A stretch of DNA of 64,000 bases from Clostridiales bacterium CCNA10 (GTDB lineage Bacteria; Bacillota; Clostridia; Oscillospirales; Oscillospiraceae): contig AP018533.1 of assembly GCA_003573975.1 (NCBI GenBank), positions 1,364,001 to 1,428,000 on the forward strand, read 5' to 3'. Position 1 is the stretch's first letter. Each line of letters opens with the position of its first letter. The position numbers and the translations under genes were made by a program. This document shows positions 1-64,000 of this stretch, in pieces. The notes below the pieces were generated by a model. That model ran no database searches, was not told the origin of the DNA, and saw only the letters and a list, made by a program, of their open reading frames with translations.

Positions 1-408
1 GAGTACTGGCTCCGCTTTCCTCAGAAGCTGGCACAGTCCGCCCCGCTGCCACCGGAGGCGGCCCAGCAGCGGCTGGAGCAGCTCCGGAGCCGGAAAGGCC
101 CGGAGGAGACCGGGCCGGAGGAGGAGCGGGAGGAGGCTCCCGCTCCCGGCGGCCCCCCGGAGGACGGGGCTCCAGACCTGGAGCGGGTCCCGCGGGGGGA
201 GCAGCGCTCCCGCTTTACAGACGACCAGCTGACCCTGCTCCGGGCCATGGCGGGACGGAAGAAGACGAGTACCGCAGATGAGCTGGTGGAGGAGACCCAG
301 ATCCCGGCCCGCCGGGTGCTGTCCGCCCTCACCATGCTCCAGGTAGACGGAGCCGCCCGGGAGCACCCCGGGAAGCGGTTTTCCCCGCTGGTGGAGCTGG
401 AGGAGTGA
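1..408 (+). CDS. dprA: DNA-processing protein DprA, C-terminal part
   Basis: This frame is open from the first base to a TGA and encodes the last 135 residues of a DprA/Smf protein. The family binds single-stranded DNA and loads RecA during transformation. The opening EYWLRFPQ resembles the end of the Rossmann-like DprA core. It is followed by a Glu/Pro-rich linker (about residues 25-65) and a winged-helix domain (about 75-130) ending RFSPLVELEE. A dprA-topA order is common in Bacillota and supports the call. The 5' part lies outside the window. Confidence 0.82.
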   Translation, partial: EYWLRFPQKLAQSAPLPPEAAQQRLEQLRSRKGPEETGPEEEREEAPAPGGPPEDGAPDLERVPRGEQRSRFTDDQLTLLRAMAGRKKTSTADELVEETQIPARRVLSALTMLQVDGAAREHPGKRFSPLVELEE

Positions 409-445
409 GAGGCAGGCGGAGTTCTGTCCCAGTATTATTTCTTTC

Positions 446-462
446 ACGCGGCAGCGCCGCGT
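446..462 (+). terminator. GC-rich hairpin between dprA and topA
   Basis: A 7-bp perfect stem (ACGCGGC / GCCGCGT) with a 3-nt loop is followed by the T-rich run ttcatatttct. It could end dprA transcripts or attenuate read-through into topA. Confidence 0.4.
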
Positions 463-493
463 TTCATATTTCTAATTCGGAGGTCATTGCAGA

Positions 494-2899
494 ATGGCAT
501 CAAAAACTGATCTGGTGATCGTAGAGTCCCCGTCCAAGGCAAAGACCATCGGGAAGTACCTTGGTCCGGGCTATGAAGTGAAAGCGTCTATGGGCCACGT
601 CCGGGACCTGCCCAAGAGCAAGATGAGCGTGGACATCGAGGGCGGGTTCATCCCCAACTATCAGCCCATCAAAGGGAAGGAGGATGTGATCAGCGACCTG
701 AAAAAGGCGGCCAAAAAGAGCGACCGGGTCTATCTGGCCACCGACCCCGACCGGGAGGGAGAGGCCATTTCCTGGCATTTGAAGGAGCTGCTGGGCATCC
801 CCGATGACAAGACCTATCGGGTGACTTTCAATGAGATCACCAAAAAGGTGGTCAACGAGTCCATCGCCAGCCCCCGGGCCATCGACCAGAACCTGGTGGA
901 CGCCCAGCAGGCCCGGCGCATCCTGGACCGGATCGTGGGCTATGAGCTCTCCCCCCTGCTGTGGAAGAAGATCCGGCGGGGGCTGTCCGCCGGCCGGGTG
1001 CAGTCGGTTGCCACCCGCCTGGTCGTGGAGCGGGAGGAGGAGATCCGCGCCTTCCAGCCCCAGGAGTACTGGTCCATCCAGGCCGATCTGGGCCGGGTGC
1101 GCCCCAATCTGGGCGGGTTCCAGGCCATGTTCCACGGTCGGGAGAAGAAGATGGAGCTGCACAGCGAGGCGGAGGCGGACGCTGTGATCCAGGCGGTGTC
1201 GGGCCAGCCTTTCACTGTCTCCAAGGTGAAGCGGCAGGACAAGCTGCGCAACCCCGCGCCCCCCTTCACCACCTCCACCCTCCAGCAGGAGGCCTCCCGC
1301 AAGCTGAATATGACCCCCGCCCGCACCATGTCCATCGCCCAGCAGCTCTATGAGGGCGTGGACATCACTGGAGAGGGAACGGTGGGTCTGATCACCTATA
1401 TGCGTACCGACTCCCTCCGCCTGTCCGAGGAGGCCATTGCCGCGGCCAAGGGCTTTATCGAGCACCGCTACGGCCGGGAGTACTATCCTCCCCAGGCCCG
1501 CCACTACAAGTCCAAGGGCAACGCCCAGGACGCCCACGAGGCCATCCGGCCCTCCGATGTGAACCTGGTGCCGGAGGACATCAAGAAGGACCTGACCAGC
1601 GAGCAGTTCCGCCTCTATAAGCTGATCTGGAGCCGCTTCCTGGCCTGTCAGATGGCCAGCGCGGTGTATGACAGCGTCTCCATCGAGGCGCAGTCCGCCG
1701 GTTATACCTTCCGGGCCAGCCACTCGGAACTGAAGTTCTCCGGCTTTACCGCCGTCTATGAGGAGGGGCGGGACGACGAGGAGGAGGCTCCCCAGTCCCC
1801 TCTGCCCGATCTGCGGGAGGGGGAGCCCCTGGAGCTGAAGGAGACCCGGAAGGAGCAGCACTTCACCCAGCCCCCCGCCCGGTACTCCGAGGCCACCCTG
1901 ATCCGGGCCCTGGAGGAGAAGGGGATCGGACGCCCCTCCACCTACGCCCCCACCATCTCCACCATCCTCAATCGGGAGTATGTGGTGAAGGAGGGCCGGG
2001 CCCTCCGTCCCACACCGCTGGGAGAGGTGGTCACCGGCCTGATGAAGGATAAGTTCCAGGACATCGTGGACCCCACCTTCACTGCCCAGATGGAGGAAGA
2101 GCTGGACAAGGTGGAGGAGGGCAGCGTGGACTGGAAACGGGTGCTGTCCGAGTTTTATGAGGACTTTGAGGCGGAGCTCCACAAGGCGGAGCAGGAGCTG
2201 GACGGGGAGCGCATCAAGGTGCCGGACGAGGTCTCGGAGGAGATCTGCCCCCAGTGCGGCCGGAATCTGGTCATCAAGTCCGGCCGGTTCGGCCGGTTCC
2301 TGGCCTGCCCCGGCTGGCCGGAGTGCGACTTCACCATGCCCCTGGTGGTGGAGATGCCCGGCAAGTGCCCCAAGTGCGGCGGCCGCCTGCTCAAGCGCAC
2401 GGGGAAGAGCAAAAAGACCAATAAGCAGTACACCTATTACTGCTGTGAGCATCTCAACAGCAAGGACGAGGCCAGAAAGTGCGACTTTATGACCTGGGAC
2501 GTGCCGGTGAAGGACAACTGCCCGGAGTGCGGCTGGACCATGTTCAAGAAGTCCGGACGGGGCTTCAAGAAGCCCTTCTGCATCCACGAGGGCTGCCCCA
2601 ACTTCACCCCGGAGGAGAAGCGGGGCGGCTGGAAGAGAAAGACGGCGGATGACGCCGGGGAGGCGGGCAGCGAGTCCGGGACCGCCCCGGAGGAGAAGCA
2701 GCCCGAGGCGAAAAAGACCGCCGCCAAAAAGACGGCAGCCTCCAAGACCGGCGCCAAAAAGACCAGCACCGCCAAAAAGGCCGCGTCCAAGACGGCGGCT
2801 GAGAAAACTGCGGCGAAAAAGACCACCGCCAAAAAGACAGCGGCCAAGAAAACCGCCGCTAAAAAGGCGGAAGGGGAGAGCCCGGACGGAGAGGCGTGA
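494..2899 (+). CDS. topA: DNA topoisomerase I (type IA)
   Basis: An 801-residue type IA topoisomerase, which relaxes negatively supercoiled DNA through a 5'-phosphotyrosine intermediate. The Toprim domain (about 5-120) carries VIVESPSKAK and the acidic DPDREGE at 84-90. The catalytic Tyr is in GLITYMRTDS at about residue 302. Near 580-720 there are three zinc-ribbon segments with paired CxxC motifs. The last 80 or so residues are a repetitive Lys/Ala tail of KKTAA-type units, an unusual extension resembling histone H1-like tails. The ATG follows a cggagg Shine-Dalgarno with good spacing. Length and motifs are normal apart from the tail. Confidence 0.98.
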   Translation: MASKTDLVIVESPSKAKTIGKYLGPGYEVKASMGHVRDLPKSKMSVDIEGGFIPNYQPIKGKEDVISDLKKAAKKSDRVYLATDPDREGEAISWHLKELLGIPDDKTYRVTFNEITKKVVNESIASPRAIDQNLVDAQQARRILDRIVGYELSPLLWKKIRRGLSAGRVQSVATRLVVEREEEIRAFQPQEYWSIQADLGRVRPNLGGFQAMFHGREKKMELHSEAEADAVIQAVSGQPFTVSKVKRQDKLRNPAPPFTTSTLQQEASRKLNMTPARTMSIAQQLYEGVDITGEGTVGLITYMRTDSLRLSEEAIAAAKGFIEHRYGREYYPPQARHYKSKGNAQDAHEAIRPSDVNLVPEDIKKDLTSEQFRLYKLIWSRFLACQMASAVYDSVSIEAQSAGYTFRASHSELKFSGFTAVYEEGRDDEEEAPQSPLPDLREGEPLELKETRKEQHFTQPPARYSEATLIRALEEKGIGRPSTYAPTISTILNREYVVKEGRALRPTPLGEVVTGLMKDKFQDIVDPTFTAQMEEELDKVEEGSVDWKRVLSEFYEDFEAELHKAEQELDGERIKVPDEVSEEICPQCGRNLVIKSGRFGRFLACPGWPECDFTMPLVVEMPGKCPKCGGRLLKRTGKSKKTNKQYTYYCCEHLNSKDEARKCDFMTWDVPVKDNCPECGWTMFKKSGRGFKKPFCIHEGCPNFTPEEKRGGWKRKTADDAGEAGSESGTAPEEKQPEAKKTAAKKTAASKTGAKKTSTAKKAASKTAAEKTAAKKTTAKKTAAKKTAAKKAEGESPDGEA

Positions 2900-2917
2900 G
2901 CGTGGACCCGCCCTGCC

Positions 2918-3181
2918 CTACGCCAGGGCGGACCGGTACAGCTCCCGGCACAGGCTGAGGGAGGCTTGAAAGACGGCCTCCCGCTCCGCCCCGTGCTGGA
3001 GCGCCCGCTCCCGGAGGAGGTCATCCAGAATGATGCAGGCTTCCGGGGAGAGGGCGGCCCGCAGGGCGGCCTCCTTCTCGTCGGAGAAGCGGCGGCAGTC
3101 CGGATATTCCGGCATGAGGGCCAGAAAGGCTTCTGAGTGCTCCAGGACGTACTGATAGAGGACACTGGACAGACGGGTCAT
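2918..3181 (-). CDS. Small helical protein (DUF6809-like), divergent from an XRE regulator
   Basis: An 87-residue, predicted mostly helical protein without signal or membrane segments, starting at an ATG behind ggggtggttct. I do not know its function. The pattern (N-terminal LYQYVLE, an acidic FSDEKEA middle, then a LCRELYRS C-terminus) resembles small Bacillota proteins annotated as DUF6809; that assignment is tentative. It shares a palindrome-containing intergenic region with the XRE gene on the other strand. A decayed relative sits beside a second XRE gene about 2.7 kb away, which suggests the two genes travel as a module. Confidence 0.6.
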   Translation of the reverse strand: MTRLSSVLYQYVLEHSEAFLALMPEYPDCRRFSDEKEAALRAALSPEACIILDDLLRERALQHGAEREAVFQASLSLCRELYRSALA

Positions 3182-3194
3182 AGAACCACCCCAA

Positions 3195-3240
3195 ACATGT
3201 ATAATTTATACATGTTATAACACGAATAAATTATACATGT
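3195..3240. promoter_or_regulatory. Operator: palindrome plus extra half-site for the XRE regulator
   Basis: A perfect 10+1+10 palindrome (ACATGTATAA t TTATACATGT, 3195-3215) is followed by a third identical half-site TTATACATGT at 3231-3240. It lies between the divergent small-protein and XRE genes and is probably bound by the XRE protein. The region is far more AT-rich than its surroundings. Confidence 0.65.
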
Positions 3241-3258
3241 CAAGAGGTGAGCCGTAAA

Positions 3259-3462
3259 TTGCTTGGAGATCGTTTGCGTGTGCTGAGAAAAGAACGCAAG
3301 GTGAGCCAAAAGGAGTTGGCCGAATATCTGGGGATCAGTATTCGGGGCTATCAATTCTATGAGAGCGAGGATAACGAGCCCAACATCAAAATGCTGATCG
3401 CTCTGGCCGATTTTTACGGCGTCACCATCGACTATCTGGTGGGGCGGACAGACGAGCGGTGA
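3259..3462 (+). CDS. XRE-family transcriptional regulator
   Basis: A 67-residue protein that is essentially one Cro/CI helix-turn-helix: LRKERKVSQKELAEYLG forms helices 1-2, followed by a recognition helix and the usual LADFYGVTIDYLVGRTD ending. I choose the TTG start because agaggtga lies 8 bases upstream. A GTG four codons earlier (3247) overlaps that Shine-Dalgarno. It probably represses itself and the divergent small gene through the palindromes between them. Confidence 0.82.
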   Translation: MLGDRLRVLRKERKVSQKELAEYLGISIRGYQFYESEDNEPNIKMLIALADFYGVTIDYLVGRTDER

Positions 3463-3506
3463 CGCGCCGCGAAACACACAAGGAAAATCAGAATCAGGAG
3501 GGACCC

Positions 3507-4811
3507 ATGGAACCTGTAATTGTGATCGGAGCGGGCCTGGCGGGCAGCGAGGCCGCCTGGCAGCTGGCCCGGCGGGGGATCCCCGTGACGCTTCGGGAGA
3601 TGAAACCCCAAAAGATGACCCCGGCCCACCACAGCCCGTCCTTCGGCGAGCTGGTGTGCTCCAACTCCCTGCGCTCCGACCAGCTGGAGAACGCGGTGGG
3701 GCTGCTGAAGGAGGAACTGCGCCGCTGCGGCTCCCTCATCATGGCCTGCGCGGACGCCCACCGGGTGGAGGCGGGCGGCGCGCTGGCAGTGGACCGCCAT
3801 GCCTTCTCCGAAGCCATTACGGAGAAGATCCGGAGCCACCCCAAGATCACTGTGGTGGAGGGGGAGGTCACAGACCTTCCGGCGGAGGGACAGGTCATCG
3901 TGGCCAGCGGGCCGCTGACCTCCGACCCACTGGCGGAGGCCATCGCCCGGCGCTATCCTCAGAACGGCTATCTGCACTTCTTTGACGCGGCGGCCCCGCT
4001 GGTCACCTTTGACAGCGTGGACATGGAGAGCGCCTGGTTTGCCTCCCGGTATGACCGGGGGACGCCGGACTACATCAACTGCCCCATGACGGAGGAGGAG
4101 TACCAGAGCTTCTGGGAGGCTCTGACCACCGCCCAGGAGGCGGAGGTCCATGGCTTTGAGGACGCCGGGGTCTTTGAGGGCTGTATGCCTGTGGAGGTGA
4201 TGGCCCGCCGGGGGCGGGATACCCTGTGCTACGGACCGCTGAAGCCGGTGGGACTGAAGGACCCCAAGACCGGACGGGAGCCCTCTGCCGTGGTGCAGCT
4301 GCGCAAGGACAACGCCCAGGGGACCATTTACAACATCGTGGGCTTCCAGACCCACCTGAAATGGCCGGAGCAGAAGCGGGTGTTCTCCATGATCCCCGCC
4401 CTGCGGAATGCGGAGTATGTGCGCTATGGGGTGATGCACCGGAACACTTTCCTGGACTCCCCCCGGCTGCTGAACCGCTATTTCCGGGTGCGGACAGAGC
4501 CCCGCATCCGCTTTGCCGGGCAGGTCACCGGGGTGGAGGGCTATGTGGAGTCCACGGCCTCCGGCTGCCTGGCGGCCCTGGAGCTGGCCCGGGAGCTGGA
4601 GGGAAAGAGTCCCATCGATTTTCCCCGGGAGACCGCCATGGGGGCGCTGGCCCTTTACATCAGCGACCCAAGTGTGGTAAACTTTCAACCGATGAACGTG
4701 AACTTCGGCCTGATCCCCCCGCTGGGCTATCGGGTCAAAGGCAAGCGGAACAAAAATGCGGAACTGTCCAAGCGGGCCCTGGAGGCCCTGGGACAGCTGG
4801 ATCTGGAGTGA
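3507..4811 (+). CDS. trmFO: FADH2/folate-dependent tRNA (uracil-54-C5)-methyltransferase TrmFO
   Basis: A 434-residue flavoprotein that makes ribothymidine at position 54 of the tRNA T-loop using methylenetetrahydrofolate and FADH2. The N-terminal dinucleotide-binding motif is VIGAGLAGSEAA. Family-typical segments include FGELVCSNSLRS, the cysteine-containing NCPMTEEEY and FAGQVTGVEGYVES. The start is the ATG after caggaggga. The last 22 codons and stop are duplicated about 230 bp downstream as part of a direct repeat. The topA-trmFO order is common in Bacillota. Confidence 0.97.
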   Translation: MEPVIVIGAGLAGSEAAWQLARRGIPVTLREMKPQKMTPAHHSPSFGELVCSNSLRSDQLENAVGLLKEELRRCGSLIMACADAHRVEAGGALAVDRHAFSEAITEKIRSHPKITVVEGEVTDLPAEGQVIVASGPLTSDPLAEAIARRYPQNGYLHFFDAAAPLVTFDSVDMESAWFASRYDRGTPDYINCPMTEEEYQSFWEALTTAQEAEVHGFEDAGVFEGCMPVEVMARRGRDTLCYGPLKPVGLKDPKTGREPSAVVQLRKDNAQGTIYNIVGFQTHLKWPEQKRVFSMIPALRNAEYVRYGVMHRNTFLDSPRLLNRYFRVRTEPRIRFAGQVTGVEGYVESTASGCLAALELARELEGKSPIDFPRETAMGALALYISDPSVVNFQPMNVNFGLIPPLGYRVKGKRNKNAELSKRALEALGQLDLE

Positions 4812-5121
4812 GCGGGCGGCTCCGCTTGCCTTTGGGCGCGTAAGCGCCCCGCCGCCGTGCGACGTCCAAGCGTCCGGCGGAGCCGGACCTTGCCGGAGGG
4901 CGGATTCACTCCGCCCGAGGATGTGGAAGAAACCGGGTCCCCGGAAGCGTGGAACACACGCTTCCGGGAGAAAAGCGGAACAAAAATGCGGAACTGTCCA
5001 AGCGGGCCCTGGAGGCCCTGGGACAGCTGGATCTGGAGTGAGCGGGCGGCTCCGCTTGCCTTTGGGCGCGTAAGCGCCCCGCCGCCGTGCGGCGTCCAAG
5101 CGTCCGGCGGAGCCAGACCTT
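4743..5121 (+). repeat. 149-bp direct repeat duplicating the 3' end of trmFO
   Basis: 4743-4891 and 4973-5121 match at 147 of 149 positions (differences at 4862/5092 and 4885/5115), with a 230-bp offset. The unit carries the last 22 codons and stop of trmFO plus 80 bp of downstream sequence that includes a gggcgc/gcgccc hairpin. The 81-bp spacer holds a perfect 11-bp stem-loop (4941-4967). The second copy encodes only an orphan C-terminal tail. Confidence 0.93.
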
Positions 5122-5616
5122 TGGGGCGGGGAGTTTCGCCGCCCCGGCGGCGAGTTTCTTTCCCGGCGATGGGAAAGAAACCAAAGGATCGCCGGGGACG
5201 CGGCCGATGGACTACGGCTCCGCTTTGCTCCGTCTAGGTCCATAGGACCGCTTTCCCCGGACCCCATTACGGAGGACGCGTACCTGTCAGGTTTTACAAT
5301 GGTTCCGGCGCGCGAAGCCTGAGTGATGGTCAGCGTTTCCTCCCGGCCCACTGGGGCCTGGTTTTCCCAAAATTGCGGACGGTGCGGTTTCCCTTCTGCG
5401 CCTGGCTTTGCCGGGGGAACGCGCCCGGTGCGTGTATCGCCGCAGGGACGGCCCTTGCGGCCGCCTGGGGCTCCTGGTGCGAATTCTGGTGGAGTCTCCA
5501 GGGACTCTCCTACCTAAGTATGGGGGGATTGATTGCGGTCCGTAGGGGAGGGGCTTGCCCCTCCCGCCGTCCCTGAGCCGCCCACAGGCGGCGAAACCTC
5601 TGTCAGAAAGGGGCGC
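4812..5616. other. Repeat- and hairpin-rich region without a convincing gene
   Basis: About 0.8 kb without a credible coding sequence. Besides the trmFO-tail repeat it has a perfect 11-bp stem-loop (GTTTCTTTCCC / GGGAAAGAAAC, 5154-5181) and several short GC-rich inverted repeats. Open frames here are low-complexity Arg/Pro/Gly translations without ribosome-binding sites. It looks like a deposit of intergenic repeats. Confidence 0.6.
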
Positions 5617-5841
5617 TTACCCCCGCAGGGTCCATTGAATCAGTGAAGCCCCAAGGCGAAAGCCGTGGGTAAAGGAGATCTGGTTTGCAGTGTTCAGCAA
5701 GGAAAAGAGGGCGGGGGAGAGCTCCTGGGTCCCAAGCTCGGCCAGCACCCGGGCCATGCTCTCCTGATAGACCGGGTCGGAGTCGAAGTCCAGGTGGGCG
5801 TGGTCGATTTCGTAGTAATAGAGGGTTTTGAAGTTCTGGAA
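5617..5841 (-). pseudogene. 5'-truncated relative of the small helical (DUF6809-like) protein
   Basis: The minus strand has a 74-codon open frame ending in TAA and including YYYEIDHAHLDFDSDP and FRLGASLIQWTLRG, in the style of the 87-residue protein encoded at 2918-3181. An in-frame TGA lies immediately upstream of its first codon and no start codon precedes the conserved part, so the 5' end is lost. It sits where that partner gene would be expected, divergent from an XRE gene. Confidence 0.6.
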
Positions 5842-5869
5842 TCATATTGACACCACCAATATATTTGAA

Positions 5870-5890
5870 TTAGCGATATAATATCGCTAA
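5870..5890. promoter_or_regulatory. Operator palindrome upstream of second XRE gene
   Basis: A perfect 10+1+10 palindrome, TTAGCGATAT a ATATCGCTAA, lies in the AT-rich gap between the pseudogene and the XRE gene. Its size and symmetry match the 3195 operator but its sequence differs, as expected for a repressor of different specificity. Confidence 0.6.
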
Positions 5891-5918
5891 AACAAATATT
5901 AAGTCAAGAGGAGGCCCC

Positions 5919-6170
5919 ATGTATCATAAGGATATTTTCTGTATGCGGGTCAAAAAGCTGCGAAAAAATACAAAAGAACAGCAGAAGGATTTAGCAGAGG
6001 CCATCGGAGTATCGCAGGCGGCGATCAGTGATATTGAAAATGGCCGTCGGACGACTTCGTTTGAGAACTTGGCTTCGATATGTACCCATTACAACGTCTC
6101 AGCGGACTATCTCCTGGGTTTGATCGACGAGCCCAGGACTTTGACACCGCCGAAGAAAGAAGGAACTTGA
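5919..6170 (+). CDS. XRE-family transcriptional regulator
   Basis: An 83-residue single helix-turn-helix protein: VKKLRKNTKEQQKDLAEAIG, then VSQAAISDIENGRR as recognition helix, and the conserved NVSADYLLGL near the end. The ATG follows aagaggagg. Only one base separates its stop from the plsX ATG, so the two are probably co-transcribed, giving plsX a possible link to this repressor. The divergent partner gene is a remnant. Confidence 0.83.
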   Translation: MYHKDIFCMRVKKLRKNTKEQQKDLAEAIGVSQAAISDIENGRRTTSFENLASICTHYNVSADYLLGLIDEPRTLTPPKKEGT

Positions 6171-6171
6171 C

Positions 6172-7203
6172 ATGAAAATCATCGTGGACGCCATGGGCGG
6201 GGACAACGCCCCTCAGGCGCCGGTCATGGGCGCCATCCAGGCAAACAAGGAGTATGGGGTGGGCATCACCCTGGTGGGCCGGGGCGAGGACATCCTGAAG
6301 GTTCTGGAGGAAAACGGCATCCGGGAGCTGCCCGCCGGGGTGGAGATCGCCCACGCCTCTGAGGTGGTGGAGATCTGCGACAACCCGGCCACGGCCTTCC
6401 GGGAGAAGAAGGACTCCTCCCTGACAGTGGGGCTGAACCTGCTCAAGGCGGGGGAGGGGGACGCTTTTGTGTCCGCCGGCTCCACCGGCGCCCTGCTGGG
6501 CGCGGCCACCCTGCTGATCAAGCGGATCCGGGGGATCCGTCGGGCCGCGCTGGCCCCGGTGGTGCCCACCGGAAACGGAGGCGCAGTGCTGATCGACGCG
6601 GGGGCCAACGTGAAATGTCCGCCGGAGTATCTGATCCAGTTCGCCTATATGGGCTCCTACTACGCCGAGCACGTCCTGGGCCGTCCTCAGCCCAAGGTTG
6701 GACTGCTGAATATCGGGGTGGAGCCCTCTAAGGGCACGGAGCTCCAGACCACAGTGTACCCTCTGCTGAAACAGGCGGGGGAGGAGGGCCGCATCTGCTT
6801 CGTGGGCAACATCGAGGCCCGGGAAGCGGTGGAGGGCGCGGTGGATGTCATCGTGGCCGACGGCTATTCAGGAAATATTTTTCTGAAAACCATGGAGGGG
6901 ACCGGCCTGTTCCTCGCCAAGGAGATCAAGGGTATTTTTGTGAAAAATCTGATGACCAAGCTGGCTGCGGCCCTGGTCTCCGACGGGCTGAAGAAGTTCA
7001 AGAAGCTGATGAGCTCCAGCGAGGTGGGCGGGACCGCCCTGCTGGGTATCTCCAAGCCGGTGATCAAGGCCCACGGCTCTTCCGACGCCTATGCCATCAA
7101 AAACGCCATCCGCCAGGCCAATCAATTTGCCTCCTCCGGGATCATTGGGAATATCTCGGACAACATCGACCTGATGCGGCTGGACGCCCCGGAGGCAGAA
7201 TAA
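6172..7203 (+). CDS. plsX: Phosphate acyltransferase PlsX
   Basis: A 343-residue PlsX, converting acyl-ACP and phosphate to acyl-phosphate for the first step of phosphatidic acid synthesis. The N-terminal MKIIVDAMGGDNAP is the family hallmark. The glycine-rich FVSAGSTGALL and ADGYSGNIFLKTMEG segments are also typical. It is followed by acpP and rnc, the classical fatty-acid/rnc neighbourhood of Bacillota. acpP nevertheless has its own promoter. Confidence 0.97.
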   Translation: MKIIVDAMGGDNAPQAPVMGAIQANKEYGVGITLVGRGEDILKVLEENGIRELPAGVEIAHASEVVEICDNPATAFREKKDSSLTVGLNLLKAGEGDAFVSAGSTGALLGAATLLIKRIRGIRRAALAPVVPTGNGGAVLIDAGANVKCPPEYLIQFAYMGSYYAEHVLGRPQPKVGLLNIGVEPSKGTELQTTVYPLLKQAGEEGRICFVGNIEAREAVEGAVDVIVADGYSGNIFLKTMEGTGLFLAKEIKGIFVKNLMTKLAAALVSDGLKKFKKLMSSSEVGGTALLGISKPVIKAHGSSDAYAIKNAIRQANQFASSGIIGNISDNIDLMRLDAPEAE

Positions 7204-7242
7204 TAATTTTCCGGTGAATACACAGAAATTCCCGATTCCCTA

Positions 7243-7271
7243 TTGACAGGCAGGTAGTTTCTGCATATAGT
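7243..7271 (+). promoter_or_regulatory. Sigma-A-type promoter for acpP
   Basis: TTGACA, 17-bp spacer, TATAGT, about 45 bp upstream of the acpP start. This near-consensus promoter would allow high acpP expression independent of plsX. Confidence 0.8.
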
Positions 7272-7316
7272 AGGGAAAGAAACTATGCTGGAGCACAGCA
7301 AAAGGAGCAGTCAGCT

Positions 7317-7550
7317 ATGATTTTTGAAAAGGTATGCGCACTGATCGCGGAGCAGTTCAATGTGGATGCGGATTCCATTACCATGGATACCTCCTTTGAA
7401 GATGATCTGAACGCGGATTCTGTGGACATTGTGGATCTGTCCATGGCATTGGAGGAGGAATTTGATATTGACGAACTGACCGAGGAGGAAGCTGCCTCCA
7501 TCAAGTCGGTGGGTGATCTGGTCCGGTTCCTCCAGAACAAGATCGACTGA
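7317..7550 (+). CDS. acpP: Acyl carrier protein
   Basis: A 77-residue acidic carrier protein for fatty acid synthesis. The phosphopantetheine attachment Ser is at about residue 35 in [11 protein letters not shown]; the usual motif is DSLD, so Val replaces Leu. A four-helix carrier fold is expected. The ATG follows aaaggagca. It has its own strong promoter and a downstream hairpin, so it can be expressed as a short message between plsX and rnc. Confidence 0.95.
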
Positions 7551-7567
7551 TCCAAACGACATACATC

Positions 7568-7597
7568 GCAAAACTCCGCCAACCGGCGGAGTTTTGC
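7568..7597 (+). terminator. Hairpin after acpP
   Basis: A perfect 13-bp stem (GCAAAACTCCGCC / GGCGGAGTTTTGC) with an aacc loop. The U-tract is internal to the stem, so termination may be partial, with read-through to rnc. Confidence 0.65.
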
Positions 7598-7632
7598 TTG
7601 CCTGTCGAACCAAAGAATGAGGAGTGGTTCTG

Positions 7633-8304
7633 ATGACCACGTTGGAAGAAAAGCTGGGCTATGAATTCCGGGACCCGGCCCTGCTGGAAAATGCGCTGAC
7701 CCACAGCTCCTGCGCCAATGAGAGCCGGGGCAGGCGTCAGAGCAACGAGCGGCTGGAGTTCCTGGGCGATTCGATTTTGGGTATGGTGGTGGCCGACCAC
7801 CTGTACCGCAACCACCCGGATCTGCCCGAAGGGGAGCTGACCCGGACCCGGGCGGCCCTGGTGTGTGAGGACAGCCTGGTGGAGGTGGCGGAGGCGCTGC
7901 ATCTGGGCGAGTATCTGCACCTGGGCAAGGGGGAGGAGGCCGGCGGCGGCCGGAAGCGTCCCTCCATCCAGGCGGACGCCGTGGAGGCGGTGCTGGCTGC
8001 GGTCTATTTGGACGGCGGGATCGGCTCGGCCCGGAAGATCGTACAGCAGTATATCCTCTGCCGGGAGGTGGAGGGGCTGACCAGCCCCCGGGACTATAAG
8101 ACCGCCCTTCAGGAGCTGGTGCAGCGGGAGAGCGGCCAGGTTTTAAAGTACCGCCTGACCGGCGAGGAGGGCCCCGACCATGACAAGCGCTTCTTTGTAG
8201 AGGTGGATCTGAACGGGGAAGTGGCCGGCCGCGGCAAGGGACACAGCAAAAAAGAGGCCGAGCAGATGGCGGCCAAGGCTGCAATCGCCAAGTTGAAGGG
8301 ATAA
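7633..8304 (+). CDS. rnc: Ribonuclease III
   Basis: A 223-residue double-strand-specific endonuclease that processes rRNA precursors and structured mRNAs. The catalytic signature ERLEFLGDS lies at about 39-47, with the second acidic cluster in IQADAVEAVLAAVYLDGG. The C-terminal dsRNA-binding domain (about 150-223) has GKGHSKKEAEQMAAKAA. I take the ATG 9 bases after aggag; an in-frame GTG three codons earlier overlaps that site. Full length. Confidence 0.97.
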   Translation: MTTLEEKLGYEFRDPALLENALTHSSCANESRGRRQSNERLEFLGDSILGMVVADHLYRNHPDLPEGELTRTRAALVCEDSLVEVAEALHLGEYLHLGKGEEAGGGRKRPSIQADAVEAVLAAVYLDGGIGSARKIVQQYILCREVEGLTSPRDYKTALQELVQRESGQVLKYRLTGEEGPDHDKRFFVEVDLNGEVAGRGKGHSKKEAEQMAAKAAIAKLKG

Positions 8305-8369
8305 GGCGGAGGAGTGCTCCGTCTGTCCCAGGCTACTTTCTGCGCGAAACATAGGAACGTAGAGCTGAA

Positions 8370-8400
8370 AGGACCTCCGGCCATAGCCGGAGGTCCTTTT
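8370..8400 (+). terminator. Intrinsic terminator after rnc
   Basis: A 12-bp perfect stem (AGGACCTCCGGC / GCCGGAGGTCCT) with a 4-nt loop followed by TTT. Confidence 0.85.
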
Positions 8401-8501
8401 CTGTGATAAAATAAGAGCGGAATGAGAACATAATGCTGCTGTAATCGGCAGAAAGCTGATAAAATCAGAGGAATTTCAGCAGGATTTACCTATTTTGCCC
8501 C

Positions 8502-8529
8502 TTGAAGTTCTTTCCCGAAATGGTATCAT
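8502..8529 (+). promoter_or_regulatory. Possible promoter of the MATE gene
   Basis: TTGAAG, 16-bp spacer, TATCAT, about 75 bp upstream of the start codon. Moderate match to consensus. Confidence 0.45.
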
Positions 8530-8602
8530 AATGTGTCGGCTCCTGCGGCTCATAGCCGGGTGGGAGCCGGAACTTTGAATGGGACAGGAAGGGAGAACGG
8601 AT

Positions 8603-9961
8603 ATGAGTCAGACAGCTGTGGATGACCGCTATTTTCAGACGGAGCGTGTGTGGAAGATCCTGCTGCGCATCGCCCCTCCGGTGATGCTGGCCCAGCTGAT
8701 CCAGGCCCTCTATAATATTGTGGACAGCTACTTTGTGGGGCAGTACTCCAACAGCGGCCTGACAGCCCTGTCTGTGATCTTTCCGGTCCAGTTGATCATT
8801 ACTGCCATTGCGGTGGGGACCGGCGTGGGCGTGAACACCTATATGGCCCGGATGTATGCCTTTGGAAAGAAGCGGGCGGCCGACTGCACGGCCGGGACGG
8901 GAATGGTGCTGGCAGTCATCAGCTGGGCAGTGTTTGCAGCGGCGGCGCTTCTGCTGATGGAGCCCTATGTGCGCACCTCCGCGACCTCTTCGGGTGCGGT
9001 AGCCGATGCGGTGCTCTATGGAAACATCGTGTGTGTGGGGAGCCTGGGGATCTTTCTGGAGAGCATCTGGACCAAGGTACACCAGGCGGGCGGCAATATG
9101 CGTCTGCCCATGCTGGCCCAGATCGCCGGAGCGCTGACCAACATCGTGCTGGACCCCATCCTGATTTTTGGGCTGGGTCCTGTTCCGCGCATGGGGATCG
9201 CGGGAGCGGCCATCGCCACGGTGGTGGGCCAGTGTGTGGCGGCGGTCATTACGGGGATTTCCGGCTTCCGCCGCCCGCCCAAGCCGGTGGTGATGCGGAA
9301 GTATGTTCGGCAGATCTACCGCCTGGGCTATCCCTCTATTTTCATGCAGATGCTGTACACCGTGTATATCATGGCTCTGAATATGATCCTGGCCGGGTTT
9401 TCGGACGACGCGGTGACCGTGTTGGGTCTGTATTATAAGCTCCAGTCCTTTTTCTTCATCCCGCTCAACGGACTTCGGACCTGTATCGTGCCCATCCTCA
9501 GCTATAACTTCGCCTGTCTGGCCTATGATCGGTGCAAACGGATTCTGTACGACTCCTGTGGGATCTCACTGGTCTTTATGCTGGTGGGCGTGGTCAGCTT
9601 TGAGTGCATCCCGGGCCGCCTGATCGGCCTGTTTTCCCAGGACCCGGCGGTGCTGGCCATCGGGGTGCCTGCCTTCCGTATCATCGGACTGAGCTTTATT
9701 CCCGCTGTGCTCTCCCTGATGCCGCCGGTGTTTTTTCAGGCCATCGGAGCGGCGGGCCCCAGCCTGCTGCTGTCTGTGGTGCGGCAGATCTGCTGTCTGA
9801 TTCCCCTGTTCTGGATCTTTTCCAAGATCAGCCTGGAGGCGACCTGGTTTGCCTATCCTCTCTCAGAGGTCATCACAGGCAGCCTGGGGGTGGCCTTCTA
9901 CCTCCGGCAGCTCCAGCGGTGGAGGCGGGAGGCGCCGATGGCGGGTCCCACGGTCCGATGA
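8603..9961 (+). CDS. MATE-family efflux transporter
   Basis: A 452-residue polytopic membrane protein of the MATE/DinF family, expected to expel drugs or metabolites using Na+ or H+. The first helix region, VWKILLRIAPPVMLAQLIQALYN, and the paired halves of about six membrane segments each fit the family. Start is the ATG after aagggagaacgg rather than an in-frame ATG eight codons earlier. The substrate cannot be told from sequence. It stands alone between two terminators. Confidence 0.9.
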   Translation: MSQTAVDDRYFQTERVWKILLRIAPPVMLAQLIQALYNIVDSYFVGQYSNSGLTALSVIFPVQLIITAIAVGTGVGVNTYMARMYAFGKKRAADCTAGTGMVLAVISWAVFAAAALLLMEPYVRTSATSSGAVADAVLYGNIVCVGSLGIFLESIWTKVHQAGGNMRLPMLAQIAGALTNIVLDPILIFGLGPVPRMGIAGAAIATVVGQCVAAVITGISGFRRPPKPVVMRKYVRQIYRLGYPSIFMQMLYTVYIMALNMILAGFSDDAVTVLGLYYKLQSFFFIPLNGLRTCIVPILSYNFACLAYDRCKRILYDSCGISLVFMLVGVVSFECIPGRLIGLFSQDPAVLAIGVPAFRIIGLSFIPAVLSLMPPVFFQAIGAAGPSLLLSVVRQICCLIPLFWIFSKISLEATWFAYPLSEVITGSLGVAFYLRQLQRWRREAPMAGPTVR

Positions 9962-10027
9962 GACCGTGGAGACGCTGCGGTCTGCTTTTGATTTGATCAG
10001 GATGGCCGCCATTTGGCGGCCATCCTG
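9961..10027 (+). terminator. Tandem hairpins after the MATE gene
   Basis: AGACCG/CGGTCT followed by gctttt, overlapping the stop codon, and then a perfect 13-bp stem (9998-10010 with 10015-10027) with an attt loop. The second has no T-run. Together they probably separate the MATE and SulP genes. Confidence 0.55.
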
Positions 10028-10066
10028 CATATCTGGCAGAAAAGAACGGTTATTTTGCAGTTTTAC

Positions 10067-10095
10067 TTGCTTTTCTCCTCCGTATCCCGTATGAT
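10067..10095 (+). promoter_or_regulatory. Possible promoter of the SulP gene
   Basis: TTGCTT, 17-bp spacer, TATGAT, roughly 100 bp upstream of the GTG start. Confidence 0.5.
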
Positions 10096-10191
10096 AAGAG
10101 ATGTGTGTAAAAAGACCGTTAAGAAACTGCGGTCCACGGGGAGAGCGCCACGGCTGCGGTCTGCCCGGAGAAGAAAAAGGAGAGAGAGAAC

Positions 10192-11817
10192 GTGGAAAAA
10201 CTGCGTCCGCAGCTGCTGCGCTCCCTGGAGGACTATTCCAGGGAAAAGCTGATGAAGGACCTGATCGCCGGCGTCATTGTGGCGATCATCGCGCTGCCCC
10301 TGTCTATCGCGCTGGCCCTGGCCTCTGGGGTGTCCCCGGAACAGGGCCTGTATACCGCCATCGTGGCGGGCTTTCTGGTGTCCGCCCTGGGCGGGAGCAA
10401 GGTACAGATCGCCGGGCCCACAGCGGCCTTCGCCGCCATCGTAGCGGGGATCGTGGCCCGAAACGGGATGGACGGCCTGGCGGTTGCCACCATTCTGGCT
10501 GGGATCCTGCTGGTGCTCATGGGACTGCTCCGCATGGGCAGCATGATCAAGTTCATCCCCTATACCATCACCACAGGCTTTACCTCCGGCATCGCGGTGA
10601 CCATCGTGGTGGGGCAGCTGAAGGATTTCTTCGGGGTGACCTTCCGGAACACTCCCATCGAGACTGTGGAGAAAATGGAGGAATTTATTTCCTGCTTCGA
10701 TACCGTCAATCTGTGGGCCCTGGTGGTGGGCTGTATCGCCCTGGCGATCCAGATCGTCTGGCCCCGCTTTTTTAAGCGGGTGCCCGCATCTCTGGTGGCG
10801 GTGATCGCCACGGCGGCCATGGTGGGCCTGCTGAAGCTGCCGGTGAACACCATTGGGGACCTGTATACCATCTCCGGCGGCCTGCCCCGGTTTGCCCTGC
10901 CTGCCCTGTCCTATGAGACGGTGGCGGCGGTCCTGCCGGACGCATTCACCATCGCTATTCTGGCGGCCATCGAGTCCCTGCTGTCCTGTGTGGTGGCCGA
11001 TGAGATGATTGGCGGGCGGCACAACTCCAACATGGAGCTGGTGGCCCAGGGCATCGGCAATACCGCCTCGGCCCTGTTCGGCGGGATCCCCGCCACCGGC
11101 GCCATCGCCCGGACAGCGGCCAACATCAAAAATGGAGGAAATTCTCCGGTGGCCGGTATGGTGCACGCGGTGGTGGTCCTGGTGACCCTGGTGTTTCTCA
11201 TGCCCCTGGCGGCCCTGATCCCGATGCCCTGCATCGCGGCGATTCTGCTGATGGTGGCCTATAATATGAGCGGCTGGCGGACGTTTCTTCAGGTGGTCCG
11301 CCGCTCCCCCAAGAGCGATGCGGCGGTGCTGCTGCTCACCTTTTTCCTCACAGTGATCTTCGATCTGGTGGTGGCCATCGGTGTGGGCCTGTCCCTGGCC
11401 TGTCTGCTGTTCATGACGCGGATGGCTAACGTGGCGGTGATCAAGGAGTGGAAGTATGTGGAGGATGAGGATGCGCAGGGCCGCTTCCGGCATGTGCCGG
11501 AGCACGTGATGGTCTATGAGATCGACGGCCCCATGTTTTTCGGAGCGGCGGACCAGATCCCCCACATCGACCCCAGAGAGACCCGCCGGGTGATGATCCT
11601 GCGGATGCGAAGTGTCCCAGCCCTGGACATCACTGCCCTCAACAGCCTGGCCCGGCTGTGGAAGGAGTGCCAGCGGCACAGGGTGCAGCTCATCCTCTCC
11701 CATGTGAATGAGCAGCCCCTGTCTGTGATGCGCAAGTCGGGCTTCTATGAGGCGGTAGGGGAGGAGTGGTTCTGTCCCAACATCGACACCGCCCTGGAGC
11801 TGGCCTCCAAGCTCTGA
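10192..11817 (+). CDS. SulP-family inorganic anion transporter with STAS domain
   Basis: A 541-residue SLC26/SulP transporter. The membrane part (about 20-420) starts with the typical DLIAGVIVAIIALPLSIALA and includes GLYTAIVAGFLVSALGGS and KVQIAGPTAAF. A cytoplasmic STAS domain follows (about 435-540, VMVYEIDGPMFFGAADQI). The GTG start is supported by aaaggagagag. Substrates of the family include sulfate, bicarbonate and dicarboxylates; sulfate would suit the cysteine-synthesis genes next door, but that is inference. Confidence 0.92.
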   Translation: MEKLRPQLLRSLEDYSREKLMKDLIAGVIVAIIALPLSIALALASGVSPEQGLYTAIVAGFLVSALGGSKVQIAGPTAAFAAIVAGIVARNGMDGLAVATILAGILLVLMGLLRMGSMIKFIPYTITTGFTSGIAVTIVVGQLKDFFGVTFRNTPIETVEKMEEFISCFDTVNLWALVVGCIALAIQIVWPRFFKRVPASLVAVIATAAMVGLLKLPVNTIGDLYTISGGLPRFALPALSYETVAAVLPDAFTIAILAAIESLLSCVVADEMIGGRHNSNMELVAQGIGNTASALFGGIPATGAIARTAANIKNGGNSPVAGMVHAVVVLVTLVFLMPLAALIPMPCIAAILLMVAYNMSGWRTFLQVVRRSPKSDAAVLLLTFFLTVIFDLVVAIGVGLSLACLLFMTRMANVAVIKEWKYVEDEDAQGRFRHVPEHVMVYEIDGPMFFGAADQIPHIDPRETRRVMILRMRSVPALDITALNSLARLWKECQRHRVQLILSHVNEQPLSVMRKSGFYEAVGEEWFCPNIDTALELASKL

Positions 11818-11844
11818 GCATGAGGGGGAGAAGGGCGCTTCAGA

Positions 11845-11884
11845 GGCCGGCGGATGCGTCCGTGTCCGCCGGCCGGCCCTTTTA
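11845..11884 (+). terminator. Intrinsic terminator after the SulP gene
   Basis: A 10-bp perfect stem (GGCCGGCGGA / TCCGCCGGCC) with a 10-nt loop, followed by ggcccttttaaa. Confidence 0.75.
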
Positions 11885-11904
11885 AAGCCAGACGAAGGAA
11901 AAAA

Positions 11905-11944
11905 TCCCGCCGCGCTTGACACGGCGCGGCGGGAATGATAATAT
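11905..11944 (+). promoter_or_regulatory. Promoter of the cysE T-box operon, with -35 in the loop of an inverted repeat
   Basis: TTGACA (11916-11921), 17-bp spacer, TAATAT (11939-11944): a near-perfect sigma-A promoter. The -35 box sits in the 8-nt loop of a perfect 11-bp inverted repeat, TCCCGCCGCGC (11905-11915) and GCGCGGCGGGA (11924-11934). The repeat may be a protein-binding site or, read on the minus strand, a terminator with a T-run. Confidence 0.82.
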
Positions 11945-11950
11945 ACTGTC

Positions 11951-12182
11951 TTGTAAAACAAAAAGCGCGGAGAACGGAAAAGTAGCGTCTGATCCAAAGG
12001 ACAGAGAGGGCCCCTCACCAGCTGAAAGGGGGCCTGCGGCGGAGGGTGTGAAGTGCGTCCGGGAGCGCGGCGGGCAATGCCGTCCGACTTGACCCCGTTA
12101 CCGGTCAGACAAGTGAGAAATGAGAGTGGAACCGCGAGAGATCGCCTCTTATGCCGCGTGGACGGCGTAGGGGGTTTTTCTT
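11951..12182 (+). ncRNA. T-box leader, probably tRNA-Cys-specific
   Basis: The conserved T-box sequence appears as GAGAGTGGAACCGCG (from about 12122). The likely specifier loop contains gaagTGCgtcc, placing a Cys codon at 12054-12056, and an AGTA element is present near 11985. The terminator is a 13-bp stem (12144-12156 with 12163-12175) containing several G-T pairs, followed by a T-rich run. Uncharged tRNA-Cys would stabilise the antiterminator and let transcription reach cysE and cysS. Cysteine specificity fits both downstream genes. Confidence 0.88.
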
Positions 12183-12228
12183 TTTCCCCGGCCGCCCACA
12201 GCACCCACATTATGGGAGGTTGCCTGTC

Positions 12229-12882
12229 ATGTTTCAAGCGTTGAATGAGACGCTGGAGGCCTATCAGCGCCGGGACCCGGCCGCCCGCTCCAAGCTGGAG
12301 ATCTTCCTGCTGTACCAGGGCGTCCACGCCACCCTGTACCACCGGCTGGCCCACTGGCTGTACTGCCACAACCGGAAGTTTCTGGCCCGGTGTGTCTCCC
12401 AGTGGAGCCGTTTCTGGACAGGGATCGAGATCCACCCCGGGGCGAAGATCGGCCGCCGCCTGGTCATCGACCACGGCATGGGCATCGTCATCGGCGAGAC
12501 CGCCGAGGTGGGGGACGACTGCCTGATCTACCACGGCGTCACACTGGGGGGGACGGGAAAAGACCAGGGGAAGCGCCACCCCACCGTGGGGAACAATGTG
12601 CTCTTGAGCTGCGGAGCCAAGGTGCTGGGTCCCTTTCGGATCGGGGATAACGCCCGGATCGCCTCCAACGCGGTGGTGCTCAGCGAGGTCCCGCCGGACG
12701 CTACCGCCGTGGGGATCCCGGCTCAGATCGTCCGCATTGCGGGCCATGCGACCCACTATGCCGACGAGGTGGACCAGACCAGTGTGGAGGACCCCATGCT
12801 GGAGCGTGTGGCCGCCCTCTCCCAGCGGCTGGAGCTGCTGGAGCGGCTGCTGGATGAGAAATTTTTGGAGCAGAAATCGTGA
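12229..12882 (+). CDS. cysE: Serine O-acetyltransferase
   Basis: A 217-residue left-handed beta-helix acetyltransferase making O-acetylserine from serine and acetyl-CoA for cysteine synthesis. The hexapeptide-repeat core runs through IEIHPGAKIGRRLVIDHG, VVIGET-like VIGETAEVG and YHGVTLGGTG, with the catalytic-type His residues DHGMG and YHGV. Start is the ATG after gggaggttgcc; frame-open sequence upstream belongs to the T-box terminator. A helical tail of LERVAALSQRLELLERLL may form a coiled coil. First gene of a Cys T-box operon with cysS. Confidence 0.95.
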   Translation: MFQALNETLEAYQRRDPAARSKLEIFLLYQGVHATLYHRLAHWLYCHNRKFLARCVSQWSRFWTGIEIHPGAKIGRRLVIDHGMGIVIGETAEVGDDCLIYHGVTLGGTGKDQGKRHPTVGNNVLLSCGAKVLGPFRIGDNARIASNAVVLSEVPPDATAVGIPAQIVRIAGHATHYADEVDQTSVEDPMLERVAALSQRLELLERLLDEKFLEQKS

Positions 12883-12904
12883 GACTGCCCCTGCGGTCAG
12901 CGAT

Positions 12905-12975
12905 GTTGCAGGAGCGCACACTGTGCGCCCCTACAAAAGGGAACACGACAGCGGGCGGCCAAAGGCCGCCCATAC
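12905..12975 (+). repeat. Palindromic intergenic elements between cysE and cysS
   Basis: Two GC-rich palindromes lie in the 122-bp gap: GCGCAC act GTGCGC (12914-12928), followed by cccctac, and GGGCGGCC aaa GGCCGCCC (12953-12971). They look like fragments of a dispersed REP-like repeat, although no second copy is present here. Confidence 0.5.
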
Positions 12976-13004
12976 GAAAGAAAAAACAATGGAGGTTTTC
13001 TGTT

Positions 13005-14453
13005 ATGCTGTTATATAATTCTGCCACCCACAAAAAAGAGACCTTTACCACCCATATCCCGGGTCGTGTGGAGATGTACACCTGCGGCCCGACGGTGTAC
13101 CACTTTGCCCACATCGGGAACCTGCGCTCCTATATCATGGAGGATGTGCTGGAGAAGTTCCTGCGCTGGTCGGGCTATGATGTGAACCGGGTGATGAACA
13201 TCACCGACGTGGGCCACTTGAGTTCTGACGCGGACACCGGGGAGGACAAGATGCTCAAGGGCGCCCGCCGGGAGCACAAGACCGTCATGGAGATCGCCCA
13301 GTTTTACACGGACGCCTTTTTCTCCGACTGCTCCAAGCTGAACATCAAGACACCCGACGTGGTCCAGCCCGCCACCGGACTGATCGACGACTTTATCAAA
13401 ATCGTCTCCGGCCTGCTGGACAAGGGCTACGCCTATCTGGCGGGGGGCAACGTGTACTTTGATACCTCCAAGCTGGAGCGGTACTATGTGTTCAACGACC
13501 ACGACGAGGAGGATCTGGCCGTGGGCGTCCGGGAGGGCGTGGAGGAGGACACCAACAAGCGCAATAAAAACGACTTTGTCCTCTGGTTCACCAAGTCCAA
13601 GTTTGAGGACCAGGCCCTGAAGTGGGATTCCCCCTGGGGCGTGGGCTACCCCGGCTGGCACATCGAGTGCTCCGGCATCTCCCTGAAGTACAACGGGGAG
13701 TATCTGGACCTCCACTGCGGCGGCATTGACAACGCGTTCCCCCACCACACCAACGAGATCGCCCAGTCGGAGAGCTATCTGGGCCACTCCTGGTGCAAGC
13801 AATGGTTCCATGTCCACCACCTGAACACCAACTCCGGAAAGATGTCCAAGTCCAAGGGGGAGTTCCTGACAGTCTCCCTCCTGGAGGAGAAGGGATACGA
13901 CCCCCTGGCCTACCGCTTCTTCTGCCTGCAGAGCCACTACCGCAAGGGGCTGGTGTTCTCCTGGGAGAATCTGGACAACGCCGCTGGGGCCTATCAGAAG
14001 CTGGTGGCGAAGATCGCCGCAGTGGATCCCAAGGACGGGGATGTGGATGAGGCTGTTCTGGCGGAGTACAAGGAAAAATTCGCCAATCAGGTGGGCAATG
14101 ACCTGAACACCTCCATGGGCGTGACCGCCCTGTACGACGCCTTGAAGGCCAAGACCAACGGGGCCACCAAGCTGGCCATCCTGGACAGCTTTGACCAGGT
14201 GCTGTCCCTGGATCTGCTGGCCAAGGCGGCCAAGGTGCGGGAGGAGCAGTCCAGGGCCAAGGCTGCCCAGACCTCCGGCGGCTACACCGTCACCGGGGAG
14301 GGCGACCCTGAGATCGACGCCCTGGTCCTGGCCCGGGGCGAGGCCAAGAAGGCCAAGAATTTTGCCGAGGCCGACCGGATCCGGGATGAATTGAAGGCAA
14401 AGGGCATCGAGGTCACTGATGTGCCCGGCGGAGCGGTTTGGAAGAGAATTTGA
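13005..14453 (+). CDS. cysS: Cysteinyl-tRNA synthetase
   Basis: A 482-residue class I aminoacyl-tRNA synthetase charging tRNA-Cys. Visible motifs are the zinc-ligand CGPTVY (Cys27), the HIGN signature (36-39), HCGGIDNAFPHHTNE around the second metal ligands, and KMSKS at about 279. The C-terminal third is the helical anticodon-binding region. The ATG follows ggaggttttctgtt; a longer open frame reads back into the intergenic palindromes. Expression is probably governed by the Cys T-box ahead of cysE. Confidence 0.97.
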   Translation: MLLYNSATHKKETFTTHIPGRVEMYTCGPTVYHFAHIGNLRSYIMEDVLEKFLRWSGYDVNRVMNITDVGHLSSDADTGEDKMLKGARREHKTVMEIAQFYTDAFFSDCSKLNIKTPDVVQPATGLIDDFIKIVSGLLDKGYAYLAGGNVYFDTSKLERYYVFNDHDEEDLAVGVREGVEEDTNKRNKNDFVLWFTKSKFEDQALKWDSPWGVGYPGWHIECSGISLKYNGEYLDLHCGGIDNAFPHHTNEIAQSESYLGHSWCKQWFHVHHLNTNSGKMSKSKGEFLTVSLLEEKGYDPLAYRFFCLQSHYRKGLVFSWENLDNAAGAYQKLVAKIAAVDPKDGDVDEAVLAEYKEKFANQVGNDLNTSMGVTALYDALKAKTNGATKLAILDSFDQVLSLDLLAKAAKVREEQSRAKAAQTSGGYTVTGEGDPEIDALVLARGEAKKAKNFAEADRIRDELKAKGIEVTDVPGGAVWKRI

Positions 14454-14467
14454 GTCTGGTATGGAAT

Positions 14468-14501
14468 CAGGAGAGCCTCGGTCATGGCCGGGGCTCTCCT
14501 G
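14468..14501 (+). terminator. Long hairpin after cysS
   Basis: A 14-bp stem with one G-T pair and a 6-nt loop, between convergent cysS and azlD. No T-run follows on either strand, so its strength is uncertain. Confidence 0.5.
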
Positions 14502-14573
14502 ATGGTCAAAGTGAGAAAATCGGTTCAAAAGGGTGGGCCGATGTGTGCTTTCCGCCTCTTTTACGGCGTTCCT

Positions 14574-14909
14574 TTATCCGAATACGCCTTGTACAAGGAT
14601 CATGTAAAGCCCGGTAGCCCCAAAAATGGAGATCAGGTCGTTGCCCTTCCAGAGGTGGAGGAGCACCGCCGCCGCGCCTGCCAGCAGGGTGGGGACCCAC
14701 CCCGCCGGGGTGGAGAAGGTGACCCCCTTCATGCAGTAGACGATCAGCATGGCGATGATGGCAGGGGGCAGGACCTTGCCCAGGTACAGCACGATTTTTG
14801 GGGGATGCTCTCCGCGGTCGAACAGCAGAAAGGGCAGGGCCCGGGTCAAAAAGGTCACGGCGGACATGACGGCGATAGAGGCCAGTGCCTCCGCGGCGGT
14901 CAGCTGCAT
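14574..14909 (-). CDS. azlD: AzlD-family branched-chain amino acid export subunit
   Basis: A 111-residue membrane protein with about four hydrophobic segments, starting MQLTAAEALASIAVMSAVTF and containing FLTRALPFLLF, typical of AzlD. With AzlC it forms a two-component exporter for branched-chain amino acids and related compounds. Its start overlaps the azlC stop by 10 bp, indicating translational coupling. Confidence 0.9.
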   Translation of the reverse strand: MQLTAAEALASIAVMSAVTFLTRALPFLLFDRGEHPPKIVLYLGKVLPPAIIAMLIVYCMKGVTFSTPAGWVPTLLAGAAAVLLHLWKGNDLISIFGATGLYMILVQGVFG

Positions 14910-15616
14910 GGTACTTCCTCCTTTTTCTCCTCACAGCAGTCGTCCAGCTTGGGACGCAGGGCGGTCAGCGCCAGAACAATCATGCCCAGAGCGGGGAGGA
15001 GCATCTCCTCTGCCCCCACCAGCATCAGACTGAGCAGGGTGGCCGCGCCCCCCAGAAGGGCGGGGAGGTGGCTCCCGGCCTTTTTCCACTGGCCCACAGC
15101 GATAACCAGAAACAGCGCCGTCATGGCGAAGTCCACTCCGGTGGTGTCCAGCCCCAGGGCGGCGCCCAGCACAGAACCCAGGACCGACCCCAGAATCCAG
15201 TAGCTGTGGTCCAGCATGGCCACGGCAAAGTAGTAGTCATGCTCCTCCACCCCTGCTGGGGCCCGGGCGGAGCTGAGCAGGGCATAGGTCTCGTCGGTCA
15301 GGGAGAAGATCATGTAAAACTTTCGGGCACCCATTCCCCGGAACTTTTCCAGCATGGAAAGGCCGTACACCAGATGGCGGAAATTGATCATCAGCGTCAA
15401 AAACGCCGCCTGGCTCAGAGAAGCCCCAGTGGCCAGCAGAGAGACACCCAGATACTGTCCGGAGCCCGCATAAATGGTCATGCTCATCAGCAGAGCCCAA
15501 CCCACGCCGTAGCCCGCTGTTTCCAGCATCAGACCGAAGGCCATGCCGATGGCCAGATACCCCATCAAAACCGGAACCGTCGCCGGAAAGGCGGCGGTCA
15601 AGGCTTTTCGATTCAT
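14900..15616 (-). CDS. azlC: AzlC-family branched-chain amino acid export permease
   Basis: A 238-residue membrane permease starting MNRKALTAAFPATVPVLMGY, with family segments AIGMAFGLMLETAGYG, FLTLMINFRHLVYGLSM and SLTDETYALL. It exports branched-chain amino acids or analogues together with AzlD. A charged tail (DDCCEEKKEEVP) follows the last membrane helix. The operon reads towards cysS. Confidence 0.92.
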   Translation of the reverse strand: MNRKALTAAFPATVPVLMGYLAIGMAFGLMLETAGYGVGWALLMSMTIYAGSGQYLGVSLLATGASLSQAAFLTLMINFRHLVYGLSMLEKFRGMGARKFYMIFSLTDETYALLSSARAPAGVEEHDYYFAVAMLDHSYWILGSVLGSVLGAALGLDTTGVDFAMTALFLVIAVGQWKKAGSHLPALLGGAATLLSLMLVGAEEMLLPALGMIVLALTALRPKLDDCCEEKKEEVPCS

Positions 15617-15840
15617 GGATTCTACACCTCATTTACAACAGTTTCTCCTCATTTTACTCGTTTTTTTTCGCTGACGCAATCCCCATATCCGCAATTTTCG
15701 GGGCGGATTGGAAAATCGGTCAGCTGCAGACCTTCTTCAAAATGGGGCTTTGCACAGTGCAGGAAGTTTAAAGCATTATAAAACGTATCAACAGATGGAA
15801 GAAAGCAGGAGTATCAGATAAGGAAAGGAAGTGTGGTCAG
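15617..15840. other. Gap upstream of azlC and of the disrupted phosphatase gene
   Basis: About 220 bp of divergent upstream sequence. It should hold the azlC promoter (minus strand) and the original promoter of the phosphatase gene (plus strand), whose RBS aaggaag is visible just before 15841. No clear -35/-10 pair stands out. Confidence 0.5.
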
Positions 15841-15891
15841 ATGAAAAAGATACTTTTTGTGTGTCACGGCAGGATTTACTGTTCAGAATAA
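15841..15891 (+). pseudogene. 5' remnant of low-molecular-weight tyrosine phosphatase gene, cut off by the mobile element
   Basis: With a good RBS, ATG begins MKKILFVCHGRIYCSE and then stops. MKKILFVCHG is the expected N-terminus of an LMW phosphatase up to the catalytic loop, but the reading enters the mobile element after CHG. The downstream part of the gene is at the other end of the element, 10.9 kb away, with different first codons. Confidence 0.82.
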
Positions 15892-15951
15892 AAAGTCTCA
15901 AATCGTCTTAAATACTTCTATAAATAGTAGTTCTTATGTTTCATTCTCAAT

Positions 15952-15971
15952 TTTACCAATGATTTACCAAT
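15952..15971 (+). repeat. Left-end arm-type repeats of the element
   Basis: Two tandem TTTACCAAT units (15952-15960 and 15963-15971), in the same orientation as a matching pair at the right end (26579-26599). Their placement 80-100 bp inside the left core suggests integrase arm-binding sites. Confidence 0.6.
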
Positions 15972-16025
15972 ATTTCTGGAGAGTCAGACTTGCAAAAAAT
16001 AAGCCAGAATGAGGAGATTAAAAAT

Positions 16026-16403
16026 ATGAGCGAATTGAAACCAAGAATAACAGAAAACGGAATTGATTATATCCTTGTCGGAGATTACTATATCCCAGAC
16101 TTGAAACTGCCGGAGGAACACCGCCCTATCGGAAAGTACGGACGGATGCACCGGAAATATTTAAGGGAAGTTCACCCAGCCAGATTGAATACATTGATAC
16201 TGACCGGAGAATTGTGGACATATCTTGCAGACCTGAATGAACAGGCACAGGAACGGTTAGACACCATCATGGAGCAGATGAAAACAGCCGAAGGCGTGAC
16301 CGAGGAATTGAAGCGTACCCGTCAAATGGAATGGGTGCAGCGTTGCAATAACATTCACAACCGAGCAGAAGAAATTGTTTTATATGAGATGATTTATTCA
16401 TAA
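16026..16403 (+). CDS. tnpV: TnpV-like transposon-encoded protein
   Basis: A 125-residue soluble protein resembling TnpV of clostridial mobilizable transposons (Tn4451 type); its role is not established. Family-like features are the N-terminal DYILVGDYYIPDL, GKYGRMHRKYLREVHP and a Met/Glu-rich helical C-terminus. The ATG lies 9 bases after gaggag. It is the first gene inside the left end. Confidence 0.75.
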   Translation: MSELKPRITENGIDYILVGDYYIPDLKLPEEHRPIGKYGRMHRKYLREVHPARLNTLILTGELWTYLADLNEQAQERLDTIMEQMKTAEGVTEELKRTRQMEWVQRCNNIHNRAEEIVLYEMIYS

Positions 16404-16576
16404 CGATATAGTAGAATAAATATTACAAAAATTGAATTGACCAAGCAAAGCGAGGGCTGATTCTTGTCCGAAGGGTAGGAAAATGAGACAGAAATAGAAA
16501 CAGAAAATTGGAATTTCATGATGTAAACAGAAGATATATTTAACATAAATTTAACATGAATTTTATTATGTTCGGG

Positions 16577-16605
16577 TTGATTATAAAGTGGAGATTTGAT
16601 ATAAT
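16577..16605 (+). promoter_or_regulatory. Promoter of the leader peptide / CorC-like gene
   Basis: TTGATT, 17-bp spacer, TATAAT: a strong promoter about 40 bp upstream of the leader ORF. Confidence 0.75.
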
Positions 16606-16643
16606 CTACAACAATTATTATTTGAAAGGAGAAATATTTAAGT

Positions 16644-16736
16644 ATGGACGAAAGTGATAGTGATTCTGAAGCGAACCAATTCAATAGAATTTTCATTTAT
16701 ATATCACAGGGCATGAACTATGTATTCAAATCATAG
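16644..16736 (+). CDS. Leader peptide of an attenuator (30 codons)
   Basis: A 30-codon ORF beginning MDESDSDSEANQF with a strong gaaaggag ribosome-binding site 12 bases upstream. Its last codons lie inside the 5' arm of the stem-loop at 16708-16746 and its stop codon coincides with the inner 3' arm. A ribosome translating or stalling on it would therefore alter that hairpin, the arrangement known for leader peptides of resistance genes. No homologue recognised; function inferred from layout. Confidence 0.55.
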   Translation: MDESDSDSEANQFNRIFIYISQGMNYVFKS

Positions 16737-16746
16737 GGCATGCCCT
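16708..16746 (+). terminator. Attenuator hairpin ahead of the CorC-like gene
   Basis: AGGGCATG...CATGCCCT (8 bp) and an inner CTATG...CATAG (5 bp) separated by a small internal loop, with a 9-nt apical loop, then ttgct. It overlaps the end of the leader ORF. Confidence 0.55.
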
Positions 16747-16803
16747 TTGCTACTCAAAAATAGCTGTGATAATTGGAAAAATTTATTGTAGAAAGGTTTA
16801 TCT

Positions 16804-18117
16804 ATGAGTACTTCAGTTTTTATTTTATTATTTGTACAGATTGTGTTAATTATTTTAAATGCGATTTTTGCAAGTGCAGAGATTGCTGTTTTATCAATGA
16901 ATGAAACAAAATTAGAACGAATGGCAGAACAGGGTAATAATCGTGCTAAACGATTAGTACGATTAACGCAAGAACCTGCAAGATTTCTTGCCACAATTCA
17001 GGTTGCAATTACATTATCAGGTTTTTTAGGAAGTGCATTTGCAGCAGATAACTTTTCAGAACCATTAGTTGAATGGATATTAGGAATGGGTGTAAATATA
17101 CCTCGTTCAACATTGGATGCTATTGCTGTTATATGCATTACTCTGGTTTTGTCATATTTTACATTGGTGTTTGGAGAATTGGTTCCGAAGAGAATTGCCA
17201 TGAAAAAATCAGAAGAACTCGCAATGAGTATTTCAGGATTAGTCAGTGGAATTTCCATTTTGTTTAAGCCGATTGTATCTTTTCTTTCTATATCAACAAA
17301 TGCCATCTTAAAAGTATTGGGTATTGATCCAAATGAAGAAGACGATAAAGTAAGCGAAGAAGAAATTCGTATGCTTGTAGATGCTGGAAGTGAAAAAGGC
17401 ACTATTGAACATCAGGAGAAAGAATTTATTCAAAATGTATTTGAATTTAATGATATTATAGTTGGAACAATTACTACTCATAGAACGGATGTCACAGTAT
17501 TATGGATGTCTGATGATGTTAATGAGTGGGATACAATTATCCATAATACACGCCATACACTTTATCCTATTTGTGGGGATTCGATAGATAATGTTGTTGG
17601 TGTTTTAAATGCTAAGGATTACTTTAGGTTAAAAGATAGGTCTAAGGATTCGATTATAAATTCTGCTATAGTTTCTCCATATTTTGTTATAGAGACAACA
17701 AAAGCAGATGTGCTCTTTAGGAATATGAAGAAAGCAAAACAATCCATGGCTATTGTATTAGATGAGTATGGTGGTATGGTAGGTATTGTGACTATTTTTG
17801 ACCTTTTGGAAGAACTCGTTGGTGATTTAAATAATATTGAAGTGATGTCGTGTGAGGAGGAGAGCATTGAAAACATTGGTGATAATAAATGGGAAATAAA
17901 AGGAAATGCACGATTAAGTGACATTGAAGAAGTAATCGGAGTTGCAATCCCTTCAGAAGAATGTGAAACATTTACTGGACTTGTATTCCAAAAATTTGGC
18001 ATGGTACCAAAGGATGGTAATGTTAAAATGGATTTAGAGATAGATAATCTTCACATTATTATTGATAGAGTAGAAGATCATCAAGTTGTTCATGCTATTA
18101 TAGAAATCTTAAAATAA
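16804..18117 (+). CDS. HlyC/CorC-family membrane protein (CNNM + CBS pair)
   Basis: A 437-residue protein with an N-terminal CNNM/DUF21 membrane domain (about 1-180, starting VFILLFVQIVLIILNAIFASAEIA). A pair of CBS domains (about 200-335) follows, then a CorC_HlyC domain (about 350-437). Relatives export Mg2+ or other divalent ions or help stress tolerance. Codon use is AT-rich (roughly one third GC), unlike the neighbouring genes, marking it as separately acquired cargo. It stands behind a promoter, leader ORF and hairpin. RBS agaaagg. Confidence 0.88.
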   Translation: MSTSVFILLFVQIVLIILNAIFASAEIAVLSMNETKLERMAEQGNNRAKRLVRLTQEPARFLATIQVAITLSGFLGSAFAADNFSEPLVEWILGMGVNIPRSTLDAIAVICITLVLSYFTLVFGELVPKRIAMKKSEELAMSISGLVSGISILFKPIVSFLSISTNAILKVLGIDPNEEDDKVSEEEIRMLVDAGSEKGTIEHQEKEFIQNVFEFNDIIVGTITTHRTDVTVLWMSDDVNEWDTIIHNTRHTLYPICGDSIDNVVGVLNAKDYFRLKDRSKDSIINSAIVSPYFVIETTKADVLFRNMKKAKQSMAIVLDEYGGMVGIVTIFDLLEELVGDLNNIEVMSCEEESIENIGDNKWEIKGNARLSDIEEVIGVAIPSEECETFTGLVFQKFGMVPKDGNVKMDLEIDNLHIIIDRVEDHQVVHAIIEILK

Positions 18118-18162
18118 AATTCCATTTGTCATTTCGAAAATTCAACCGAATAACCACAACAG

Positions 18163-18210
18163 AAACCGCTGCTACATGGAAGCCAACAAACCATGCAACA
18201 GCGGTTTTTT
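18163..18210. terminator. Bidirectional terminator between convergent cargo and regulator genes
   Basis: An interrupted stem (AAACCGCTG / CAGCGGTTT with inner CATGG / CCATG) followed by TTTTTTG on the plus strand. It serves the CorC-like gene, and probably the regulator on the minus strand. Confidence 0.75.
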
Positions 18211-18211
18211 G

Positions 18212-19018
18212 TTACCGTTTTTTCCTCTGGCTGATAGGCGTTCCCATTTTCTTTGATTTTTTGAGAATCCGAATCAGCCAGCGAAATTCTTCGTCTGACA
18301 GATTTTTATAGTTGATGCCGAGCTGCTTGCAGTAAAGGACAACCAGCTTTTCATCCCGGCTACCCTTGAAATTTTCGACTGCTTCGAGATTTTCTTTCAA
18401 TTCATCGGCAACGGTGGTCTGGGGCGCACTCTCACTGTCCTTTTTATGGGCTTCTCGAATATCCCGGATAATGAGGTTGAGGTCATCCAGAACCATCTGA
18501 CTGAAATATTCATCATCGCTGATATGGGCGGCTTGCAACACTTTCAAATGGGGGTCATCTTCGCCGGGGCGATACCGTTCAATGATTTCATGCCGAACGG
18601 TATCGACAAGTGCATTGAGGTTTTGAATCTGCATGGTGGCAATCCCGTCTACATAAATCTCAATATCTGCAAGAAACTTGATAAAATCTTTATGTGTGGC
18701 AAGCTCACAGAGCAGACGGTTGTTAATCCGACCGCTTTTCAGAAGTGCGACCATCTCATCATTCAAATGCAGCTCCGTCAATGGCGTGTTGATCTGCTCC
18801 CTGTTCTCTGTCCGGCACAGCAGATAATCAACGGAAACTCCATAGAAGTCTGCCAGCGTGATAAGGTTGCCATGATTGATTTCCTTATAATACTCTTTTT
18901 CATAACTTCCAAGAGCTGATTTGGAAATACCCGTCAACTCTGATAATTCTTCCAGATTTAAGCCTTTTTCCTTGCGGAGTTCCCAAAGGCGTTCCTGTAT
19001 GCTTGTTGCTCCTTTCAT
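18212..19018 (-). CDS. XRE-family regulator of the mobile element
   Basis: A 268-residue protein with an N-terminal Cro/CI helix-turn-helix (about 8-65: LRKEKGLNLEELSELTG, ISKSALGSYEK, then FYGVSVDYLL) and a long, mostly helical C-terminal domain. The C-terminal half is typical of element-encoded regulators but its ligand or partner is unknown. The ATG follows ggaaaggagcg. It faces away from the 19502 gene cluster, so it may control mobility genes from the shared intergenic region. Confidence 0.82.
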   Translation of the reverse strand: MKGATSIQERLWELRKEKGLNLEELSELTGISKSALGSYEKEYYKEINHGNLITLADFYGVSVDYLLCRTENREQINTPLTELHLNDEMVALLKSGRINNRLLCELATHKDFIKFLADIEIYVDGIATMQIQNLNALVDTVRHEIIERYRPGEDDPHLKVLQAAHISDDEYFSQMVLDDLNLIIRDIREAHKKDSESAPQTTVADELKENLEAVENFKGSRDEKLVVLYCKQLGINYKNLSDEEFRWLIRILKKSKKMGTPISQRKKR

Positions 19019-19501
19019 GGGCGCACGCTCCTTTCCGGTGGTTTCATTGCTGCCGCTTATCTGGATTATATCACACTTTCCGCAATCGTGGAAATTTCTG
19101 ATTTTTACCCCTAATTCCTACTTTGTGGACATACGGCATAGGGCACAAAAATGTTCTATGATACAGGTAGTTCATCGATGGATTATTCCAATCGAATGAC
19201 CAGCCTGTGTGGGATATGCTTCCCCAGCGATGTAGTGCCATGACTTTTGGCAGGGATGTGGAGGAACCCTGACCGAAACGAGCATACCAAAGGGAGCGAT
19301 ACGCCGCTGTGAGATTCAGGGGAGGAACGACACCGGGGAGAACTGGCGAACTGACACCGAAATGATACCGAAACACGACAATCTGATAGGGGGACAGTCT
19401 ACCCTATTGCTGATACTTCGGGAGATTTTAAGCGGCTCTATGACCGTAATTTTGCCGAAAATCGCCCCGAAACCATACACTAAAACGGGAGGAAGCGCAA
19501 T
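19019..19501. other. Regulatory gap of the mobile element
   Basis: About 480 bp between the divergent regulator and the accessory operon, without a convincing gene. It has short repeated words such as gataccgaaa/gacaccgaaa and a TAGGG...CCCTA inverted repeat near 19388-19404. It probably carries promoters and operators of the element. Confidence 0.45.
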
Positions 19502-19690
19502 ATGCCGAGAATGAGCAAAAAGAGGAAGTATGAGCTTTCCTTTTACCTCAATGACCGGGGGCGTGTCACTTACAACGAATTATGCCGGAAATGCCAGCAT
19601 GGGTGCAAGCAGAGCTTCCGGGCGGTTGTGATTGACTGCCCCCGTTATTTATCCAAACGAGCAAAGAAAAAGGAGGAACACACAGAATGA
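19502..19690 (+). CDS. Small Cys-rich conserved protein
   Basis: A 62-residue basic protein with CRKCQHGC and a later Cys in VVIDCPRY, a pattern that could bind zinc. The ATG follows gggaggaagcg. Its stop overlaps the next start (ATGA), and the following gene overlaps the third, forming a tight three-gene operon. Function unknown; similar small ORFs occur in clostridial elements. Confidence 0.62.
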   Translation: MPRMSKKRKYELSFYLNDRGRVTYNELCRKCQHGCKQSFRAVVIDCPRYLSKRAKKKEEHTE

Positions 19691-20028
19691 ATTTTGAATT
19701 TATGACGATAGACACACCATTGCCGCCATGTATGCCATTTCCCAGAGCGTTGACAGGATTTCCAGTTAGCAGCACCGCAAAGGTCATGTACTGCCGGATG
19801 CTGGACGCTATGCTCTCTAAAGGACAGGAGGATGAGAACGGAATCCTGTTTGTCTGCCTCCCTGTTACAGCCATTGCCGCAGTCCTGTCCCGCAGTCCCA
19901 TGACGGTCAAGCGTTCTCTGAATGAAGTGGAAACCGCCGGACTTATCATGCGGGTGCGTCAGGGCGTTGGAGAACCAAACAGGATTTATGTGCTGATACC
20001 GGGAAAGGAGGACGCTGCCCTTGCCTGA
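19687..20028 (+). CDS. Winged-helix DNA-binding protein of the element
   Basis: A 113-residue protein whose centre (VCLPVTAIAAVLSRSPMTVK, then RSLNEVETAGLIMRVRQG) reads as a helix-turn-helix with wing. Such proteins in integrative elements are often annotated as replication-initiator-like (RepA N-terminal). Here only the DNA-binding portion is present. It is translationally coupled to both neighbours. Confidence 0.65.
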   Translation: MNFEFMTIDTPLPPCMPFPRALTGFPVSSTAKVMYCRMLDAMLSKGQEDENGILFVCLPVTAIAAVLSRSPMTVKRSLNEVETAGLIMRVRQGVGEPNRIYVLIPGKEDAALA

Positions 20029-20317
20029 TACCTCAAAGCTGGAAAAGCTCAACTGGGAGTTGGAGAAAAGCGAAAAGAAACTGCGGAAAGCCATCAATGA
20101 TGAAAAGGCATTGCAGCACCAGTTAAAGCAGCTTACCCGAAAGGAACGGACGCATCGGCTCTGTACCCGTGGCGGTATGCTGGAAAGTTTTCTGCAAGAG
20201 CCGGAACGCCTGACAGATGATGATGTCATGCTGTTGCTCAAACTCATTTTTCACAGACAGGACACGCAGGAACTATTGAAAAAACTGCTGGAACGGGAGA
20301 AGCCGGAGACCCCTTAG
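20021..20317 (+). CDS. Small coiled-coil protein (DUF3847-like)
   Basis: A 98-residue, highly charged protein with an N-terminal coiled coil (EKLNWELEKSEKKLRKAIND) and the segment RTHRLCTRGGMLESFL. That pattern recalls DUF3847 proteins next to Mob genes in clostridial elements. The start is TTG, 9 bases after aaggagg, overlapping the upstream gene by 8 bp. Role unknown; it may assist mobilization, since the candidate oriT follows directly. Confidence 0.65.
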   Translation: MPDTSKLEKLNWELEKSEKKLRKAINDEKALQHQLKQLTRKERTHRLCTRGGMLESFLQEPERLTDDDVMLLLKLIFHRQDTQELLKKLLEREKPETP

Positions 20318-20319
20318 TT

Positions 20320-20360
20320 TACTAAGGGCGCAATTATACACCACCCAGAGGTTGGTGCAT
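20320..20360 (-). other. oriT: Candidate origin of transfer (oriT) with nic motif
   Basis: On the minus strand the sequence reads hairpin CACCA-a-CC tct GG-g-TGGTG (20339-20357), then tata, then ATTGCGCCCTTAG. The latter strongly resembles the RSF1010/pIP501-type (MobQ) nic region TAAGTGCGCCCT. A hairpin just 5' of nic is the usual layout, and a MobA/MobL relaxase gene follows 0.8 kb away. The exact nick site is not shown by sequence. Confidence 0.6.
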
Positions 20361-20617
20361 TGCGTTCTCCGAAGGCTCCTCGCCGGAGGGCTGTGATTTT
20401 CCGCAGTCATGGTCTGTTCCAAATCAAACAGGGGACGCTACGCTTCCCCTGCGCTGGCTGCCGCCAGCTACCCTTTTGTGGACTTGCCATCTGGGGACAC
20501 CTTGCGTTGCAAGTTGTTCCCAGCCGACAAGTTTCATAAAATATGCTATCTTTTTGATAGGCAGTGAAGTATAATGAAGATGACAACAAATATGAATTTA
20601 TTTAGAGGTGTTAGACA

Positions 20618-20980
20618 ATGAAATTAAAGAACATTTTAATTGTTGTTAAAGATATTGAGAAATCAAAACAATTTTACAATGACCTGTTCGGTCTTGATTT
20701 GGTACTTGACAATGACGGTAACATGATTTTAACGGAAGGACTTGTGCTTCAAGACGAAAAAATTTGGAAAAAGTTTTTAGGAAAGGATATTATCCCTAAA
20801 AGTAATTCTTGTGAATTATATTTTGAAGAACAAGATATAGAAGCATTCGTTGAAAAGCTGGAACGGTCTTATCCCTCAATTCAATATGTTAATAAACTTA
20901 TGACACATAGTTGGGGACAAAAAGTAATTCGTTTTTATGATTTGGACGGTAATTTGATTGAAGTAGGAACACCGATGTAA
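20618..20980 (+). CDS. VOC-family (glyoxalase/bleomycin-resistance-like) protein
   Basis: A 120-residue single-domain vicinal-oxygen-chelate protein: IVVKDIEKSKQFYNDLFGL at the start, ELYFEEQDIEAFVEKL in the middle and YDLDGNLIEVGTPM at the end are the family marks. Members include metal-dependent lyases and drug-binding resistance proteins; the substrate is unknown. It is AT-rich and lies between the candidate oriT and the relaxase, so it is probably cargo. A TATAAT box at 20570 may be its -10. Confidence 0.82.
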   Translation: MKLKNILIVVKDIEKSKQFYNDLFGLDLVLDNDGNMILTEGLVLQDEKIWKKFLGKDIIPKSNSCELYFEEQDIEAFVEKLERSYPSIQYVNKLMTHSWGQKVIRFYDLDGNLIEVGTPM

Positions 20981-21170
20981 CACCATAAATTTCAGTTTGT
21001 CAACTTCACATCGGATCAACTTGCCCCGAACTTTTATAACTAAATACCCGCCGCCCACACAGCGGCACACCGAGCAGGAAATCTGAAAAAGGTCTCCTGC
21101 TTTTTTTCTGCCCAAAATGAGGTGGTAAAACGCCACCCCATCCACCAAGCATAGAAAGGAGGGACACGAA

Positions 21171-22751
21171 ATGCCCTGTCCACACAATGAAATCACGATT
21201 GTGCAGCGCAGCCAGCGGCAGTCTGCGGTTGCCGCCGCTGCTTACCAAAGCGGCGAAAAGCTGTTCTGTGAATACGACCAGCAAGTGAAGCACTACCCGG
21301 AAAAGCGTGGGATCGTCCACAATGAAATCCTGCTCCCGGCAAATGCCCCGCCGGAGTATGCAGACCGCAATACCCTATGGAACGCCACCGAAGCGGTGGA
21401 GAAGCAATGGAACTCCCAGCTTGCAAGGCGGTGGGTGCTTACCATCCCCAGAGAGATACCGCCTGACCAGTACGCTGTCCTTGTACGGGAGTTTTGTGAG
21501 CAGCAGTTTGTTTCCAAAGGCATGATTGCTGATTTTGCAATCCATGACCCCCACCCGCCGGGACACAATCCCCACGCCCATGTCCTGCTGACTATGAGGG
21601 CAATGGACGAGCATGGGAAATGGCTTCCCAAGAGCCGCAAGGTTTATGACCTTGACGAGAACGGGGAACGGATAAAGCTGCCATCCGGCAGGTGGAAAAG
21701 CCACAAGGAGGATACGGTGGACTGGAACGACCAGAAGTATTGTGAAATCTGGCGGCATGAGTGGGAAGTCATCCAGAACCGCTATCTGGAAGCCAATGAC
21801 CGCCCGGAGCGAGTGGACTTGCGTTCTTATGCCAGACAGGGGCTTGATATTATCCCTACTGTCCATGAGGGAGCTGCTGTCCGGCAGATGGAAAAGCGGG
21901 GTATCCAGACGAACATCGGCAACCTGAACCGGGAAATCAGAGCCGCCAACCGCCTGATGAAGTCTATCCGTCAGCTCATCCAAAACCTCAAAGGCTGGAT
22001 TACCGAGCTGGGCGAAAAACGGAAAGAGCTGCTTGCACAAAAAGCGGCGGAGGAAGCGACACTTCTTCCCAATCTGCTGATGAAGTATATGGAGATACGA
22101 AAGGAAGAACGGAAGGACTGGACAAGGGCTGGACAGAACCGGGGGACTTCACAGGACTTAAAGGCAGTCAGCGAAGCCCTGTCCTATCTCCGTCAAAAGG
22201 GGCTTTCTACTGTGGAGGACTTAGAAGTATTTCTGGAATCTTCCGGGAAATCAGCCGCAGATTACCGCAGTCAGATGAAGCCAAAGGAAGCCCGCAGCAA
22301 AGTGATTGACGGGATTCTTGCCAGCCGGACAGACTGCAAGGAATGTAAGCCTGTCTATGAGAAGTACCAGAAGATATTTTTCAAGAAAACAAAGGAGAAA
22401 TTCAAACAGGAACACCCGGAGGTCGCCCGGTATGCGAAGGCCGCCGCCTACCTTGCCAAGCACCCGGACGATAAGGACAGCACCCAAAAGGAACTGCAAC
22501 AGGAGCAGGAAAAACTTCTCAGCGAAATCGCAGAGCTGAAAGTACCGCTGACAGAGGTGCAGGAGGATTTGAAGAAGCTGCGGGATATCCGCTACTGGGT
22601 ACAGAAAGCCACCACCGGCACAGAGGAAAGCAAAGAGCCGCCCAAGAAGCAGCCCATCAAGGAAGTCTTGCAGGATAAGGCAGACGAGAAAAAAGCACAA
22701 AGAACTGCCCAGGAACAGACGAAACACAGACAACAGGATATGGAACTTTAA
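21171..22751 (+). CDS. MobA/MobL-family relaxase
   Basis: A 526-residue conjugative relaxase that would nick oriT and lead the strand during mobilization. The N-terminal domain has the family sequence IVQRSQRQSAVAAAAYQSGE, conserved RRWVLTIPRE and the metal-binding HNPHAHVLLTMR (about 130-141). The C-terminal half is long, charged and helical, with no obvious primase or helicase domain. RBS gaaaggaggg. A candidate MobQ-type oriT lies upstream. Confidence 0.93.
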   Translation: MPCPHNEITIVQRSQRQSAVAAAAYQSGEKLFCEYDQQVKHYPEKRGIVHNEILLPANAPPEYADRNTLWNATEAVEKQWNSQLARRWVLTIPREIPPDQYAVLVREFCEQQFVSKGMIADFAIHDPHPPGHNPHAHVLLTMRAMDEHGKWLPKSRKVYDLDENGERIKLPSGRWKSHKEDTVDWNDQKYCEIWRHEWEVIQNRYLEANDRPERVDLRSYARQGLDIIPTVHEGAAVRQMEKRGIQTNIGNLNREIRAANRLMKSIRQLIQNLKGWITELGEKRKELLAQKAAEEATLLPNLLMKYMEIRKEERKDWTRAGQNRGTSQDLKAVSEALSYLRQKGLSTVEDLEVFLESSGKSAADYRSQMKPKEARSKVIDGILASRTDCKECKPVYEKYQKIFFKKTKEKFKQEHPEVARYAKAAAYLAKHPDDKDSTQKELQQEQEKLLSEIAELKVPLTEVQEDLKKLRDIRYWVQKATTGTEESKEPPKKQPIKEVLQDKADEKKAQRTAQEQTKHRQQDMEL

Positions 22752-22815
22752 CAGGCACTTGCCATTTTCAATCAGAGAATGTCAGGTGCTTTTCTTTTTT
22801 CAAGGAGGGATAGAT

Positions 22816-23460
22816 TTGAATGTATTTGAAGCTGTGAAGCAGTCCGTCACAACAAGACAGGCTGCGGAGCATTATGGAATCCATGTAGGTCGGAACGGGA
22901 TGGCTTGCTGCCCGTTCCATAACGATAAAACCCCAAGCATGAAGCTGGATCGGCGTTACCACTGCTTCGGCTGCGGTGCGGATGGGGATGTGATTGATTT
23001 TGCCGCCGCCCTGTATGGGCTGGGAAAGAAAGAAGCCGCCATACAACTGGCACAGGACTTCGGGCTTTCCTATGAGGACTGGAAACCGCCGGGAAAGGCA
23101 AAAAAGCCCAAGCCCCGGCAGAAATCCCCTGAGGAACAGTTTCAGGAAGTAAAGAACCGCTGCTTTTGTATTCTTGCCGATTATCTCCACCTGCTCCGGG
23201 CATGGAGAACGGACTACGCCCCGCACTCCCCGGAGGAAGCCTTTCATCCCCGGTTTGTGGAAGCCTTACAGAAGCAAGACCAAGTGGAATATCTGCTGGA
23301 TGTGATGCTGTTCGGGGAGACAGAGGAAAAAGCGGCTTTGATTACGGACTACGGAAAGGATGTGATACAGATTGAACAGCGAATGGCAGAGCTTGCAGCC
23401 GCAGACGCAGCAAGAACTAAAAAACACCATGAACGCCATGCAGCCGCCCCAGAGCGTTGA
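22816..23460 (+). CDS. CHC2 zinc-finger primase-like protein
   Basis: A 214-residue protein with a CHC2 zinc finger of DNA primases near the N-terminus (CCPFHNDKTPSMKLDRR then HCFGCGADGDVIDF). It lacks a Toprim domain, so it probably works with the VapE-like ATPase encoded next. The TTG start follows aaggaggga by 5 bases. Its 3' end overlaps the next gene by almost 90 bp in another frame. Confidence 0.85.
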   Translation: MNVFEAVKQSVTTRQAAEHYGIHVGRNGMACCPFHNDKTPSMKLDRRYHCFGCGADGDVIDFAAALYGLGKKEAAIQLAQDFGLSYEDWKPPGKAKKPKPRQKSPEEQFQEVKNRCFCILADYLHLLRAWRTDYAPHSPEEAFHPRFVEALQKQDQVEYLLDVMLFGETEEKAALITDYGKDVIQIEQRMAELAAADAARTKKHHERHAAAPER

Positions 23461-24766
23461 GGAAATCAAGGCGGGACTGGAAACTACCGAGAAAGGCGGT
23501 GTCCGTCAGAGCATACGGAACTGCCTGACCGTATTCCAGCGTGACCCGCTGCTTTCCGGGGCTATCGCATACAACATCCTGACCGACCGCAAGGACATCA
23601 TAAAGCCCATCGGCTTCCACAGGGAAAGCACAGCCCTGAACGATACGGACATGAAGTATCTGCTTCTTTATCTGGAAGAAACCTATGGGCTTACCAATGA
23701 GAAAAAGATTGATAACGCCATCGGGATTGTAGCGAATGAAAACAAGTACCATCCCATCCGGGACTATCTCAATACCCTTGTGTGGGACGGGACAGAACGA
23801 ATCCGTTTCTGCCTGCGACATTTTCTGGGGGCTGACACAGACGATTACACCTATGAAGCGTTGAAGCTGTTCCTGCTGGGTGCAATCTCACGAGCCTTTC
23901 AGCCGGGGTGCAAGTTTGAAATCATGCTCTGTCTGGTAGGCGGTCAGGGGGCTGGCAAGTCCACCTTCTTCCGTCTGCTGGCAATCCGGGATGAGTGGTT
24001 CTCCGATGATTTGCGGAAGCTGGACGATGACAATGTGTACCGCAAGCTACAAGGTCACTGGATTATCGAAATGTCGGAAATGATGGCAACCGCCAACGCC
24101 AAGAGCATTGAGGAAATCAAGTCATTTTTAAGCCGGCAGAAAGAGGTTTACAAGATACCCTATGAAACCCACCCGGCAGACCGTCCTCGTCAGTGCGTGT
24201 TTGGCGGCACTTCCAATGCCCTTGATTTTCTTCCCCTTGACCGTTCCGGCAACCGCCGCTTTATCCCCGTCATGGTGTACCCGGAGCAAGCCGAGGTTCA
24301 CATTTTGGAGGACGAAGCTGCTTCCAGAGCCTATATCGAGCAGATGTGGGCGGAAGCGATGGAGATTTACCGAAGCGGCAGGTTCAAGCTGGCTTTCAGC
24401 CCCGCCATGCAGCGGTATCTCAAAGAACACCAGCGGGATTTTATGCCGGAGGACACCAAGGCCGGAATGATACAGGCGTATCTTGATAAGTACACCGGGA
24501 GCATGGTCTGTTCCAAGCAGCTCTACAAGGAAGCCTTGAACCATGCCTTTGACGAACCGAAGCAATGGGAAATCCGGGAAATCAACGAGATTATGAACCA
24601 GAGCATTGACCGCTGGCGGTACTTCCCGAACCCAAGAATGTTTTCAGAATATGGCAGACAAAAGGGCTGGGAGCGTGAAAACCCGGCAACGGACTCCAGC
24701 AACCTGTCTGAAAAAACGGTGGACGGTTTTGTGGAGGTCACAGAACAGATGGAGCTTCCATTCTGA
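23372..24766 (+). CDS. VapE/VirE-family P-loop replication protein
   Basis: A 464-residue protein of the virulence-associated E family, which in phages and mobile elements acts as a replicative superfamily-3-like helicase. The Walker A is GGQGAGKST (about 190), followed by the Walker B-like WIIEMSEM and the arginine-bearing DRSGNRRFIPV. I use the TTG preceded by ggaaagga, giving a long overlap with the primase-like gene; an ATG at 23429 is the alternative and has no clear RBS. Confidence 0.88.
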   Translation: MNSEWQSLQPQTQQELKNTMNAMQPPQSVEEIKAGLETTEKGGVRQSIRNCLTVFQRDPLLSGAIAYNILTDRKDIIKPIGFHRESTALNDTDMKYLLLYLEETYGLTNEKKIDNAIGIVANENKYHPIRDYLNTLVWDGTERIRFCLRHFLGADTDDYTYEALKLFLLGAISRAFQPGCKFEIMLCLVGGQGAGKSTFFRLLAIRDEWFSDDLRKLDDDNVYRKLQGHWIIEMSEMMATANAKSIEEIKSFLSRQKEVYKIPYETHPADRPRQCVFGGTSNALDFLPLDRSGNRRFIPVMVYPEQAEVHILEDEAASRAYIEQMWAEAMEIYRSGRFKLAFSPAMQRYLKEHQRDFMPEDTKAGMIQAYLDKYTGSMVCSKQLYKEALNHAFDEPKQWEIREINEIMNQSIDRWRYFPNPRMFSEYGRQKGWERENPATDSSNLSEKTVDGFVEVTEQMELPF

Positions 24767-25007
24767 AAATGACAGCCCGTTGCACCCCCTGTTGCTATCC
24801 CGTTGCCGAGCCGGTTGCCGGGGAAAATCCCATAACTGCGGGCTTTTCTCCCTTATAACAACCAAAACAACAGAAAAATAAAAGAAAAGTATAAATAGTA
24901 ACCATCGCCAGATTGAGATTGTTTGCAAGGTCTTTTGAAGCCCGTTGCCGGACTTCGTTGCCGACACCCTCTGTCTGGCTATTTTCATGCATGGAGGATA
25001 ACTGCCT

Positions 25008-25241
25008 ATGGCGAATAATAAGCTGAATATTGAAGGAAAAAATTACTCGGATATTCCGGTGTGGCGTAGATATACGCTTACCATTGAGGAAGCAGCCAGA
25101 TATTATCATATCGGCGAAGGAAAATTGAGAACGCTTATTGACACACATCCCAATGAGGATTTTTATGTGATGAACGGCAATCGTGCCCTCATTAAGCGTG
25201 AGAAATTTGAGAGGTATCTGGATCAGGCTACTGCTGTGTAA
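25008..25241 (+). CDS. xis: Excisionase (Tn916 Xis-like)
   Basis: A 77-residue winged-helix excisionase. IPVWRRYTLTIEEAARYYHIGEGKLR and MNGNRALIKREKFERYLD parallel Tn916 Xis; the former is split here as IPVWRRYTLTIEEA plus the following residues. It steers the integrase towards excision. ATG 9 bases after ggagga; int follows about 110 bp downstream, the standard xis-int order. Confidence 0.92.
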   Translation: MANNKLNIEGKNYSDIPVWRRYTLTIEEAARYYHIGEGKLRTLIDTHPNEDFYVMNGNRALIKREKFERYLDQATAV

Positions 25242-25352
25242 ACAGAGCTGACAGATTTACCGATTTCACATGATATAACTATGCGGAGAGCTGAATTTGT
25301 GCTATGATAAAAGTGCAAGTCTGGCTCTCTTTTTTTGAAAGGAGAGTTCACG

Positions 25353-26552
25353 ATGAGTGAGAAAAGACGAGATAACCGTAATCGGATTTTGCGAGAGGGC
25401 GAGTACCAGCGTAAAGATGGGAGGTATCGGTTCCGCTATATTGATGAGGACGGAAAAGAGAAAAATGTATACAGTTGGCGTTTGGACGAGAATGATCCAA
25501 TGCCAAAAGGGAAGAAGCGGGAGCCTTCCCTGCGTGAGAAAGAAAAACAGATTGAAGCGGATTTGTTTGACCGTATCGTAACCAACGGTGGCAACTATAC
25601 TGTTTTGGAACTGGTAGAAAAGTATGTTTCATTGAAAACAGGAGTTCGTCACAATACGGTTGCCGGATATAAAACGGTCATCAATATGCTGAAAAAAGAG
25701 AGTTTTGGGAATCTGCGAATTGATAAGGTGCGTTTGTCAGACGCCAAGGCATGGTTGATTAAGCTCCAACAAATTGATGGGCGGGGATACAGTTCCATTC
25801 ATTCTATCCGGGGAGTCCTCAGACCAGCATTTCAGATGGCGGTAGACGATGATTTGCTTCGTAAAAATCCATTTGAATTTGAGCTTGCATCCGTCATTGT
25901 CAATGATTCTGTTACCAGAGAAGCGATTACCCGAAAGCAGCAGAGAGATTTGCTAAAGTTTATTCAGGAAGATAAACATTTTAGCAGATACTATGATGCA
26001 ATCTATATTCTTTTTCACACAGGGCTTCGTATCTCAGAGTTCTGTGGACTGACGGTTTCAGAAATCGAGTTTGGAGAAATGCGTATCAAGGTAGACCATC
26101 AGTTACAGCGTACTGCACAGATGCAGTATGTAATTGAAGAACCAAAAACTGACAAAGGCATCCGCTATGTGCCGATGACGGAAGCTGTCGCAGCGTGTTT
26201 TCGCAGAATCATTGCCAACCGCAAGACACCAAAAGTTGAACCGATGGTGGAAGGATATGCAGGATTTTTGTTTCTGGATAAAAACGATATGCCGATGGTT
26301 GCCCTTCACTGGGAAAAGTATCTGGAGCATATCATTCAGAAATACAACAGGATTTACCGTATCCAGATGCCGAAAGTTACCCCTCATGTATGCAGGCACA
26401 CCTTTTGCTCTAATATGGCAAAATCCGGGATGAATCCGAAAACCTTGCAGTATATCATGGGTCACGCAGACATCAGTGTAACCTTGAACACTTACACCCA
26501 TGTGAATTTTGATGATGCAAAGGAAGAAGTATATCGGATAGCGAATAGTTAA
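25353..26552 (+). CDS. int: Tyrosine recombinase / integrase (Tn916 family)
   Basis: A 399-residue site-specific recombinase with three parts. The N-terminal arm-binding domain spans about 1-80, the core-binding SAM-like domain about 85-180, and the catalytic domain about 195-390. The catalytic set is visible: Arg in HTGLRISEF (about 227), HVCRHTF (His345, Arg348), GHAD (His371) and the nucleophile Tyr381 in LNTYTHV. ATG follows gaaaggagag. It lies at the right end, next to the arm-type repeats. Confidence 0.96.
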   Translation: MSEKRRDNRNRILREGEYQRKDGRYRFRYIDEDGKEKNVYSWRLDENDPMPKGKKREPSLREKEKQIEADLFDRIVTNGGNYTVLELVEKYVSLKTGVRHNTVAGYKTVINMLKKESFGNLRIDKVRLSDAKAWLIKLQQIDGRGYSSIHSIRGVLRPAFQMAVDDDLLRKNPFEFELASVIVNDSVTREAITRKQQRDLLKFIQEDKHFSRYYDAIYILFHTGLRISEFCGLTVSEIEFGEMRIKVDHQLQRTAQMQYVIEEPKTDKGIRYVPMTEAVAACFRRIIANRKTPKVEPMVEGYAGFLFLDKNDMPMVALHWEKYLEHIIQKYNRIYRIQMPKVTPHVCRHTFCSNMAKSGMNPKTLQYIMGHADISVTLNTYTHVNFDDAKEEVYRIANS

Positions 26553-26578
26553 AAAAGCCCGTTGGTAAGGACGCTTGC

Positions 26579-26707
26579 TTTACCAATGGATTTACCAAGA
26601 TTGCAGGGAAAAACATAAGAAAATATGAGAAGATTTGAGAAGATACCTTGAAAAGAAAGGAAAACCCAAAAGTCGGAAAACCCTGAAATATCAAGCGTTT
26701 GAGAAGA
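26579..26707 (+). repeat. Right-end arm-type repeats of the element
   Basis: TTTACCAAT and TTTACCAAG (26579-26599) repeat the left-end pair. Beyond them, four units of the form TTTGAGAAGA (26624, 26634, 26647 and 26698, with one or two changes) lead up to the right junction. Probably integrase and excisionase binding sites. Confidence 0.6.
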
Positions 26708-26737
26708 AATACAAGACTTAAATGGAGATATAAAAAG

Positions 26738-27205
26738 ATGATTAGAGTATTATTTATTTGCCACGGCAATATTTGCAGAAGCCCCATGGCGGAGTTTGTG
26801 ATGAAGGATCTGTCCCGCAAGGCGGGGCTGGAGGAGGCTCTGCGTATTGCGTCCGCCGCCACCAGCACAGAGGAGATCGGGAACCCGGTCTATCCGCCGG
26901 CCCGGCGCAAGCTGGCGGAGCACCAGATTAGCTGCGCCGGAAAGACGGCACGCCAGCTCCGGCGGGAGGACTATCAGGAGTATGATTTCCTGGTGGGGAT
27001 GGACCATGCCAATCTGTGCAATATGCGGCGGATGCTGGGCGGGGATCCGGAGGGCAAGCTGTCCCTGCTGCTGGACCACGCCGGGCGTTCGGGGGAGGAG
27101 ATCGCCGATCCCTGGTATACTGGGGACTTTGAGGAGACCTACCGGGACGTCCTGGCGGGGTGTCAGGGACTGTTGGATCAGATCCAGGGAACACACCATC
27201 TATAA
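26738..27205 (+). CDS. Low-molecular-weight protein tyrosine phosphatase, hybrid 5' end
   Basis: A 155-residue LMW phosphatase with the complete catalytic loop CHGNICRS (Cys8, Arg14) and a DP loop Asp in ADPWYTGDFEETY. The first ten codons (ATGATTAGAGTATTATTTATT...) are AT-rich and belong to the mobile element. From CACGGC onward the gene turns GC-rich and is chromosomal. The element therefore supplies start codon, RBS (tggaga) and any promoter, and restores a full ORF, while the original first codons remain at 15841. Likely still functional. Confidence 0.92.
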   Translation: MIRVLFICHGNICRSPMAEFVMKDLSRKAGLEEALRIASAATSTEEIGNPVYPPARRKLAEHQISCAGKTARQLRREDYQEYDFLVGMDHANLCNMRRMLGGDPEGKLSLLLDHAGRSGEEIADPWYTGDFEETYRDVLAGCQGLLDQIQGTHHL

Positions 27206-27216
27206 AAATGACAGAG

Positions 27217-27245
27217 AGCCCGGGCCGGCGGCCCGGGCTTCTTCT
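27217..27245 (+). terminator. Intrinsic terminator after the phosphatase gene
   Basis: A perfect 10-bp stem (AGCCCGGGCC / GGCCCGGGCT) with a 3-nt loop, followed by tcttct. Confidence 0.75.
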
Positions 27246-27328
27246 GTGGTGAAGCAGCGGATAAAATCTGGAGAACTGCACAAAATCAGATGTTGACCGA
27301 AAATTTGCAGATATTGACACAGCGGGGC

Positions 27329-28171
27329 TCAGCGCTTGGCTCCCTCTGGAAGGACCAGAGCGTTGCTGTTGAGGTATTCCCGGGCATAGCGGCCGGGGGA
27401 GGTGCCGGTGAGGTGGCCAAAGGTGCGGATGAAGTGGGAGTTGTCGGAAAATCCGGACATTTCACCAGCTTGCTGGACGCTGATTCCCTCTTTGAGCAGT
27501 TGGCGCGCCCGGAGCACCCGGCTGTATATAATGTATTCCATCACGGAAAAGCCGGTGGCTGATTTAAAGACCCGGCAGAGATAGTGCTTGCTGATAAAAA
27601 ATTTCCCAGCGATCTGGTCCAGCGTGAGGGGATCGGCCAAATTGTCCCGGATATAGTCCAGAATGGGAGCGACGCGGAGAAAATCCTTATTGCGGATGGC
27701 CTCTCCGGCGGTGGCGGCGTTGAGCAGGGGGGCTACCTGGATCAAAAGGTCCAGAAGCGCCACGGTCTGGTGGATGTCGCTGCCGAAGCTGCCGTCATTT
27801 TTGTTGCGCTCCAGGGCTTGAAAGCGCTCGATGATGCCGATCATCTGCTCATTGGTCATCCCGGCCCGGAGGAAGGCGGCGTTGCCGATCTGGGTGAAAT
27901 CGGTCTGTGGGGTGGACAGAGCGGTGAGCGCTTTCAGGCCGATATGCAGCACATAGCGGGCGTGAAATCCGGTGGCGATGGTGCGGTGCAGGGTATTTTC
28001 CCCGATCAGATAGAGCGTTCCCCGGCGCAGGGGATAGACCTGGTCATTGACGAAAATATTGCCCGGGCTGGTCAGGGGGAGCAGCAGCTCGCAGTAATCA
28101 TGGAAGTGCAGGCGGCTCATGCTCCAGGTATCGTTGTGATTGAGCTGAAGGTGGAAATCCACATTGGTCAT
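27329..28171 (-). CDS. AraC-family regulator, probably of the glutamate-fermentation operon
   Basis: A 280-residue regulator: an N-terminal cupin-like sensor domain (HFHDYCELLLPL, PLRRGTLYLIGEN) and a C-terminal double helix-turn-helix (about 180-275; ISKHYLCRVFKSATGFSVMEY, then SGFSDNSHFIRTFGHLTG). I choose the ATG preceded by taggaggccccaga; the frame stays open 43 codons further upstream without support. It is divergent from gctA, and a perfect long-range inverted repeat lies between them, so it is the likely activator of that operon and regulator of its own gene. Confidence 0.9.
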   Translation of the reverse strand: MTNVDFHLQLNHNDTWSMSRLHFHDYCELLLPLTSPGNIFVNDQVYPLRRGTLYLIGENTLHRTIATGFHARYVLHIGLKALTALSTPQTDFTQIGNAAFLRAGMTNEQMIGIIERFQALERNKNDGSFGSDIHQTVALLDLLIQVAPLLNAATAGEAIRNKDFLRVAPILDYIRDNLADPLTLDQIAGKFFISKHYLCRVFKSATGFSVMEYIIYSRVLRARQLLKEGISVQQAGEMSGFSDNSHFIRTFGHLTGTSPGRYAREYLNSNALVLPEGAKR

Positions 28172-28250
28172 TCTGGGGCCTCCTATGGATGTACTGTTTA
28201 AAATGGGCAAAAAATTCTGAAAACACTTGCCTGTTTTTGTTCCCTGTGAT

Positions 28251-28279
28251 ATTATAGCATAGGAAGCGAAGATATGCAA
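28251..28279 (-). promoter_or_regulatory. Promoter of the araC-type gene
   Basis: On the minus strand: TTGCAT, 17-bp spacer, TATAAT. The -35 lies inside the left arm of the inverted repeat at 28269-28280, pointing to autoregulation. Confidence 0.7.
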
Positions 28280-28318
28280 ACTTTTTGCCAAATTCCCCAA
28301 AGACCTTTTGCATATCTT
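28269..28318. promoter_or_regulatory. Probable AraC operator between araC and gctA
   Basis: Perfect 12-bp arms AAGATATGCAAA (28269-28280) and TTTGCATATCTT (28307-28318), separated by 26 bp. The right arm abuts a -10-like TACACT (28323-28328) for the gct operon, which has no good -35. That layout suits an activator-dependent promoter. Confidence 0.68.
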
Positions 28319-28423
28319 GTGCTACACTGGCCCTTGATGAACCGCGCATACCTCTTTCAGAGCCGCGGACACAAGCGCCGCGGGAAGTACATCAAAACAA
28401 TTAGTGTAATGGGGGTTTTATTT

Positions 28424-29521
28424 ATGAACAAAGTATACACCTTGCACGACGCGGTCGCGAAATTCGTCGAGAGCGGAGACTGCATCTGCTTCGGCGGCTT
28501 TACGACGAACCGGAAGCCCTACGCCGCAGTGGGCGAGATCCTGCGCCAGGGTCAGACGGACTTCACCGTCTGGGCCGGTCCTGCCGGCGGCGATTGGGAC
28601 ATGATGATCGGCGAAGGCCGCGTCAAGGCGTACATCAACTGCTACACTGCCAACTCCGGCTACACCAACGTCTCCCGCCGCTTCCGCGCCGCTATTGAGA
28701 AGGGCGAGCTGACCTATGAGGACTACTCCCAGGATGTCCTGATGCTCCAGCTCCATGCCGCCTCCCTGGGCCTGCCCTTCCTGCCCGTCCGCCTGATGCA
28801 GGGCTCCGGCCTGATGAAGTACTGGGGCATCAGCGAGGAGCAGCGCAAGGCCCTGGAGAAGGTGGATGACCTGAAGTGCGTCGAGATCGACAACCCCTTC
28901 AAGCCCGGCGAGAAGGTGGTCGCGGTCCCCGTGCCCAAGCTGGACACCGCCATCATCCATGTGCAGAAGGCCAGCCCCGACGGCACCTGCATCATCGAGG
29001 GCGACGAGTTCCACGATGTTGATGTGGCCGTGGCTGCCCGCAAGGTCATCGTGACCTGCGAGGAGCTGGTGAGCGATGAGTACATCCGCCGTGATCCCAC
29101 CCTGACCCGCATCTTCGGCGAGTGCGTCAGCGCTGTGGTCCACTGCCCCTACGGCGCTTGGCCCTCCCAGTGCTACAACTACTATGACAACGACTCCCAC
29201 GCCCTGAAGGAGTACGACAAGGCCTCCAAGTATCAGGACGCCGAGGACGCCAAGGCCCAGCTGGCCAAGGCCGCTGCCAAGGCGGAGAAGGCCGCCGCCG
29301 CCAAGCCCGATGACGCCAAGCTGGCCGAGGCCGCTGCCAAGGCTAAGAAGGCCGCTGAGGACGCCGCCGCCGGCGTGGCTATCCCTGAGACCTTCAAGGA
29401 TTACCTGGAGAAGTGGGTTTACAGCGTGAAGGACAATGAGGAGCTGCTGGACAAGGTGGGCGGTTCCCGTCTGATGCGCCTGAAGAACGAGCCCCACCTG
29501 GGTTATTCCACCAGACACTAA
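28424..29521 (+). CDS. gctA: Glutaconate CoA-transferase subunit A
   Basis: A 365-residue family I CoA-transferase subunit which, with GctB, moves CoA from acetyl-CoA or glutaconyl-CoA to (R)-2-hydroxyglutarate. Family features: DAVAKFVESGDCICFGGF, FTVWAGPAGGDWDMMIGEG and SAVVHCPYGAWPSQCYNYYD. It is about 45 residues longer than the 320-residue A. fermentans subunit. The excess is a Lys/Ala/Glu-rich helical stretch at about 270-318 (AQLAKAAAKAEKAAAAK and similar). Start ATG after gggggttttattt. First gene of the hydroxyglutarate operon. Confidence 0.95.
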   Translation: MNKVYTLHDAVAKFVESGDCICFGGFTTNRKPYAAVGEILRQGQTDFTVWAGPAGGDWDMMIGEGRVKAYINCYTANSGYTNVSRRFRAAIEKGELTYEDYSQDVLMLQLHAASLGLPFLPVRLMQGSGLMKYWGISEEQRKALEKVDDLKCVEIDNPFKPGEKVVAVPVPKLDTAIIHVQKASPDGTCIIEGDEFHDVDVAVAARKVIVTCEELVSDEYIRRDPTLTRIFGECVSAVVHCPYGAWPSQCYNYYDNDSHALKEYDKASKYQDAEDAKAQLAKAAAKAEKAAAAKPDDAKLAEAAAKAKKAAEDAAAGVAIPETFKDYLEKWVYSVKDNEELLDKVGGSRLMRLKNEPHLGYSTRH

Positions 29522-29544
29522 GTTGAAGTTGGGAGGTTATGACA

Positions 29545-30348
29545 ATGTCTGATTATACAAAGTATACCAAGCAGGAAATGCAGGCTTACGCCATTGCTAA
29601 GAACATCAAAGAGAACCAGATCGTCATCGTGGGCACCGGCCTTCCCCTGATCGGCGCCTCCCTGGCTAAGCGGGCGGTCTGCCCCTCCTGCCACCCCATC
29701 GTGGAGAGCGGCCTGATGGACTGCTCCCCCGTGGAGGTCCCCCGTTCCGTGGGCGACAACCGCTTCATGGCCCACTGCGCTGTGCAGTGGCCCAACATCC
29801 GCTTCATCGGCTTCGAGGCCAATGAGTGGCTGCACGACGAGGACCGCCTGGTCGCCTTCATCGGCGGCGCCCAGATCGACCCCTACGGCAACGTGAACTC
29901 CACCTGCATCTACGGCAAGGGCGACTATGTCAAGCCCCAGACCCGCTTTACCGGCTCCGGCGGCGCCAACGGCATCGCCACCTACTGCAACACCATCATC
30001 ATGATGCAGCACCAGAAGCGCCGCTTTATGGAGAAGATCGACTACATCACCTCCTGCGGCTGGATGGATGGCCCCGGCGGCCGTGAGAAGGTCGGCCTGC
30101 CCGGCAACCGCGGTCCCCAGATGGTGGTCACCGATCTGGGCATCATGAAGTTCGACGAGGAGACCAAGCGGATGTATCTGGCCTATTACTATCCGTTCTC
30201 CTCCCCCGAGATGGTCCAGGAGAACACCGGCTTCGAGGTGGACGTGTCCCGCGCCGAGCTGATGGAGGGTCCCGGCCCCGAGATCATCAAGCTGATCCGC
30301 GAGGAGATCGATCCCGGTCAGGCCTTCATCAAGGTCCCCAAGGACTGA
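29545..30348 (+). CDS. gctB: Glutaconate CoA-transferase subunit B
   Basis: A 267-residue subunit carrying the catalytic Glu of the CoA-transferase: Glu54 in PIVESGLMD, the same number as the active-site Glu54 in the A. fermentans enzyme. Other family segments are GTGLPLIGASLAKR and FIGGAQIDPYGNVNST. I start at the second ATG (8 bases after gggagg), two codons inside an alternative ATG. It forms the heterotetramer with GctA. Confidence 0.96.
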   Translation: MSDYTKYTKQEMQAYAIAKNIKENQIVIVGTGLPLIGASLAKRAVCPSCHPIVESGLMDCSPVEVPRSVGDNRFMAHCAVQWPNIRFIGFEANEWLHDEDRLVAFIGGAQIDPYGNVNSTCIYGKGDYVKPQTRFTGSGGANGIATYCNTIIMMQHQKRRFMEKIDYITSCGWMDGPGGREKVGLPGNRGPQMVVTDLGIMKFDEETKRMYLAYYYPFSSPEMVQENTGFEVDVSRAELMEGPGPEIIKLIREEIDPGQAFIKVPKD

Positions 30349-30367
30349 TTCAAGACCTTATGATCCC

Positions 30368-30397
30368 CAGGTGCGGCGGCCCGAGCCGCCGCACCTG
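30368..30397 (+). terminator. Strong stem-loop between gctB and gcdA
   Basis: A perfect 13-bp stem (CAGGTGCGGCGGC / GCCGCCGCACCTG) with a ccga loop and no T-run. More likely an mRNA-processing or stability element, or a partial terminator, than a full stop. Confidence 0.6.
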
Positions 30398-30428
30398 CTG
30401 AAATCAAACGTATATAGGAGGAGTTAAC

Positions 30429-32192
30429 ATGGGTAATTATTCCATGCCCCGCTATTTCCAAAATATGCCCACCGTCGGCAAGCCTGTCCGCGCCAACGCG
30501 GAGAATGTGGCTGAGCTGCGGGCCATCGAGGACGACATCCACGCCCACGTTGTGGAGGGCCTGAACAACGGCAAGGCCGACGAGGCCATGAACGCCAAGG
30601 GCCAGCTTACTGCCATGCAGCGCATTGCCCTGCTGGTGGATCCCGGCACCTGGTGCCCCCTGAACAGCCTGTACAACCCGGAGCACAACAAGACCGGCAC
30701 CACCTCCATCGTCAAGGGCCTGGGCCGTGTTAACGGCAAGTGGTGTTGTATCATCGCTTCCGACAACAAGAAGCATGCCGGCACTTGGGTGCCCGGCCAG
30801 GCGGACAACCTGCTCCGCGGATCTGACACCGCCAAGCGTCTGCGCATCCCCCTGATTTACCTGCTGGAGTGCGCCGGCGTGGAGCTGGACAAGCAGGAGA
30901 AGGTGTACCCCAACCGCCGGGGCGGCGGCACTCCCTTCTACCGCAACTCCGAGCTGAACCAGATGGGCATCCCCGTCATCGTGGGCATCCACGGCACCAA
31001 CCCCGCCGGCGGCGGCTACCACTCCATTTCTCCCACCGTGCTGATCGCCCATGATAAGGCCAACATGGCCGTGGGCGGCGCCGGCATCGTGGGCGGCATG
31101 AACCCCAAGCCCCATGTGGACATGGAGGCTGCCTTGGCCCAGATCGAGGCCACCAAGGGCCTGCGTGCCGATCCTCCCGGATCTGTCTCCGTCCACTATG
31201 GCGTCACCGGCTTCTTCCGCGAGGTGTACACCGAGCAGGAGGGCGTCATCGCCGGCATCAAGAAGTACGTGGATATGCTGCCCACCTACGATCTGGAGTT
31301 CTTCCGCGTGGATGAGCCCCAGTCTCCCGCCGCCTCCGACGTGGAGCTGTATGACCTGGTGCTGAACAACAAGAACCGCCCCTATGATATGTACTCCGTC
31401 ATCGCCCGCCTGTTTGACGGCAGCCAGTTCATGGAGTACAAGAAGGGCTATGGTCCTGAGATGATCACCGGCATCGCCAAGGTGGACGGCCTTCTGGTGG
31501 GCGTGGTGGCCAACCAGCAGGGCGTGTTCCCCAACTACCCCGAGTACAAGATGGAGAAGTACGGCCAGTCCATGGGCGCCGGCGGCAAGCTGTACCGCCA
31601 GGGCCTGATCAAGATGAACGAGTTCGTTACCCTGTGCGCCCGTGACCGCCTGCCCATGATCTGGATCCAGGATACCACCGGCATCGACGTGGGCGATGAC
31701 GCCGAGGTCGCTGAGCTGCTGGGTCTGGGCCAGTCCCTGATTTACTCTATCCAGAACAGCAAGCTGCCTATGATGGAGATCACCCTGCGCCGCGGCACCG
31801 CCGCTGCTCACTACGTCCTGGGCGGCCCTCAGGGCAACGACAACAACGCCTTCTCTCTGGGCACTGCCGCCACTGAGATCAACGTGATGAACGGCAAGAC
31901 CGCTGCCAACGCCATGTACACCGGCCGCCTGGCCAAGGATCAGAAGGCGGGCAAGGATCTGCAGCCCACCATCGACAAGATGAACGCTCTGATCGATGAC
32001 TATGATGTCAAGTCCAAGCCCCTGTACTGCGCCCAGGCCGGCCTGGTGGACGAGATCGTGGATATGCCTATGATGCGCAACTACATCGTGGCCTTCACCG
32101 ATTCCTGCTACCAGAACCCCGAGAGCATCTGCCCCTTCCATCAGATGTTGCTGCCCCGCACCATCAAGGACTACGACAGCCTGAAGAAGTAA
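30429..32192 (+). CDS. gcdA: Glutaconyl-CoA decarboxylase alpha subunit (carboxyltransferase)
   Basis: A 587-residue protein, the same length as A. fermentans GcdA. It transfers the carboxyl of glutaconyl-CoA to biotin on GcdC, releasing crotonyl-CoA. Two crotonase-like carboxyltransferase halves are visible: first [20 protein letters not shown] and later [37 protein letters not shown] and [19 protein letters not shown] aggaggagttaac. Peripheral subunit of the Na+-pumping membrane complex. Confidence 0.97.
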
Positions 32193-32204
32193 GGAATTCA
32201 ACGC

Positions 32205-32233
32205 GGGCGCGGGAGCACTGCTCCCGCGCCCGG
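32205..32233 (+). terminator. Strong stem-loop between gcdA and hgdC
   Basis: A near-perfect 12-14-bp GC stem (CGGGCGCGGGAG / CTCCCGCGCCCG) with a small loop and no T-run. Like the gctB-gcdA hairpin, it probably shapes transcript ends within the operon. Confidence 0.6.
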
Positions 32234-32298
32234 AGAATAGCGGTTTTGGGGCGGAGGGTTCCTCGAACAAAATTTCAAAGCATGGAGAATCATCAGAT

Positions 32299-33093
32299 AT
32301 GAGTATTTATACCTTAGGAATTGATATCGGGTCTACCGCCTCCAAGTGTGTGATGCTGAAAGATGGCAAGGAGATCGTGGCTAAGTCCCTGATCGCGGTG
32401 GGCGCCGGCACCAGTGGTCCTCAGCGGGCCATTGCTGAGGTGTTGGAAAAGGCCGGCAAGACCGAGGCGGACATGGCCTATACCCTGGCCACCGGCTATG
32501 GCCGGAACTCCCTGGAGGATATCGCCGACCACCAGATGAGCGAGCTGAGCTGCCATGCCAAGGGCGCTACGTTCCTGTTCCCAGACGTCCACACTGTGAT
32601 CGACATTGGTGGCCAGGACGTGAAGGTGCTCCAGATCGACAACGGCGTGATGACTAACTTTGTGATGAACGACAAGTGTGCCGCCGGCACCGGCCGCTTC
32701 CTGGACGTGATGGCCCGGGTGCTGGAGGTGAAGGTAGAGGATCTGGGGACCCTGGGCTCCCAGTCCACCAAGTATGTGGGCATCAGCTCCACCTGCACTG
32801 TGTTCGCCGAGAGCGAGGTCATCAGTCAGCTGTCCATGGAGACCAACAAGTGCGACATCATCAACGGCATCCACCACTCCGTGGCCAACCGGGTGGCTGG
32901 TCTGGCCCACCGGGTGGGCGTGCGGGACCAGGTGGTCATGACCGGCGGCGTTGCCCAGAACATCGGCATTGTCAACGCCCTTCAGGAGCAGCTGGGGCAC
33001 ACCATCCACACCTCGCCCCTCACCCAGTATAACGGCGCTCTGGGCGCCGCCCTGTTTGCCTATCAGAAGTATCTGAAGGAGCAGAAGGGGTAA
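32299..33093 (+). CDS. hgdC: Activator of (R)-2-hydroxyglutaryl-CoA dehydratase
   Basis: A 264-residue ASKHA-fold ATPase that injects one electron into HgdAB with ATP hydrolysis. The phosphate-binding loop is [11 protein letters not shown]. The cysteines that hold a [4Fe-4S] cluster across the dimer are Cys127 (CAAGTGRF) and Cys166 ([10 protein letters not shown]), numbers matching the A. fermentans activator. MTGGVAQN completes the nucleotide site. Highly oxygen-sensitive enzyme family; the gene precedes hgdAB as in Acidaminococcus. Confidence 0.97.
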
Positions 33094-33201
33094 CAGATCC
33101 CGTTTCACAGCGATCCACAGTGCAGTCCCTCCGCAGGGAGGGGCCGCGTGGAAAACGATCCAATCAACCTCACAACAAAATTCGGTTAGGAGGAATTTAC
33201 A

Positions 33202-34665
33202 ATGGCTAAAGAAGTAAGTCCTGGCGTAAAGGCTCTGCGCAAGGTCGTGGACGACGTTCATGCCGACGCCCGCCGTGCCCATGCTGAGGGCAAGCTGGTG
33301 GGCTGGTCCAGCTCCAAGTTCCCCTGCGAGCTGGCCGCCGCCTTTGATCTGGACGTGATGTACCCTGAGAACCAGGCCGCCGGCATCGCCGCCAACCGCG
33401 ACGGCGAGATCATGTGTCAGGCCGCCGAGGACTTGGGCTTTGACAACGACATCTGCGGCTACGCCCGCATCAGCCTGGCCTATGCCGCCGGCAAGCGCGC
33501 TTCCCGCAAGTTCGATCCCGAGACCCTGGAGTATATCATCAACCCCAACAGCGGTAAGCCCCTGAAGGACGAGAACGGCAACGTGGTCATCGACCCTGAG
33601 ACCGGCAAGCCCAAGAAGGATCCCAAGACCCAGGTGCCCTATACCGTGCTGGACGACATCTTCGAGATCGAGGCTCTGCCCGAGACCACCGAGAAGGAGA
33701 TCGCCTATAAGAACTTCCGCCGGGAGGCCATCAAGCCCTACCGTCAGATGCGGATCCCCCAGCCCGACTTCGTGCTGTGCTGCAACAACATCTGCAACTG
33801 CATGACCAAGTGGTATGAGAACATCGCCCGTATGTGCAACATCCCCCTGATCATGATCGACATCCCCTACAACAACACTGTGGAGGTCCACGACACCAAC
33901 GTGGCCTATGTCCGCGCCCAGTTTGACCAGGCCATCAAGGAGCTGGAGAAGCTGACCGGCAAGAAGTTCGACCAGGAGAAGTTCGACCAGGCCTGTGCCA
34001 ACGCCAACCGCACCGCCAGTGCCTGGCTGCGCGTCTGTGACTACCTGCAGTACAAGCCCGCTCCCTACTCCGGCTTCGACCTGTTCAACCACATGGCCGA
34101 CATCGTGACCGCCCGTGCCAAGCCCCAGGCCGCCGAGGCCTTCGAGCTGCTGGAGAAGGACCTGGAGAAGGCCATCAAGGAAGGCACCTCCACCACGCCC
34201 TTCCCCGAGAAGTACCGCGTCATGTTCGAAGGCATCCCCTGCTGGCCCAAGCTGCCCAACCTGTTTAAGCCTCTGAAGGCCAACGGCGTCAACGTCACCG
34301 CCGTGGTGTACGCTCCCGCTTTCGGCTTTGTGTACAACGGACTGGACGAGATGGCCCGTGCCTATTACAAGGCCCCCAACTCCGTGTGTATCGAGCAGGG
34401 CGTGGATTGGCGTGAGGGCATCTGCCGGGACAACAAGGTGGACGGCGTGCTGGTCCACTACAACCGCTCCTGTAAGCCCTGGTCCGGCTATATGGCCGAG
34501 ATGCAACGCCGCTTTACCAAGGATCTGGGTGTGCCCTGCGCCGGTTTCGACGGCGACCAGGCCGATCCCCGGAACTTTAACGAGGCCCAGTATGAGACCC
34601 GTGTCCAGGGTCTGGTCGAGGCCATGGAGGCCAATCAAGCTGCGAAGGAGGGCGCTGAGAAATGA
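33202..34665 (+). CDS. hgdA: (R)-2-hydroxyglutaryl-CoA dehydratase alpha subunit
   Basis: A 487-residue subunit of the dehydratase that makes glutaconyl-CoA through a ketyl radical. Cysteines in FVLCCNNICNCMTKWYEN are candidates for [4Fe-4S] ligation, and YNRSCKPWSGYMAEMQRR and PCAGFDGDQADPRNFN are family motifs. A segment around 105-150 (NSGKPLKDENGNVVIDPETG) looks like an internally repetitive loop. Strong taggagg RBS. Stop and hgdB start overlap (ATGA), so subunits are coupled. Confidence 0.96.
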   Translation: MAKEVSPGVKALRKVVDDVHADARRAHAEGKLVGWSSSKFPCELAAAFDLDVMYPENQAAGIAANRDGEIMCQAAEDLGFDNDICGYARISLAYAAGKRASRKFDPETLEYIINPNSGKPLKDENGNVVIDPETGKPKKDPKTQVPYTVLDDIFEIEALPETTEKEIAYKNFRREAIKPYRQMRIPQPDFVLCCNNICNCMTKWYENIARMCNIPLIMIDIPYNNTVEVHDTNVAYVRAQFDQAIKELEKLTGKKFDQEKFDQACANANRTASAWLRVCDYLQYKPAPYSGFDLFNHMADIVTARAKPQAAEAFELLEKDLEKAIKEGTSTTPFPEKYRVMFEGIPCWPKLPNLFKPLKANGVNVTAVVYAPAFGFVYNGLDEMARAYYKAPNSVCIEQGVDWREGICRDNKVDGVLVHYNRSCKPWSGYMAEMQRRFTKDLGVPCAGFDGDQADPRNFNEAQYETRVQGLVEAMEANQAAKEGAEK

Positions 34666-35798
34666 GCACCGAGGTTTTTCTGAACGAGTTTGCGGAGATT
34701 TCCGAGCATCCTTACCGGATCCTCTCCCAGTACAAGAAGGAAGGTAAGAAGGTCATCGGCGTGCTGCCCTACTACGCTCCCGCGGAGCTGGTGGTTGCCG
34801 CCGGCATGGTGCCCATGGGCATCTGGGGCAGCAACAAGAAGACCATCGCCCATGCCAAGGAGTACTGCGCCACCTTCTACTGCACCATCGCTCAGCTGGC
34901 CCTGGAGATGCTGCTGGACGGCACTCTGGATCAGCTGGACGGCCTCATCACCCCCACCATCTGCGACACCCTGCGCCCCATGAGCCAGAACTTCCGCGTG
35001 GCCATGGAGGGCAAGCTGCCCTGCATCTTCCTGGCCCATCCCCAGCAGCGCAAGCCCGCCTTCGGCCTGCAGTTCACCATGGACCAGTATCAGCACATCA
35101 AGACTGAGCTGGAGAAGATCGCCGGCAAGACCATCACCGATGACGATCTGCGCGCCGCCATCAAGGTGATGAACAAGAACCGCGCCGCCCGCCGCGCCTT
35201 CGTGCAGCTGGCCAACGAGCACTGCGACGTGATCTCCGCTGTGAAGCGCTCCGCCGTGCTGCGCGCCGCCTGGTTCATGGAGCCCGCCGCCTATGCGGAG
35301 AAGCTGGAGGCCCTGAACGCCGAGCTGGCCAAGCTGCCCGCCGCCGACTGGAAGGGCAAGAAGATCGTCACCTCCGGCATCATCTGCGACAACCCCAAGC
35401 TGCTGCAGATCTTTGACGACAACAAGATCGCCATCGCCGCCGACGACGTGGCCCAGGAGAGCCGCGCGTTCCGTGTGGACGCCAGCGAGGAGGGCGATCC
35501 CATGATGGCCCTGGCCCAGCAGTTTGCCGACCAGGATTACGACATCCTCCTCTATGATGAGCACTCTGAGCAGAACCGCCGTGCCGACTTTGTGGTGGAT
35601 AAGATCAAGAAGTCCGGCGCTCAGGGTCTGGTGCTGTTCATGCAGCAGTTCTGCGACCCCGAGGAGATGGAGTATCCCTACCTGAAGAAGGCGCTGGACG
35701 CCGCCGGGATCCCCCACATCAAGCTGGGTGTGGACCAGCAGATGCGGGACTTCGGCCAGGCCAGCACCGCTATCCAGGCGTTTGCGGACGTCCTGTAA
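34662..35798 (+). CDS. hgdB: (R)-2-hydroxyglutaryl-CoA dehydratase beta subunit
   Basis: A 378-residue second subunit of the dehydratase, with the same FldB/HgdD-type fold as HgdA. Motifs include VIGVLPYYAPAELVVAAGMVPMG near the N-terminus, cysteines in TICDTLRP and SGIICDNPKL, and the C-terminal HIKLGVDQQMRDFGQ. It overlaps hgdA by 4 bp. Last gene before an internal promoter. Confidence 0.96.
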   Translation: MSTEVFLNEFAEISEHPYRILSQYKKEGKKVIGVLPYYAPAELVVAAGMVPMGIWGSNKKTIAHAKEYCATFYCTIAQLALEMLLDGTLDQLDGLITPTICDTLRPMSQNFRVAMEGKLPCIFLAHPQQRKPAFGLQFTMDQYQHIKTELEKIAGKTITDDDLRAAIKVMNKNRAARRAFVQLANEHCDVISAVKRSAVLRAAWFMEPAAYAEKLEALNAELAKLPAADWKGKKIVTSGIICDNPKLLQIFDDNKIAIAADDVAQESRAFRVDASEEGDPMMALAQQFADQDYDILLYDEHSEQNRRADFVVDKIKKSGAQGLVLFMQQFCDPEEMEYPYLKKALDAAGIPHIKLGVDQQMRDFGQASTAIQAFADVL

Positions 35799-35835
35799 GA
35801 GGTAGGCCGGCGGGATAAAAAATCTGCGGAGATTC

Positions 35836-35865
35836 TTGACAGTTATCCTGCAAAAATGATACAAT
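35836..35865 (+). promoter_or_regulatory. Internal promoter ahead of gcdC
   Basis: TTGACA, 18-bp spacer, TACAAT. It would give the membrane-complex genes (gcdC, the OadG fusion, gcdB) their own transcript with a leader of about 115 nt. Confidence 0.75.
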
Positions 35866-35879
35866 GAACCCAATTTCGG

Positions 35880-35911
35880 TTCCCCACCTGAGCAAAATGA
35901 CAGGTGGGGAA
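35880..35911 (+). other. Stem-loop in the gcdC leader
   Basis: An 11-bp stem (TTCCCCACCTG / CAGGTGGGGAA-like) with a 10-nt loop, near the expected 5' end of the transcript from the internal promoter. It may protect the message from 5' decay. Confidence 0.55.
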
Positions 35912-35986
35912 TCGTGGCAAACGTCCGGTGGCCGACCAGGTCAGAAGGACACAAAGCCATATTTTTCAGAAAAGGGGAAAACAACT

Positions 35987-36406
35987 ATGAACTACAATGT
36001 GACCGTCAACGGTAAGGTGTACAGCGTGACCGTGGAGAAGACCGGTGCCGCTGCTCCCGCTGCTGTTGCTGCCCCCGTAGCTGCCGCGCCTGTGGCTGCT
36101 CCCGCCCCCGCCGCCGCCCCCGCTCCTACTGCGGCTCCCGCTCCCGCTGCGGCTCCCGCCCCTGCTGCTGCTCCTGCCGCTGTGGCCGCTGGTGAGACCG
36201 CGGTGAACAGCCCCATGCCCGGTAACATCTTCAAGGTGGAGTGCTCTGTGGGTCAGAGCGTGAAGGCCGGCGATGTGCTGATCGTGCTGGAGGCCATGAA
36301 GATGGAGATCGAGGTCTCCGCTCCTGTGGACGGCACCGTCAAGTCTGTGGCCGTCAATGTGGGCGGCACTGTGAATACGGACGATCTGCTGGTCACCCTG
36401 GGCTGA
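35987..36406 (+). CDS. gcdC: Glutaconyl-CoA decarboxylase biotin carrier subunit
   Basis: A 139-residue biotin carrier: a short N-terminal beta segment (MNYNVTVNGKVYSVTVEK), a flexible Ala/Pro linker (about 20-68), and a biotinyl domain with the modified Lys at about 105 in EAMKMEIE. It shuttles carboxyl-biotin between GcdA and membrane GcdB. The 3' 215 bp are nearly identical to the end of the next gene, so the organism has two biotin carriers, as reported for Clostridium symbiosum. Confidence 0.95.
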   Translation: MNYNVTVNGKVYSVTVEKTGAAAPAAVAAPVAAAPVAAPAPAAAPAPTAAPAPAAAPAPAAAPAAVAAGETAVNSPMPGNIFKVECSVGQSVKAGDVLIVLEAMKMEIEVSAPVDGTVKSVAVNVGGTVNTDDLLVTLG

Positions 36407-36423
36407 TAGGGGGGACATGATCC

Positions 36424-37104
36424 ATGCCAAGTGTTGAGAAAGCGATTATTAATCCCTTTGAGCCGTTGAGCGTCGGCGAGGCTCTGCTGGTGGCCGCCTC
36501 CGGCCTGCTGGTGGTCTTTGTGATGCTGGCCATGCTGATGGCGGTTATTTGGGTCATTTCCAAGATCGTAGCCGCCCTTGAGGGGAAGAAGCCCGCCGCG
36601 GCTCCCGCCGCCAAGAAGGCTGCCGCCCCCGCTCCGGCTGCCGCCCCGGCGGCCCCCGCAGTGGATGAGGGAGAGCTGGTGGCCGTGATGATGGCCGCCA
36701 TCGCTGAGGACTCCGGGATGTCCCCCAACTCCTTCCGCATTACCAGTGTGAGCGCGGCTCCTGCCGCCGCCCCTGCCGCGGCTCCCGCTGCCGCTCCGGC
36801 TCCTGCCGCCGCGCCTGCGGCTCCCGCTCCTGCCCCCGCTGCGGCTCCCGCTCCTGCCCCCGCTGCGGCTCCCGCCGCTGTGGCCGCCGGTGAGACCGCG
36901 GTGAACAGCCCCATGCCCGGCAACATCTTCAAGGTGGAGTGCAAGCCCGGCCAGGCTGTGAAGGCCGGCGACGTGCTGATCGTGCTGGAGGCCATGAAGA
37001 TGGAGATCGAGGTCTCCGCTCCTGTGGATGGCACTGTCAAGTCTGTGGCCGTCAATGTGGGCGCCACTGTGAACACCGACGACCTGCTGGTCACCATCGG
37101 TTGA
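36424..37104 (+). CDS. OadG/GcdD-type membrane anchor fused to a second biotin carrier domain
   Basis: A 226-residue fusion. Residues 1-60 form one membrane helix (SGLLVVFVMLAMLMAVIWVI) and charged tail as in OadG/GcdD subunits. An acidic ELVAVMMAAIAEDSGM motif (about 80-95) follows, then an Ala/Pro linker of about 50 residues, and a biotinyl domain with Lys192 in EAMKMEIE. In A. fermentans the delta anchor and gamma biotin carrier are separate proteins. The domain is nearly identical to that of the gene just upstream. It would tether a biotin arm to the membrane. Confidence 0.9.
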   Translation: MPSVEKAIINPFEPLSVGEALLVAASGLLVVFVMLAMLMAVIWVISKIVAALEGKKPAAAPAAKKAAAPAPAAAPAAPAVDEGELVAVMMAAIAEDSGMSPNSFRITSVSAAPAAAPAAAPAAAPAPAAAPAAPAPAPAAAPAPAPAAAPAAVAAGETAVNSPMPGNIFKVECKPGQAVKAGDVLIVLEAMKMEIEVSAPVDGTVKSVAVNVGATVNTDDLLVTIG

Positions 37105-37119
37105 AAGGAGGGGTAAAGT

Positions 37120-38301
37120 ATGGATTTCTTAGTTGAAGTTGTTACCAAAATCGCACAGGGTTCCGGCTTTGCCGCTCTGGACATCAAGACCGTTATCATG
37201 TTGGGCGTTGCCTGCGTCCTGCTGTATATGGGCATCGGCAAGGGCTTTGAGCCTCTGCTGCTGGTCCCCATCGCCTTCGGTATGCTGCTGGCCAATCTGC
37301 CTGTCACCGGCCTGTTTGCCGAGCCTGTCTATGACCCGGTAACGCACAGCGGTACGGTGGGCTTTATGTGGGTGCTCTATCAGGGCGTCCAGTATGCCAT
37401 CTATCCGTCGATCATCTTTATGGGAATTGGCGCTATGACCGACTTCGGTCCTCTGCTGGCCAACCCCATGTCCCTGATGCTGGGCGCTGCCGCTCAGCTG
37501 GGCATCTTCGCCGCGTTCCTGATGGCCCTGGTCCTGGGCCCCATCACCGGCGGCGTGATCAGCTTTACTCCCGCTGACGCCGCTGCCATCGGCGTCATCG
37601 GCGGCGCGGATGGCCCCACCGCCATTCTGACGGCCTCCAAGCTGTCTGTGGAGCTGCTGCCGGCCATTGCCATTGCGGCTTACTCCTACATGGCTCTGAT
37701 CCCCCTGATCCAGCCTCCTCTGATGCGCCTGATGACTACCAAGAAGATGCGTCAGGTCAAGATGAGCCAGCTGCGTGTGGTCTCCAAGACCGAGAAGATC
37801 ATCTTCCCCATCGCTGTGACCATCTTCGTGGTGCTGCTGATCCCCGATACCGCTCCTCTGATCGGTATGCTCATGCTGGGCAACCTGTTCCGTGAGTGTG
37901 GTGTCACCGAGCGTCTGTCCGATACCGCCCAGAACGCTCTGATCAACATCGTCACCATCCCCCTGGGCCTGTCCGTGGGCTTCAAGGCCACTGCGGATCA
38001 GTTCCTGACTCCCCAGACTCTGGGTATCGTGGCGCTGGGCCTGACCGCCTTCCTGCTGTCCACCGCCGGCGGCCTGCTGCTGGGCGACCTGATGTACGTC
38101 CTCACCGGCGGCAAGGTCAACCCCCTGATTGGCTCTGCCGGTGTGTCCGCTGTGCCCATGGCTGCCCGTGTCTCCCAGGTCGAGGGCCAGAAGGAGAATC
38201 CCTCCAACTTCCTGCTCATGCACGCCATGGGCCCCAACGTGGCCGGCGTGATCGGTTCCGCCTGCGCGGCCGGTTTCATGATCAAGGTGTTCGGTGGCTG
38301 A
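37120..38301 (+). CDS. gcdB: Glutaconyl-CoA decarboxylase beta subunit (Na+-translocating carboxybiotin decarboxylase)
   Basis: A 393-residue polytopic membrane protein that decarboxylates carboxybiotin and exports Na+. The conserved re-entrant motif with the key Asp is GVIGGADGPTAI (Asp about 164), and the second conserved segment is NPLIGSAGVSAVPMAAR. The first helix region is ALDIKTVIMLGVACVLLY. RBS gaaaggaggg. Sodium pumping here is the energy-conserving step of the pathway. Confidence 0.96.
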   Translation: MDFLVEVVTKIAQGSGFAALDIKTVIMLGVACVLLYMGIGKGFEPLLLVPIAFGMLLANLPVTGLFAEPVYDPVTHSGTVGFMWVLYQGVQYAIYPSIIFMGIGAMTDFGPLLANPMSLMLGAAAQLGIFAAFLMALVLGPITGGVISFTPADAAAIGVIGGADGPTAILTASKLSVELLPAIAIAAYSYMALIPLIQPPLMRLMTTKKMRQVKMSQLRVVSKTEKIIFPIAVTIFVVLLIPDTAPLIGMLMLGNLFRECGVTERLSDTAQNALINIVTIPLGLSVGFKATADQFLTPQTLGIVALGLTAFLLSTAGGLLLGDLMYVLTGGKVNPLIGSAGVSAVPMAARVSQVEGQKENPSNFLLMHAMGPNVAGVIGSACAAGFMIKVFGG

Positions 38302-38321
38302 TCCTGTTTCCCAAACAAAAA

Positions 38322-38357
38322 TATCGGACAGAGCGTGCGCTCTGTCCGATACTTTTT
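38322..38357 (+). terminator. Intrinsic terminator after gcdB
   Basis: A 14-bp perfect stem (TATCGGACAGAGCG / CGCTCTGTCCGATA) followed by CTTTTT. Confidence 0.9.
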
Positions 38358-38365
38358 AGAGTCAT

Positions 38366-38398
38366 CAAAAAGGCCGGTCTACATGACCGGCCTTTTTT
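38366..38398. terminator. Bidirectional terminator between gcdB and glsA
   Basis: AAAAAGGCCGGTC tacat GACCGGCCTTTTT: A-run on one side and T-run on the other, so it works for glsA on the minus strand and as a second terminator for gcdB. Confidence 0.88.
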
Positions 38399-38405
38399 GC
38401 ACAAA

Positions 38406-39323
38406 TCAGAAAATGCTCAGATACATTCTTCTGGACAGGCGCTCCAGGACCTGGATGCCGGCCACGCTGTTGCCCTTTTCATCCAGGGCCGGAGCAAAGA
38501 TGCCCACGCCCATCCGGGTTGGGACGACCCCCATGATACCGCCGCCTACGCCGCTTTTGGCCGGGATGCCCACCCGGATGGCGAAGTCTCCGGAGCCGTC
38601 ATACATCCCACAGGTCATCATGATGGCGTTGACATAGCGGGCGTATTCCGGCGGGAAGAGCTGTTCGTCCGACTGAAGGGCCTTGCCGTGGTTGGCCAGG
38701 ACAAAGGCGATATTGGCCAGATCCTTGCTGTTGACCCGGATCGAACAGGCCTTGAAGTAGCAGTCCAGCACCTCCTCCACACCGTCCTCCAGCATCCCAT
38801 AGGATTTGAGCAGGAAGGCCAGAGCGCGGTTCTTGCTACCGGTGCGCTTTTCGGAGAGGTAAACTGCCTCATCCAGGTCGATCTCCGGGTTGCCAGCCAG
38901 CTGCCGGGTGAAATTGAGCAGCCGCTGGAAGCGCTCCTCATAGCTGGAGCCGTGGATCAGGGTGCAGATGGCGATGGCGCCCATATTGACCATCGGGTTC
39001 AGATGGGCGCTGAGCAGGGGAGAGTCGGTCACATTGATGGCGTCAAAGGGCTTTCCGGTGGCCTCCACGCCCACTTTGGCGCGGACTACCTCCTCGCCGT
39101 TGTCCAACAGGGCGAGAAGCAGGAGGATCGGTTTGACAACGCTTTGGATGGTAAAGTGCTTGCGATAGGAGCCGGCCTGGTAGTGCCGTCCATCGCTGCG
39201 CAGGACGTAGATCCCCAGGTCGCTGGGGTCGCCCTTGGCCAGCTCCGGGATGTAGGTGGCGACTTTTCCATGAGCTGTGTAGGGCTGGCATTCTCTGAGC
39301 AGGGCATCCAACAGTTCTTCCAT
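38406..39323 (-). CDS. glsA: Glutaminase
   Basis: A 305-residue serine-dependent beta-lactamase-like glutaminase, turning glutamine into glutamate and ammonia. The catalytic Ser-x-x-Lys is SVVK in FTIQSVVKPILLLLAL, and MVNMGAIA, the Tyr/Ser-bearing MTCGMYDGSGDFA and PAKSGVGGGIMG are the usual motifs. RBS gaaaggaatgg. Placed tail-to-tail with the gcd genes, it probably feeds glutamate to the hydroxyglutarate pathway. Confidence 0.96.
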   Translation of the reverse strand: MEELLDALLRECQPYTAHGKVATYIPELAKGDPSDLGIYVLRSDGRHYQAGSYRKHFTIQSVVKPILLLLALLDNGEEVVRAKVGVEATGKPFDAINVTDSPLLSAHLNPMVNMGAIAICTLIHGSSYEERFQRLLNFTRQLAGNPEIDLDEAVYLSEKRTGSKNRALAFLLKSYGMLEDGVEEVLDCYFKACSIRVNSKDLANIAFVLANHGKALQSDEQLFPPEYARYVNAIMMTCGMYDGSGDFAIRVGIPAKSGVGGGIMGVVPTRMGVGIFAPALDEKGNSVAGIQVLERLSRRMYLSIF

Positions 39324-39440
39324 GTTATTCCATTCCTTTCGGCGTGGGATGCGGACCTTCGCCGCATCCGCAGGCGAATCTCATCACTCTTATTATATGC
39401 GATGTCGGGGTGCTTGTCCATCATGCCTGTAAAATTGAAA

Positions 39441-39474
39441 CGTCCGCCGGTCCCGAACAGGGGAGCGGCGGACG
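39441..39474 (-). terminator. Terminator after the Nramp-like gene
   Basis: On the minus strand, CGTCCGCCG and CGGCGGACG pair around a 16-nt loop and are followed by TTTCAATTTTA. Confidence 0.7.
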
Positions 39475-39494
39475 CTTGAAGCCATTCCCTTGGA

Positions 39495-40715
39495 TCAGAA
39501 GAGGGAAGTCAGGCTGTTGATGCCGATAACCAGAGAGATCAGGAACACCGCGGCGCCCAGCACATTCTGGATCATGCTGTTCTTGTACTGGCCCATAACG
39601 CGGCTGCGGCTGGTCACATAGACCAGGGTAAACACGATAATGGGGAGGAAGATGCCGTTGACGGCCTGGGCGGTCATGATGATCCAAATGGGGTTGAAGC
39701 CGGTGGCGGCCACGATGATGCCGGCCACGACCACGGCAATGTTCGTCCAGAAGAAGCGCTTATCCTTTTTGTTCATCTCCCAGCCAAACAGACCGGCCAG
39801 AACATAGGACACGCCCAGGGGGGTGATGACCGCGGAGGAGATCCCGGCGGCAATCAGGCCCATAGCCAGGAAGGGGACGGAGAAGCTGCCCAGAGTGGGC
39901 TCCAGCTGGACGGCCATGTCAATGGCAGAGTTGACCTCCATACCGCGCATCACAGTACCGGCGGTGATCATCACAGAGCCGGTGATCAGGCCGCCGATGA
40001 TCATGGAAACGGTGGTGTCGAACCGGGCCAGGGGGAGCTGCTTGGGGTCGTGCCAGGTCTTGCGGGAGGAGGTGGCGTGGATGAACATATTATAGGGGAC
40101 GACGGTGGTGCCGATGAGGGAGACGCAGGTCATAATGGAGCCCTCGGGAACAGAGGGAAGCGCGCCGGAAAATACCGTGCCCAGGTCAGGCTTGACCACG
40201 ATCATAGTCACCACAAAAACGATGGCCATCACGGAGACACAGACGGACAGCAGCTTTTCCAGGGATTTGACCGCGTCGCCAATGTTGATGATTACCAGGA
40301 TACAGCAGCCCCAGATGGGTGCAATGATGTTGGAGGGGATCCCGGTGATGGCGGAGAGACCGATGGCGGTGCCGGTGAGGTCGCCGCCCATGTATGCAAA
40401 TCCGCCCAGCGTGATCGCGGCCGCAACCAGAGCCACCATGAGCCATTTCAGGGGGGGACGGTCGGACAGGTCCTTGACCAGCTCCTCAGCCAGTCCGTTC
40501 TGGGTTACGATACCCAGCCGGGCGGCCATCTCCTGCATGACGATGACGGCGATGACAGAGAATACCACTGTCCACAGCAGCGCGTAGCCATAGCCCGCAC
40601 CGGCTTTTGTGGCGCTGGTGACAGTACCTGGACCAATGAAGGAGCCGACGACCAGAATACCGGGGCCCATTGCCTTCAGCTTGTCCTTCAGTGTGTACCG
40701 GTCTTTGATTTCCAT
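39495..40715 (-). CDS. Nramp-fold transporter lacking the canonical metal-binding motifs
   Basis: A 406-residue membrane protein of the Nramp (SLC11) family with about eleven helices. In ordinary Mn/Fe transporters helix 1 has DPGN and helix 6 has MPH. Here the equivalent segments are GPGT (28-31, in FIGPGTVTSA) and VPYN (206-209), so the Asp, Asn, Met and His are all replaced. Substrate is therefore unlikely to be a typical transition metal; Mg2+ or an organic cation are open options. Start ATG after aaggtgggg. Its promoter has an operator shared with the ureohydrolase gene across the IclR gene. Confidence 0.88.
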   Translation of the reverse strand: MEIKDRYTLKDKLKAMGPGILVVGSFIGPGTVTSATKAGAGYGYALLWTVVFSVIAVIVMQEMAARLGIVTQNGLAEELVKDLSDRPPLKWLMVALVAAAITLGGFAYMGGDLTGTAIGLSAITGIPSNIIAPIWGCCILVIINIGDAVKSLEKLLSVCVSVMAIVFVVTMIVVKPDLGTVFSGALPSVPEGSIMTCVSLIGTTVVPYNMFIHATSSRKTWHDPKQLPLARFDTTVSMIIGGLITGSVMITAGTVMRGMEVNSAIDMAVQLEPTLGSFSVPFLAMGLIAAGISSAVITPLGVSYVLAGLFGWEMNKKDKRFFWTNIAVVVAGIIVAATGFNPIWIIMTAQAVNGIFLPIIVFTLVYVTSRSRVMGQYKNSMIQNVLGAAVFLISLVIGINSLTSLF

Positions 40716-40790
40716 AGAGATCCCCACCTTAATTTTTGATTGACCGGGCGGCCCCGGTCCTGCTCTGTTCACGCTTCTTTCCACTCACAC

Positions 40791-40813
40791 TTGAAACGAT
40801 AATATCGTTTCAA
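40791..40813. promoter_or_regulatory. Operator palindrome, Nramp-like gene
   Basis: A perfect 11+1+11 palindrome, TTGAAACGATA a TATCGTTTCAA. It lies just downstream of the minus-strand -10, where a bound protein would block transcription. Its core AACGATA-N-TATCGTT recurs at 42893-42907. Confidence 0.8.
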
Positions 40814-40826
40814 AAACTATATTATC

Positions 40827-40855
40827 ATTATAATGGGAGGGGGGCAGATTGTCAA
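40827..40855 (-). promoter_or_regulatory. Promoter of the Nramp-like gene
   Basis: On the minus strand: TTGACA, 17-bp spacer, TATAAT, a consensus sigma-A promoter, with the operator at roughly +7 to +30. Confidence 0.85.
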
Positions 40856-40913
40856 GAAAAAAAGAGAGAGGAAGAAGAAAAATGTGAATCTTAACAAGAG
40901 ATTGGAAAAACTA

Positions 40914-40942
40914 TTGCCGTGAGCAAGAAATTATTGTAAAAT
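40914..40942 (+). promoter_or_regulatory. Promoter of the iclR-type gene
   Basis: TTGCCG, 17-bp spacer, TAAAAT, about 65 bp upstream of the start codon. It has no copy of the palindrome, so the regulator may be made constitutively. Confidence 0.6.
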
Positions 40943-41008
40943 ACACAAAAAAGGACCTGTACCTGGTGGTTTACCAATGGGTCTAACCGAGATTGCGAGG
41001 GATCCGAA

Positions 41009-41779
41009 ATGCCTGAGAAAGAGGTACGGGTGATTCAATCTGTCCAGCGGGCGATCGATATCATCAACTGCTTCGATGAGCACGAGCTGAAGCTGACGCT
41101 GCCGCAGATCAGCGCCAAGCTGGAGCTGAACATCAACACGGTCCGGGGGCTGGTGAATACCCTGGTGGCCAACGGCTACCTGGAGCATGTGGCAGATGGG
41201 AACTGCTATATGCTGGGACTGGCCTTCCTGCCGAAGGCGGATCTGGCCGGGGCCAACGACATTGACCGCCTGCGCAGCCGGGTGCGTCCGAGCCTGGAGC
41301 TGATCGCCGACCGCTTTCAGGTATCAGCCCGGATGCAGATCATCAGCAACGACAATATTTTTGCGGTGGAGGTGGTCAACCCCATCGATTCCCACTATAT
41401 TTTCCTGACCCGCCTCAATGCGGTGTTTACCCTGAATGCTACGGCCTCCGGCAAGCTGGTGCTCTATTACATGGACCAGCCCAGACGGGAGGCGTTTTAC
41501 CGCACTTTCGCCCCCAACAAGTATACCCGTCACACCATGACCACCCGGGAGGAACTGGAGGCGGACCTGGAGCAGATCCGCCTGCGGGGCTACTCCACAG
41601 AGTTTGACGAGTTCGGGGTGGGGATCAGTTGTATCGCGGTGCCCATCCTGCGGTGCAACGGCAGTCTGTACGGGACGGTGAGCATCGTGGCTTCTTCCTC
41701 CGTAGTGCAGGAGGTGGCGCAGCAGGCCCTTCCGCCAATGCGGGAGTTTGCCGCATTTGTTCGGAAGGAGCTGTTGTGA
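41009..41779 (+). CDS. IclR-family transcriptional regulator
   Basis: A 256-residue regulator with an N-terminal winged helix (about 5-65: IQSVQRAIDIINCFDEHE, LTLPQISAKLELNINTVRGLV) and an effector-binding domain (about 80-256: ATASGKLVLYYM, GYSTEFDEFGVGISCIAVPI, GTVSIVASSSVV). Effectors of the family are small acids and aromatic or nitrogen compounds. It is divergent from the Nramp-like gene, and the ureohydrolase gene is convergent with it. Both carry the same operator, so this is the likely repressor. Confidence 0.92.
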   Translation: MPEKEVRVIQSVQRAIDIINCFDEHELKLTLPQISAKLELNINTVRGLVNTLVANGYLEHVADGNCYMLGLAFLPKADLAGANDIDRLRSRVRPSLELIADRFQVSARMQIISNDNIFAVEVVNPIDSHYIFLTRLNAVFTLNATASGKLVLYYMDQPRREAFYRTFAPNKYTRHTMTTREELEADLEQIRLRGYSTEFDEFGVGISCIAVPILRCNGSLYGTVSIVASSSVVQEVAQQALPPMREFAAFVRKELL

Positions 41780-41805
41780 TTGGATAGCTCCGGCTAATGG
41801 AAGCA

Positions 41806-41857
41806 CCTATAAAAATATTGGGACCGTCCGGCTGGACGGTCCCAATATTTTTATAGG
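41806..41857. terminator. Very long bidirectional terminator
   Basis: A perfect 24-bp stem (41806-41829 with 41834-41857) with a ggct loop. Both arms carry A/T tracts, so it ends the iclR-type gene on one strand and the ureohydrolase gene on the other. Confidence 0.93.
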
Positions 41858-41885
41858 ACGAGAGGGAAGAAAAGCTGTATGAGCG

Positions 41886-42875
41886 TCATTTGTTGGCAAA
41901 GCGGTGCTGAGCCACACCATTCATAAAATAGAGGGCCATCCAGCAGGCTGTGTGGGCGGACTGGTGGGCGCCGCAGGTCTCCGGATAGATCTCGACAAAG
42001 TCGAAGGCGCCCGCACCGGCCTTACCGGCCTCGTGGAGCATCATGGCAACCTCGAAAGAGGTGGGGCCGCAGGGATCAAAGGGGCCCTGGGGGTTGGCGG
42101 CGGCATCCAGTACATCAGAGCAGACGGTGACGTAGATCACGTCGGTGTCCTTGCTGACGATGTCGATGGCCTTCTGAATGGAGGCCTGCCAGCCGTTGAG
42201 CTTGATCTCCCGGGCGGTGATCACAGTGGCGCCGGCCTTCTGGGCCTCGATGCGCTCCTGATGGTGGTTGCGGGGGCCGCGGATGCCGATGTGGACGATC
42301 TTGGTGGAGTCAAAGTTCTCATCCCCATATAGGCGGTTGAAGGGAGAGCAGCGGGAGTACAGGTCATCGCCGAAGGTGGGCATGGTGTCAAGATGGGCGT
42401 CAAAGTGCAGCACACCCACGCGCTTCTTGTGGCGGGTGCACAACTCACTGATCAGCGGATAGGAGATGGAGTGATCGCCGCCGAAAGTGATGGGCACACA
42501 GCCGGCATCCAGGATCTCGCCGATCCCCTTCCGCATGGAGGCGAAGCTGTACTCATAGCTGCCGTTCTGGATGGGGATATCGCCGTAGTCGCAGCAGCTC
42601 ATATAGTCGAAGGTATCGAAGTCATAGTCGGGGAGATAACCCACATAGCGGGTGGAGACGGAGCGGATGGTCTTGGGGGCAACCACGCAGGAGGAGAAGC
42701 CGCCATAGGTACAGCCGCCTTCGAAGGGCACACCCATGACCGCAAAGTCATACTGCTTCAATTCCTCCGCCGTTTTGGCGGTGGGCATCCCCATAAAGGA
42801 GGGGACACCACTGTAAATTTCATTTGGGACGACACCGGGCTGATAGATGGTAGGTACCGTTTTCAAGTTGAACAC
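41886..42875 (-). CDS. Arginase/agmatinase-family ureohydrolase with an unusual metal ligand
   Basis: A 329-residue ureohydrolase, a family that releases urea from guanidino compounds using two Mn2+ (or Ni2+) ions. Ligands visible: His135 in GGDHS and Asp159, His161, Asp163 in DAHLD. In the usual SFDxDxLDP motif, this protein reads TVCSDVLDAA, so the bridging Asp is Cys252 while Asp254 is kept; the Pro is also missing. The start is GTG after aagggg (TTG three codons on is possible). The substrate is unknown; agmatine, guanidine and guanidino acids are candidates. Shares an operator with the Nramp-like gene. Confidence 0.88.
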   Translation of the reverse strand: MFNLKTVPTIYQPGVVPNEIYSGVPSFMGMPTAKTAEELKQYDFAVMGVPFEGGCTYGGFSSCVVAPKTIRSVSTRYVGYLPDYDFDTFDYMSCCDYGDIPIQNGSYEYSFASMRKGIGEILDAGCVPITFGGDHSISYPLISELCTRHKKRVGVLHFDAHLDTMPTFGDDLYSRCSPFNRLYGDENFDSTKIVHIGIRGPRNHHQERIEAQKAGATVITAREIKLNGWQASIQKAIDIVSKDTDVIYVTVCSDVLDAAANPQGPFDPCGPTSFEVAMMLHEAGKAGAGAFDFVEIYPETCGAHQSAHTACWMALYFMNGVAQHRFANK

Positions 42876-42892
42876 ACCCCTTTATCTCGAGT

Positions 42893-42907
42893 AACGATAT
42901 TATCGTT
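42893..42907. promoter_or_regulatory. Operator palindrome, ureohydrolase gene
   Basis: AACGATA t TATCGTT, a perfect 15-bp palindrome with the same core as 40791-40813. A further half-site ACGATAA lies at 42914-42920. It lies downstream of the minus-strand -10 box. Confidence 0.8.
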
Positions 42908-42930
42908 TTTATCACGATAATTACACAAAT

Positions 42931-42959
42931 ATTATGGCACGAAGGGAACGGGATGTCAA
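42931..42959 (-). promoter_or_regulatory. Promoter of the ureohydrolase gene
   Basis: On the minus strand: TTGACA, 17-bp spacer, CATAAT, followed by the palindrome, the same layout as the Nramp-like gene promoter. Confidence 0.78.
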
Positions 42960-42978
42960 GTGTTTTATCCCGTTCCGG

Positions 42979-43941
42979 TCACCGGTCTGCCGCAGTCAGC
43001 GCCTGTACTGCGTCCGAGGTGTTCCCTGTGCTGAGGAGGAAAATGGTATAGTTGGTGCGGCCGGAGACAGCAACATAGTCGGAGGCCACCACATTGGCAG
43101 GGGGAGTGGAGCCCAGGAAGGCAGAGTCCAGCGTCTCGATGTCCGCATGGGAGGGGATGGGAGCGAGGTTGGTCTCGGCAAAGAAGAATTCGTATGTGCC
43201 GGGACGGATGCGTTTATAGCTGGTGGTCTCCTTAAACCGGACGTCTGTGTAGATCACCCGGCCATCCGCCAGAAGGACATCCAAAGGGTTGCTGTAATAG
43301 GCCAGATTGCTGACCCGGAGATTGGAGTAGCGGCCGGTGGGCGGACAGCACCGGTCTGAGATCTGGAGCAGATCCAGACCGCCGGCCCGGAGGATGACGG
43401 CCAGGGTTGAGACGCTCCCAGCGTCGAAGGGAATGCTCTTTTGCAGATAAATATAGCCGTCCAGACCGGCCACTGACACGGTATGATACCCGGCCCGCAG
43501 ACGGCGGTAGGGGGAGAGGCTGCCGCTCCCCAGGAATCGGACGGCCCGGACGCCGTCGATGAGGATCTGAAAGGAGGGATAGCCGTAAGCGGCGTTGAGG
43601 AAGCGGGCCTGAGCCGCGGCGGGCCATACAGGGATGCTGGGGATCCCGCTCCCCTGGCCGCCTGGATAGACAGGCCCTCCCTCACCGGGGTTGGGAAGGG
43701 GGATCACGGGGACGCCGCCGCCGGAGTCCACCGGGCCTCCCTCGCCCGGGTTGGGAAGGGGGATCACGGGAACGCCGCCGCCGGAGTCCACCGGGCCTCC
43801 CTCGCCCGGGTTGGGGAGAGGAATCACAGGGACGCCGCTGCCGGAGTCCACCGGGCCTCCCTCGCCTGGGTTGGGAAGGGGGATCACAGGGACGCCGCCG
43901 CCGGAAGATCTGCCGGAGCTGGGTTGGGAGAGATGACACAT
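42979..43941 (-). CDS. DUF4397-like protein with N-terminal Pro/Gly repeats
   Basis: A 320-residue protein. Residues about 14-95 are four near-identical 20-residue units (GGGVPVIPLPNPGEGGPVDS). The rest resembles two DUF4397-type beta-domains (AQARFLNAAYGYPSFQILIDG and NLRVSNLAYYSNPLDVLLADG). No signal peptide is visible, and the ATG has a weak RBS; a strong AAAGGAGG lies 40 bp upstream but no start codon follows it closely, so the true start is uncertain. It could be a spore- or surface-associated protein; function unknown. Confidence 0.75.
   Translation of the reverse strand: MCHLSQPSSGRSSGGGVPVIPLPNPGEGGPVDSGSGVPVIPLPNPGEGGPVDSGGGVPVIPLPNPGEGGPVDSGGGVPVIPLPNPGEGGPVYPGGQGSGIPSIPVWPAAAQARFLNAAYGYPSFQILIDGVRAVRFLGSGSLSPYRRLRAGYHTVSVAGLDGYIYLQKSIPFDAGSVSTLAVILRAGGLDLLQISDRCCPPTGRYSNLRVSNLAYYSNPLDVLLADGRVIYTDVRFKETTSYKRIRPGTYEFFFAETNLAPIPSHADIETLDSAFLGSTPPANVVASDYVAVSGRTNYTIFLLSTGNTSDAVQALTAADR
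43662..43906. repeat. 60-bp tandem repeat inside the DUF4397-like gene
   Basis: Four units of exactly 60 bp with only a few substitutions between copies, keeping the reading frame. They encode the 20-residue Pro/Gly units and could vary in number by slippage. Confidence 0.92.
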
Positions 43942-44053
43942 GGTATGGATCGGGCCCGCCGAGAGGCGGCGGGTCCGGCCTCCTTTCTATTCGATGCTCC
44001 ATCCTATTCCCGGTTCAGGGGCCTGGTGCGAAGAAAGGGCCCGGGATGCAAAA

Positions 44054-44080
44054 CAGCCCTCCGAGCCATTCGGAGGGCTG
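44054..44080 (-). terminator. Terminator after the AIM24 gene
   Basis: On the minus strand, CAGCCCTCCGA atggc TCGGAGGGCTG followed by TTTTG. Confidence 0.8.
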
Positions 44081-44098
44081 TAAAAGTTCTGTTTCAGA

Positions 44099-44869
44099 TC
44101 AGACCGCGCCGTTCAGGACGGGGGCCAGCAGCACCCGGCCCGTGCCGCGGTAGACGTTGACCAGGCCCTCGCCGGAGGCGGCGGAGCCGACCAGGGACTT
44201 GCCGGAGCGCTCCACAGTGAAATTCAGGCTGCCGCTCCAGGCGATGGCCATGTTGCCATCCACCTTCAGCACGTCGTCCTGAAGGGTGATCTCCACCAGC
44301 TCCTCCTTGGGGCAGAGGGACTCCAGGCAGACTACGCCGCTGCCCGCGATGCCCAGGTTGAACAGGCCCTCATTGCCGGCCACCGCCGAGGAGAAGTTGG
44401 ACCGCATGACCGCTTTGTGCTTCAGTCTGGAGTCACAGGCCAGGAACAGACCGTCGTCCAGAACGATGGAGCCGTTCCAGTCGGCCAGATCCAGCAGGAG
44501 AATATGCTGATAGGTAGGCTCCAGGACCAGGGTGCCGTCCCCGGTATATTCCGGTTTGATGGCGCTCTCACCGGTGACGCTGCCCCGAAGGGCTTTGCCG
44601 AACAGGTCGCCCACCCCCTTGACGCCGGTGGTGGCGTTGACGTTGCCCACCGTCCACTGCATGGCTCCGGCCTGGAGGGTGATATTTGCCTTGCTCAGGT
44701 CACAGATGACCTGGCGCTTGCGCACATTCATGGCGTTGCAGTAATAGGCCAGCTGGGCGCTGCCAGGCATGACACTCAGGTCCTTCTGGTATTCTATCAC
44801 GGTAAATGGGCCCAGGGAGTCGAGGATCTTGACGTCGTCATTGTTGGTAAAATTGTTGATCTGATACAT
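44099..44869 (-). CDS. AIM24-family protein
   Basis: A 256-residue protein of the AIM24/TIGR00266-type beta-sandwich family: LAYYCNAMNVRKRQVICDL, YTGDGTLVLEPTYQHILLLDL and GSGVVCLESLCPKEELVEI are characteristic. The biochemical role is not known; eukaryotic AIM24 is mitochondrial. Start is the second ATG, nine bases after agaaagg, three codons inside the first. Monocistronic between its terminator and the LysR gene. Confidence 0.85.
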   Translation of the reverse strand: MYQINNFTNNDDVKILDSLGPFTVIEYQKDLSVMPGSAQLAYYCNAMNVRKRQVICDLSKANITLQAGAMQWTVGNVNATTGVKGVGDLFGKALRGSVTGESAIKPEYTGDGTLVLEPTYQHILLLDLADWNGSIVLDDGLFLACDSRLKHKAVMRSNFSSAVAGNEGLFNLGIAGSGVVCLESLCPKEELVEITLQDDVLKVDGNMAIAWSGSLNFTVERSGKSLVGSAASGEGLVNVYRGTGRVLLAPVLNGAV

Positions 44870-44988
44870 GGCGTTCATCCTTTCTTCTGCGGCTGCCGGA
44901 GCGGAGCCGGGTGGTCCTGCCTGGATTATATCACAGGAGCCGGCGGCGGTCGAGAACTTTCAAAAGATTTTGCCTGCCAGCGGTGGGA

Positions 44989-45903
44989 TCAGCAGAGCCC
45001 GGGGTACTGGTGTTGAGAGGCCGTTTCCTCAAAATTGCGGCACAGGGCAATAAAATCCCGGGCCTGTGCGGTCAGAAATTTGTCCCGGTGATAGACGATC
45101 CGGAATTTCCGGTGGAACTCCAGCCCCTCCACAGTAACGGCGGACACCAGCCCGCGCTCCAAAGGGGCGGACACCATGCGGTAGGGCAGCACCGCAATGC
45201 CCAGGCCGCTGATGACCGCGTTGACCAGTGCGGTGGTGCTGGTGGCCTCCCAGGTGGGGGAGACGGTGAAGCCAGCCTGCTCCGTTACCCGCTCAAATTC
45301 CTCCCGTGTGCCGCTGCCCCGCTCCCGAAGCAGGAACTTCTGCTGACGGAATTCTGTCTGGGACAAGTGCTGACCAGGGCGGAAGGGGCCGTCTGTGGGG
45401 GTAATGACGACCAGATGGTCCTCCATATACTCTTCAGACTGCAGAGCGGGGACGTGGGGCACCCCTTCCATCAGGGCCAGGTCCAGCAGGTTGTCCATGA
45501 GTTTCTGCTCCAGCAACTTAGAGGGGGCCATCGTGGCCTGGATCTCCGCCCCGGGATGAAGGGCGCGGAAGCGCTTGACATAGCCGGGAAGGAACTGGGA
45601 GCCAATGGTGATGCTGGCCCCCACCCGAAGCAGCACGCAGCGGTCCCAACCGTGCAGCTGCCGCTCCATGTCGTCAAACAGGGCCGCGATGCGGGAGGCG
45701 TAGGAGGCGAAGCGCTCCCCGGTCGCGGTGATGCACAGCCGCCGGCCGATCCGGTCGAAGAGGACCACACCGTAGTGTGCCTCCAGTTCCCGGAGGGCCA
45801 GGCTTACCGCGGGCTGGGTCATGTGCAGGGCCTCCGCCGCCCGAGTGGTGTTATAGTCGTGCTCGCAGAGGGCGAGAAAGATTTTCATGTGCCGCAGGGT
45901 CAT
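44989..45903 (-). CDS. LysR-family regulator divergent from chrA genes
   Basis: A 304-residue LysR regulator: N-terminal helix-turn-helix (MKIFLALCEHDYNTTRAAEALHMTQPAVSLALRELE, read in pieces as NTTRAAEALHMTQPAVS and ALRELEAHYG) and a type 2 periplasmic-binding-like effector domain. ATG follows aagaggtgtggacc. It faces away from the chromate-transporter pair. An inverted repeat lies between them, so it most likely controls that pair. Confidence 0.9.
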   Translation of the reverse strand: MTLRHMKIFLALCEHDYNTTRAAEALHMTQPAVSLALRELEAHYGVVLFDRIGRRLCITATGERFASYASRIAALFDDMERQLHGWDRCVLLRVGASITIGSQFLPGYVKRFRALHPGAEIQATMAPSKLLEQKLMDNLLDLALMEGVPHVPALQSEEYMEDHLVVITPTDGPFRPGQHLSQTEFRQQKFLLRERGSGTREEFERVTEQAGFTVSPTWEATSTTALVNAVISGLGIAVLPYRMVSAPLERGLVSAVTVEGLEFHRKFRIVYHRDKFLTAQARDFIALCRNFEETASQHQYPGLC

Positions 45904-45917
45904 GGTCCACACCTCTT

Positions 45918-45944
45918 ATATTGATTTTATAATGAAATCAATAT
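45918..45944. promoter_or_regulatory. Probable LysR operator
   Basis: Perfect 10-bp arms ATATTGATTT and AAATCAATAT with a 7-bp spacer, in the intergenic region between lysR-type and chrA genes; it includes the T-N11-A form expected for LysR sites. A TATAAT for chrA lies further downstream. Confidence 0.65.
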
Positions 45945-46011
45945 CATAATATTATTTCCCTTATTATTTTGCAAGGCTTATAATGTTCAGGAAAAGAAGG
46001 AGGGAGCGGAT

Positions 46012-46587
46012 TTGAGTCAAAAGAAGAAGTACTGGACCCTGTTCCTGTCTACGTTCCAGCTCAGCGCGTTCACCTTTGGGGGCGGCTTTGTGATCATCCC
46101 CCTGATGCGCAAAAAGTTTGTGGAGAAGCTGAAGTGGATCGACGAACAGGAGATGCTGGACCTTACCGCCATCGCCCAGTCCTCGCCGGGGGCCATCGCA
46201 GTAAACGCGTCCATTCTGGTTGGCTACCGGGTGGCAGGGATCCCGGGGGCGCTGCTGACGGTGCTGGGCACCATCCTGCCGCCGCTGATCATCATTTCGG
46301 TGATCTCCATGTTTTACGCGGCCTTTCGGGATAACACCATTGTCAACATGGCAATGAATGGGATGCTGGCCGGTGTGGCGGCGGTGATCTGTGATGTGGT
46401 GCTCACCATGGGCGGCTCTGTGCTCCGGCAGAAACGGGTGCTCCCTGTGCTGGTTCTGGTGGGTTCTTTTGCGGCGGCCCGCTTCTGGGGCGTGAACATC
46501 ATGGTGATCATTCTGGTCTGCGGCCTCATCGGCGCGGCGGACACCTGCTGCCAGGAGAAGAAAAAGAAGGAGGGGGGCGGGACATGA
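46012..46587 (+). CDS. ChrA-family chromate transporter, first half
   Basis: A 191-residue membrane protein equal to one CHR domain: FQLSAFTFGGGFVIIPLMRKKFVEK, DLTAIAQSSPGAIAVNASILVGYRVAG, then about four helices. Short ChrA proteins occur in pairs and act together. Chromate export is the classical activity; the natural anion in anaerobes is often unknown. TTG start 10 bases after gaaggaggg. Overlaps the second gene by 4 bp. Confidence 0.9.
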   Translation: MSQKKKYWTLFLSTFQLSAFTFGGGFVIIPLMRKKFVEKLKWIDEQEMLDLTAIAQSSPGAIAVNASILVGYRVAGIPGALLTVLGTILPPLIIISVISMFYAAFRDNTIVNMAMNGMLAGVAAVICDVVLTMGGSVLRQKRVLPVLVLVGSFAAARFWGVNIMVIILVCGLIGAADTCCQEKKKKEGGGT

Positions 46588-47147
46588 TCTATGTGGAACT
46601 GCTGTGGAGCTTCTTTCAGATTGGGCTGTTCAGCATCGGCGGCGGCTATGCGGCTATGCCGCTGATCCAGCACCAGGTGGTGGACCTCCATCCGTGGCTG
46701 ACCATGACTCAGTTTGCTGATATTATGACCATTGCGGAGATGACCCCCGGCCCCATTGCCATCAATTCTGCCACCTTTGTGGGGATCCAGGTGGCTGGAC
46801 TGCCAGGGGCGCTGGTGGCTACGCTGGGGTGTATTCTGCCCTCCTGCATCATTGTGATGGCGCTGGCCTACCTCTATTACCGGTATAAGGGACTGTCTAT
46901 GGTGCAGGGGATCCTGTCCGGGCTGCGGCCTGCGGTGGTTGCTATGATTACCTCCGCCGGGATCTCCCTGCTGATTTTGTCCCTCTATGGTGCGCAGGAG
47001 CTCCCCGCTGACCTGAGCGGCGTCGACTGGATCTCCATGGGCATTTTCACAGTGGCCATCCTGATCCTCCGCCGCTGGAAGGTGAACCCAATCTGGATCA
47101 TGGCGGGCGCCGGCGCGGCAGGTGTCCTGCTGTACAGCATCCTGTAA
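46584..47147 (+). CDS. ChrA-family chromate transporter, second half
   Basis: A 187-residue second CHR-domain protein: SFFQIGLFSIGGGYAAMPLIQ and IAEMTPGPIAINSATFVGIQVAG parallel the first. The pair would form a full antiporter-like unit. Translationally coupled through the ATGA overlap. Confidence 0.9.
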   Translation: MIYVELLWSFFQIGLFSIGGGYAAMPLIQHQVVDLHPWLTMTQFADIMTIAEMTPGPIAINSATFVGIQVAGLPGALVATLGCILPSCIIVMALAYLYYRYKGLSMVQGILSGLRPAVVAMITSAGISLLILSLYGAQELPADLSGVDWISMGIFTVAILILRRWKVNPIWIMAGAGAAGVLLYSIL

Positions 47148-47167
47148 ATGTACAAGGCTGAAAAAGG

Positions 47168-47196
47168 CCAGGCCCACGGTTCCGCCGTGGGCCTGG
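47168..47196. terminator. Bidirectional terminator between chrA pair and brnQ
   Basis: 12-bp perfect stem (CCAGGCCCACGG / CCGTGGGCCTGG) with A-run upstream and T-rich sequence downstream, between convergent genes. Confidence 0.78.
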
Positions 47197-47234
47197 TCCT
47201 CTTGATATTTTTTGGGGTAGTCGGGAGGTAGGGC

Positions 47235-48509
47235 TTACTGTTCCGCCCCAGCGGAGTCCGGTTTGGAGAGCAGCCAGCCCAGCACGCCGCCAACGATCGC
47301 GGGGATAAGCCAGCCGAAGCCATAGTCATAAAAGGGGAGGCATGACACCAGGGGGAACAGCTTGAAGTAGGAGTGGAGGGCCAGTAGCAGGCTGGCGGCG
47401 GTAGCGCCCAGAGCCGCCCCCTTGTAAAGTCCTGGGCGGCGGATATGGTCCTGAAAGAACAGGAGGACCACCGTAGTCATAAAGGGGGGACAGATGACCG
47501 ACAGGATGGGGGAGGCTGCCTCGATGATGGTGGACAGTCCCAGGTTGCAGATGGCACAGCCAATCACGCTGAGAATCATGATACCGGCGCGGTAGGAGAG
47601 ACGGCCGTGGGTGATCCGCTGGAAATAAGAGGCAGTGGCTCCGAACAGGCCAATGGAGGTGGTCAGGCAGGCGAAACCCACCACGATGGCCAGGACGATC
47701 ACGCCGAAGCGGCCCAGAAGCTGATGGGTGATGGCGACGATCAGACCGGCCTGGTCCAGTCCCTGGTCCAGAAACACACCAGCAGTGGCGCCCAGATAGG
47801 TCAGACCGCTGTATACCAGCGCCAGCAGGAGCCCGGCCACACAGGCAGTCCCGGCTACATGGCGGCGCTGCTGGGGCCAAGTCCTCAGGCCGGACTGGGA
47901 CAGGGTATCTTGGATGATGACGGCAAAGCCGGCCACCGAGATGATGTCCATGGCCTGATACCCAGCCAGAAGGCCGTCTTGGACGATGTTGGGAGAGACG
48001 GGGGGCTCAATGGGCCCGATGGGGTGCAGGATGCCCGCCAGAATCAGCACCAGAATACCCAGGATCAGCACCGGCGTCAGGCACCGGCCCACAATGTCCA
48101 CCACACGGGTGGGGCGGATGGTCAGCAGAAAGACCACAGCAAAAAACAGAATGGAGAAGGGGAGCAGGTCCAGCTTGTCCGTCAGCGGCTGGATGGCCAT
48201 TTCATAGGTGGTGGCGGCGGTACGGGGGGGCGCGATGAATACGCCGGTGCACAGAATGGCCGCCGTGTTCAGCACCGCGCCGGGAGCGGCGCCCACCGAT
48301 TTCTGCATGGCCCGGATGCTGCCGCCGCCGTGGAGCATGGCGTGAATCCCCACACAGGAGAGGATCTCCACGAGAAAAAAGCTGAGGAAACCGGCGATCC
48401 ACTGGCTTCCGCCGGTCATGCCCAGATAGGGAGGAAAGATCAGGTTTCCAGCCCCAAAGAACATAGCGAACAGCGCAAAGCCGGAGACAAGAATGCTGCC
48501 TGTACCCAT
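47235..48509 (-). CDS. brnQ: Branched-chain amino acid:cation symporter BrnQ
   Basis: A 424-residue LIVCS-family transporter importing Leu, Ile and Val with Na+ or H+. The N-terminal LVSGFALFAMFFGAGNLIFPPYLG is diagnostic, with twelve hydrophobic segments. Start ATG seven bases after ggaggta rather than an in-frame ATG five codons earlier. It complements the AzlCD exporter elsewhere in the window. Confidence 0.93.
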   Translation of the reverse strand: MGTGSILVSGFALFAMFFGAGNLIFPPYLGMTGGSQWIAGFLSFFLVEILSCVGIHAMLHGGGSIRAMQKSVGAAPGAVLNTAAILCTGVFIAPPRTAATTYEMAIQPLTDKLDLLPFSILFFAVVFLLTIRPTRVVDIVGRCLTPVLILGILVLILAGILHPIGPIEPPVSPNIVQDGLLAGYQAMDIISVAGFAVIIQDTLSQSGLRTWPQQRRHVAGTACVAGLLLALVYSGLTYLGATAGVFLDQGLDQAGLIVAITHQLLGRFGVIVLAIVVGFACLTTSIGLFGATASYFQRITHGRLSYRAGIMILSVIGCAICNLGLSTIIEAASPILSVICPPFMTTVVLLFFQDHIRRPGLYKGAALGATAASLLLALHSYFKLFPLVSCLPFYDYGFGWLIPAIVGGVLGWLLSKPDSAGAEQ

Positions 48510-48793
48510 GAATGATACCTCCAAAAAAGAAAATCCGCCGGATGACGGATGAATATTTTACTTTATCATACCGAATCTTGCACTGATATGCAAGAGAAAC
48601 TTCAAACAATATTTTTAGAGGGGTAAAAAATGCATCTTGTTTTATAACTTGATTGAAAACAGCGAAAATTCTGATTTGTGGTTATATTTGATGAGATCAA
48701 CAATCGTGCAAGCTGGAAGACGGTCATTTACCATCAAAAAACACGCCAGCCGCTCGGTGATCCAGGCGGCTGGCGTGGAGAAGATACAATGCA
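48510..48793. other. Gap between brnQ and hydA
   Basis: About 280 bp. It has the brnQ upstream region (minus strand, near 48530-48600) and, at 48742-48777, the hyd operon terminator. The open frame on the plus strand has no RBS and I see no gene. Confidence 0.5.
48742..48777 (-). terminator. Terminator of the hydrogenase operon
   Basis: On the minus strand, a perfect 12-bp stem (CACGCCAGCCGC / GCGGCTGGCGTG) with a 12-nt loop is followed by TTTTTTG. Confidence 0.88.
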
Positions 48794-50488
48794 TTACTTG
48801 GTATAGTCTACATGAAGTAGGTCGTGGCGCTGATCCGGGGTATAGGCGTCCATCATGGAGGTGACCACCGGGTTGTACTCCGCCCGCTTGAAGGGAGCGG
48901 AGCGGTCGGCGGCATACAGGCCGGCAGTGCGCTCCTGCTTCTTCTGCTTCAGGCCATAGGGCTGGCCCGCGCCGCCCACGCAGCCGCCGGGGCAGGTCAT
49001 GACCTCGATCAGGTCGTAGTAAGCGTTGCCCGCATCGATCTCCTTTAACAGCTCCTGGGCATGGATCAGGCCGTGGACCACAGCCAGATGGATCTCCCGG
49101 TCGCCCACCTGAACGGTGGCCTCCCGGATGGAGTCGTTTCCGCGGAGGGGGGAGTATTCCAGGGCGCGCAGGGTATTCCGGGATTTGTCCGGCATACAGT
49201 GGCGCACCACGGCCTCGGCCACACCGCCCGTGGTGCCGTAGATGGTGGCGGAGCCGGAGCCCAGTCCGAAGGGGAGGTCGGGGGCCTCCAGCTCCATCTG
49301 GGGCAGCTGAATGCCGGACTCCTTGATCATATTGATGATTTCCTGGGTGGTGAGCACCAGATCCACGTCGGGCTTTCCGTTGTGGCGGAACTGGGGGCGC
49401 GCGGCCTCCATTTTCTTGGCGGTGCAGGGCATGATGGCGATGTGGAAGGTGGTCCGCCCGTCCTGGGCGTCCTTCTCCTGATAGTGCTCCCGGACGATGG
49501 AGGCGAACATCTCCATGGGGGATTTGCAGGTGGAGATATGCTTGAGGTATTTGGGGTTCTCCAGCTCCAGATACTTCACCCAGGCGGGGCAGCAGGAGGT
49601 GAACATGGGGAAGGGGCCGCCGTTTTCCAGCCGGGCCAGGAACTCCCGGGACTCCTCAATGGTGGTGAAATCGGCGGCAAAGGTGGTGTCATAGATCTCG
49701 TCCACCCCCATGTACTTCAGGGCGGTGACCAGTTGGTCCAGGGCATTGGAGCCGGCGGGCAGGCCGAAGGCCTCGCCCACGGCCACCCGGACCGCGGGAG
49801 CGATCTGGACCACGGTGCGGACCTTGGGGTCGTGGATGGCCCGCCAGGCCTTGCCGATCTGGTTATAGACCGTGATGGCGCCGGTGGGGCAGACGGCGGA
49901 GCACTGTCCGCAGCTGATGCAGTGGGTCTCGGACAGGGTGCGGTTGAAGGCGGGGGAGACGCGCATATTATAGCCCCGCTGGGCAAAGTCGATGATGCCC
50001 ATGCCGATGGTCTCGCCGCACACCCGGACGCAGTCGCCGCACAGGATGCACTTGCTGGGGTCCCGGACCACGGCAGGGCTGCTGTCGTCCAGCTGGGACT
50101 CCTCCCGGCTGTCCCCAAAACGCACCCGGCGCACGCCGAAGCGCATGGCCAGCTCCTGAAGGCGGCAGTCGCCGCTCTTCTCGCAGGTGGTGCAGGAGCA
50201 GTTGTGAGAGGCCAGCAGCAGTTCCAGGATCATCCGGCGGTGCTTCAGCAGCCGGGCGGTGTTGGTGCGGATGGACAGCCCATCCCGGGGCTTCATAGAG
50301 CAGGAGGTCTCGATCTTGCCCCGCTCGTCCTCCACCACGCACATCCGGCAGGCCCCGTAGACGGACAGGTCGGAGTAATAGCAGAAGGTGGGCATCTCGA
50401 TGCCGGCCTTGCGGATGACAGACAGCACGTTGGTCTCCCCGTCGAAGGGGACCCGCTGGCCGTCGATGTACATGATTCCCTTTGCCAT
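48794..50488 (-). CDS. hydA: [FeFe] hydrogenase catalytic subunit
   Basis: A 564-residue [FeFe] hydrogenase large subunit, reducing protons to H2. N-terminal [2Fe-2S] domain (YGACRMCVVE), then the His/Cys cluster motif HNCSCTTCEKSGDC, then two [4Fe-4S] motifs (CILCGDCVRVC, CISCGQCSAVCP). The H-cluster motifs are TSCCPAW (about 297), MPCTAKKME (about 350) and MTCPGGCVGGAGQP (about 497). Start ATG after gggaggagtgagc. With the HydB- and HydC-type proteins upstream it forms the NADH/ferredoxin-linked trimer; bifurcation is inferred from subunit make-up. Confidence 0.95.
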   Translation of the reverse strand: MAKGIMYIDGQRVPFDGETNVLSVIRKAGIEMPTFCYYSDLSVYGACRMCVVEDERGKIETSCSMKPRDGLSIRTNTARLLKHRRMILELLLASHNCSCTTCEKSGDCRLQELAMRFGVRRVRFGDSREESQLDDSSPAVVRDPSKCILCGDCVRVCGETIGMGIIDFAQRGYNMRVSPAFNRTLSETHCISCGQCSAVCPTGAITVYNQIGKAWRAIHDPKVRTVVQIAPAVRVAVGEAFGLPAGSNALDQLVTALKYMGVDEIYDTTFAADFTTIEESREFLARLENGGPFPMFTSCCPAWVKYLELENPKYLKHISTCKSPMEMFASIVREHYQEKDAQDGRTTFHIAIMPCTAKKMEAARPQFRHNGKPDVDLVLTTQEIINMIKESGIQLPQMELEAPDLPFGLGSGSATIYGTTGGVAEAVVRHCMPDKSRNTLRALEYSPLRGNDSIREATVQVGDREIHLAVVHGLIHAQELLKEIDAGNAYYDLIEVMTCPGGCVGGAGQPYGLKQKKQERTAGLYAADRSAPFKRAEYNPVVTSMMDAYTPDQRHDLLHVDYTK

Positions 50489-50493
50489 AGTGC

Positions 50494-52395
50494 TCACTCC
50501 TCCCGAATGGCGCCGAAGGGACAGCAGCCCCAGCACGCGCCGCACTTGATGCATTTTTCCGTATCGATGACGTGGGGCATCCGGATCTGGCCGGAGATGG
50601 CCTCCATAGGGCACTGCCGCATACACTTGCCGCAGCCCTTGCACAACTCAGGATCGATGTGGAGCTCCTTCTTCCGGCCGTTGCAGTGAGGGCAGTGCTT
50701 CTCCACCACATGGGCCAGATATTCGTCCCGAAAATATTTCAGGGTGCTCTGCACCGGCTTGCAGGCGGACTGGCCCAGGCCGCACAGGGCGGTCTCTGTG
50801 ATGGTGCTGGACAGGTCCTCCAGCAGGTCCAGGTCCTCCAGGCTGCCCTCGTTGTTCACGATGCGGGTGAGGATCTCCAGCATCCGGCGGGTGCCCTCCC
50901 GGCAGGGGACGCACTTGCCGCAGGACTCGTTCTGGGTGAAGTTCATAAAGAAACGGGCCACTTCCACCATGCAGGTGTCCTCATCCATGACCACCAGGCC
51001 GCCGGAGCCGATCATGGCCCCCACTTTTTTTAGAGAGTCGAAGTCCAGGGGCATATCCAGATGCTCCTCGGTGAGACAGCCGCCGGAGGGGCCGCCGATC
51101 TGCACCGCCTTGAACTTCTTGCCGTCCTTGATGCCGCCGCCGATCTCGAAGATGATCTGGCGCAGGGTGGTGCCCATGGGGACCTCGATCAGGCCGGTGT
51201 TGACCACGTTGCCCGTGAGGGCGAAGGCCTTCGTCCCGTGGCTGCGCTCGGTGCCGATGGAGCGGTACCAGGCGGAGCCACGGCGGATGATGAGGGGGAC
51301 GTTGGAGAAGGTCTCAACATTGTTGAGCACGGTGGGCCGGGCCCACAGGCCCTGCTCCACGGTGCGGGGAGGCTTGACCCGCGGCATGCCCCGGTTGCCC
51401 TCGATGGAGGCGGTGAGGGCGGAGCCCTCGCCGCAGACAAAGGCGCCGGCCCCCCGGTTCACATGGAGGTGGAAGCAGAAGTCGGTGCCCAGGATGTTGT
51501 CGCCCAGCAGGCCCATCTCCTCCGCCTTGGCGATGGCCGTTTTCAGGCGGGAGACCGCCAGCGGGTACTCTGCGCGGACATAGATATAGCCCTCGTCGCT
51601 GCCGGCAGCCACGGCGGCGATGAGCATTCCCTCGATGATGGAGTGGGGGTTGCCCTCCATGATGGAGCGGTCCATAAAGGCGCCTGGGTCGCCTTCGTCG
51701 CCGTTGCACACCACATACTTCTTCCCGGTGGGCTGGAGACGGACGCTCTCCCACTTGCGGCCGGCGGGGAAGCCGCCGCCGCCCCGGCCCCGGAGGCCGG
51801 AGTCGGAGATCTCCTTGCAGATGGCCTCATCGGTCATTTCAAACAGCGCCTGCTCGAAGGCGGAGTAGCCGTCCCGGGCGATGTACTCGTCGATGTCCTC
51901 CGCATCGGTGGTGCCGCAGTTCTCCAGCACCACCCGCTGCTGCTTGTGATAGAAGGGGATCTCCTCGTGCTTGGCGTAGGTGACCCCGTCCAGCTGGTAG
52001 AGCAGGCGGGGGATCAGCTCGCCCTGAAGGAGCGTCTTTTCGATGATCTCGTCACAGTCCTCCAGGTGGACATGGGTATAAAGGATGCCATCCGGCTCGA
52101 TCTGGAGCAGGGGGCCCATCTCACAGAAGCCGTGGCAGCCGCTTTTTTTCAGATGGAGGTCATGGGCCTCATCGGGGGCCTCGGGCTCACCCTCATGGAT
52201 CAGGCTGATGTGGACCTCCATCCCACGGCGCTGGCACTCCGCCTGGATATAGTCATAGATCTCCAGGGAGCCGCCGGCAATGCAGCCGGTTCCGGCACAG
52301 ATCAGCACCTGCTTCTTCTGGGCCTCCAGGGCCCGCTTGTCCCGCAGCTGACGGACCTTGAACTGCTCGCGGGTCAGCTTTCCAGCGGTCATCAT
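50494..52395 (-). CDS. hydB: NADH-binding hydrogenase subunit (NuoF/HndC-like)
   Basis: A 633-residue flavoprotein. It has an N-terminal thioredoxin-like [2Fe-2S] domain (CAGTGC, CHGFC) and a NuoF core with the FMN/NADH motifs (GLRGRGGGGFPAGRKW, NGDEGDPGAFMDR). The [4Fe-4S] motif SCGKCVPCREG follows, then a C-terminal pair of [4Fe-4S] motifs (CKGCGKCMRQCP, CIKCGACWGCCP). It moves electrons between NAD(H), ferredoxin and HydA. It overlaps the gene upstream by 4 bp and has a 5-bp gap to hydA, so the operon is tight. Confidence 0.95.
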   Translation of the reverse strand: MMTAGKLTREQFKVRQLRDKRALEAQKKQVLICAGTGCIAGGSLEIYDYIQAECQRRGMEVHISLIHEGEPEAPDEAHDLHLKKSGCHGFCEMGPLLQIEPDGILYTHVHLEDCDEIIEKTLLQGELIPRLLYQLDGVTYAKHEEIPFYHKQQRVVLENCGTTDAEDIDEYIARDGYSAFEQALFEMTDEAICKEISDSGLRGRGGGGFPAGRKWESVRLQPTGKKYVVCNGDEGDPGAFMDRSIMEGNPHSIIEGMLIAAVAAGSDEGYIYVRAEYPLAVSRLKTAIAKAEEMGLLGDNILGTDFCFHLHVNRGAGAFVCGEGSALTASIEGNRGMPRVKPPRTVEQGLWARPTVLNNVETFSNVPLIIRRGSAWYRSIGTERSHGTKAFALTGNVVNTGLIEVPMGTTLRQIIFEIGGGIKDGKKFKAVQIGGPSGGCLTEEHLDMPLDFDSLKKVGAMIGSGGLVVMDEDTCMVEVARFFMNFTQNESCGKCVPCREGTRRMLEILTRIVNNEGSLEDLDLLEDLSSTITETALCGLGQSACKPVQSTLKYFRDEYLAHVVEKHCPHCNGRKKELHIDPELCKGCGKCMRQCPMEAISGQIRMPHVIDTEKCIKCGACWGCCPFGAIREE

Positions 52396-52877
52396 AGGGC
52401 GGCTTCCTCCTTTTTCAACTCCTCCAGCAGCTCGATGGCCAGCTCGGGGGTCATTTTGGAATGGACTTTGTCGTTGACGGTGACCACTGGGGCCAGCCCG
52501 CAGGCGCCCAGGCAGGCCACGGTCTCCAGGGTGAACAGCCCGTCGGCGGAGGTCTTTTGCTTGCCCTCCAGCTCCAGGTACTCCCGGATGGCGGTATAGA
52601 TGGGCTGGGACTTCCGCACGTGGCAGGCGGTGCCGTCACACACCTTGATGATGTATTTGCCCTTGGCCTCCAGAGAAAAGTTCTCATAGAAGGTGGCGAC
52701 GCTGTATACCTTGGCCACGCCGACATCCAGCTTTTCGGCGATCCGCTCCAGAACCTCCGGGCTGAGATATTTGTACTCCGCCTGGATGTCCTGCATGATG
52801 GCGATCAGGTGGTGGCGCTGGCAGCCGTAGGAGTCAATGATCTGATCCACACGGTCCATAGAAATGCCAGTGGACAT
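52392..52877 (-). CDS. hydC: NuoE-like [2Fe-2S] hydrogenase subunit
   Basis: A 161-residue thioredoxin-fold ferredoxin subunit. The four cluster cysteines are in CDGTACHV and CLGACG. The N-terminal helical domain (HHLIAIMQDIQAEYKYLSPE) is as in NuoE/HndA. Start ATG seven bases after ggaggtg. First gene of the hydrogenase operon. Confidence 0.94.
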   Translation of the reverse strand: MSTGISMDRVDQIIDSYGCQRHHLIAIMQDIQAEYKYLSPEVLERIAEKLDVGVAKVYSVATFYENFSLEAKGKYIIKVCDGTACHVRKSQPIYTAIREYLELEGKQKTSADGLFTLETVACLGACGLAPVVTVNDKVHSKMTPELAIELLEELKKEEAAL

Positions 52878-52925
52878 GGGAAAACACCTCCGCGTTCTGA
52901 AATTCCGGATGAGATCCGGGCACAC

Positions 52926-53227
52926 TTCTCCACATAATATACATCATAAGGGATGAAGAAACGGAAATCTATTGGGCATTATACTGAAAAATTAGAATCA
53001 TTCCGGGACTGAAAAAATAGAAAAATGAAGGAAAAATTGCAAAATTTGCGTGGAAGCCGGGGCGGGAATGGGGTTCCGCATGCCGGAGAATGTGCAAAAT
53101 CGATTTGTCGCATTTGCCTTGTTCCTGTTATGAGATTTTAGAAGGTTTGACCAAAGAGAGTGGTTTGTGGTAGGATAAAAAGGAACAGTTTGACAAGGGG
53201 GAGAGGTCCCCTGGAAAGGAACCAGCT
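52926..53227. other. Divergent upstream region of the hydrogenase operon and the YwqG-like gene
   Basis: About 300 bp, AT-rich for this genome between 52930 and 53060, holding the hyd promoter (not pinned down) and the plus-strand promoter at 53147-53176. No gene is seen. Confidence 0.5.
53147..53176 (+). promoter_or_regulatory. Promoter of the YwqG-like gene
   Basis: TTGACC, 18-bp spacer, TAGGAT, about 50 bp before the start codon. Confidence 0.55.
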
Positions 53228-54079
53228 ATGGATTGGAAACACATTTTGCCGGACCTGTGCCGCGGCCGCATTGAGAGCCGCTTTGTGCCCGCTGAAAGCG
53301 GACTTCCCGTGGGAGCCAGCCGCTTCGGCGGACAGCCGGACGTGCCCGCCGGCTTTACCTGGCCTGTCTTTGAGACTGCGGTCCCGGAGGACGAGACTGT
53401 CAAGCCCCGCCCCCTGGCGTTCCTGGCCCAGTTTGACTGCGCCAGCCTGGCTCCGCTGGACCGGGAGGGCTTACTGCCCAAAACGGGGCTGCTGTCCTTC
53501 TTCTATGAGCTGGGCTCCCAGCGGTGGGGCTATGACCCCAAAGACGCGGGCTGCGCCAGGGTCTACTGGTTCGACGGAGCGCCCCTGGCCCCGGCGGGTT
53601 TCCCGGTAGATCTGCCGGAGGACTTCCGGCTGCCGGAGCTGGCGGCGGAGCTGTCCGCCGGCGTGGACGCCCCGGATTTTCAGGACGCCTGTCCCGCCCT
53701 GGGGTACGACTGGACGGCCAACGACTACCGCTATTTTGACGCGGCCCGGCGGGAGCTGGGACTGGACTATCCGGCGAATCTGAGCAAGCTGCTGGGCTGG
53801 CCGGACATTATCCAGAACAACATGACCCTGGAGTGTGAACTGGTCTCCCGGGGGCACTACCTGGGAGGCAAGTGGGAGAGTGTCCCGTTGGAGGAGCGGG
53901 ACCAGCTCCGGAAGCCCAGCGTGGAGGGGTGGCAGCTGCTGTTCCAGCTGGACACTGTGGAGAGCGGCGGCTTCGAGCTGATGTTCGGTGACTGCGGGCG
54001 CATCTATTTTTACATTCGGAACGAGGATCTGGCGGCCCGGCGGTTTGACCGGGTGTGGCTGATCCAGCAGTGCTGCTGA
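53228..54079 (+). CDS. YwqG-like (DUF1963) protein
   Basis: A 283-residue soluble protein resembling YwqG/DUF1963: SRFGGQPDVPAGFTWP near the start, LAFLAQFDCASLAPLD, LSFFYELGSQRWGYDP, and near the end LLFQLDTVESGGFELMFGDCGRIYFYI. The family is widespread and of unknown function. RBS ggaaaggaacc. First of three closely packed genes ending with a nitrilase-type enzyme. Confidence 0.85.
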   Translation: MDWKHILPDLCRGRIESRFVPAESGLPVGASRFGGQPDVPAGFTWPVFETAVPEDETVKPRPLAFLAQFDCASLAPLDREGLLPKTGLLSFFYELGSQRWGYDPKDAGCARVYWFDGAPLAPAGFPVDLPEDFRLPELAAELSAGVDAPDFQDACPALGYDWTANDYRYFDAARRELGLDYPANLSKLLGWPDIIQNNMTLECELVSRGHYLGGKWESVPLEERDQLRKPSVEGWQLLFQLDTVESGGFELMFGDCGRIYFYIRNEDLAARRFDRVWLIQQCC

Positions 54080-54095
54080 CAGGGAGGGACGGAGC

Positions 54096-55361
54096 ATGAA
54101 GCTTGGGATCGTCTTTCAGGGGGAGTGCCGCAACAAGGACAACGTGGTCCGGGCGGTGCAGCGGATGGCAAAGGAGAAGGGCTACCGTGTGGGCGCCTGG
54201 AAGGAGGGGATGCGGGTGGTGCTGTGTCCCACCGGATACGTGGATCTGGGCTGGGTCCCGGTGCGGAGCTTTTTTGGCCGGTGGAAGATCACCGGCAGCT
54301 GTGTCAGCGTGCCCGCGGGCCCCGGCTTTCACCGGGCGGCGGCGGAGCTGATCCAGGCGCTGGGCGAGAAAGAAATCAAGGATATGGAGTGGAAGGACAG
54401 CACCAACTATCTGGAGGATCCGGATTTTGAGGCCCTCCGCCGGGAGACCTTCGAGCCCTGGCTGGCGGAGCAGCTGAAGCAGGCCCTGGAGGAACTGGAC
54501 CGGGATCCGGAGGGGGAGGTCCGCCTGTTCTGGGACGAGGACCAGTACTGGCCGGAGAAGGTCCCGGGGACGGTGGTGACGCCGGTGGGCCGCTTCTCCC
54601 GGCAATGGCTGGGGCAGCGGCTGGAGCGGGGGGCGCTCCGGGAGCTGAGCGAGCGGCTGTTCCTCTGGAACGAGCCGGGGCACGACGCCCGCTTCCACCG
54701 CAACTGCGCCCTGAAGCGGCTGTGGGAGGACTGCTATTTCGCGCCCTCCGACCGCAGCGGAGAGGACGCCCAGATCAACGGCCTGATTCTGGATGAGCTG
54801 GAAAAGTCGGCTCAAATGGATCCAGAGCTCCCTCTGCCGGTGGAGAGCTATCGGGAACTGTGCATCCTGGACGACCGGGGCTTCGGCCTGCCGGAGGACA
54901 TCCCGGAACTGGAGGAGGAGTTTGCCCCCGGCTACCACAAGGGGGAGGTGACCCAGTCCTTTGACACCCTGCGCTTCCCGCTGCCCGGCGTGTACCGCTA
55001 TGAGTGGAACGAGGACGGCCGGGGGGGCGGCGGCTGCATCTGGTGGGACGAGGAGAGCGACAGCCCCCTCTGGCGCGTCAGCGGCTACCGCAGCAAGAAC
55101 GTGAAGGCGGCGTGGAACGCCGACCTGGCCGGCTTTTCTGATGTAGAGACCAGGGAGGAGCCTGGGTTCAGTGCCCACTGGGGCTGGAAGGAGCTGGAGC
55201 AGAGAACAGACCCGGAGAAACCTGTGTACCAGGTGCTGGGCGAGGTAGTGGCGGGCCCCACCCTGTTTGTATTTACCGTGACCTTCTCCCTGCCGGAGGA
55301 GCGAGAGGACATCTATGCCCGGATCCGCCGGATCGAGGCGGTGGAGAGAGAGGAGGGGTGA
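54096..55361 (+). CDS. Uncharacterised 421-residue protein
   Basis: No family recognised. It is soluble, acidic and rich in Trp and aromatic residues, starting MKLGIVFQGECRNKDNVVRAV. Its first 100 residues read as a small alpha/beta domain, and the remainder has WDEDQYWPEKVPGTVVTPVG and SFDTLRFPLPGVYRYEW. No membrane segments or signal. RBS agggagggacggagc, 16 bp after the YwqG-like gene; its end overlaps the start region of the amidase gene. Co-expression with YwqG is likely. Confidence 0.7.
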   Translation: MKLGIVFQGECRNKDNVVRAVQRMAKEKGYRVGAWKEGMRVVLCPTGYVDLGWVPVRSFFGRWKITGSCVSVPAGPGFHRAAAELIQALGEKEIKDMEWKDSTNYLEDPDFEALRRETFEPWLAEQLKQALEELDRDPEGEVRLFWDEDQYWPEKVPGTVVTPVGRFSRQWLGQRLERGALRELSERLFLWNEPGHDARFHRNCALKRLWEDCYFAPSDRSGEDAQINGLILDELEKSAQMDPELPLPVESYRELCILDDRGFGLPEDIPELEEEFAPGYHKGEVTQSFDTLRFPLPGVYRYEWNEDGRGGGGCIWWDEESDSPLWRVSGYRSKNVKAAWNADLAGFSDVETREEPGFSAHWGWKELEQRTDPEKPVYQVLGEVVAGPTLFVFTVTFSLPEEREDIYARIRRIEAVEREEG

Positions 55362-55363
55362 CG

Positions 55364-56194
55364 GTGGAAAAGCGATGGATCCGCGCGGCGGTGTGCCAGC
55401 TGGGGGCGGAGTCACCCGACCCCGGGGAGAATCTGGACCGGGCGGAGGCGCTGGTGCGGGAGGCGGCCCGGGGGATGCCGGACCTGGACCTCATCCTGCT
55501 GCCAGAGTGCGTGGACTTTCTGGCCCGTTCCCCGGAGGAGGCGCTGGCGCAGGCCCAGCCCATCCCAGGCCCCTATACCATGCGGATGTCCCGCCTGGCC
55601 CGGGAGCTCCGCGTCAACCTGGTGCCCGGAAGCATCACGGAGCGGACGGAGTCGGGCAAGGTGCGCAATACCACGGTTTGGATCGACCGGGAGGGGGAGA
55701 TCCTGGGGCGGTACTCCAAGATGCACCTGTTTGACGCCCTGAACTACCGGGAATCCGACCACGTCCAGGCGGGGGATGAGATCTGCCTGCTGGACACGGA
55801 CATCGGCCGGGTGGGCATCCAGATCTGCTACGACTGCCGCTTTCCGGAGCTGGCCCGCACCCAGGTGCTGAAGGGGGCGGATCTGCTGTGCGTCATGGCC
55901 TGCTTCCCCCTGGGCGCTCCTCTGCCTGTCCGGACGGAGCACTGGGACCTGCTGATCGATTCCATGGCCCTGCTGAACCAGACCTGGGTATGCGCGGCCA
56001 ACCAGTTTGGAACCGTAGCCGGCCAGCATCCCTTCGGACGCAGCCGGATCACCGATCCCTGGGGCACCGCGGTGGCGGTGGCCGGCGGGCGGCCCGGCGT
56101 CATCTACGGCGTGCTGGATCTGAAGTATCAGCGGGAGTGCCGGGAGCAGGTGGGCGGTCTGCACAACCGCCGCCCGGAGTTATACTTCCAGTAA
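55364..56194 (+). CDS. Nitrilase-superfamily carbon-nitrogen hydrolase
   Basis: A 276-residue amidase-fold enzyme with the catalytic triad Glu (ILLPECVDF), Lys (YSKMHLFDA) and Cys (ICYDCRFPEL). Size and motifs suit an omega-amidase or Nit2/YafV-type deaminated-glutathione amidase; the substrate cannot be told. I start at the second GTG, eight bases after gaggagg; a GTG two codons earlier has no spacing. Followed by a terminator. Confidence 0.9.
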   Translation: MEKRWIRAAVCQLGAESPDPGENLDRAEALVREAARGMPDLDLILLPECVDFLARSPEEALAQAQPIPGPYTMRMSRLARELRVNLVPGSITERTESGKVRNTTVWIDREGEILGRYSKMHLFDALNYRESDHVQAGDEICLLDTDIGRVGIQICYDCRFPELARTQVLKGADLLCVMACFPLGAPLPVRTEHWDLLIDSMALLNQTWVCAANQFGTVAGQHPFGRSRITDPWGTAVAVAGGRPGVIYGVLDLKYQRECREQVGGLHNRRPELYFQ

Positions 56195-56213
56195 CAGGAA
56201 ACGAACACGAGAA

Positions 56214-56251
56214 GATCCCCCGCGCCGGTTCACACGCCGGTGCGGGGGATC
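56214..56251 (+). terminator. Hairpin after the nitrilase-type gene
   Basis: A 14-15-bp stem (GATCCCCCGC...GCGGGGGATC) with an 8-nt loop; short T-rich tail tgcatttgt. Confidence 0.65.
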
Positions 56252-56294
56252 TGCATTTGTCTGCAGTTTAAAGAAAAAGGAAGGGGGCCGAATG

Positions 56295-57965
56295 TTACCC
56301 CGGATAGCAGCCTCCTCCGATGAACTCCCGCAGCAGGGAGGTGCGGGGTACGTCATCGGCAGGGACGGGCAGGAAATAGCTGAGGAATTTCAGCAGCCGC
56401 TTGGCTTCGATGTACTCCTCACAGTCCTTGGGCACGGCAAAGAGCAGCGGCTCCACATAGGGCTTCAGCAGGGCGGTCTCATAGAGCAGGGCGGAGTTGA
56501 AGATCACATCCGCACTGTCCTGGTGGGGGAAGATGTTCCGCTCCTCCCCACGGCGGACGGAGGGCCACAGCTGGATGGTGGCCCGGGCGTTATAGCCCCG
56601 GGTGCGGGCGTCCCGCTCGATCCGGCGGAGCAGGCGGGCATCTGTGGTGGGGATGCGGTTGTGGTCGTCCACATTCAGCGTGGTCAGACAGCTGATGTAG
56701 ATGCGGTATTTGCTCTCCTTGGGCAGAGCGTGGGAGAACTGGTCGTTCAGACAGTGGATGCCCTCGATGACCAGGATGTCCTGGGGGCCCAGGATGAGCA
56801 GATCGCCGTTGTACTCCCGGGCGCCCTTTTTGAAGTTGAAGTGGGGGAGCTCCACCGTCTCGCCGTTCAGGAGCCGCACCATGTCCCGGTTGAACTGCTC
56901 CACATCCATGGCCCCCAGCCCCTCGAAGTCGTACTGGCCGTTTTCGTCCCGGGGGGTGTCCTCCCGGTTTTTGAAGTAGTTGTCGGTGGCGATGGCGTGG
57001 GGGCGCATCCCCCGGGCCAGCAGCTGGGTAGACAGGCGGTGGGAGAAGGTGGTCTTTCCCGAGGAGGAGGGACCGGCGATCATCACAAAGCGCACATCCC
57101 GCCGTTTGGCGATCTCCTCGGCGATGTCTCCGATCTGCTTCTCCATCAGGGCCTCCTGGGACAGGATCATTTGGGTGGCGCCCCCCTGGGAGATCCGCTG
57201 ATTCATCTCCGCCACATTGGAGATGTGGAGTGCCTCCGAACGGAGGGCGGCGTCGTGGAGGGCCTGGAAGACCTTGATGGGGGGCGTGAACGCCCCGAGG
57301 CGGCAGGGGTCCCGCAGGTCGGGCAGCCGCAGGACGAAGCCGTCCTCGAAGATCTGGAGGGCGAACCACTTCAGATAGCTGGTGTCCGGGACCATGTACC
57401 CGTAAAAATAGTCGGAAAAATCCTCCAAGGAGTAGACGTTGACCCGGGAACTGATCCGAAAGCGGAGCAGCTGCGCCTTGTCCAGCATCCCGCGGCTGCG
57501 GAAGAGCTGCACCGCGTCCTCGGTGCAGAGGGAGCTTTTCCGAATGGGGACCGCCTGGCGGACCAGCTGGCGCATCCGCTCCTCCACCCGGTCCAGCAGG
57601 GCCTGATCCAGAATGAAATCTCCCTTGGCTCGGATGAACAGGGCGCGGCTGATGGAATACTCCACCGAGATGCGCTGGACGCGCTCCGTCCCCACCGTGT
57701 CATAAAAAGCGGCGAGCATCAGAAAGACTACGCTGCGCTCATAGGTCTGGCGTCCCGGCCGGTCCACCGCGGTGATCATGCGCAGGGTGCAGTCCCGGTC
57801 CAGGGGCTTGTTCAGCTCACACAGCTTTCCATCCCGGTCCACCAGGAGGATGTCGCTGGGATAGCGGTCCTGCGCATCAGCGGCGATGGCCTGATAGGGG
57901 GTGCCCAGGGGGTAGTCCCGGGCCTTCCCGTCTACGATCACAGTCCTTGTGCTTGTCATTTCCAT
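56295..57965 (-). CDS. Nucleoside (uridine) kinase-like protein with TGS/ThrRS-like N-terminus
   Basis: A 556-residue protein. The N-terminal about 65 residues form a TGS-like domain (RTVIVDGKARDYPLGTPYQ). Then comes a region related to the threonyl-tRNA synthetase editing part, and a C-terminal phosphoribulokinase/uridine-kinase domain with P-loop GPSSSGKTT (about 287) and ATDNYFKNRED. Such fused kinases are common in Clostridia; the nucleoside specificity is not settled. Start ATG after gaggaggttatttc; the frame is open a further 64 codons upstream with no support. Confidence 0.88.
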   Translation of the reverse strand: MEMTSTRTVIVDGKARDYPLGTPYQAIAADAQDRYPSDILLVDRDGKLCELNKPLDRDCTLRMITAVDRPGRQTYERSVVFLMLAAFYDTVGTERVQRISVEYSISRALFIRAKGDFILDQALLDRVEERMRQLVRQAVPIRKSSLCTEDAVQLFRSRGMLDKAQLLRFRISSRVNVYSLEDFSDYFYGYMVPDTSYLKWFALQIFEDGFVLRLPDLRDPCRLGAFTPPIKVFQALHDAALRSEALHISNVAEMNQRISQGGATQMILSQEALMEKQIGDIAEEIAKRRDVRFVMIAGPSSSGKTTFSHRLSTQLLARGMRPHAIATDNYFKNREDTPRDENGQYDFEGLGAMDVEQFNRDMVRLLNGETVELPHFNFKKGAREYNGDLLILGPQDILVIEGIHCLNDQFSHALPKESKYRIYISCLTTLNVDDHNRIPTTDARLLRRIERDARTRGYNARATIQLWPSVRRGEERNIFPHQDSADVIFNSALLYETALLKPYVEPLLFAVPKDCEEYIEAKRLLKFLSYFLPVPADDVPRTSLLREFIGGGCYPG

Positions 57966-58168
57966 GAAATAACCTCCTCTGCTCTGCGGAGCGTTCCCGT
58001 TCCGGCGGTGGTCCTGCCGTTCGGACGGGACTGCGGCAGGCTGAAGCGGGAGAAAAAACGCCGTGCAGCCTTGGCTGCACGGCGAACTTCCGTTCCGGTG
58101 GACAAGGCCCGGGGCCCGCCGTCCTCCTATTATACCAGACCGGGCGGGATCCTTCAAGACCGCCCCGG

Positions 58169-61003
58169 TCAGTGGAGAAGGATGTAATCAGCGGAGGCCC
58201 AGCCGGTGACCGCCTGCCCGGCGGCATCGGAAAAGAGGACCTGATACCAGCCTGGGGTATCGGTGTCCAGAAGGACCACCCGGCTTCCGTTGTTCAGACG
58301 GGAGATGACCGGGTCCTCCTGGCTGGGGCCGGAGCGCACCCGGAGGGTGGGCTCCGCGGTGACAAGGCCGATCTGCCCGGCGGGACCACACTGGAGGACT
58401 GCCTCCGCGGTGAGGGGGCCGCAGGAGGCTGTGATGGTGACGGAGGCATTCCCGCTGCCGGCGTAGACATTGGTGACGACGCCCTCCGGCGAGACCGCGG
58501 CCACGGAGGGATCGCTGGAGCGCCAGGTGACAGGCCCCTCGCCAATGGACAGCTGGGCGGTGAGCTGGAGGGACTCCGCCGAAGCCAGGGTCCCCTCCGT
58601 CTGGCTGAGGATCAGCTGGGCGTCCGGGTCCACCTGGGGGACGTCGGGGGTATCCGGGGACTCAGGGGTCTCGGGAGTCTCAGGCTGGCTGGCGGGGTCA
58701 TAGGTGAGCAGCTGGTAGAGCAGGGCGGCCATCTCCGCCCGGGTCAGCTGCCCCTTGGGGTTGAGCACGCCGCCCGCGCCGCTGGCCAGGCCCTGGGACA
58801 CCAGGGCGGCCGCGTGGGGCCGGGCGTACTCCGCGATCTGGTCCCGGTCAGCGAACCGGTCCAGCACAGTGAGGTCGGGCTCCGGGCTGCTCAGGCCCAG
58901 CAGGGGCATGGCCTGGTGCAGGATGGTGAAGGCCTGCTCCCGGGTGACCAGGTCGGTAGGGCCGAACAGGCCCTCCGCCACGCCGGAGACCAGGTGGTTG
59001 GCACTGGCCCAGGTGATGGCCTGGGCGTAGTAGTCGGAGGGGGAAACGTCAGAGAAGCCGGACGAGCCGGTGACCGCGGGCTTGCCCAGGGCGTTATACA
59101 GCATCAGCACAAAGTCGCCACGGCGGATGGAGTGGTCCCGGCCGAACTCCGTGCTGGAGACGCCGCTGACGATGCCGTGCTCATAGCAGTATTCCACCGC
59201 CGGATAGGACCAGTGCTCCGGGGTCACATCGTTGTGGACGTTCTCAAGCCCCACAGTCACCTTGCTGGTGAGCCCGCCGGCAGTGGCGGTGATGGTCCCG
59301 CTGCTGCCCGTTCCGCCGGAGGTAAACACGCCGTCCTGGGTGATGCTGCCCACATTGCCCTCCACGCTCCAGGTCACTCCTCCGGAGCCGGGACGCAGGG
59401 CCTCACGGGACCAGTAGGAGCCGGAGGCGGCCAGCTGGACGCTCTCCCCGGCCTCCAGCGTGAGGGCGGTGAGGGGGGAGGTGCTGCTCGCCCTGGAGAC
59501 GGTGAGGGAGGTCAGCGTATCCACCACATGGATCTGGGCGGAGCCTGTCAGGTCCAGATCCCGGGAACGGATGGCGATCTCGTCCGTTCCCGCTCTGTCC
59601 CCAGCGGTGTAGATACTGCCATTGAAAGAGCCCAGCTCATTTTTGGAGGAGAACTCAGCGTCGGAGACGCGGCTGGAGACGGTGGCGGCGCCGCCGTCCA
59701 CGGCGGCCACATCGCCCAGAGTCAGGGAGGAACCGGTGAGCACGGTCAGACCGTCCTGCTGAAGGGCCAGGCGCTCCGGCTCCCGGTCCGTGGGGGCGTC
59801 GGTGACCAGCAGGATGAAGGTGGCGCAGGCCCGGAGAGAGCCGCCGGAGGGGGAGTTGTCCACCGCCGGGGCGCTGCTGCCCGGGAGCAGGACACTGAGG
59901 GTTGTGGAGCCGCCGCCGTCCAGGTTCACTGCCCACTGACAGCCCTGCTGGAGCAGCTCGTCAGCCAGGTCCTTCTGGGTCAGACCGGCGGAGTAGCCGG
60001 ACTGCCGGCCGTCCACCGCGTAGAACACCATGGTGCCGTCCTCCTTCACCCCCACTGCGGTGCGGGGAGCCTGGCCGGTGGCATAGTGCCAGGTGGAGCT
60101 GTCCGTCATTTTTCCGCCAGCGATCATGATGTCGCCGCAGCCCCCCGCCCACTGGGCGTCGGAGATGGCGCGGTCAGAGCAGGAGGCGGACAGGGTGACC
60201 TTGTCCCCCACCTGATAGCTGGCGAACAGCTCGGAAAAGCCGGATTCATAGGCGGCAGTGAGGATATAGTTGTCCTCGCCGATGGTGACGGCGTCCTGGG
60301 CCTCAAAGACCTCCGTGACCTCCAAAGTAAGCTCGCCGTTGACGGTGAGGGGGGTGTCCCGGTCATCCTCTGTGACTTGGAAACGGACCATCCGGCCGCC
60401 GGCGGAGTCGGTGCGGGTGGAGACGGAGGAGAAGTCCTCATTATAAAGGTAGAGTCCGCCGGAGGAGTTGCGCCACTTGTTGAAGTGGGTGAGGGAGACC
60501 GAGCTGTCATCCCGGCGGTTGGTCAGGGTGAGTTCCACCTGTGGGGAGGCGGACAGCTCCAGACGGCCGTCCACCACGGAGATGGCATGGTTTCCCTCCG
60601 GGCTGGACTTGTATACCCCCTCCTCGATGGAGATGCCGTTGGGGATGCCGCTGCCCATAGTGAAAAAGTCGCTATTGATGCCGCCCACCACATGGTATCC
60701 CAAACTCTCTGCATAGCTGACCGCCTTGTTGATGGTGGCGGCCCCGTAAATGGTGCCGGAGGACTGGACCATGATGGGGGTGACGTCGCTGCCCGGCTCC
60801 AGCTGGAAGGAGAAACTTTCAATCCGGCCGGAGGAGGGGTGCTCCGAGATGGTATTGATGTACGTCAGGCCGTCGGCCAGGGTGCGGGAGGTGCTCAGCC
60901 GTGTCGTGCCGGCGGAAGCGAAGGCGGACGGGACGAGCAGCGCCGCGGTCAGCACCAGGGCGGCGGCGCGCTTGGACAGATCGTGCAGGTTGGGATACTT
61001 CAT
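58169..61003 (-). CDS. Secreted phosphodiester-glycosidase protein with SLH, Ig-like and SH3-like domains
   Basis: A 944-residue secreted protein. Signal peptide about 1-30 (AAALVLTAALLVPSAFASA). NAGPA-like phosphodiester glycosidase domain about 50-400 (VVGGINSDFF, APRTAVGVKEDG, AVNLDGGGSTT). Bacterial Ig-like region about 405-600. Three S-layer-homology repeats about 600-780 (VEYCYEHGIVSG, AITWASANHLVSG, AAALVSQGLASG). Pro/Glu/Asp linker near 785-800. Big2-type domain and C-terminal SH3b about 885-944 (LRVRSGPSQEDPVISRL). SLH repeats should tether it to the cell wall. RBS aataaggagcg. Confidence 0.92.
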   Translation of the reverse strand: MKYPNLHDLSKRAAALVLTAALLVPSAFASAGTTRLSTSRTLADGLTYINTISEHPSSGRIESFSFQLEPGSDVTPIMVQSSGTIYGAATINKAVSYAESLGYHVVGGINSDFFTMGSGIPNGISIEEGVYKSSPEGNHAISVVDGRLELSASPQVELTLTNRRDDSSVSLTHFNKWRNSSGGLYLYNEDFSSVSTRTDSAGGRMVRFQVTEDDRDTPLTVNGELTLEVTEVFEAQDAVTIGEDNYILTAAYESGFSELFASYQVGDKVTLSASCSDRAISDAQWAGGCGDIMIAGGKMTDSSTWHYATGQAPRTAVGVKEDGTMVFYAVDGRQSGYSAGLTQKDLADELLQQGCQWAVNLDGGGSTTLSVLLPGSSAPAVDNSPSGGSLRACATFILLVTDAPTDREPERLALQQDGLTVLTGSSLTLGDVAAVDGGAATVSSRVSDAEFSSKNELGSFNGSIYTAGDRAGTDEIAIRSRDLDLTGSAQIHVVDTLTSLTVSRASSTSPLTALTLEAGESVQLAASGSYWSREALRPGSGGVTWSVEGNVGSITQDGVFTSGGTGSSGTITATAGGLTSKVTVGLENVHNDVTPEHWSYPAVEYCYEHGIVSGVSSTEFGRDHSIRRGDFVLMLYNALGKPAVTGSSGFSDVSPSDYYAQAITWASANHLVSGVAEGLFGPTDLVTREQAFTILHQAMPLLGLSSPEPDLTVLDRFADRDQIAEYARPHAAALVSQGLASGAGGVLNPKGQLTRAEMAALLYQLLTYDPASQPETPETPESPDTPDVPQVDPDAQLILSQTEGTLASAESLQLTAQLSIGEGPVTWRSSDPSVAAVSPEGVVTNVYAGSGNASVTITASCGPLTAEAVLQCGPAGQIGLVTAEPTLRVRSGPSQEDPVISRLNNGSRVVLLDTDTPGWYQVLFSDAAGQAVTGWASADYILLH

Positions 61004-61230
61004 GTTGACGCTCCTTATTCGTCTGGAGATGGATATGTACAGGCGGGCCCCAGACGGGGCCGGAGGAAAAGCGAAAATGGAATAGACCTCATTATAGCAG
61101 GAACGATCTTTGATTTCAATGCGGACAGCCCGCCAAAAAACGGCAGAAGCGGAAACTTTAATAAAAATTTAAGAAACAGGTGGAAAGTATGAACAGACCA
61201 TGAATCCCGATGGAAACTGTGGGAGAGCGG

Positions 61231-61259
61231 TTGAAAAAGGGGGTGGGTTGGTGTACAAT
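61231..61259 (+). promoter_or_regulatory. Promoter of murJ
   Basis: TTGAAA, 17-bp spacer, TACAAT, about 50 bp upstream of the start codon. Confidence 0.68.
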
Positions 61260-61312
61260 AAAGCGATTCGCCCCCGGACTGGGGGCGGGGTATGGAGAGA
61301 GGAGAGGAAACA

Positions 61313-62878
61313 TTGTCAGAAAACAAGGATCATTCCACCAGGACCATCAGCGTGGTCATGGCCATCACCCTGCTGGGGAAGGTGCTGGGCCTGTTCCGGG
61401 ATCACCTGATGGCGGTGCACTACGGGACCACCGGCATGGAGGCCAAGGCGTTCTATATCGCCAGCCGCATCCCCCGGGTGTTTTTCGATGTGGTGTTCGC
61501 CTCGGCCATCGCGGCCTGTTTCATCCCGGTGTTCAGCGAGTATCTCACCCAGAGAGGGAAAAAGGAGGCCTTCCGCTTTGGAAGCAACTTCCTGTCGGTG
61601 ATGGCTCTGCTCACCGCAGTCCTCACCGTGCTGGGCATCCTGTTCGCCCAGCCCCTGGTGACCCTGTTCGCGGACGGCTATGACCCGCAGACGGCGGAAC
61701 TGGCGGCCTCCCTCACCCGGGTGATGTTCCCCACGGTGCTGTTCACCGGGGTGGCCTTCTCCTTTGTGGGGATCCTCCAGGCCATGGACCGGTTCAATAT
61801 TCCGGCCCTCATCAGCACGGTGTCCAATCTGGTGATCATCGGCTACTTCTTTTTCCTGGACGAGCGGTTTGGGGTGTACGGGCTGGCTGGAGCCTATCTG
61901 CTGGGCTGGCTGCTCCAGGCGGTGGTCCAGGCGCCTTCGCTGCGCCAGCTGGACTTCCGGTACCGGCCGGACTTCTCCTTCCGTTCAGAGGGGATGCGGA
62001 AGGCCTTTGCCCTGATGGGGCCGGTGATGATCTCCACCTGGGTGCAGCCCATCAACCTGACCATCAACACCAAGTTCGGTTCCCGACTGTACGAGGGCGC
62101 GGGGGTGTCCGCCATGGAGTACTCCACCAACCTGTATCTGGTGATCGCCGGGGTGTTCATCCTGTCTATCACCAATGTGATTTTCCCCCGTCTGTCCCGC
62201 CTGACGGCGGAGCACCAGGAGGGGGCCTTCCGGGATACCCTCCGGCAGACCGTCCACGGCAGCCTGTTTTTTGTCCTGCCCATGGCGGCGGGTCTGATGG
62301 TGCTGGCCAGGCCCATGGTGTCCTTCCTGTACGGGGGCGGGGAGTTTGACGCGTTTTCTGTCTCCATCACCTCGGAGGCCCTGGTGTGGGTCTCGCTGGG
62401 GATGGTGGGCTACGGGCTTCAGAACATTCTCAGCCGTGCCTATTTCGCCCGGCAGGATGGGCGGACGCCCCTGGTGGCCGGAGGCGTGTCCATCCTGGCC
62501 AACATCCTTCTCTGCATGGTGCTGACGGAGCCCATGGGCGTGGCCGGACTGGCCATCGCCTCCACGGTGTCCTCCACACTGTATGCCGTGCTGCTGCTGG
62601 TCCCCATGGAGCTGCGGGGAGAGGGGATCCTCTCCGGCGGCTTTGGGGCGGACTTTTTGAAAATGCTGGCGTCCACGGCGGGGATGGCGGCGGTGGTCTG
62701 GCTGGCCCGGAACAGCCTGTCCGCCCTTCTGCCCGCGGGCAAAGCGGGGGAGCTGCTTCTGCTGGGGGCCTGCGCGGCGCTGGGGGCGGCGGTCTATTTC
62801 CTGCTGGCCGGCCTGATGCGTCTGGAGGAGATGGGGCTGGCCCGGGATCTGATGAAACGAATCTTGAAACGAGGTTGA
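61313..62878 (+). CDS. murJ: Lipid II flippase MurJ
   Basis: A 521-residue MOP-superfamily flippase moving lipid II across the membrane for peptidoglycan assembly. Family marks are ITLLGKVLGLFRDHLMA, ASRIPRVFFDVVFASAIAACFIPVFSEYL and FNIPALISTVSNLVIIGYF, with about 14 helices. I take the TTG after aggagagg; an ATG seven codons earlier (61292) is the alternative. The next gene starts 4 bp after the stop, so they are probably co-transcribed. Confidence 0.93.
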   Translation: MSENKDHSTRTISVVMAITLLGKVLGLFRDHLMAVHYGTTGMEAKAFYIASRIPRVFFDVVFASAIAACFIPVFSEYLTQRGKKEAFRFGSNFLSVMALLTAVLTVLGILFAQPLVTLFADGYDPQTAELAASLTRVMFPTVLFTGVAFSFVGILQAMDRFNIPALISTVSNLVIIGYFFFLDERFGVYGLAGAYLLGWLLQAVVQAPSLRQLDFRYRPDFSFRSEGMRKAFALMGPVMISTWVQPINLTINTKFGSRLYEGAGVSAMEYSTNLYLVIAGVFILSITNVIFPRLSRLTAEHQEGAFRDTLRQTVHGSLFFVLPMAAGLMVLARPMVSFLYGGGEFDAFSVSITSEALVWVSLGMVGYGLQNILSRAYFARQDGRTPLVAGGVSILANILLCMVLTEPMGVAGLAIASTVSSTLYAVLLLVPMELRGEGILSGGFGADFLKMLASTAGMAAVVWLARNSLSALLPAGKAGELLLLGACAALGAAVYFLLAGLMRLEEMGLARDLMKRILKRG

Positions 62879-62881
62879 GGT

Positions 62882-64000
62882 ATGGAACGAATGCGAACGA
62901 TCGTGCAGGCCAGCGCCGTGTACCGGGTGCTGGCGGCCCTGTGTCTGTGGTTCGGCGGGCAGTGGAGGGGCAGCGGGCTCATTCAGTGGTTCATCCACCC
63001 CCCGCTCCAGCTGGAGCAGGCGGAGTCGGACCACAGTGTCTTTGCCCGGCTCTGGCGGTGGATCCACGGAGGACTGTGCCGCCTGTACCGGGCCCTGCGC
63101 CTGGACAGGCTGTTTGAGGGCAGCATTTTTCAAAAATGCTGGCTGTGGGCGGGGGCTGCGGCAGTGCTGGCCCCCATCATCCCCACAATGGCGGTGCTGG
63201 GACTGGTGCTGGTCAGTGCATTTTCCCTGCTGCTGAACCTGATGGCGGACAGCGGGCGGAAGCTGTACTACGCACCTATGAACCGCTATCTCTGGCTGTA
63301 CGCGGCCATCTATCTGGCTGGGACCTGGTTCTCCGTGACCCGGGCGAGCAGTCTGCTGGGCGGCGTGCTGACGGTGGCCTTCATCCTCTTCGCCGTCATT
63401 CTGGAAAATTCCATCACCACCCGGCGGCAGCTGGACACCCTGCTGCTCCTGCTGGTGATGGCGGGGACGGCGGTGGCCCTGTACGGCATCTGCCAGTACC
63501 TGTTCGGCTGGGGCTATCAGTCCGCCGCTTGGGCGGACAGTGAGATGTTCGGCGACGTGTTCCGGGTGCCCTCCACTTTGGAGAACCCCAATATGCTGGG
63601 ACAGTACCTGATCCTGGCCATCCCCCTGGGCGGGGCGGGTCTTCTGGCCGCCAAGGACTGGGGGATGCGGGTGTTCTACTTCTGCTGCTGCGGCATCATG
63701 TGCGTGTGTATGCTGCTCACCCTGTCCCGGGGGGCATGGCTGGGCCTGCTGTTTGCCGGCTTCGTCTTTGTGCTGTTTCTCCAGCCCCGGCTGCTACTGC
63801 TGACCCCCCTGCTGCTGGTGGTCCTGTACTTTGTTCTGCCGGACGCGGTGATCAACCGCTTTGCCAGCATCGGAAACCTGGGGGACAGCTCCACCTCCTA
63901 CCGGGTGTACATCTGGATGGGCACCCTGGCCATGCTGAAGGACTACTGGATGTGCGGCATCGGACCGGGGGACGCGGCCTTCAATCTGGTGTATCCCAAG
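62882..64000 (+). CDS. O-antigen ligase/Wzy-type membrane protein, N-terminal part
   Basis: An open frame from ATG (RBS gaggttgaggt) to the end of the window, 373 codons without a stop. It encodes a polytopic membrane protein of the O-antigen ligase/polymerase family: VPSTLENPNMLGQYLILAIPLGG, LTLSRGAWLGLLFAGFV and CGIGPGDAAFNLVYP are typical, the latter two starting around residues 280 and 360. Likely role: polymerising or attaching a cell-surface polysaccharide. Partial at the right edge. Confidence 0.87.
   Translation, partial: MERMRTIVQASAVYRVLAALCLWFGGQWRGSGLIQWFIHPPLQLEQAESDHSVFARLWRWIHGGLCRLYRALRLDRLFEGSIFQKCWLWAGAAAVLAPIIPTMAVLGLVLVSAFSLLLNLMADSGRKLYYAPMNRYLWLYAAIYLAGTWFSVTRASSLLGGVLTVAFILFAVILENSITTRRQLDTLLLLLVMAGTAVALYGICQYLFGWGYQSAAWADSEMFGDVFRVPSTLENPNMLGQYLILAIPLGGAGLLAAKDWGMRVFYFCCCGIMCVCMLLTLSRGAWLGLLFAGFVFVLFLQPRLLLLTPLLLVVLYFVLPDAVINRFASIGNLGDSSTSYRVYIWMGTLAMLKDYWMCGIGPGDAAFNLVYPK

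Follow-up and report, generated by a model that had tools for sequence, protein, structure and literature searches.

Of the two Asp in the DxD motif of ureohydrolases, the first bridges both metals of the active site (PMC6988801). The same source describes the arginase of Zymomonas mobilis (zmARG), an enzyme of the arginase fold with a Cys metal ligand, the sulphur of which binds zinc in the crystal, and with Mn-dependent activity. The MefH alpha subunit of metformin hydrolase uses four Asp and two His ligands, needs nickel and has hypA and hypB in its operon (PMC11399263). Formimidoylglutamases (HutG) share the arginase fold, and the solved structures from Vibrio cholerae (1xfk) and Bacillus subtilis (3m1r) have Asp at the bridging position. 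The first-shell mutants of rat arginase (1p8q and 1p8r) may include the bridging Asp. In Pseudomonas aeruginosa PAO1, PA3175/hutE is reported to provide a branch by which formiminoglutamate is broken down, and to share a transcript with a regulator of the IclR type that is inducible by formiminoglutamate (PMC12977541). In an earlier report, PA3175 shares an operon of three genes with the carrier PA3176 and a putative regulator, and the proposal is instead that PA3175 may cleave N-acetylglutamate, because a PA3176 mutant lost growth on that compound (PMC2542419); this argues against counting PA3175 as a proven formiminoglutamase on that paper alone.

We analysed a stretch of 64,000 nucleotides (the window) from a bacterium related to Pseudoflavonifractor, which carries a ureohydrolase gene in which Cys occupies the position of the bridging Asp. 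The open frame begins with GTG at 42875 on the minus strand and continues to the stop, encoding 329 amino acids; a plus-strand reading of 41886-42875 was rejected, since the ureohydrolase reads on the minus strand. Translation probably starts at TTG 42866 (gene 41886..42866, minus strand) rather than at the GTG, because the closest relatives (L001-L004) have ATG at the matching codon and because the Shine-Dalgarno-like aaagggg read at 42877..42883 (minus strand), ten bases before the TTG, fits it better. Residue numbers count from the GTG; with the TTG start, Cys252 is residue 249. The Pfam Arginase model PF00491 matches residues 43-316 with 194.6 bits, against a threshold of 22. GGDHS and DAHLD are intact, as had been predicted, at residues 132-136 and 159-163; GGDH (residues 132-135; 42471..42482, minus strand) supplies the predicted metal ligand His135, and DAHLD (42387..42401, minus strand) the ligands Asp159, His161 and Asp163. 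The third motif, CSDVLD (residues 252-257; 42105..42122, minus strand), keeps Asp254 and lies in the context VTVCSDVLDAA, with Cys252 encoded by TGC (42120-42122, minus strand).

When aligned, VCSDVLDAA of the window protein lies over FDIDCIDAG of the guanidine hydrolase 7esr and VDIDVVDPA of the proclavaminate amidinohydrolase 1gq6, with Cys252 on the first Asp of their DxD pair and Asp254 on the second. Neither alignment offers a substitute Asp elsewhere in the loop, and the original prediction, that Cys252 stands in place of the metal-bridging Asp, is borne out. The accompanying claim, that the Pro after the last Asp has been lost, is true of the window protein but makes a weak hallmark, since one relative with the same Cys (L123) keeps the Pro, reading IDPAYNP, and 24 of 93 Asp-bearing sequences are without it. 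Four loci approximately 94% identical to the window protein carry the same Cys, so that Cys252 is no sequencing slip; a lone mutant was likewise rejected as its source, the Cys being found throughout a clade of relatives.

This clade has 18 members, comprising the window protein, the four loci at ~94% identity (in Pseudoflavonifractor sp. An184, Candidatus Enterenecus stercoripullorum, an uncultured Oscillospiraceae genome and an 'uncultured bacterium') and thirteen at ~36-54%, and all 18 have Cys252. Searches at the level of the order (394 genomes) and of the family (400 genomes) found a strong match in the window's own genome only, the next best being 33-34% identical, and the 291 genomes of its own class gave strong matches in two further genomes. 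Across 398 genomes of the phylum search there were strong matches in three others (G1115, G777 and G1016); within the class of G1115, strong matches occurred in nine of 154 genomes, itself included, and within that of G1016 in one of 13, namely G1016 itself. Every match above 230 bits has the Cys. Plasmid searches gave 478 and 533 records, the best matches listed being 28-36% identical, and all four plasmid relatives that were translated (L093, L094, L129 and L130) have Asp, as does the one distant relative (L125) found on viral contigs.

Alignments and trees were built from 124 matching loci, of which 107 plus the window were used initially, after removal of short ORFs and of second copies of a gene. 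The final alignment of 109 rows was made without the near copies L003 and L004, the open-ended L029, and L133 and L134, and with L129-L132 added. Cys occurs in 16 rows and Asp in all 93 others, none of them HutG. The other five ligands (His135, Asp159, His161, Asp163 and Asp254) are kept in every Cys row, and Glu295 (41991..41993, minus strand) is the same in 109 of 109. The Cys is one of several coordinated changes, because six further residues are also fixed in the 16 Cys rows: E52 (Asp in 90/93 others), R175 (42351..42353, minus strand; His in 76/93 others and Arg in 1/93), S253 (Ser in 0/93), N261 (Asn in 0/93), D267 (Asp in 1/93) and H308 (His in 3/93). Cys63 and Cys176 were considered as further ligands, being invariant in the first six members examined, but neither is fixed across the clade, since Thr takes the place of the first in L132 and Asn that of the second in L122. 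For the trees, near-identical agmatinases were thinned, leaving 79 rows including 11 of HutG, and two long rows (L051 and L039) were dropped from the more careful tree (77 rows). With the motif columns masked, the clade is supported 100/100. The expectation that the Cys marks a distinct clade is supported by this result and by its presence in all members; on the sequences compared, the exchange is genuine and conserved, and belongs to a distinct ureohydrolase subfamily that apparently has no previous characterisation. The open-access literature searched yielded no papers on this clade.

The same exchange has occurred in HutG. Asp is replaced by Cys at the equivalent position in eight of the 14 formimidoylglutamases examined, although this is not an estimate of frequency because the sample was picked by similarity to a Cys-bearing query. 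The Cys motif reads TICSD in two genomes and in Acetoanaerobium, TICTD or TLCTD in Fusobacterium and Cetobacterium, TVCLD in a P. aeruginosa plasmid copy, TICLD in Legionella adelaidensis and TLCLD in Xanthomonas perforans, while sequences from Aeromonas, Cupriavidus, Arthrobacter, Moraxella, Acinetobacter and Tsukamurella have Asp. The HutG family holds both residues, the Cys-bearing loci being L133, L134, L135, L136, L137, L139, L142 and L149; L148-L150 entered this count and are absent from the trees. Three of the 'plasmid' records (L135, L138 and L148), at 2.6, 4.9 and 4.0 Mb, are as large as chromosomes and may be just that. A single origin of the Cys, in which the 16 clade rows were joined with the seven Cys-bearing HutG rows, was rejected in a comparison of two trees with motif columns masked (AU p 3.7e-60). 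A branch with 100/100 support separates the 16 clade rows from the rest, and the distribution of Asp and Cys takes three changes to explain on the quick tree and four on the careful tree. The clade and HutG gained the Cys independently of each other. The P. aeruginosa plasmid copy sits in an IclR-hutG-gltS operon and, by its name and gene order, would correspond to PA3175.

The original prediction took the Cys to imply new chemistry and the evidence does not support this as stated, since the same exchange arose separately in HutG and a Cys ligand is also found in zmARG. The refutation proposed with the prediction, that Cys would prove common in a clade already characterised, applies in part, in a neighbouring family. 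By itself, Cys at the bridging position is no evidence of new chemistry and need not mean it, because the change recurs in a family annotated for ordinary C-N hydrolysis.

Placement within known families gives no ready name to the window protein, which falls below the cut-off of all five NCBIfam models that it matched. Agmatinase models are the two best of these, TIGR01230 giving 105.9 bits against a cut-off of 174.3 (150.3, 171.4 and 105.8 for the clade members L132, L090 and L123); the HutG model TIGR01227 gives 103 against 229.15, and the arginase model TIGR01229 gives 48.7 against 227.6. Membership of the PF00491 superfamily is indicated by the Pfam score, the fold, GGDH and DAHxD, with the first Asp of DxD as the missing element; the Cys does not exclude the clade because HutG members also vary at the bridging position. 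A fold model based on 56 family sequences reached a mean pLDDT of 90.3 (76.7 when based on six), and Z scores of the fold models against the solved ureohydrolases listed ranged from 27.8 to 43.0. The best match was the metformin hydrolase MfmA (Z 43.0, 2.1 A over 323 residues), followed by guanidine hydrolases such as GdmH (Z 41.9-42.5), and B. subtilis HutG 3m1r gave Z 40.1 at 1.7 A over 289 residues; 7esr was the best sequence match in the PDB (1.2e-34). Although MfmA/MefH and GdmH are the best structural matches, the window enzyme differs from MefH alpha in having Cys for one of the Asp ligands, and HypA/HypB were absent from the nine neighbouring ORFs scanned, a subset of those within 37120-48524. 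It shares PF00491, GGDHS, DAHxD and the second Asp of DxD with agmatinase and proclavaminate amidinohydrolase, but is set apart from that group by Cys252, Arg175 and an NPxGPxDPxG-type loop. HutG resembles it in its fold, in the Cys of eight of the 14 examined and, in the P. aeruginosa copy, a nearby IclR regulator and carrier, but the 11 HutG rows have GGGH and Ser at position 175 where the clade has GGDH and Arg. In zmARG it is the His of GGDHS that Cys replaces, with both Asp of DxD kept (PMC6988801). Two more arginase-family genes are present in the window genome, L005 (C1:523753) and L007 (C1:1152572), of which L005 has the usual Asp.

In the window, the ureohydrolase gene is convergent with an IclR-family regulator (41009..41779, plus strand), beyond which lie an NRAMP-family carrier (39495..40784, minus strand) and a glutaminase (38406..39323, minus strand). 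The regulator holds the same place in L001-L004, and the whole order is repeated in L002-L004, while L001 reaches its contig end after the carrier gene. The carrier type recurs beside a more distant clade member (L131, 54% identical to the window protein), where the genes are IclR, ureohydrolase, an EutA/arylmalonate-decarboxylase-family gene (below the cut-off of the EutA model), an NRAMP-type carrier 60% identical to that of the window, PatB and glutamine synthetase. In all, an importer adjoins the ureohydrolase gene in 17 of 18 clade loci: an NRAMP-type carrier in six and LivKHMGF in 11. The latter are 11 of the 13 loci that remain once the window and L001-L004 are set aside, and have the Liv genes on the same strand; in L091 and L132 the ureohydrolase gene lies between LivG and LivF. 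The exception is L123, where no importer adjoins directly; its Liv genes are on the opposite strand, at a distance of approximately 5 kb.

Downstream genes differ among lineages, although many encode enzymes of amino acids or N-carbamoyl amino acids. An OCD/mu-crystallin-family gene is found in six loci (L090, L116, L117 and L119-L121), its products falling under every specific cut-off; in L118 and L122 the next gene passes the N-methyl-L-tryptophan oxidase model NF008425; in L123 a threonine dehydrogenase and a glycine C-acetyltransferase-type enzyme follow; in L091 and L132, LivF and an ATC-hydrolase-family protein follow, and an M20 hydantoinase/carbamoylase-type enzyme belongs to the same cluster; L092 ends just past the ureohydrolase gene. 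L118 also has an OCD-family gene (7019-8017; 34% identity to the one in L090), in divergent orientation near its oxidase gene. An Rfam search gave no matches in the window, L002 or L091; the elements that it found in L131 (a cobalamin riboswitch) and L132 (an S10 leader) are remote from the ureohydrolase gene.

The canonical metal-binding motifs of NRAMP carriers are DxxN and A/CxxM (PMC8806188), and the window carrier has neither, with GPGT aligned to the DPGN of solved members and TTVVPY at the second position (VPY over MPH); it passes NCBIfam NF037982 with 79.7 against a cut-off of 50. Its haloarchaeal relatives (41-43% identical) stand beside hydantoinase/oxoprolinase subunits in all three plasmid neighbourhoods read, two of which also have an Asp/Glu racemase or maleate isomerase. 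The position of these relatives beside hydantoinase/oxoprolinase genes suggests an organic substrate for the window carrier, which is without the metal-binding Asp, Asn and Met. Together, the neighbours and carriers of the clade point to the breakdown of a small amidine or ureide that resembles an amino acid and is imported, but the neighbours vary between lineages and name no single substrate, and the window's own partners (the NRAMP-type carrier and glutaminase) give no clear pointer to an N-amidino acid.

On balance, we lean towards the view that the protein is an active dinuclear hydrolase of the ureohydrolase fold, with one thiolate ligand, which acts on an imported N-amidino or N-formimidoyl compound and frees an amino acid. 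Conservation of the fold and motifs, the Cys throughout the clade, the coordinated changes and the neighbourhood of carriers and amino-acid enzymes are observed; the binding of two metals, the role of Cys as ligand, the kind of reaction and the class of substrate are what we infer. His135, Asp159, His161, Asp163 and Asp254, together with the Cys252 thiolate, would coordinate two divalent metals, and a bridging water activated by them would attack an amidine-type carbon (guanidino or formimidoyl) and hydrolyse the C-N bond. The substrate would arrive through the dedicated carrier and is probably a small amino acid with an N-amidino or N-formimidoyl group; the products would be a free amino acid and urea or formamide. 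A carboxylate near the carbon under attack could be held by Arg175. The most economical view would be an ordinary dinuclear site that activates water and includes the Cys252 thiolate, with precedents in the Cys ligand of zmARG and in Cys-bearing HutG.

Narrower versions of this reaction can be proposed. A novel creatine or guanidinoacetate amidinohydrolase, converting an alpha-guanidino acid to urea and sarcosine or glycine, would suit the genes passing NF008425 that directly follow in L118 and L122, the threonine dehydrogenase and glycine C-acetyltransferase-type genes of L123, the hydantoinase/carbamoylase family member of L091 and L132, and an Arg175 placed to bind a close carboxylate. Nevertheless, the L118 and L122 oxidases fall under the cut-off of TIGR01377 (monomeric sarcosine oxidase), NF008425 may span a broad group, the tdh-kbl genes may be an unrelated pair, and six loci have an OCD-family gene instead; human AGMAT, a related ureohydrolase, hydrolysed neither guanidinoacetate nor creatine (PMC9772407). 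A search for GRDB (glycine/sarcosine/betaine reductase) found none in the window genome, but the control genomes gave no match either, so that this absence carries little weight. We regard this amidinohydrolase as unlikely, and the fuller proposal of a new subfamily that hydrolyses an alpha-guanidino acid (such as creatine or guanidinoacetate), with a metal preference shifted by the thiolate (for example towards Zn, Fe or Ni) and its own LivKHMGF or repurposed NRAMP-type importer, as quite unlikely. It is likewise unlikely that the enzyme carries out a HutG-like reaction on a formimidoyl amino acid other than formiminoglutamate, having undergone its own change from Asp to Cys. The shared Cys, the IclR regulator and GltS carrier of the P. 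aeruginosa operon, and the rmsd to 3m1r, lowest among the 50 structures listed, would agree with such an enzyme, but the TIGR01227 score lies far under its cut-off, GGDH and Arg175 differ from the GGGH and Ser of the HutG rows compared, and the tree rejects a joint clade.

A different role for the Cys itself would depart further from the thiolate-ligand hydrolase that we favour. A nucleophilic Cys is a feature of guanidino deiminases, and were Cys252 a nucleophile, ammonia would be released and an N-carbamoyl product left for the M20 enzyme encoded in the L091 and L132 clusters; this is very unlikely, given that M20 genes were found in two of 17 loci searched, that all five other metal ligands are kept and that Cys-bearing HutG are annotated as C-N hydrolases. 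The loss of one canonical ligand might alternatively indicate a non-catalytic or regulatory protein, comparable to the beta subunits of metformin hydrolase, which are degenerate family members. Those subunits, however, have lost four of six ligands (PMC11399263), whereas five of six are kept here over large divergence, and L005 and L007, the further members of the arginase family in the window genome, are far off, outside the window; we consider such a role highly improbable.

Among ureohydrolases, Cys has taken the place of the bridging Asp at least twice independently, in this clade and in HutG, and the repeated swap represents a natural experiment on the effect of a thiolate at a dinuclear hydrolase site. 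The clade would also define an uptake-and-hydrolysis system for a nitrogen compound without earlier characterisation, the window's version of which employs an NRAMP-family carrier devoid of the metal-binding residues. Next to the window ureohydrolase gene, a minus-strand gene for a DUF4397 protein contains a 60-base tandem repeat (43676-43905; 3.8 copies, 91% matches), which encodes a PNPGEGGPV-type repeat.
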